Positions 1 through 20,033 of a stretch of DNA of 20,033 nt are shown here, piece by piece. The position numbers and the translations under genes are program-made. Source of the DNA: a virus; the IMG/VR virus record IMGVR_UViG_3300046001_011629, positions 1 to 20,033 of that record. One strand, given 5' to 3'. The notes below the pieces were generated by a model. That model saw only the letters and a program-made list of their open reading frames with translations. It ran no database searches and was not told the origin of the DNA. Each line of letters begins with the position of its first letter. The stretch's first letter is position 1.

Positions 1-441
1 TCACCAAACCCGTTTTCGCTGATCCTCCCACAACGCAGGCGGGTCTACCGCAATATCAAACAGTGTCAGGTGATCCGGCAGCGCATCCTCCAGAATCGCC
101 TCGACGATGTCCGGTGCTAGGGTGGTCAGATTCACCATCCGGCTGACGTAGCTGTTGTCGACGCCCTCCAATGCAGCAATTTCCGTCAGGTTTTTCACCT
201 TGCCGGACTCCAGCATGGCCAGCCACCGGTGCCCCCTGGCCAGCGCCAGTTGCAGCGGTGTGGCCGCCACGTCCCAAGGCCGCAGCAGTTTGCCCGGCTG
301 CCCTGATTGCCCGTTGGGCAGAGTCATTTGTTTGCGCCCGCTGCGGCGCTTGATCTGAATCGGTACCGACAGCGTGATCCGGCCGTCGCTGGATTGGACT
401 ACCTCCGTGGTGCCGGTGGTTCGGATTTGAATGTCGCTCAT
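1..441 (-). CDS. ParB/KorB-like HTH protein of the recombinase cassette
   Basis: A complete 146-aa protein whose stop codon lies at the very edge of the window. The middle (about residues 82-118) reads as a ParB/KorB-type helix-turn-helix, with LTEIAALEGVDNSYVSRMV followed by LAPDIVEAIL. A tryptophan- and arginine-rich tail (ALWEDQRKRVW) closes the protein. Its start overlaps the recombinase stop by four bases (ATGA, 438-441), so it is the last visible gene of a four-gene operon and is probably translationally coupled. Similar short HTH proteins commonly follow large serine recombinases in proteobacterial prophages and islands. From that association I infer a DNA-binding helper in integration or excision, for example as a directionality factor, but nothing in the sequence proves this. 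DNA binding is fairly sure; the exact role is unknown. Confidence 0.75.
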   Translation of the reverse strand: MSDIQIRTTGTTEVVQSSDGRITLSVPIQIKRRSGRKQMTLPNGQSGQPGKLLRPWDVAATPLQLALARGHRWLAMLESGKVKNLTEIAALEGVDNSYVSRMVNLTTLAPDIVEAILEDALPDHLTLFDIAVDPPALWEDQRKRVW

Positions 442-1811
442 GCCATGGCCTCCGCTTCAGTTTCTGCGGCCGACTCGGGCTGCAGTTTCTTGTGATGCAA
501 CTCAAGCACCAGTCGCTGGATACCCGTGGGATGCAAATCCATCGACATGTTGTTGGGCGAGACCGTCACCTGGCGAACCAGCAAGCGCACAATTCGCATC
601 TGCTCGGCAGGGAACAACTGGTCCCAAACATCGTCGAGCCGCTTCATGGCCACTGTGACGATGGCCTCATCCAGCGTCGGGTCATATTTTTGGGCCTGCG
701 GCAGAACATCCCTCACCACATCCGGTGAGCGTAAATGCCCGCGCAGTTGCTCCAGCACCGCCGACTCCAACTCGGCCGCAGGCATGCGGGGCAGGCCCGA
801 TGCACCGGCGTGCTCCTTGATGTCGCGCTGGGGCACGTAGTACCTATAGCGGCGACCGTTTTGTTTGGCCGTTTGAAATGGCGACATCGCGCGGCCGTCG
901 CTGCCAAAGACGATGCCTTTGAGGAGGTACTGCGTCTTGGCTCTGGTCGTGGTGGCCCGCACTCGGCCATTGGTGCTGAGAATTGCATGGGCATCATCCC
1001 AGCAGGACTTCGTGATGATCGGCGGGTGTTCCGCCTGATACCAAAGCTCCTTGTGGCGCAATTCGCCAAGGTAGGTGCGATTGTTCAGGACCTTGTAAAT
1101 CAGCCCCTTGTCGATCGGCTTGCCCTCCCGTACTCGACCGTCTTGAGTAGTCCAGGCTTTGGAGGTCACGCCGTCAAGCCGTAATTCTTTGACCAGCTTG
1201 GTGGTCGAGCCCAGTTCGACAAAGCGCTGGAAGATGTGCGAGATCGTCTTGGCCTCGGCCTCATTGGGAATGAGACGCCGGTTGGCAACGTCATAACCAA
1301 TCGGGGGAATGCCGCCCATCCACATACCTTTGCGTTTTGATGCCGCTATTTTGTCGCGGATGCGTTCGCCAGTCACCTCGCGCTCGAACTGGGCAAAGGA
1401 AAGCAGCACGTTGAGCATCAGTCGGCCCATGGACGTGGTCGTGTTGAATTGCTGGGTGACCGACACAAAGGACACGCCCTGGCGCTCAAACACTTCGACC
1501 ATTTTGGAGAAGTCGGCCAGGCTGCGGGTCAGCCGGTCGATCTTGTAGATCACGATCACGTCAATTTTTCCGGCCTCGATGTCGGCCATCAGGCGTTTAA
1601 GTGCCGGGCGTTCCATGTTGCCGCCGGAGTACGCCGCGTCATCGTAGTCATCGGCCACCGCGATCCAGCCCTCGGCACGTTGACTGGCGATATAGGCATG
1701 CCCTGCGTCGCGCTGGGCATCGATCGAGTTGTATTCCTGGTCCAGTCCTTCTTCGCTGGACTTGCGCGTGTAGACCGCGCAGCGCATGCGGCGTTTTAAT
1801 ACCTCGCTCAT
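438..1811 (-). CDS. Large serine recombinase (phage integrase)
   Basis: A 457-aa site-specific recombinase of the large serine family, which would integrate and excise the phage by cutting at an att site through a covalent serine intermediate. The resolvase domain (about residues 9-160) carries YTRKS with the likely nucleophile Ser18, the DDAAYSGGNMERPAL segment, YKIDRLTRS at 89-97 and the SFAQFERE helix near 138-145. A recombinase domain follows (about 165-270). The usual C-terminal zinc ribbon is altered: the position that normally reads as a CxxC pair is GIVFGSDGRAMSP, with no cysteines, followed by RRYRYYVPQ. That variant occurs in a known subfamily. An upstream in-frame extension to 1883 is possible, but the ATG at 1811 overlaps the DUF2924 stop (ATGA, 1808-1811) and gives a normal N-terminus. 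The target att site is not visible here and should lie to the left. Confidence 0.93.
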   Translation of the reverse strand: MSEVLKRRMRCAVYTRKSSEEGLDQEYNSIDAQRDAGHAYIASQRAEGWIAVADDYDDAAYSGGNMERPALKRLMADIEAGKIDVIVIYKIDRLTRSLADFSKMVEVFERQGVSFVSVTQQFNTTTSMGRLMLNVLLSFAQFEREVTGERIRDKIAASKRKGMWMGGIPPIGYDVANRRLIPNEAEAKTISHIFQRFVELGSTTKLVKELRLDGVTSKAWTTQDGRVREGKPIDKGLIYKVLNNRTYLGELRHKELWYQAEHPPIITKSCWDDAHAILSTNGRVRATTTRAKTQYLLKGIVFGSDGRAMSPFQTAKQNGRRYRYYVPQRDIKEHAGASGLPRMPAAELESAVLEQLRGHLRSPDVVRDVLPQAQKYDPTLDEAIVTVAMKRLDDVWDQLFPAEQMRIVRLLVRQVTVSPNNMSMDLHPTGIQRLVLELHHKKLQPESAAETEAEAMA

Positions 1812-2314
1812 TTGGAGCCGCCTTTCTTGGTGAGGGACTTGGCAGCGTAGTCTTTGAGCCCAAAAAAGACAGGCCCTGACCAACGGCTGCTGGTGATTTT
1901 TCGCGCAATCATTGAGAGGCTGCGGTAGGGCTGACCGTTGTAGTTGTACTGACCATCGGCCATGGCGATCACCTCGTGAAACTTGCCGTGGTACTCGCGG
2001 GTGAACTTGGTGCCCGGGGTTGGATGGAAATCGCGGTCGCGCATTTTGATCTTGCCGATGCCGATCAGCGAGGCGATCTTCTTTTTATTGCGCTCGAGCA
2101 GTGCAGGGTCGATCTTGCGAAATTCGGCCTCCTGCAGCTTGTAGGCGAGTTGGCGCTCTAGAAACTGCCGGTTGTGGGTCGGCACTTCGGCGCCAAAGTA
2201 CTTTCTCCACAGAGCTTTAATTTCAGGAAATACCAGGCTGGACAGACCAAGCACTTGGGCCGTCGCCGTCTGCGGCAGGGCAGGGGGAGATATTGGGTAG
2301 CTGGACGTTTTCAT
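1808..2314 (-). CDS. DUF2924 family protein
   Basis: A 168-aa basic protein of the DUF2924 family. The family signature is in the C-terminal half: LxREYHGKFHEVxxxADGQYNYNGQPYRSLSMIA, then ITSSRWSGPVFFGL. The N-terminal half has LWRKYFGAEVPTHNRQFLERQLAYKLQE, also typical. The biochemical function is not known. Members are found directly before large serine recombinases, as here, so a role in recombination or DNA binding is inferred. I chose the ATG at 2314 because GAGG lies five bases upstream of it. An ATG at 2329 would add five residues and overlap the previous stop as ATGA, but has no ribosome binding site of its own. The 3' end overlaps the recombinase start by four bases. Confidence 0.85.
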   Translation of the reverse strand: MKTSSYPISPPALPQTATAQVLGLSSLVFPEIKALWRKYFGAEVPTHNRQFLERQLAYKLQEAEFRKIDPALLERNKKKIASLIGIGKIKMRDRDFHPTPGTKFTREYHGKFHEVIAMADGQYNYNGQPYRSLSMIARKITSSRWSGPVFFGLKDYAAKSLTKKGGSK

Positions 2315-2325
2315 AAAGACCTCGT

Positions 2326-2544
2326 TCATTTGTTCGGGAGGTCTGCATGAACGCTCTGGTCACCAGAAAAGCCAAGTAAAACCTTGCGCTCAGTGGCGGG
2401 TATCTGACTGAAGGCCAGCTTCGATTTGCGCAGCCGGACCAGACCCTTGGCGAGGATGGAGGCGATCTCCAGGCGACGCTGCTCAGGGGTCATGCGCTCG
2501 GGCGGGAGGTGGTTGATGCTGGTATCTGGGCTGATTGGGCTCAT
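2326..2544 (-). CDS. Small conserved protein at the head of the recombinase cassette
   Basis: A 72-aa protein with the pattern HLPPERMTPEQRRLEIASILAKGLVRLR, which I recognise from small genes that precede DUF2924 and recombinase genes. It ends in LGFSGDQSVHADLPNK. Function is unknown. The frame stays open upstream to a TTG at 2673, but the ATG at 2544 matches the usual N-terminus and has a weak GGA ten bases upstream. The gene is first in the leftward cassette and diverges from the repressor gene at 2746. A degraded copy of its last codons lies at about 18637-18691 (see the repeat features), so this gene or its cassette has been duplicated or rearranged. Confidence 0.7.
   Translation of the reverse strand: MSPISPDTSINHLPPERMTPEQRRLEIASILAKGLVRLRKSKLAFSQIPATERKVLLGFSGDQSVHADLPNK
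2347..2377. repeat. 31-bp imperfect direct repeat, copy 1 of 2
   Basis: These 31 bases match 18661-18691 at 27 positions in the same orientation, with no gap. Here they encode, on the minus strand, the LGFSGDQSVH segment near the C-terminus of the 72-aa cassette protein. The distant copy is outside any intact gene. The likely cause is homology between two copies of this gene, not a phage att site, because the recombinase gene is not bracketed by the pair. Confidence 0.6.
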
Positions 2545-2689
2545 TGGGTAGCGTTCCGTGTTGACAAACTTGTGTGAACCAAAATTGTCTGCAGGGGCTG
2601 CTTCCAAGGCCAGCAGGGAGTTGCGGGCTTGTGCGGGGTCCAGCAGGTTCCTGAGGGTCAAAGCCAAAATCAACGGAATTATGTTTTTT

Positions 2690-2709
2690 CGATTTAATGC
2701 ATTAAATCG
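2690..2709. promoter_or_regulatory. Perfect 20-bp palindrome, probable operator
   Basis: CGATTTAATG is followed immediately by its exact reverse complement, CATTAAATCG. It sits between the leftward cassette (start 2544) and the rightward repressor gene (start 2746), and ends one base before the repressor promoter -35 hexamer. A minus-strand CATAAT (2678-2683) lies just to its left. The position suits an operator controlling one or both divergent promoters, most simply for the adjacent repressor acting on its own gene. Binding is inferred. Confidence 0.6.
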
Positions 2710-2738
2710 TTGTCACGGAAACGATCGTTCACTAGAAT
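2710..2738 (+). promoter_or_regulatory. Sigma70-type promoter of the repressor operon
   Basis: TTGTCA (2710-2715) and TAGAAT (2733-2738) are separated by exactly 17 bp, close to the sigma70 consensus. A start of transcription about seven bases beyond the -10 box falls at about 2745-2746, on the first base of the repressor GTG codon, so the message would have little or no leader. This is the clearest promoter-like sequence in the window. Confidence 0.65.
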
Positions 2739-2749
2739 CATTTCCGTGA
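2713..2749. promoter_or_regulatory. 9-bp inverted repeat spanning the repressor promoter
   Basis: TCACGGAAA (2713-2721) and TTTCCGTGA (2741-2749) are perfect inverted copies separated by 19 bp, with a smaller palindrome AACGATCGTT at 2720-2729. The arms cover the end of the -35 box and the predicted transcription start and GTG codon. A dimer bound here would occlude polymerase, so this is a second candidate operator. Which protein binds is not shown. Confidence 0.5.
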
Positions 2750-3333
2750 AGACAACTATTAAAGATCCCGAACACCTGACCAAACTGCAGGACTACTACG
2801 CCCAACACCGGGTGTTGCCTTCCTACACCCGGCTGATGCCGCTCTTGGGGTTCGCCTCCAAGTCCGGCATCAAAAAGGTACTGGAGCGGCTGGAAGCAGC
2901 GGGCATGCTGGAGCGCACCTCGGATGGCGACTGGTCCCCGACCGATCGCTTCTTTGAGCGTTCGATTGCCAACTTGCCCGTTGCCGCTGGCAAGCCCTTG
3001 CCAACGGCAGACGAGGGTGGTGAGCAAATGAATCTAGACCGCTTTTTGATCACCCGGCCCGGCAATACGGTGCTGTTGCGGGTCAAAGGCGACTCGATGA
3101 TCAATGCCGGAATCCACAGTGGGGACCTGGCTGTGATTGAGCGGCGCAGCCAAGCCGAGCCCGGAGAGGTGGTGGTCGCGGTCGTTGATGATGAATTCAC
3201 ACTCAAAACACTCGGACGAGACAAAGCCGGATATCACCTGCTTCCCGCCAACCCGGATTTCTCCATCATCCGGCCCAAAGGAACGCTTGAGATTTATGGG
3301 GTTTTGGTTGGCCTTGTGCGCAAATACACATGA
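2746..3333 (+). CDS. LexA/CI-like self-cleaving repressor
   Basis: A 195-aa protein with LexA architecture. Residues about 10-60 form a winged-helix DNA-binding domain (LPSYTRLMPLLGFASKSGIKKVLERLEAAGML). An Ala-Gly cleavage site fits at 81-82 (PVAAGKP), and an S24 peptidase domain follows with catalytic Ser117 in GDSM and Lys154 in FTLKTL. Such proteins repress phage or SOS genes and inactivate themselves when RecA filaments form after DNA damage, so DNA damage would be the inducing signal. I chose GTG at 2746. The upstream in-frame TTG at 2710 lies inside the promoter itself. No ribosome binding site precedes the GTG, which fits a leaderless transcript. The next gene starts 12 bases downstream. 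Because the gene sits beside an integrase cassette, it is more likely the phage repressor than the host lexA. Confidence 0.88.
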   Translation: MKTTIKDPEHLTKLQDYYAQHRVLPSYTRLMPLLGFASKSGIKKVLERLEAAGMLERTSDGDWSPTDRFFERSIANLPVAAGKPLPTADEGGEQMNLDRFLITRPGNTVLLRVKGDSMINAGIHSGDLAVIERRSQAEPGEVVVAVVDDEFTLKTLGRDKAGYHLLPANPDFSIIRPKGTLEIYGVLVGLVRKYT

Positions 3334-3345
3334 GGCAAACCATCC

Positions 3346-4587
3346 ATGAAAATATTCAATGCTGCACATTTCCTGCGTCACATTTCAATGCCCACTCTGC
3401 GCGAATTCACCGACGCGCATCCTCTGGGCCAGAGCCTAGCCATCGACTGGAGCCTGGCGCAGGAACTGCTGCCTCCACTGGTTATTGAATCTGTCGCGCT
3501 TCTTGACGCGTCCATGCAGGGTGCTGAGATGACGCACGCCGAGCGCGAGTTGATCGAATACAACCTGCACCTCTGGCACGACGACCTGCGCCGCGCACAC
3601 CTGATGTCCAACGATCTCTCCATCCAAGAGTTTCAGACGTCATGCGCCGGTGACAGCGAGGTGCAGGAAGCATTTGCCAGCCGCGATGCACGCGAGCAGT
3701 CACTGTGGATGCTGACCTTTCGGGACACCGCGTTTCGCAACGCTGAAATGCACATCGCCTTTCAGGCCAAGTCCAATGGCAAGTACTGGAAAAAGCACCG
3801 TATCCAGCCAGGCCTCGACCCGATGCAAAACCGCAGCAAACTCGATGCCTTTTGCCACGCTGTGGCCAAGCTTTATAAAAGCGTGGGTGGCGGCGATGGC
3901 ACCCATATCGAGGTCAGCAAGCGAGAAGCTGATGGCAGCGTGCAGCTGACCATCTACATCGAAGGCCCAGTCACAGCGATCGCACATTTTTCGGAAAGCA
4001 GTTTCAAACGCATCAACACCCGTATCGCGCTTGAAACAGCGCTGGTGTACCAGCCGTCGACTGGTTTCATTGAAACCGTCGTCAAGGGCGGTGCCAAAAA
4101 CCATGTCGCAGTGCTTGAACTATTTGGCAAGCATGTGGTTGAGCAGAACATTAAACCCGAAGAAATTGAGAAGACGCGCTACAAACTCAATGCCTTGCGC
4201 GACGGCATGATGGAGCCGTTTGAAGACTGGTCAGCCTATGGCGTTGAGAAGGTTCGTTTGCGCCGTGCGCGTGTCGCACCGATGGGGCGCACAGGCAACT
4301 CGTTTCAGGCAGAAGCACCATCGGCCAAAGACCAGGACGATGCGATTCGGCTGGCATTGACGGGACTCAAGGTGCATCACTCTTTCGAGTCGGAATACAA
4401 CATGAGCAGTGCTTCGGTCATCATTTACACACTGCCCACGGAAAGCCACAAGGCCGGACATTTCAGTTTTGACATTTCCGCCACGGGCTCGTCAACCATC
4501 AAAAACCTGGCCGATAAAAATCAGTCCATTGCCCTTTCAGTCTTGCGAGCGCTCAACGTCATCGAAGCAGAGCCGGTTGCTGTGTGA
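3346..4587 (+). CDS. Unknown protein, first of a pair behind the repressor
   Basis: A 413-aa protein I cannot assign to a family. No P-loop, nuclease, protease or metal-binding motif stands out, and there is no signal peptide or membrane segment. The N-terminal 120 residues look mostly helical and acidic. Residues about 120-260 alternate strand-like and charged stretches (HIEVSKREADGSVQLTIYIE, TGFIETVVKGGAKNHVAVLELF). The C-terminus has ALTGLKVHHSFESE and a strand-rich tail. It starts 12 bases after the repressor stop, with a distant GAGG as ribosome binding site, and overlaps the next gene at GTGA. Same-strand linkage to the repressor and a terminator after its partner suggest expression in the lysogen. 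A cargo role such as superinfection exclusion or defence is inference only. Confidence 0.75.
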   Translation: MKIFNAAHFLRHISMPTLREFTDAHPLGQSLAIDWSLAQELLPPLVIESVALLDASMQGAEMTHAERELIEYNLHLWHDDLRRAHLMSNDLSIQEFQTSCAGDSEVQEAFASRDAREQSLWMLTFRDTAFRNAEMHIAFQAKSNGKYWKKHRIQPGLDPMQNRSKLDAFCHAVAKLYKSVGGGDGTHIEVSKREADGSVQLTIYIEGPVTAIAHFSESSFKRINTRIALETALVYQPSTGFIETVVKGGAKNHVAVLELFGKHVVEQNIKPEEIEKTRYKLNALRDGMMEPFEDWSAYGVEKVRLRRARVAPMGRTGNSFQAEAPSAKDQDDAIRLALTGLKVHHSFESEYNMSSASVIIYTLPTESHKAGHFSFDISATGSSTIKNLADKNQSIALSVLRALNVIEAEPVAV

Positions 4588-5549
4588 GTCTGGCGCAAAT
4601 CACTGCCACCAGCGTGTTGTGCCAATTGCTCGAGCGAGATAAACCCGAGGTCAATGGCATGACATTGCTAGGCGGTGAATATGGGGACACCGGACGTGAT
4701 TTGTTGCGTGAACGACTGCTTGTCGTTGGCGCATCACTCTCGCATGTAACGTGCCCTGAATGTGGTGTGGAGCTGGCGCGTGTCGTTCGTGAACTCGCCC
4801 ATGAAAACATCCTGCTCTACTGCGATGAATGTGGTGAAATCACCAGCCCGAAGTCATTGCAAGAAACCTACAAGGTGAGCCTGCCCAAGTTCATCGACCG
4901 GCTGATGCTTGGGTTGGGAACGCCGCCCAGCGCAAAGAAAGAAGTTGCCACCGAGGTGGCCTGGCGCATTGGAGTAACGGAGCCTGTGCGTGGCAAGCCG
5001 CTGACCTGGTACTTTGCTCGCCACCTGCATGACCAAAAGACGGCGCAGCGGCTGGTGGAAACCATCCGGCAAGACCAGGCGCACAAGTCAGCGAAGGTGC
5101 TCACCAGCAGCGCGTTACCACTGCCCGAGGGCTCGCCCCTGATGGGATTTGATGTGGTCCATCTCAGTGATGTTGCACGAATTTCGCAAAGCAAGTTTGA
5201 GTTCTTCAATGACCGCATGACCGTGCCAGTTGCCGCTCCGGTTGAAGACAGCCAGTTTCAAACCACGCTGCGCTTGGTGCGCACAAAGGGCAGGGCGCGC
5301 GTGGATGGCGTCGACTATGCGCTGGAGCCACAGCAGAAGGATTTGCTGCTGGCACTGATAGACGCCCGGCACCGCGAACTGGAAAACGCACAGCTGCGAG
5401 CGGCATGCGGATCACAGGCCAATTCGTTTTCACCTGCCAAAGTGTTTGATCGCAATCCCGTGGTCTACAAGCGGTTCATTAAGTACCTGTCCGGTGACGG
5501 CGTTTATGTATTGCAAATATCGGAGGAGGATCGTGACTGGTTGACCTGA
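4584..5549 (+). CDS. Unknown zinc-ribbon protein, second of the pair
   Basis: A 321-aa protein starting at GTG inside the previous gene's last codons (GTGA, 4584-4587), so it is probably translated by coupling. No separate ribosome binding site is visible. Residues 57-83 form a zinc ribbon: CPEC at 57-60 and CDEC at 80-83. The middle (about 95-170) is helical and basic. The C-terminal third has a strand-rich part (QFQTTLRLVRTKGRARVDGVDYAL) and a region resembling a winged helix (LIDARHRELENAQLRAACG to the end). Zinc ribbon plus a possible C-terminal DNA-binding fold suggests a nucleic-acid or protein adaptor, but I do not recognise the family. It is the last gene before the terminator at 5597-5631. 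Confidence 0.75.
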   Translation: MSLAQITATSVLCQLLERDKPEVNGMTLLGGEYGDTGRDLLRERLLVVGASLSHVTCPECGVELARVVRELAHENILLYCDECGEITSPKSLQETYKVSLPKFIDRLMLGLGTPPSAKKEVATEVAWRIGVTEPVRGKPLTWYFARHLHDQKTAQRLVETIRQDQAHKSAKVLTSSALPLPEGSPLMGFDVVHLSDVARISQSKFEFFNDRMTVPVAAPVEDSQFQTTLRLVRTKGRARVDGVDYALEPQQKDLLLALIDARHRELENAQLRAACGSQANSFSPAKVFDRNPVVYKRFIKYLSGDGVYVLQISEEDRDWLT

Positions 5550-5596
5550 ATTAATGCAACCCGTCTGAACCTGCACCAGCCCGCAGGTCCATCTAG

Positions 5597-5631
5597 AACC
5601 CGGCGCTCGTCAGTAAGAGCCCGGTTTTTTT
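5597..5631 (+). terminator. Rho-independent terminator of the repressor operon
   Basis: A hairpin with arms around AACCCGGCGCTC and GAGCCCGGTT (two single-base bulges, loop GTCAGTAA) runs straight into seven T residues. A second, separate hairpin (ACCTGC at 5569-5574 with GCAGGT at 5583-5588) stands just before it. Placed 48 bases after the second unknown gene, it closes the operon that begins at the promoter at 2710. Confidence 0.8.
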
Positions 5632-5656
5632 GCATTTTGTTCGCACGAATCGCATT

Positions 5657-5698
5657 TGAGGAATGCCGCTGAGGCGTCTGAGGAATGGATTGAGGAAT
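5657..5698. repeat. TGAGGAAT direct-repeat cluster
   Basis: TGAGGAAT occurs exactly at 5657-5664, 5679-5686 and 5691-5698, with a shortened TGAGG at 5670-5674. The cluster lies in the 234-bp gap between the repressor operon and the early operon. It is followed by a hairpin (GAAGC 5731-5735, GCTTC 5742-5746) and the ribosome binding site of the next gene. The place suits regulator binding sites for the early promoter, though I see no convincing -35/-10 pair here. Confidence 0.5.
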
Positions 5699-5783
5699 CC
5701 CGATTGTTGAAATTCATCTCACTGGTTAGCGAAGCAAACGAGCTTCAAAAAAACCGGGATTTTTCAACACCAAGGAGATTCAA

Positions 5784-6002
5784 ATGCTATCCGCAGAAAA
5801 GGTCAAGCACCTCAACCAAACCCAGTTAGCAGAGCGCTGGGACGTCGCTGAAGCGACGCTAGAAAGATGGCGCAGCGACGGCATCGGTCCAGTTTTTATG
5901 AAGATTCAAGGCCGCGTGCTGTACCGCGCCGAAGACATCGAAACTTTCGAGTCCGACAGCTTGCGCCAAAGCACTTCCAGTGCAGTGGGAGGTGCAGCAT
6001 GA
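5784..6002 (+). CDS. Small AlpA/MerR-like helix-turn-helix protein
   Basis: A 72-aa protein with one winged helix-turn-helix of the HTH_17/excisionase type: LNQTQLAERWDVAEATLERWRSDG, then GPVFMKIQGRVLYRAEDIETF. Proteins of this kind act as excisionases, directionality factors or Cro-like regulators in phages. A strong AAGGAG lies six bases before the ATG. As first gene of the early operon, behind the repeat cluster at 5657-5698, it is best read as an early regulator or Xis. It overlaps the next gene by four bases (ATGA). Confidence 0.8.
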   Translation: MLSAEKVKHLNQTQLAERWDVAEATLERWRSDGIGPVFMKIQGRVLYRAEDIETFESDSLRQSTSSAVGGAA

Positions 6003-6496
6003 GCACGTTACCGCTTGATCATCCCGATCAAATTTTGTCCATCCCCGTGGGCGCATTGGCTGAGCAATCCGGCGAGTCGCTGTTCCAGCTCAAAAACAAC
6101 GCGGCCGACTTTTTTGCGGTGGCCAAGACCGTCGTCGAGCACATCGACCGGGCGCTGGATTTGAAGTATTCGGCACAGGCTCACCAGTTGCGACTGGCCG
6201 CAGGCAAAGACACCGGCGCGGTTCATTTCGATGACGGCCGCGTGCACATCACCGCTGACTTGCCCAAAAAGATCGATTGGGATCAGGCCCGACTGGCGGA
6301 CATCGCGCAGCGGATTGCCGCCAATGGCGACAACCCGGCCGAGTACGTCGAGATCAGTTACCGCGTCTCGGAAACCAAGTTCAACGCGTGGCCCGAATCG
6401 CTCAAGAGCTCGTTCTCTGCGGCCCGCACCCTCAAAACCGGCAAGCCGGGCTTTCGTCTGGCACTTCAAGGACTAAACACAGGAGAAAACAAATGA
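5999..6496 (+). CDS. Conserved-looking unknown phage protein ahead of Sak4
   Basis: A 165-aa soluble protein of unknown function. The ATG at 5999 has GGGAGG six bases upstream and overlaps the HTH gene stop as ATGA; the frame is open further upstream but that part only shadows the HTH gene. Visible features are a helical segment at about 25-75 (LFQLKNNAADFFAVAKTVVEHIDRAL) and a second half with VEISYRVSETKFNAWPESLKSSFSAARTL and GKPGFRL. No catalytic motif is evident. It overlaps the Sak4-like ATPase by four bases, and its tight coupling to recombination genes suggests a DNA-metabolism accessory, which is inference. Confidence 0.75.
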   Translation: MSTLPLDHPDQILSIPVGALAEQSGESLFQLKNNAADFFAVAKTVVEHIDRALDLKYSAQAHQLRLAAGKDTGAVHFDDGRVHITADLPKKIDWDQARLADIAQRIAANGDNPAEYVEISYRVSETKFNAWPESLKSSFSAARTLKTGKPGFRLALQGLNTGENK

Positions 6497-7425
6497 GCCT
6501 TCCCATCATCACCGCTGACCAGCGGTTGGCCGAAACCCGTGGCGTCAAAGGCGTGCTCGTCGGTAAAAGCGGCATTGGCAAAACCTCCCAGCTGTGGACC
6601 CTCAAACCCAGCGCCACTTTGTTCTTTGACCTCGAAGCGGGCGACCTCGCAGTGGAAGGCTGGGCCGGCGACACGGTGCGCCCACGCACTTGGCAGGAGT
6701 GCCGTGACTTTGCCGTCTTCATTGGCGGCCCCAACCCGGCGCTGCGAGATGAGCAGCCTTACAGCCAGGCGCATTTTGATGCGGTGTGCCAGCGCTTTGG
6801 CCAGGTCTCGGCCATGGACAAGTACGACACCGTATTCGTGGACTCGATCACCGTGGCCGGCCGTCTGTGCCTGCAGTGGTGCAAAGGTCAGCCCCAAGCG
6901 TTTTCAGAAAAAACCGGCAAACCCGACAGCCGAGGTGCTTACGGTTTGATGGGTCAGGAAATGATCGGCTGGCTGACCCACTTGCAGCACACCCGGCGCA
7001 AGAACGTGTGGTTCGTCGGCATCTTGAACGAAGCGCTGGACGACTTCAACCGTCGCGTTTTTTCTTTGCAGGTTGATGGCTCTAAAACCGGACTGGAGTT
7101 GCCCGGCATCGTCGATGAGGTGGTCACGCTGACCGAGCTCAAGGGGGACGACGGCAGCAGCTACCGCGCCTTTGTCTGCCACACGCTCAACAGCTGGGGC
7201 TATCCGGCCAAAGACCGCTCTGGTCGCCTTGACGCCATTGAGGAGCCCAACCTAGGCCGCCTCATGGAAAAGATTGCTGGCCCGGCCAAGCCCGCACCAG
7301 AGCGGCTCGACTTTGCACGGCCCGCCAGCAGTGTTCCTCCTTTGCCAGAAGCCATCACCTCAACTGAGACAAGCACAGACACCAGCATCGACCCCACTTC
7401 CTTCAACCCCACTCAGGAGTCCTGA
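6493..7425 (+). CDS. Sak4-like RecA-fold ATPase (AAA_24)
   Basis: A 310-aa ATP-binding phage protein. Walker A is GKSGIGKT at 24-31, and Walker B is YDTVFVDS near 111-118. The strand TLFFDLEAGDL and the segment WFVGILNEALDD fit the shortened RecA-like AAA_24 fold. Members of this group studied in other phages (Sak4) anneal single strands and cooperate with a phage single-strand binding protein. Here the following gene, three bases away, is an SSB-like candidate, which supports that assignment. AGGAG lies seven bases before the ATG. The last 50 residues are proline- and serine/threonine-rich and probably disordered. Role inferred: homologous recombination during phage replication. Confidence 0.82.
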   Translation: MSLPIITADQRLAETRGVKGVLVGKSGIGKTSQLWTLKPSATLFFDLEAGDLAVEGWAGDTVRPRTWQECRDFAVFIGGPNPALRDEQPYSQAHFDAVCQRFGQVSAMDKYDTVFVDSITVAGRLCLQWCKGQPQAFSEKTGKPDSRGAYGLMGQEMIGWLTHLQHTRRKNVWFVGILNEALDDFNRRVFSLQVDGSKTGLELPGIVDEVVTLTELKGDDGSSYRAFVCHTLNSWGYPAKDRSGRLDAIEEPNLGRLMEKIAGPAKPAPERLDFARPASSVPPLPEAITSTETSTDTSIDPTSFNPTQES

Positions 7426-7427
7426 AC

Positions 7428-8042
7428 ATGACTTACTTCGATTTCAATTCCGCGTCCGAGCAAACGTCTTTTGATCTGATCCCCAAAGGCACGCCGGTGC
7501 GCGTGCGCATGACCATCAAACCTGGTGGTTTTGATGACGCCTCGCAAGGCTGGACCGGCGGCTACGCCACTCGCAGCGTGAGCACCGGCTCGGTGTATCT
7601 GAACTGCGAGTTCGTGGTGACCGATGGTGAGTTTGCGCGCCGCAAGATGTGGTCACTCATTGGTCTGCTCAGCCCGAAGGGACCTGAATGGGCCAACATG
7701 GGCCGCACCATGGTGAAAGCCATCCTGAACTCGGCGCGCAACGTCCAGCCGGGTGACAGCAGCCAAGCCGCGCAAAACGCCCGGCGCATTAGTGGCTTTG
7801 CGGATCTGGATGGCATTGAGTTCCTGGGCAAGGTTGACTGGGACAAAGACCAGAACGGCCAGGACAAGGCCGTCATCAAGGCGGCAGTGACGCCCGATCA
7901 CAAGGACTACGCCGCTGCCATGGGTGCGCCGCGAACAGCAGCGCCAGCTTCTGCATCTGCCGGTGCTGCGCCCGCAGCCAATGCCTATGCCCAAGCCACA
8001 GGTCGTGCGCCGGTTCCCGGTCGTCCGAGCTGGGCGCAGTAA
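7428..8042 (+). CDS. DUF669-like protein, probable single-strand DNA-binding partner
   Basis: A 204-aa protein that begins YFDFNSASEQTSFDLIPKGTPVRVRM, the typical opening of DUF669 phage proteins. A strand-rich core follows (SVYLNCEFVVTDGEFARRKMWSLIGL, then GIEFLGKVDWDKDQNGQDKAVIKAAV). The final 45 residues are alanine- and proline-rich, ending GRPSWAQ, much like the flexible tail of SSB proteins. DUF669 genes are regularly placed beside Sak4-like ATPases, and I infer that this protein coats single-stranded DNA for it. AGGAG stands eight bases before the ATG. The DUF669 match is by eye. Confidence 0.72.
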   Translation: MTYFDFNSASEQTSFDLIPKGTPVRVRMTIKPGGFDDASQGWTGGYATRSVSTGSVYLNCEFVVTDGEFARRKMWSLIGLLSPKGPEWANMGRTMVKAILNSARNVQPGDSSQAAQNARRISGFADLDGIEFLGKVDWDKDQNGQDKAVIKAAVTPDHKDYAAAMGAPRTAAPASASAGAAPAANAYAQATGRAPVPGRPSWAQ

Positions 8043-8057
8043 GCGAGGGTCACAGCC

Positions 8058-9770
8058 ATGATGCTTCGACCCCGCCAATCCCTGCTGGTCCAACGTACCT
8101 TGGACGCGCTCGCTCTGCATGGCAACACGCTGGCTGTCGCGCCCACCGGGTCTGGCAAGACCATCATGTTGTCGGCGGTGGTCGGCAAGATGTTGTGTGA
8201 GCCGGATGCCAAGGCCTGTGTGCTGGCCCACCGCACCGAACTGACTGGCCAAAACCGGGCCAAGTTCTCCCGCGTCAATCCGGGCTTGAGCACCTCGGTG
8301 TTTGATGCCCAGGAAAAATCCTGGGCGGGTGACGCCACTTTTGCGATGGTGCAAACCCTCTCGCGGCCCATGAACCTTGCGCAGATGCCCACGCTTGATT
8401 TGCTGGTCATCGATGAGGCGCATCACGCGTCCTCACCCAGCTACCGGGTGGTCATCGACCAAGTGTTGGCCAAGAACCCCAAGGCTGCCATTTGCGGGCT
8501 GACCGCCACGCCCAACCGGGGTGACGGCAAAGGCCTGCGCGAGGTGTTCTCAAACGTGGCCGACCAGATCAGTCTGGGCGAGATGATCGCCAGCGGCCAT
8601 CTGGTGTCGCCCCGTACTTTCGTGATTGATGTTGGCGCGCAGGAGGCGTTGCAAAACGTCCGCCGCACAGCGATCGACTTCGACATGGAGCAGGTGGCCA
8701 CGATTCTCAACAAATCGCTGATCACTGACGCGGTGATTGCGCACTGGAAGCAAAAAGCGGCAGACCGCAAGACGATCGTGTTTTGTTCCACCGTGGCCCA
8801 TGCGCAAAGTGTCTGCGAGGCATTTGTGGCTGCCGGTGTTCCGTCTGTGCTGATTCATGGTGAGCTGTCGCCCCTTGAACGTAAAACCCGGCTGCAAGCA
8901 TTTGAGACTGGCAGTGCCCAGGTGGTGGTCAATGTGGCGGTGCTCACCGAGGGCTACGACTACACACCCACTTCTTGTGTGGTGTTGCTACGCCCGAGCT
9001 CCTACAAGTCCACCTTCATTCAGATGGTTGGGCGTGGTCTGCGCACGGTGGACCCGCAGGAGTTTCCCGGCGTCTTCAAGTCTGATTGCGTGGTGCTGGA
9101 TTTCGGCACGGCCAGTCTGATGCACGGTGCGCTCGAGCAGGAGGTCAACCTCGATGGCCATGCGCATGAGGGTGAAGCGCCCACCAAAGAGTGCCCAGAG
9201 TGTGAGGCTGTGGTGCCGCTGTCCTGCATGGAGTGCCTGCTCTGCGGCCACATCTGGGAGCGCCAGCCAGAGGACACCGGCGCACTGTCTGATTTCATCA
9301 TGAGTGAAATCGATCTGCTCAAGCGCTCGAATTTTCGGTGGTGCGATCTGTTTGGCTGCGACGACGCATTGATGGCCACCGGCTTTACGGCTTGGGGCGG
9401 CGTGTTTTTCTTAAACGGTCGCTGGTATGCCATTGGTGGGGCCAAGTCGTTGCGGCCAAATTTGCTGGCTGTGGGTGAGCGCACCGTTTGCATGGCGCGC
9501 GCTGATGACTGGCTCAACGACCACGAGTCGGCTGACTCGGCGCACAAGACACGGCGCTGGCTCAACGAGCCGCCCACGGTCAAGCAACTGGTCTACCTGC
9601 CTGAGGCGATGCGGTTTGACTTCGGCATGACCCGCTACCAAGCCTCAGCGTTGTTGTCGTTTCAGTTCAACCGCAAAGAGATTCAGCGTCTGGTCACCGC
9701 TGCCAATGACGCGCATCACGGCAGCGCTACCAGCCACAGCAGCTACCCCCATGTTTTGGAGGCGGCTTGA
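8058..9770 (+). CDS. DEAH-box superfamily 2 DNA helicase
   Basis: A 570-aa helicase with the SF2 motifs in order: APTGSGKT (28-35, Walker A), VLAHRTEL (motif Ia), DEAH (119-122), TAT within GLTATP (149-151), IVFCST (about 240, motif IV), LTEGYD (about 296-301, motif V) and QMVGRGLR (322-329, motif VI). After the helicase core comes a cysteine cluster (C379, C382, C390, C393, C396) that may bind zinc, and a C-terminal domain of about 170 residues I do not recognise. Helicases of this RecG/UvsW-like style remodel forks or D-loops and suit the recombination genes around it. Start codons at 8058 and 8061 are both possible; GAGGG lies upstream. The stop overlaps the next start (TTGA). Confidence 0.88.
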   Translation: MMLRPRQSLLVQRTLDALALHGNTLAVAPTGSGKTIMLSAVVGKMLCEPDAKACVLAHRTELTGQNRAKFSRVNPGLSTSVFDAQEKSWAGDATFAMVQTLSRPMNLAQMPTLDLLVIDEAHHASSPSYRVVIDQVLAKNPKAAICGLTATPNRGDGKGLREVFSNVADQISLGEMIASGHLVSPRTFVIDVGAQEALQNVRRTAIDFDMEQVATILNKSLITDAVIAHWKQKAADRKTIVFCSTVAHAQSVCEAFVAAGVPSVLIHGELSPLERKTRLQAFETGSAQVVVNVAVLTEGYDYTPTSCVVLLRPSSYKSTFIQMVGRGLRTVDPQEFPGVFKSDCVVLDFGTASLMHGALEQEVNLDGHAHEGEAPTKECPECEAVVPLSCMECLLCGHIWERQPEDTGALSDFIMSEIDLLKRSNFRWCDLFGCDDALMATGFTAWGGVFFLNGRWYAIGGAKSLRPNLLAVGERTVCMARADDWLNDHESADSAHKTRRWLNEPPTVKQLVYLPEAMRFDFGMTRYQASALLSFQFNRKEIQRLVTAANDAHHGSATSHSSYPHVLEAA

Positions 9771-10171
9771 AGTGCGCGGTTTGTGCCCGCCAGGCCAAAG
9801 GCTACGGCTGGTTTAACCCCAGCCTCAAACGCAGCGACCCTGGTCGCTACTCAGACCCATGGGTGTTTTGTTCGCGCCGCTGTCAAAACGCCTTCTCAAC
9901 ACTCATAAAAAAAACGGAGGGACAAATGATTGATCCAAGTGACATGGAAATTACGGCCATGGGCGCGTGCCTGCAGCCATTAGGCGAGTTCGTAGGCTCG
10001 ATCGGCATGGACCGACCGCTGGCCAGTTACAGCAGGGCGGAAGTGCTGACACTGATTGATGTGGTGGTCACGGCCTACCAGGGCCAGATGACGGCTGAGC
10101 ACGAACGCATGGCTGCGCGCGACCGTTCGTTTTTGCAAGAGCGCTTGAACTTGCAGACGGGGCCTGTGTGA
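9767..10171 (+). CDS. Small zinc-finger protein, DUF6511-like
   Basis: A 134-aa protein. The N-terminus has a treble-clef-like zinc site, CAVC at 3-6 and CSRRC about 30 residues later (GYGWF between). The C-terminal part, SIGMDRPLASYSRAEVLTLIDVVVTAYQ, resembles DUF6511 phage proteins as I remember them. The start is an unusual TTG overlapping the helicase stop, supported by GGAGG at 9758-9762. A second good start exists inside the gene: ATG at 9926 behind GGAGGG, giving an 81-aa protein without the zinc site. Both products could be made. Function unknown; it is sandwiched between a helicase and a nuclease. Confidence 0.75.
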   Translation: MKCAVCARQAKGYGWFNPSLKRSDPGRYSDPWVFCSRRCQNAFSTLIKKTEGQMIDPSDMEITAMGACLQPLGEFVGSIGMDRPLASYSRAEVLTLIDVVVTAYQGQMTAEHERMAARDRSFLQERLNLQTGPV

Positions 10172-10926
10172 TGTTGGACTTCAACGCCCGCCCCAAAATT
10201 CAGGAGCAGATCAGCCAGCTCATTGATGCCGCGTTAACCCGTGAGCGTGCAGGCCAGACGCCGCGCGATTACCTAGGCGCATCACGCTTGGGCGTTTCAT
10301 GCGAGCGCGCGCTGCAATACGAATACACGCACACACCAGTGGACGACGGCCGTGATTTTTCAGGCCGCCTGCTGCGCATCTTTGAGGTCGGCCATACGCT
10401 CGAAGACCTGGCCATCCGCTGGTTACGCATGGCGGGGTTTGACCTGTACACGCGCAAAGTCCAAGGCGGTCAGTTTGGTTTTTCCGTGGCGGGTGGTCGC
10501 ATCCGGGGCCATGTCGACGGCATCTTGAACACCGGGCCGGCCGATCTTGGCGTGAGCTACCCGGCGCTGTGGGAGTTCAAGACCATGAACGACAAGTCCT
10601 GGCGGGATACCGTCAAGCACGGGGTGGGCAAGTCCAAGCCGGTCTATGCCGCGCAGGTTGCGGTTTATCAGGCTTATATGGAAGCCAGCATACCGGGCCT
10701 CTCGGCCAACCCGGCGCTTTTTACGGCCATCAACAAAGACACCCAGGAAATCTGGTTCGAGTTGCTGCCCTTTGACGGTGGGCTGGCGCAGCGCATGTCC
10801 GACCGCGCCGTGCGCGTGATCACCGCTACCAGCGCAAGCGAGGTCTTGCCACGTTTTGCCACCACACCGACCCACATGGAGTGCAAGTTCTGCGCGTGGC
10901 AGGACCGCTGCTGGGGGACTCAATGA
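10171..10926 (+). CDS. Cas4/RecB-like PD-(D/E)XK exonuclease
   Basis: A 251-aa nuclease. The active-site signature is His114 and Asp116 in GHVDG, Glu135-Phe-Lys137 (LWEFKTM), then Gln162 and Tyr166 in QVAVYQAY. Four cysteines fit a Cas4/AddB-type iron-sulphur cluster: Cys44 (GVSCERALQY) and Cys238, Cys241, Cys247 (ECKFCAWQDRC). Such enzymes resect double-stranded ends. With the Sak4-like ATPase this makes an exonuclease-plus-annealing pair analogous to lambda Red. ATG at 10171 shares its first base with the previous stop (TGATG); a GTG at 10168 adds one residue and is equally possible. There is no CRISPR array or other cas gene, so it is a phage enzyme rather than part of an adaptation module. 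Confidence 0.85.
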   Translation: MLDFNARPKIQEQISQLIDAALTRERAGQTPRDYLGASRLGVSCERALQYEYTHTPVDDGRDFSGRLLRIFEVGHTLEDLAIRWLRMAGFDLYTRKVQGGQFGFSVAGGRIRGHVDGILNTGPADLGVSYPALWEFKTMNDKSWRDTVKHGVGKSKPVYAAQVAVYQAYMEASIPGLSANPALFTAINKDTQEIWFELLPFDGGLAQRMSDRAVRVITATSASEVLPRFATTPTHMECKFCAWQDRCWGTQ

Positions 10927-13124
10927 CAGCTGACAACATCGCTTGGCTGGACTACAACAACGCCCCCGAACAAAGGCTGGAATCAGCGGCTGACACGCAG
11001 GCGCTGCGTGATGGTCTGCTGGACCGGCTCGAGTCGGTGCTGCTGTACTTGTTTCCCAGTGGCCGCTTTCGCGGCAACAAGTTCTATGTCGGCGACATTG
11101 ATGGCGCGCCGGGCAAGAGCCTGGTGGTGGAACTTGATGGTCCCCGGCGCGGGCTTTGGAAGGATTTCGCCGATGACGATGGCGGCGACCTGATCGCAGC
11201 CTGGGCCAAGTCACGGGGGCTGTCGACGCAGCAAGACTTTCCGCGCATCGCCGATGAAATCCGGCAGTGGCTTGGCTTTGCGCCACCGGTGGACCATGGG
11301 GCCAGACGCGACAGGCGAGATATAGGAACGATCCCCATGGACGAGCTGGGTCCCTACACCGCCAAGTGGGACTATGTCGGTATTGATGGGGCGCTGATTG
11401 CCTGCGTCTACCGCTACGACCCACCATCGGGCAAGGAGTTCAGGCCGTGGGATGTGCGCGCGCGGATGTGGCGTGCCCCCGATCCGCGTCCGCTTTACAA
11501 CCTGCCAGCGTTGATGACGGCCCGCACCGTGATCCTGGTCGAGGGGGAAAAGTGCGCCGATGCTTTGATCGGCGCAGGCATTGTGGCCACCACCGCCATG
11601 AACGGTGCCAAAGCACCGGTGGACAAAACCGACTGGTCTGCGCTCAAAAACAAAGATGTGCTGATCTGGCCGGACCGCGACGCGCCGGGCTGGGACTATG
11701 CCGAGAGCGCTGCACGCGCTTGCGCGGCCGTGGGCTGCCAGTCGGTGTCCATCCTCGTACCGCCCGGTGACAAACCGCTCAAATGGGACGCCGCCGACGC
11801 AGCGCTGGAAGGTTTTGATTGCGCCGCCTTCATCGCGCAGGCTGAACGCCGTGTTGTGAAAGCTGCGGCGCCCATGGTGCCTTTTTTCACATTGGGCGCG
11901 TTGCTCGATGATGACTCGCCGCTGCCCGAAGATTTGATTGAGCCGCGCGTGCTGACCCCGGGCGGCTTGCTGGTCTTTGGTGGTGCGCCCAAGGTGGGTA
12001 AGAGCGACTTCCTGCTGGCCTGGCTCACCCACATGGCCGCCGGTGCATCGTTTTTGGGGATGAGGCCACCGCGGCCACTGCGGGTGTTTTATTTGCAAGC
12101 AGAGGTCCAGTACCACTACCTGCGCGAGCGGGTGAAGGGCATTCGCCTCTCGCCAGAACACCTGAAGTTGGCGCGCACCAACTTCATGGCCACGCCGCAG
12201 CTGCGCCTGATTCTGGACGACGACGGGCTGGCGCAGGTCATCCCGGCCATGGCGGCAGCCTTCAACGGTTTGACGCCCGACATCATCGTGATCGACCCGA
12301 TCCGCAACGTATTTGACGGGGGCGACGCAGGCGGCGAGAACGACAACGGCGCGATGCTCTACTTCTTGTCGCAGCGCGTGGAGCGCATTCGCCAAGCGGT
12401 GAATCCTGAGGCAGGCGTGATCCTGGCGCACCACACCAAAAAGCTGGGCAAGCGCCAGTTTGAGGAAGACCCGTTTCAGGCCTTAGCAGGTGCTGGCAGC
12501 CTGCGCGGCTACTACTCGTCTGGGATGCTGCTGTTTCGCCCCGATGAGGCGCAATCCACCCGCCACCTGATCTACGAGCTGCGCAACGGCCCGGCCATTG
12601 AGACCAAGTTCGTCGACAAGATGGACGGCCAGTGGCACGAGGTCGATGTCAATGACAGGTTGGTGCTCAAAGAGTACGGCGAGCGGCTCGATGCCGAGCG
12701 CAGGCGAAAGCGCGATGCCATTTTGCAGATCCTCTTTGAGGAAGCGGCGCATGGGCGCTGCTACACCGCCAATCAGCTCGCTGAGTCCTTTGAGGGCAAG
12801 GCCGGTCTGGGCGGCGAGCGCACGATCCGGGAGCGGATCTCGGCCCTGTCCACGCAGGGCTACATCAAGTTTTTCCGCAACAACGCGGACTACGCACTGC
12901 CCTCGATTGGGCGCTCCAAGTTTGGCTACCTGTGTGTCGAGGGCATGGTCCTGAACACGCCGGCAGACGAGCCCGATCCAGACACCGGCGAGCTGCTTCT
13001 TCGCGCACTCGCAGTGCTGCCAACCCACTACAAATGCCCGCAATCCGGGGCCGCGATGCCCGTCGAAAACCCGGATGTGTGGGTGTACCAAGAAATTAGC
13101 AACAACCCGCAGGAGTACGAATGA
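10923..13124 (+). CDS. Primase-helicase (Toprim plus RepA-type ATPase)
   Basis: A 733-aa replication protein. The N-terminal 100 residues (SGRFRGNKFYVGDIDG, RRGLWKDFADDDGGD) resemble the leading domain of phage primases. A Toprim domain follows at about 200-280, with Glu208 in VEGEK and Asp251/Asp253 in WPDRDAPG. The ATPase part is of the hexameric RepA/AAA_25 type: GGAPKVGKSD at 353-362 (Walker A), DIIVIDPI at 453-460 (Walker B) and LAHHTKK near 501. The last 180 residues look like winged-helix DNA-binding sequence (YTANQLAESF, RTIRERISALSTQGYIKF). It would prime and unwind at the phage origin. ATG at 10923 overlaps the nuclease stop (ATGA) behind a GGGGGA. A repeat array that may be the origin begins about 160 bp downstream. 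Confidence 0.88.
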   Translation: MTADNIAWLDYNNAPEQRLESAADTQALRDGLLDRLESVLLYLFPSGRFRGNKFYVGDIDGAPGKSLVVELDGPRRGLWKDFADDDGGDLIAAWAKSRGLSTQQDFPRIADEIRQWLGFAPPVDHGARRDRRDIGTIPMDELGPYTAKWDYVGIDGALIACVYRYDPPSGKEFRPWDVRARMWRAPDPRPLYNLPALMTARTVILVEGEKCADALIGAGIVATTAMNGAKAPVDKTDWSALKNKDVLIWPDRDAPGWDYAESAARACAAVGCQSVSILVPPGDKPLKWDAADAALEGFDCAAFIAQAERRVVKAAAPMVPFFTLGALLDDDSPLPEDLIEPRVLTPGGLLVFGGAPKVGKSDFLLAWLTHMAAGASFLGMRPPRPLRVFYLQAEVQYHYLRERVKGIRLSPEHLKLARTNFMATPQLRLILDDDGLAQVIPAMAAAFNGLTPDIIVIDPIRNVFDGGDAGGENDNGAMLYFLSQRVERIRQAVNPEAGVILAHHTKKLGKRQFEEDPFQALAGAGSLRGYYSSGMLLFRPDEAQSTRHLIYELRNGPAIETKFVDKMDGQWHEVDVNDRLVLKEYGERLDAERRRKRDAILQILFEEAAHGRCYTANQLAESFEGKAGLGGERTIRERISALSTQGYIKFFRNNADYALPSIGRSKFGYLCVEGMVLNTPADEPDPDTGELLLRALAVLPTHYKCPQSGAAMPVENPDVWVYQEISNNPQEYE

Positions 13125-13603
13125 ACACGATTTGCCAAGATAGAACCCGCACGAGTGCGGCGTTGTCAGACGCCCGCATTGACCCGCACCACTGCGCAAA
13201 CGCCCGCAATGGCTATGCGTTAGCAGCGGCTGGCATGGGCCCGCAGCAGCACGCGGGGACCCGCCGCAGTTTGCGGAAACAAGTTGGCAAAAGTTTTGCC
13301 AACTGGACCCCACTTTTTGCCAACTGGATTCAGTTGGCAGACCCTTGCCAACTTCATTCCCATATAAATCAAGCACTTAGCTCGAAGTTGGCAAGTTGGC
13401 AAGTTGGCAAATCCAAAAACGCTGCCAACTTGCCAACTGGCCGCAAACCCGCATGGATGCTGGGTTCTCAAAAAATTTCAGTTGGAGAAAACTCCCCTCT
13501 CCCTACGGGAGAGGTGGACACCCCCGACTTAGGTCGGAGTGTCCGCCTCGTTCTCGAATCCCGTTTGGTGGTTCAGCTCATGGGAGGCCGTCATCATGGC
13601 TAA
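13121..13603 (+). CDS. Doubtful hypothetical reading frame over the repeat region
   Basis: A 160-codon frame with a good start: ATG at 13121 overlaps the primase-helicase stop (ATGA), with AGGAG five bases upstream. The protein, however, looks unlike a folded domain. Residues 55-110 only translate the AGTTGGCA array (FANWTPLFANW, LASWQVGK), and the rest crosses two hairpins before ending inside the RuvC-like gene. Either a short leader-like peptide is really translated from this start, or the whole frame is non-coding DNA that happens to stay open. I keep it because the start signals are strong, but I favour the DNA repeats as the real function of this stretch. Confidence 0.35.
   Translation: MNTICQDRTRTSAALSDARIDPHHCANARNGYALAAAGMGPQQHAGTRRSLRKQVGKSFANWTPLFANWIQLADPCQLHSHINQALSSKLASWQVGKSKNAANLPTGRKPAWMLGSQKISVGENSPLPTGEVDTPDLGRSVRLVLESRLVVQLMGGRHHG
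13282..13438. repeat. Ten-copy AGTTGGCA iteron-like array, candidate replication origin
   Basis: The octamer AGTTGGCA occurs ten times within 157 bp. Forward copies start at 13282, 13332, 13386, 13394 and 13402; inverted copies (TGCCAACT) start at 13297, 13318, 13346, 13423 and 13431. The first pair forms a perfect 11-bp inverted repeat around a single G (13282-13304). The third and fourth form a 9-bp inverted repeat with a 4-bp gap (13318-13339). Copies 6-8 are tandem with an 8-bp period, as are copies 9-10 in inverse orientation. A 32-bp repeat-free gap (13354-13385) holds the AT-rich CATATAAATC. Iterons plus an AT-rich stretch just after a primase-helicase gene suggest the phage origin. 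A regulator binding array is the alternative. Confidence 0.7.
13496..13544 (+). other. Two tandem hairpins before the RuvC-like gene
   Basis: The first hairpin has an 8-bp perfect stem, CCTCTCCC / GGGAGAGG, with loop TAC (13496-13514). The second, two bases on, pairs GGACAC with GTGTCC and CCGAC with GTCGG around TTAG (13516-13544). Neither is followed by a run of T, so they are not ordinary terminators. They may be part of the origin, an RNA processing site, or a leader structure for the gene at 13596. Confidence 0.5.
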
Positions 13604-14126
13604 AACCATCGTCTTGGCGATCGACCTGGGAACGACGACCGGTTGGGCACTGCGATCCAAAGATGGCCAGATCGCGCACGGCTTTGCCAGCTTCAAGCCC
13701 CAGCGGTTTGAGGGCGGCGGTATGCGTTACCTGCGCTTTAAACGCTGGCTCACAGAAATCAAAGCTCTGGCCACCGATATCCACGCCGTCTATTTCGAGG
13801 AAGTGCGCCGTCACGCCGGGGTGGACGCGGCCCATGTCTACGGCGGCTTGATGGCCACGCTCACGACCTGGTGCGAGCACCACAACATCGCCTACCAAGG
13901 TGTGCCTGTCGGCACGATCAAAAAACACGCCACCGGCAAAGGCAACGCTGGCAAGGGCGAAGTGATTGCCGCCATGCGCCGGCTAGGCCACCCGGTCACC
14001 GATGACAACGAGGCCGATGCCTTGGCCTTGCTGCATTGGGCCATCGACACACAAGAGCCGGACCAACAAGAGTCGGACCAGCACCAAACAGACCAAAACC
14101 AACCAGACGAAGGAGCCGCCGTATGA
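13596..14126 (+). CDS. RuvC-like Holliday junction nuclease
   Basis: A 176-aa RNase H-fold nuclease of the RuvC type. The acidic active site can be read as Asp10 (LAIDLGTTTGWAL), Glu68/Glu69 (VYFEEVRRHAG) and Asp141 (DNEADALALLHWA). VGTIKKHATGKGNAGK is the usual basic stretch before the last motif. It would cut four-way junctions or branched DNA made by the recombination genes upstream, clearing DNA before packaging. The frame is open further upstream, but ATG at 13596 has GGGAGG eight bases before it and gives a normal N-terminus. The C-terminal 25 residues are a glutamine/aspartate-rich, low-complexity tail made by a short degenerate repeat. It overlaps the next gene at ATGA. Confidence 0.85.
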   Translation: MAKTIVLAIDLGTTTGWALRSKDGQIAHGFASFKPQRFEGGGMRYLRFKRWLTEIKALATDIHAVYFEEVRRHAGVDAAHVYGGLMATLTTWCEHHNIAYQGVPVGTIKKHATGKGNAGKGEVIAAMRRLGHPVTDDNEADALALLHWAIDTQEPDQQESDQHQTDQNQPDEGAAV

Positions 14127-14338
14127 AAACCCCTCAAGCCCACTACCCATCCCCGCTCGGCCGGATGCAACCCAACCCTGTTGACCTCGATGCGATCAAG
14201 CAAAGTGGTTGGCAAGAGCAGCACATTCTGGTCGTGTCCGACTGCGATGAACGGCTGGACTTTACCGAGCGACAGTTGATTCGCCGCATCGGTGAGCGCC
14301 TGTATGGCGGCAAGACCAAGCGAGGTCAGCATGGCTGA
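14123..14338 (+). CDS. Small unknown early protein
   Basis: A 71-aa protein with no family I recognise. The sequence has PSPLGRMQPNPVDLDAIKQSGW and then HILVVSDCDERLDFTERQLIRRIGERLYGG, with a basic C-terminus. AAGGAG stands seven bases before the ATG, and the start overlaps the RuvC-like gene stop (ATGA), so the gene is well supported. Its stop lies eight bases inside the next gene. Position between a resolvase and a DUF6362 gene gives no firm clue to its role. Confidence 0.7.
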   Translation: MKTPQAHYPSPLGRMQPNPVDLDAIKQSGWQEQHILVVSDCDERLDFTERQLIRRIGERLYGGKTKRGQHG

Positions 14339-14735
14339 TTTGAAGGTTGATGAGTGGACGGTTGATGAGGTGGCCGACGCCTTTATCCATGCCGCCCGCA
14401 CGGCGCGCAAGTTACCGCCGGTCCGGGTGCAAGGCCACTTCAACGCCTGGCCCACCATCGTGCGCGGCCCGCATGAGCAATTGGCTGTTGATGATCCGCT
14501 GGTCCACCGCTTCCCGCCGACGCCGGCTGAGGTGGACCAGATGCTGGTGGTCATGCGCTGGGTCCAGTGGCTCGACGTAGAGCAGCGCCACTTGGTCTGG
14601 ATGCGGGCAGCGCGTTACCGCTGGTACGACATCGGCAAACGCTTTGGTTGTGCCCCTCGCACTGCCCAGCGCCGCTGGGAAATTGCCATGTACATCGTGA
14701 CTCACAACCTGGTGCACGGAGTTTGGGTGAGGTAG
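14331..14735 (+). CDS. DUF6362 family protein, possible late-gene regulator
   Basis: A 134-aa protein that matches the DUF6362 pattern: VADAFIHAARTARKLPPVRVQGHFNAWPTIVR, then LVVMRWVQWLDVEQRHLVWMRAARYRWYDIGKRFGCAPRTAQRRW. The last part is a helix-turn-helix like those of sigma-factor region 4 or of antitermination proteins. GAGG stands five bases before the ATG. It is the final gene of the early operon and is followed by an intergenic region ending in a terminator, the place where phages usually encode a Q-like switch to late transcription. That role is inferred from position and the HTH only. Confidence 0.8.
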   Translation: MADLKVDEWTVDEVADAFIHAARTARKLPPVRVQGHFNAWPTIVRGPHEQLAVDDPLVHRFPPTPAEVDQMLVVMRWVQWLDVEQRHLVWMRAARYRWYDIGKRFGCAPRTAQRRWEIAMYIVTHNLVHGVWVR

Positions 14736-14889
14736 TTGCAGGTAGTTGCGGGTCGGGCACAAGTGGTGCGTGTTCTGGCGGGTTGGTGCGGAGAAAACGC
14801 GGATTTGAGCGTGTCGCGTTTTGCCGGAATTTCGCTTACATTTTGTCTACGGTTGCGAGAGATGTGTCTTGCAGCCACCCCCATTCAAC
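14736..14889 (+). other. Intergenic region between early genes and methyltransferase
   Basis: The gap from the DUF6362 stop to the methyltransferase start is 203 bp. Its left edge has a tandem 10-bp repeat (GGTAGTTGCA 14731-14740, GGTAGTTGCG 14741-14750). The middle turns AT-richer around 14820-14850 (TTGCCG, TTACATTTTG), where a promoter could lie, but no pair of hexamers with correct spacing convinces me. The right end is the terminator at 14890. I see no tRNA and no credible gene here. Confidence 0.4.
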
Positions 14890-14923
14890 AGCCCGCGACG
14901 AGTAAGACTCTCGCGGGCTTTTT
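14890..14923 (+). terminator. Rho-independent terminator before the methyltransferase gene
   Basis: AGCCCGCGA (14890-14898) and TCGCGGGCT (14911-14919) form a perfect 9-bp GC-rich stem with a 12-base loop, followed by a run of five T residues ending at 14923. It lies only 15 bases before the next start codon, so any transcript of the methyltransferase starting upstream must read through it. Confidence 0.85.
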
Positions 14924-14938
14924 CGTTTGCGAAGCAGT

Positions 14939-16195
14939 ATGAAGTCCACCCTCAAAATCCAATACCGGCCGATCGAGTCCCTGATCCCTTATGCCCGAAA
15001 TGCCAAGCTGCACTCGGACGCGCATGTGGCACAGATCGCGGCCAGCATCACCGAGTTTGGCTGGGGTGCACCCATCTTGGTGGACGGACAAAACAACGTC
15101 ATCGCTGGTCACGGCCGTTTGCTTGCTGCGCGCAAGCTCGGCATGCCCGAGGTGCCCGTCGTAGCCATGGAACACCTGACCGAGATCCAGCGCAAGGCAC
15201 TGATCTTGGCAGACAACAAGATCGGCGAGAACGCCTCCTGGGATGATGACCTGCTGGGCCTTGAACTGGCCGAGTTGCAGGAAGCTGGCTTTGATCTGGG
15301 CCTCACCGGCTTTACCGCCGAAGAGTGGGACAAACTCATTGCGGGCGATCCTAGCAACGACGGCCTGACCGACGAAGACCAGGCACCCGAGGTGGCCGAG
15401 ACAGCCGTCTCCCAAACCGGCGACATCTGGGTCCTTGGCGAGCACAAGCTGCTGTGTGGCGATGCCACCAAGGCAGAAGATTACAAGGCGCTGCTGGGCG
15501 ATGAACTGGTGGACATGACCGCCACTGATCCGCCCTACAACGTCAACTACGCCAACACGGCCAAGGACAAGATGCGCGGCAAGGACCGTCCCATTCTCAA
15601 CGACAACATGGGTGCTGACTTCGCGGGATTTTTGCAGGCGGCATGCCAAAACATTCTGGACGTCACCAAGGGTGCGGTCTACATCGCCATGAGCTCCTCC
15701 GAGCTCGATACCTTGCAGGCAGCTTTTCGCGCCGCAGGAGGCAAGTGGTCTACCTTCATCATCTGGGCCAAGAACACTTTCACCATGGGCCGCGCCGATT
15801 ACCAGCGCCAGTACGAGCCCATCCTTTACGGCTGGAAAGACGGTGCCCAGCACTACTGGTGCGGTGCACGCGACCAGGGTGATGTGTGGCACATCAAGAA
15901 GCCGCACAAGAACGACCTGCACCCGACTATGAAGCCGGTGGAGTTGATGGAGCGTGCGGTGCGCAATAGCAGCAAAACACGAGACATCGTGCTGGACCCG
16001 TTTGGCGGCTCTGGCACCACCCTGATCGCCTGCGAAAAGTCGGGCCGTCGTGCCCGGCTCATTGAGCTCGATCCCAAATACTGCGACGTCATAGTTTCTC
16101 GCTGGGAATCTTTTACCGGGCAGGAAGCCCGACTTTCAGGTGGCGCCTTGACGTTTTCTGTTGTGACAAAGCAGCGCTGTATCGAACCCGTTTGA
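14939..16195 (+). CDS. ParB-domain DNA methyltransferase (orphan, beta-type order)
   Basis: A 418-aa fusion. Residues 5-100 are a ParB/Srx-like domain (IESLIPYARNAKLHSDAHVAQI and VIAGHGRLLAARKLG at 54-68). Residues 165-395 are an adenine/N4-cytosine methyltransferase with DPPY at 197-200, the SAM-binding DPFGGSGT at 353-360 and ARLIELDPKYCDVIVSRW after it. The catalytic motif comes before the SAM motif, as in the beta class. No restriction gene is adjacent, so it probably modifies phage DNA against host enzymes or affects packaging or regulation. ATG at 14939 fits the family start; only a weak GAAG precedes it, and a terminator ends 15 bases upstream. Such ParB-methyltransferase genes are common just before phage terminase genes. 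Confidence 0.9.
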   Translation: MKSTLKIQYRPIESLIPYARNAKLHSDAHVAQIAASITEFGWGAPILVDGQNNVIAGHGRLLAARKLGMPEVPVVAMEHLTEIQRKALILADNKIGENASWDDDLLGLELAELQEAGFDLGLTGFTAEEWDKLIAGDPSNDGLTDEDQAPEVAETAVSQTGDIWVLGEHKLLCGDATKAEDYKALLGDELVDMTATDPPYNVNYANTAKDKMRGKDRPILNDNMGADFAGFLQAACQNILDVTKGAVYIAMSSSELDTLQAAFRAAGGKWSTFIIWAKNTFTMGRADYQRQYEPILYGWKDGAQHYWCGARDQGDVWHIKKPHKNDLHPTMKPVELMERAVRNSSKTRDIVLDPFGGSGTTLIACEKSGRRARLIELDPKYCDVIVSRWESFTGQEARLSGGALTFSVVTKQRCIEPV

Positions 16196-16204
16196 GGTGA
16201 TTCC

Positions 16205-16876
16205 ATGGCTAATTTGCAGATGCCCTTGGTTGGGGTAGGGGAGACTGTGTCCGATCATTGGATCGGTACCAAAGTCTGTAAATACTGTGGCGGGGAATTG
16301 CCACTTTCTAGTTTTTTCAAGAGCGGTCCCCGTTTGTTAACCGCACGTTGCAAGCAGTGCCATGGACTCGGCCATAGAAGTTGCCGAATTTGTAGTGGTC
16401 GCTTTATCGGAAAAACTGGGCAGATCTTTTGCTCTGACGATTGCCGAAAAGTTCATCGGCCGCAGACATTCAAATGCTGTGCTTATTGCGAAAAGTTATT
16501 CGGCCCAGTCACTCACCTTTCAACGAGGTACTGCTCCATGGCTTGCAAATGTGTTGGCCAGTACAAACCAATGCCTACGCCTCGTCAGCGCCCCACTGAT
16601 AAGGCGCGAGCAGCTCAGTCTGCAATTGCGAGAGCAATCAAGGCTGACAAAATTCAGCGTCCCGAAGCCTGCAGCGAATGTGGTTTGCAAGGGCGAATTG
16701 AGGCTGCTCACCACGATTACGATGAACCGCTCAAGGTTCGCTGGCTTTGTCGCTCATGCCATGCTAAGTGGGACTGGGCGGTGCCCAAGGGCGGCACAAC
16801 GAAAACGTCCGTTAAGGCAAGAGCGGATGGCATAAGAGATGCGCGGGAATTTACTGTCAACTGCCCAGCCGCTTGA
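16205..16876 (+). CDS. Cysteine-rich protein with four zinc-finger units, HNH-like C-terminus
   Basis: A 223-aa protein built from four zinc-binding units: C25/C28 with C49/C52, C60/C63 with C76/C80, C92/C95 with C110/C114, and C156/C159 with C182/C185. The last unit reads CSECGLQGRIEAAHHDYDEPLKVRWLCRSCH in two overlapping parts, a pattern common in small phage zinc proteins related to HNH folds. A basic linker (residues 120-152) separates units three and four. DNA binding is likely; nuclease activity is uncertain. Base and codon use are visibly more AT-rich than in the neighbouring phage genes, which suggests separate acquisition. It starts nine bases after the methyltransferase stop without a good ribosome binding site, and its 3' end overlaps the convergent toxin gene by 20 bases. 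Confidence 0.75.
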   Translation: MANLQMPLVGVGETVSDHWIGTKVCKYCGGELPLSSFFKSGPRLLTARCKQCHGLGHRSCRICSGRFIGKTGQIFCSDDCRKVHRPQTFKCCAYCEKLFGPVTHLSTRYCSMACKCVGQYKPMPTPRQRPTDKARAAQSAIARAIKADKIQRPEACSECGLQGRIEAAHHDYDEPLKVRWLCRSCHAKWDWAVPKGGTTKTSVKARADGIRDAREFTVNCPAA

Positions 16877-17135
16877 GATCGCGGTAGAAATTCTCGTGCG
16901 GGCCCACCATCAAAAGTTTGAGGGTGTTCTCATCAAGCATCCGGTAGGCAAGTAGGCACAAAAGTTGACCCATACGGAATTTATAGATCTGCACTCCTGC
17001 CAAGTCACCGACTTTGGTTTCTCCAATTTCAGGCTGACCTGTGACTGCGCGTACGGCATCGTCAAGAGCAGACTTTTGGCTCTGGTGTAATTTTTTGACC
17101 GTACGCTCAAATGTAGGGGTAACGAGAATGCGCAT
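16857..17135 (-). CDS. RelE/ParE-family toxin
   Basis: A 92-aa toxin of the RelE/ParE superfamily. Typical features are FERTVKKLHQSQKSALDDAV in the helical N-terminus, VQIYKFRMGQLLCLLAYR in the strands and the C-terminal GPHENFYRDLKR. RelE-like members cut mRNA on the ribosome; ParE-like ones poison gyrase. The C-terminal signature fits the RelE-like branch better, but the target cannot be told from sequence alone. Its ATG shares one base with the antitoxin stop (TGATG at 17135), the usual coupling. Antitoxin first, toxin second is the normal order. Confidence 0.85.
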   Translation of the reverse strand: MRILVTPTFERTVKKLHQSQKSALDDAVRAVTGQPEIGETKVGDLAGVQIYKFRMGQLLCLLAYRMLDENTLKLLMVGPHENFYRDLKRLGS

Positions 17136-17344
17136 CAGCCGAACTGGTACTCACCAACGGGTTCTTCTTGGTCGGCAATCAGGATGTCGCGTACGACGCT
17201 AAAAGGCAGGTCTGGGTTCTCGGCGGCAATCTTGCCGATCTGCGACCAGTATTCGATCTGCTTTGGAACCGAGCGGTGCTCAATGGTGCCGTAGCGCTTA
17301 GCGCTTTCTACCAGTGCTTCTGGGAGCTTGACGTTGATGGCCAT
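17135..17344 (-). CDS. ParD-like antitoxin
   Basis: A 69-aa antitoxin whose N-terminus (INVKLPEALVESAKRYG) is a ribbon-helix-helix-like DNA-binding segment, followed by RSVPKQIEYWSQIGKIA, the hallmark of the ParD_like family. The C-terminal part should wrap the toxin. GGAG stands six bases before the ATG. It would repress its own promoter, where a 5-bp inverted repeat lies at the expected place (17383-17397). As a prophage-borne pair, it likely stabilises the element or guards against other phages. Confidence 0.83.
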   Translation of the reverse strand: MAINVKLPEALVESAKRYGTIEHRSVPKQIEYWSQIGKIAAENPDLPFSVVRDILIADQEEPVGEYQFG

Positions 17345-17367
17345 GGGAGTCTCCTTTAATTCGTTCC

Positions 17368-17397
17368 ATTATAGCGCATTAGGGACCAAAAAGGTCC
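17368..17397 (-). promoter_or_regulatory. Toxin-antitoxin promoter and operator
   Basis: On the minus strand a perfect TATAAT (17368-17373) lies 24 bases before the antitoxin ATG. Ten bases behind it is an inverted repeat, GGACC-TTTTT-GGTCC (17383-17397), which covers the space toward the -35 region. No clear -35 hexamer is present, as is common where a regulator controls the promoter. Autoregulation by the ParD-like protein is inferred. Confidence 0.6.
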
Positions 17398-17465
17398 ATT
17401 TGGCAAGTGCACTTTCTGATCCAAAGGCTAAATTGCAGAAAGATTGAGGCGTGGCTATCGCGCCA

Positions 17466-17834
17466 TTAGCCCAGACGGGCAACGTAGCGACCGTAATCTC
17501 CGCCGGAGGGATCGACGTACAAGATGGGTCTACAGGTGGCGCGGACCTCAACGCAAAGCTTGCCGTCTTGAATGTCGCCACCCTTGCCACTGAGCCAGTC
17601 GCGTGACTTGAGCAGTTGGCTGGCAAAGGTGTCGAACTCCGCAGGCGTCATCTCCCGGGTCTCGGTCACAAACACTTTGTAGTTACCTTCGCCGCCCACC
17701 TCACTAAGGTCGGCAGGTTTGCGGGCAAATGGCAGGCGAACACTCAACTCCTCAACCTTGATGGCAGTGCCGCCGACTTGCAGGGTGCGAGGCGTGCGTT
17801 CAATGGTGATGGTCATCGTTGTAGCGGTTGTCAT
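17466..17834 (-). CDS. Unknown protein of the DUF3489 operon
   Basis: A 122-aa protein I cannot assign. It opens with a threonine-rich stretch, then TITIERTPRTLQVGGTAIKVEELSVRLPFARKPADLSE, EGNYKVFVTETREMTPAEFD and a C-terminal YVDPSGGDYGRYVARLG. It looks like a small mixed strand-helix protein with no catalytic motif. GGAG lies seven bases before the ATG, and the start overlaps the DUF3489 stop as ATGA, so it is the third gene of a minus-strand operon. About 120 bp without a gene, holding only the toxin-antitoxin promoter, follow its stop. Confidence 0.72.
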   Translation of the reverse strand: MTTATTMTITIERTPRTLQVGGTAIKVEELSVRLPFARKPADLSEVGGEGNYKVFVTETREMTPAEFDTFASQLLKSRDWLSGKGGDIQDGKLCVEVRATCRPILYVDPSGGDYGRYVARLG

Positions 17835-18397
17835 GACAGGTCTCCATTCGTAGTGATGCGGTATGTCCGCTCGCTGCCGTCGGTTTTGCTGGAGGTGAGC
17901 TCTAGGCCTAGCTTCTTTTTAAAGGCTCCGGCAAAGGTGCCGCGCACCGTGTGGGACTGCCATCCGGTGGCCTCACAGATTTGCGTGATCGTTGCACCCT
18001 CGGCTCGCTTGAGCATCGCAATCACCCGGGCTTGTTTGCTGTTGTCCCGCGTGCGCGGTTTGGCGGCGTGAGTGGAATCAGCAGATGCAATCACCGCGTC
18101 CAGTGCCGCCAGCGTGATGGGCGCTCGGCGCGGTATTCCCAGCGCTTTGTAGCCTTCCGCAGCGACAAACCAATGGCTGCCATCGCTCGTGATCAACGCC
18201 CGGTTAAACAGGCTGTCGAGAACTTTCTTTCTGGCACCGCCCTTGAGAGTCTCGGGAAACCATACCAGCTTGCCATCCGTGTTGACGGCAGCGTGGTTGA
18301 GGATTTGTTGCTGCGGGGCGCTCAGCTTTGTCGCGGCTTGTATTGCCGTTTTTGCTGTCATTTGTGCTGTGGCTTGCGTGGTCATGCTTGTGGTCAT
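17831..18397 (-). CDS. DUF3489 family protein
   Basis: A 188-aa protein with the DUF3489 domain in its last 75 residues: RDNSKQARVIAMLKRAEGATITQI followed by EATGWQSHTVRGTFAGAFKKKLGL and ERTYRI. This is a winged-helix-like fold of unknown role. Residues 25-90 contain a second helical segment (LSAPQQQILNHAAV, KGGARKKVLDSLFNRALI) that also looks like a winged helix, and the first 25 residues are a threonine/alanine-rich repeat. AGGAG stands six bases before the chosen ATG at 18397; the frame is open further upstream without a better start. DUF3489 genes are often found near DUF2924 and serine recombinases on mobile elements, and a DUF2924 gene occurs at the left of this window. Confidence 0.83.
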   Translation of the reverse strand: MTTSMTTQATAQMTAKTAIQAATKLSAPQQQILNHAAVNTDGKLVWFPETLKGGARKKVLDSLFNRALITSDGSHWFVAAEGYKALGIPRRAPITLAALDAVIASADSTHAAKPRTRDNSKQARVIAMLKRAEGATITQICEATGWQSHTVRGTFAGAFKKKLGLELTSSKTDGSERTYRITTNGDLS

Positions 18398-18410
18398 GTC
18401 GATCTCCTGA

Positions 18411-18626
18411 TTAAGGTGCGGTTTGGTTTTGTGGGGCGTTAGCGGTGTGGGCGACAGCGGCGTTGCGGCCTGCCTCAAATGCGGCCTGCAAGGCGGTCTT
18501 GATGGCCCAGACGCTCAGTTCATGAAAGTCGAGGCTGTCGCTGCTGCGGGTCTCAAGGGTTGCGACAAACAAGTGGTCCAGTGCGATTTTCTGGAGTTGC
18601 TGGTCTCGAGTGCTGTTGTTGTTCAT
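18411..18626 (-). CDS. DUF6900-like small protein
   Basis: A 71-aa protein with LQKIALDHLFVATLETRSSDSLDFHELSVWAIKTALQAAFEAGR, a pattern I associate with DUF6900, a small helical domain of unknown function. AGGA stands eight bases before the ATG at 18626. The open frame continues upstream to 18806, but that part runs through the decayed gene fragment at 18637-18691 and across the start of the HNH gene, and is not credible. It is the first gene of the minus-strand operon with DUF3489, 13 bases ahead of it. Confidence 0.72.
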   Translation of the reverse strand: MNNNSTRDQQLQKIALDHLFVATLETRSSDSLDFHELSVWAIKTALQAAFEAGRNAAVAHTANAPQNQTAP

Positions 18627-18636
18627 GCTTGCTTTC

Positions 18637-18691
18637 CTAGGGGTTGTTGCTGGTGTTTCTATGAACGCTCTGAACACAAGTAAAGCCAAGT
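18637..18691 (-). pseudogene. Remnant of the C-terminus of a 72-aa cassette gene
   Basis: Read on the minus strand, this stretch gives LGFTCVQSVHRNTSNNP and a TAG stop. It lines up with LGFSGDQSVHADLPNK, the end of the intact gene at 2326-2544. The DNA of the first ten codons matches at 27 of 31 bases. Upstream sequence shows no start and no similarity I can follow for long. It probably marks a deleted or recombined copy of the small gene that normally belongs beside these cassette genes. Confidence 0.45.
18661..18691. repeat. 31-bp imperfect direct repeat, copy 2 of 2
   Basis: Matches 2347-2377 at 27 of 31 positions in the same orientation, 16.3 kb away. Here it lies between the start of the DUF6900-like gene and the HNH gene. 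Next to it a 9-bp direct repeat CAAGTCCTG occurs at 18687-18695 and 18702-18710. Confidence 0.6.
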
Positions 18692-18747
18692 CCTGAACCT
18701 GCAAGTCCTGCAAATAAGTGCACGTAATTTTTAAGACTGTCGACTTC

Positions 18748-19122
18748 ATGCCACTGTCAGCGCCAACCCCTTGCAGACACCCCGGTTGTGGTGCTGTGTT
18801 GGCCAAGCCGGGCTACTGCGACACCCATCGCTCAGGCGCCCACCGTGACTACGGTCGTGCTCGGCGCAGCTTTGATGCGGAGCTGGGGTTTTATCAATCA
18901 GCGCAGTGGCGCGCGGTGCGTGCTGCTTTCTTGCGTCAGCACCCGTTGTGCTGCGCGTGTGAGGTGCGTGGCCGCGTGGTGCCAGCCGTGGTCGTGGACC
19001 ACGTGGTGCCGATCAAACAGGGCGGTGCTCGGTTTGACCCTGAAAACCTGCAGTCGTTATGCGTGTCTGACCACAACGCCAAGTCCGCAAAAGAGCGCGC
19101 ACAGCGCATTAAAAGTGGGTGA
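18748..19122 (+). CDS. Phage HNH endonuclease next to terminase
   Basis: A 124-aa HNH nuclease. The core is CCACEVRGRVVPAVVVDHVVPIKQGG, with Asp84-His85 as the first H position, then DPENLQSLCVSDHNAKSAKE with Asn100 and His109. Two CxxC-like zinc ligands flank it (C68-C71 and C105). A second small cysteine group at the N-terminus (C9, C14, C24, H27) may bind another zinc ion. HNH proteins directly before the terminase genes are known in HK97-type phages, where they stimulate cutting of the packaging site. ATG at 18748 gives a natural N-terminus; a GTG at 18718 adds ten residues. No good ribosome binding site is visible for either. Confidence 0.88.
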   Translation: MPLSAPTPCRHPGCGAVLAKPGYCDTHRSGAHRDYGRARRSFDAELGFYQSAQWRAVRAAFLRQHPLCCACEVRGRVVPAVVVDHVVPIKQGGARFDPENLQSLCVSDHNAKSAKERAQRIKSG

Positions 19123-19242
19123 GGCTGGGGGACCCCTAGGGGGGTCAAATCTCTGCATCTTGAGGCCAGCGATGCGTGCGCCTGCACAGATTTTTACGCG
19201 TGCAAATTGAAAACATTTTTTTGAAGAATTGAGCCCACCCTC
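19123..19242. other. HNH-terminase gap, candidate cos region
   Basis: A 120-bp stretch without a gene. It begins with GACCCC-TAGG-GGGGTC (19131-19146), a GC-only 6-bp hairpin flanked by more G residues, and ends in an AT-rich part (GAAAACATTTTTTTG, 19208-19222). In cos-type phages with an adjacent HNH gene the packaging cut site lies close to the small terminase gene, often here. No cut can be seen in the sequence. Confidence 0.4.
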
Positions 19243-19707
19243 ATGGCCGGTCGTAAGCCGCTTCCGCTGGCAATCAAACAGATCAAAGGCACCGTGCAGA
19301 AATGCCGGACCAATCCCCACGAGCCGCGACCAACAACGGCGCTGTGCACGCCGCCCGACTACATGAGCGACGTGGCCAAGGAGGCGTGGAACTATGCCGT
19401 GGCCAATTCACCGCCCGGTCTTTTGTCCGCGCTGGATGGTGCGGTGCTGGAACGCTGGGCCAATTGCTCAGGCTTGTACCGCGAGGCGCTGGCCAAGATC
19501 AATCGTGCCGGTGTCTCGGGAATGATCATCAAGACACCCAGTGGTATCTTGCGTCGCTCGCCACTGATGGATGTGATCCGCGAGTTGGCCATGGAGATGA
19601 AGGTCTACGAGACCGAGATGGGTTTCACCCCTGCGGCACGTTCACGGATTTCGGCACCCAGTGATGTCCCAAGGGATAACGACCCTTGGGCCGATATTGC
19701 GGGTTGA
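19243..19707 (+). CDS. terS: Terminase small subunit, P27 family
   Basis: A 154-aa P27-type small terminase subunit, which recognises phage DNA and hands it to the large subunit. It starts MAGRKPLPLAIKQIKGT, the family's characteristic basic opening, and has PPDYMSDVAKEAWNYAV, then LDGAVLERWANCSGLYREA and SPLMDVIRELAMEMKVYETEMGFTPAARSRI. The C-terminal DPWADIAG is also typical. No strong ribosome binding site precedes the ATG. The stop shares one base with the large-subunit start (TGATG). Confidence 0.9.
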   Translation: MAGRKPLPLAIKQIKGTVQKCRTNPHEPRPTTALCTPPDYMSDVAKEAWNYAVANSPPGLLSALDGAVLERWANCSGLYREALAKINRAGVSGMIIKTPSGILRRSPLMDVIRELAMEMKVYETEMGFTPAARSRISAPSDVPRDNDPWADIAG

Positions 19708-20033
19708 TGGCGATGGCCAAACTTGATTACGCTGCCATCGCCCGGCAGTACGCCAAAGACGTCGTGACCGGGAAAATCCTGACCTGCAAGTGGGTGCAAC
19801 GCGCCTGCGAGCGACAACTGGCAGACCTGAACCGGTTCAAGGGCAAGGACAGCCCTTATCGCTTCAACCCGAAGCTCACAACGAAGGATGGCCGGGCATT
19901 CCATCCGGCCGACAACCTGTGCGCGTTCATTGAGCGGTTGCCCCACGTCAAAGGACCGCTGGCAGGCGAGACGATCAAATTAGAACCCTGGCAGGTGTTC
20001 ATCCTGACCACCGTGTTTGGTTGGGTCAAGCCC
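19707..20033 (+). CDS. terL: Terminase large subunit, 5' part only
   Basis: The first 109 codons of the large packaging subunit, running off the window. The sequence opens MAMAKLDYAAIARQYAKDVVTGKI, with CKWVQRACERQLADL, and reaches ETIKLEPWQVFILTTVFGWVKP, the strand-and-helix segment just before the Walker A motif of the Terminase_1 family. The ATPase and nuclease motifs lie beyond the end. ATG at 19707 overlaps the small-subunit stop; the ATG at 19713 is a close alternative. Confidence 0.9.
   Translation, partial: MAMAKLDYAAIARQYAKDVVTGKILTCKWVQRACERQLADLNRFKGKDSPYRFNPKLTTKDGRAFHPADNLCAFIERLPHVKGPLAGETIKLEPWQVFILTTVFGWVKP

What the first reader, a model, noticed from the sequence alone, without database searches (positions are those of the whole stretch)
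13282..13438. Ten-copy AGTTGGCA array as a likely phage origin
Ten exact copies of one octamer in 157 bp, in both orientations, with an 11-bp and a 9-bp inverted repeat and two tandem runs of 8-bp period, cannot be explained by coding. The 8-bp period means tandem copies do not keep the same face of the helix, which is unusual for classic iterons of about 20 bp and suggests either cooperative strand opening or alternative use of overlapping sites. The array directly follows the primase-helicase.
Basis: partly seen in the sequence, partly recalled or inferred. Interest (0 to 1): 0.65.

Follow-up and report, generated by a model that had tools for sequence, protein, structure and literature searches.

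The report
Phage replication origin read by its helicase
The repeat array is very probably the replication origin of a temperate phage, and comparing hundreds of related phages shows that the winged-helix tail of the neighbouring primase-helicase reads the repeats, because single amino acids in it change in step with single DNA bases.

Summary
In detail: ten AGTTGGCA copies lie in 13282-13438 between a primase/RepA-type helicase and a RuvC-like resolvase. The region is not coding.

Relatives (254 distinct loci) nearly all carry a repeat array at this spot. Among 109 distinct AGTTGGCA arrays the octamer slots are 95% conserved and the spacers about 64%, in a fixed 148-bp frame. An IHF-like site sits at one fixed place between the two half-arrays in 91 of 109.

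In more distant relatives the octamer drifts (AGTTTGCA, AGATTGCA, AGAATCCA, AGTTGGGA) in step with the helicase's C-terminal winged helix. Residue 650 is Arg when base 5 is G: 45 Arg/G, 0 other/G, 2 Arg/T, 36 other/T or C. It changed in 11 of 11 path-disjoint pairs in which base 5 changed, against a 16% control rate, the best of 687 columns. Residue 647 tracks bases 6-7 and residue 631 tracks base 4. RuvC columns do not track base 5. So the primase-helicase itself very probably binds the array.

It works like phage P4 alpha/ori and PICI pri-rep-ori, but with a RecA-type helicase and a central IHF-like site. Replication itself was not tested. Some Wolbachia phage WO genomes carry the same array.

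The parts
10881..13124 (+). Primase-helicase, 747 aa: Toprim-like primase, RepA/AAA_25 RecA-type ATPase, C-terminal winged helix
   Evidence: PHROG 239 DNA primase/helicase 2.9e-67; Pfam AAA_25 4.2e-22; Toprim only sub-threshold, 0.0013, with EGEK and DxD motifs in the sequence
12693..12944 (+). Winged-helix (wHTH) domain, residues about 605-688, proposed reader of the octamer
   Evidence: AlphaFold model of residues 592-747, pLDDT 83; best structural matches are winged-helix domains, Z about 5-6, weak
12816..12857 (+). Recognition helix, residues 646-659; R647 (codon 12819-12821) and R650 (codon 12828-12830) covary with octamer bases 6-7 and 5
12768..12773 (+). Residues 630-631, start of helix 2; covary with octamer base 4
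   Evidence: residue 631 differs in 9 of 9 path-disjoint pairs, control 14%
13282..13353 (.). Left half-array: octamers + - - + - at 13282, 13297, 13318, 13332, 13346
   Evidence: same slots in relatives
13354..13385 (.). Central spacer, 62% AT (window 42%)
13367..13379 (+). IHF-like site AATCAAGCACTTA (WATCAANNNNTTR); the only exact match to this consensus in the 20-kb window
   Evidence: 8-9 of 9 consensus positions at this fixed place in 91 of 109 arrays, 3.7% in shuffles
13386..13438 (.). Right half-array: octamers + + + at 13386, 13394, 13402 and - - at 13423, 13431
13596..14126 (+). RuvC-like Holliday junction resolvase downstream of the array
   Evidence: PHROG 159, 3.6e-34 on 13539-14126

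Best explanation
The array is the replication origin (ori) of this temperate phage, and its initiator is the primase-helicase encoded just upstream. The C-terminal winged helix of that protein binds each AGTTGGCA octamer; R650 reads base 5, residue 647 reads bases 6-7 and residue 631 helps read base 4 (shown by covariation, not by binding). Five sites on the left and four or five on the right are brought together by a bend at the central IHF-like site (inferred). This would place several helicase-primase subunits on one site, help melt the AT-richer centre or nearby DNA, and load the ring so that it unwinds and primes without a separate initiator (inferred from P4 alpha and the PICI origins).
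For: Array at the same place in 222 of 254 distinct loci, down to 35-50% protein identity. Sites 95% and spacers 64% conserved in a fixed frame. Residue-base covariation: 45/0/2/36 for R650 and G5; on a helicase-core tree, base 5 changes 11 times and R650 10 times, with all supported independent pairs concordant or neutral; 11 of 11 path-disjoint pairs, top of 687 columns. Control protein: the best RuvC column scores 0.17 against 0.64 for residue 650. Close trio: L269 (ANRTIRER, AGTTGGCA), L321 (ANRTINER, AGTTTGCA), L288 (AQRTINDR, AGATTGCA). The array follows the helicase module: loci with no detectable homologue of this primase but a homologous helicase and C-terminus keep it, while 23 of 23 loci found by primase similarity and AcaML1 have no AGTTGGCA array (one of these, L384, does have the RecA-type helicase, and two are truncated). 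wHTH fold. IHF-like site.
Against: No replication or binding data exist here. GC skew of five 41-43 kb relatives does not point consistently at the array. No strong AT-rich melting region is seen in the window. Thirty-two of 254 loci gave no significant array by the finder used. In a clade with K646-D647 some weak arrays have T at base 5 despite R650.
Confidence: 0.86

Rival explanations
1. The helicase's C-terminal winged helix binds the array for control rather than initiation: an operator for the downstream resolvase operon, or a handcuffing/copy-control site like the P4 crr or plasmid incompatibility iterons, with the true origin elsewhere.
For: The covariation shows who binds, not why. 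Inverted repeats (16 bp) could form a hairpin, and terminator-like hairpins lie on the - strand.
Against: In 14 longer records the octamers cluster only here apart from scattered singles (one record, G002, has a small extra group next to the array). No sigma-70-like promoter was found at 13000-13700. PICI origins lie at exactly this place, 3' of the initiator gene (PMC6092414).
Confidence: 0.1
2. Partition or centromere site (like P1 parS, with IHF between two half-sites) read by a ParB-type protein; a ParB-like/methyltransferase fusion lies at 14927-16195.
For: Two half-arrays around an IHF-like site recall P1 parS (own knowledge); ParB-like PHROG matches.
Against: Octamer changes track the helicase winged helix in 11 of 11 independent contrasts. 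The ParB-like protein itself was not tested for covariation.
Confidence: 0.02
3. A repeat inside a coding gene (open frame 13121-13603, ATG overlapping the helicase stop).
For: The frame is open in 14 close relatives, and in eight of them (L008, L009, L012-L017) runs in frame into the resolvase.
Against: Differences are spread evenly over codon positions (464/502/577), unlike the helicase (562/432/2316). In most relatives the array starts 22-25 bp after the helicase stop.
Confidence: 0.01
4. Integration site (attP with arm sites and IHF) or packaging site.
For: Repeated short sites plus IHF resemble lambda attP (own knowledge).
Against: The integrase is at 441-1883 on the other strand, 11 kb away; the array covaries with the helicase, not an integrase.
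Confidence: 0.01

Closest known systems
Phage P4 alpha protein and its origin
   Same: One polypeptide with Toprim-type primase, helicase and C-terminal winged helix that binds repeats at the origin (described in PMC4234260, citing Ziegelin and Lanka 1995 and Yeo et al. 2002).
   Different: Here the motor is a RecA-type RepA/AAA_25 ATPase; P4 alpha's is SF3 (own knowledge). The repeat and its arrangement differ, and there is a central IHF-like site. No sequence match of the winged helix to any solved structure at E below 0.5.
PICI (SaPI-type) pri-rep-ori
   Same: Primase and initiator, sometimes fused, with the origin directly 3' of the gene and two iteron sets flanking an AT-rich centre (PMC6092414).
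   Different: Full temperate phage, not a satellite; different helicase type (own knowledge); octamers in both orientations; IHF-like consensus in the centre.
RSF1010 RepA/RepB'/RepC with oriV iterons
   Same: RepA-type helicase with a primase partner and iterons (PMC4234260).
   Different: RSF1010 uses a separate iteron-binding initiator (RepC); here the DNA-binding domain is part of the helicase.
Wolbachia phage WO RepA locus
   Same: RepA is 33-35% identical and is followed by AGTTGGCA/AGATGGCA sites with an exact IHF consensus in WOVitB and in KX522565.
   Different: Not described as an origin in the passages of the WO paper consulted; absent from the MN180253 WO variant.

Membership tests
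Self-initiating primase-helicase with its own origin (P4 alpha / PICI pri-rep kind) | Primase and helicase in one protein | tested here: met
   PHROG 239 and AAA_25; Toprim only sub-threshold in Pfam
Self-initiating primase-helicase with its own origin (P4 alpha / PICI pri-rep kind) | C-terminal winged helix reading the origin repeats | tested here: met
   Fold predicted; specificity shown by residue-base covariation; binding itself not measured
Self-initiating primase-helicase with its own origin (P4 alpha / PICI pri-rep kind) | Two repeat sets directly 3' of the gene around an AT-richer centre | tested here: met
Self-initiating primase-helicase with its own origin (P4 alpha / PICI pri-rep kind) | Autonomous replication from the repeats | not testable with these tools
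   needs an experiment
P4 alpha homologues (SF3/D5 helicase) | D5_N / SF3-type helicase domain | tested here: not met
   Pfam finds AAA_25 in the window protein but D5_N in AcaML1, which shares the primase
IHF binding site | Match to WATCAANNNNTTR at a conserved place | tested here: met
   IHF binding itself not measured
Classic plasmid iterons (about 20 bp direct repeats in helical phase) | Direct repeats of about 20 bp in phase | tested here: not met
   8-bp units in both orientations, tandem spacing 7-9

The most novel reading that the evidence does not exclude
A widespread family of temperate phages in Proteobacteria, including some Wolbachia phage WO, replicates from a helicase-read origin whose repeat can be predicted from a few residues of the protein (650 for base 5, 647 for bases 6-7, 631 for base 4), so origins and incompatibility groups can be read from sequence, with IHF as the bending factor.
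Probability: 0.72. Interest if true: 0.72.

Novelty: new variant of a known kind. Interest (0 to 1): 0.66.

Why it matters
Origins of most uncultured temperate phages are unknown. Here one protein domain and one DNA array can be paired by sequence alone across hundreds of phages, giving a testable amino acid-to-base recognition code. It offers a candidate origin for Wolbachia phage WO, and it shows how phages change origin specificity step by step.

Tried and rejected
GC skew and AT profile in five relatives of 41-43 kb: inconclusive. Rfam: no RNA family. Promoter scan: none at 13000-13700. Solved structures by sequence: no credible match for the C-terminus (best 9rmi, E 0.51) and none for the whole protein. 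Foldseek alone gave no match under 0.001; the VIA list is winged-helix-rich but weak. AlphaFold of the full protein was poor (pLDDT 64) and was not used. Column 745 ranks high for bases 3-5 but is a gap-rich C-terminal column and was set aside. For bases 6 and 7 some columns outside the winged helix score nearly as well, sometimes better, so that part of the code rests on few independent changes. Check on new loci: of 36 new arrays with at least four exact copies and an excess of at least 1.5, 33 fit the residue 650-base 5 rule (counted by hand); L590, L605 and L681 do not in the fixed register, and L605 and L681 fit if the unit is read one base on. Most of these come from one clade. Literature search for AGTTGGCA as an origin motif found nothing relevant among the ten papers listed of 1,281; only open-licence papers were searched.

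Full report
Observation. The window is a 20,033-base IMG/VR virus record. Ten exact AGTTGGCA copies lie at 13282-13438, five on each strand, against about one expected in the whole window. Perfect inverted repeats of 16, 12 and 11 bp are present. The array lies between a 747-aa primase-helicase (10881-13124) and a RuvC-like resolvase (13596-14126). The rest of the window is that of a temperate phage: a serine-type integrase at 441-1883 on the - strand, a CI/UmuD-like repressor at 2710-3330, a Sak4-like protein, a Cas4-like exonuclease and a terminase small subunit. No other replication initiator was recognised among the proteins scanned.

Not coding. The open frame 13121-13603 crosses the array and stays open in 14 close relatives, but in the 161 nt before the array differences fall almost evenly on the three codon positions (464/502/577), while the helicase shows 562/432/2316.

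Conservation. A search with the primase-helicase and a search with the repeat converge on the same loci. In most, the array spans exactly 148 bp with the same slots. Over 109 distinct arrays, slots are 95% identical and left spacers 64%. Hosts named in genome records include Limnohabitans (95% identity), Polynucleobacter, Pseudomonas, Ectothiorhodospira, Methylococcus, Rhodospirillales and Endozoicomonas.

IHF-like site. At offset 85 of the frame, 91 of 109 arrays match WATCAANNNNTTR at 8-9 of 9 positions, against 3.7% for shuffled centres; the four N positions vary freely. In 62 arrays with other repeats, 42 have such a match against 15% expected. In the window the only exact match is at 13367.

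Who reads it. The repeat drifts in more distant relatives, at the same place. Lining up repeat and protein showed a pattern in the recognition helix: TIRER goes with G at base 5, TINER with T, GRSTIAER with AGAATCCA, GKDTIRER with AGTTGGGA. In 83 non-redundant arrays, residue 650 and base 5 give 45 Arg/G, 0 other/G, 2 Arg/T and 36 other/T or C. On a tree of the helicase core without the C-terminus, base 5 changes at least 11 times and R650 10 times, and every supported independent pair is concordant or neutral, though five pairs alone cannot reach p = 0.05. In 11 path-disjoint pairs that differ at base 5, residue 650 differs in all 11 against 16% in matched controls, the top of 687 columns. 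Residue 631 differs in 9 of 9 pairs for base 4. Residue 647 differs in 4 of 5 pairs for base 6 and 5 of 6 for base 7; these last two rest on few changes, and some other columns score nearly as high. RuvC columns reach only 0.17 for base 5, against 0.64 for residue 650. The AlphaFold model of residues 592-747 (pLDDT 83) is a winged helix in which 646-659 is the recognition helix and 630-636 the helix before it; structural matches are winged-helix proteins but weak.

Module swaps. Loci whose primase part has no detectable homology to this one, but whose helicase and C-terminus do, still carry an array of the family. Loci retrieved by primase similarity, and AcaML1, carry no AGTTGGCA array; AcaML1 has a D5/SF3-type helicase. 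Some of these have another repeat at the same spot (CGTTGCCA, CGTTCCCA, TCTGACGG). One of the 23 (L384) has the RecA-type helicase and its own repeat, and two are truncated.

Wolbachia phage WO. RepA of WOVitB, 33-35% identical to the window protein, has the helix GSERSIRER and is followed by AGTTGGCA and AGATGGCA sites around an exact IHF consensus, then a TA-rich run. KX522565 has the same; MN180253 does not.

Check on new loci. Two further scans brought in loci not used for the rule. Of 36 new arrays with at least four exact copies and a clear excess over shuffles, 33 fit the residue 650-base 5 rule; most belong to one clade, so this is a modest test. Of the three misfits, two (L605, L681) fit if the unit is read one base on.

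Interpretation. What is shown: a non-coding, geometrically fixed array whose sequence co-evolves with the winged helix of the adjacent primase-helicase. What is inferred: binding, IHF bending, and function as the replication origin. P4 alpha binds origin repeats with a C-terminal winged helix (PMC4234260), and PICI origins lie directly 3' of the initiator gene with two iteron sets around an AT-rich centre (PMC6092414). By analogy the array is the origin and the helicase loads itself there. GC skew did not help. The family is therefore a new variant of a known kind: the same logic built on a RecA-type helicase.

Noticed in passing
L334:5115-5322 and L335:5792-5999: Wolbachia phage WO (WOVitB, KX522565): AGTTGGCA/AGATGGCA array with exact IHF consensus and a following TA-rich run, directly after RepA; candidate WO origin.
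   Followed up: partly
L084:9934-10030: Acidithiobacillus phage AcaML1 has a different repeat (TCTGACGG, inverted sets) at the same place, with a D5/SF3-type helicase instead of the RecA type.
   Followed up: partly
L385, L386, L388, L395, downstream of the primase gene: Relatives that share only the primase carry CGTTNCCA-like repeats at the same spot.
   Followed up: no
window 13121-13603: Open frame overlapping the helicase stop and crossing the array; in L008, L009 and L012-L017 it is in frame with the resolvase, but without codon signature.
   Followed up: yes
L096:13814-13977: Four AGTTGGCA copies upstream of a ParA-like gene in a contig stretch with no relative of this helicase.
   Followed up: no
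G002:16959-17001 (L141, L148, L166): An extra small group of three octamers between the helicase and the main array.
   Followed up: no
window 14927-16195: ParB-like domain fused to an N6/N4 DNA methyltransferase.
   Followed up: no
window 13496-13545: GC-rich hairpins between the array and the resolvase gene, possibly a terminator.
   Followed up: no
loci with K646-D647 (e.g. L482, L590): Exceptions to the code: R650 with T at base 5, mostly in weak arrays.
   Followed up: partly
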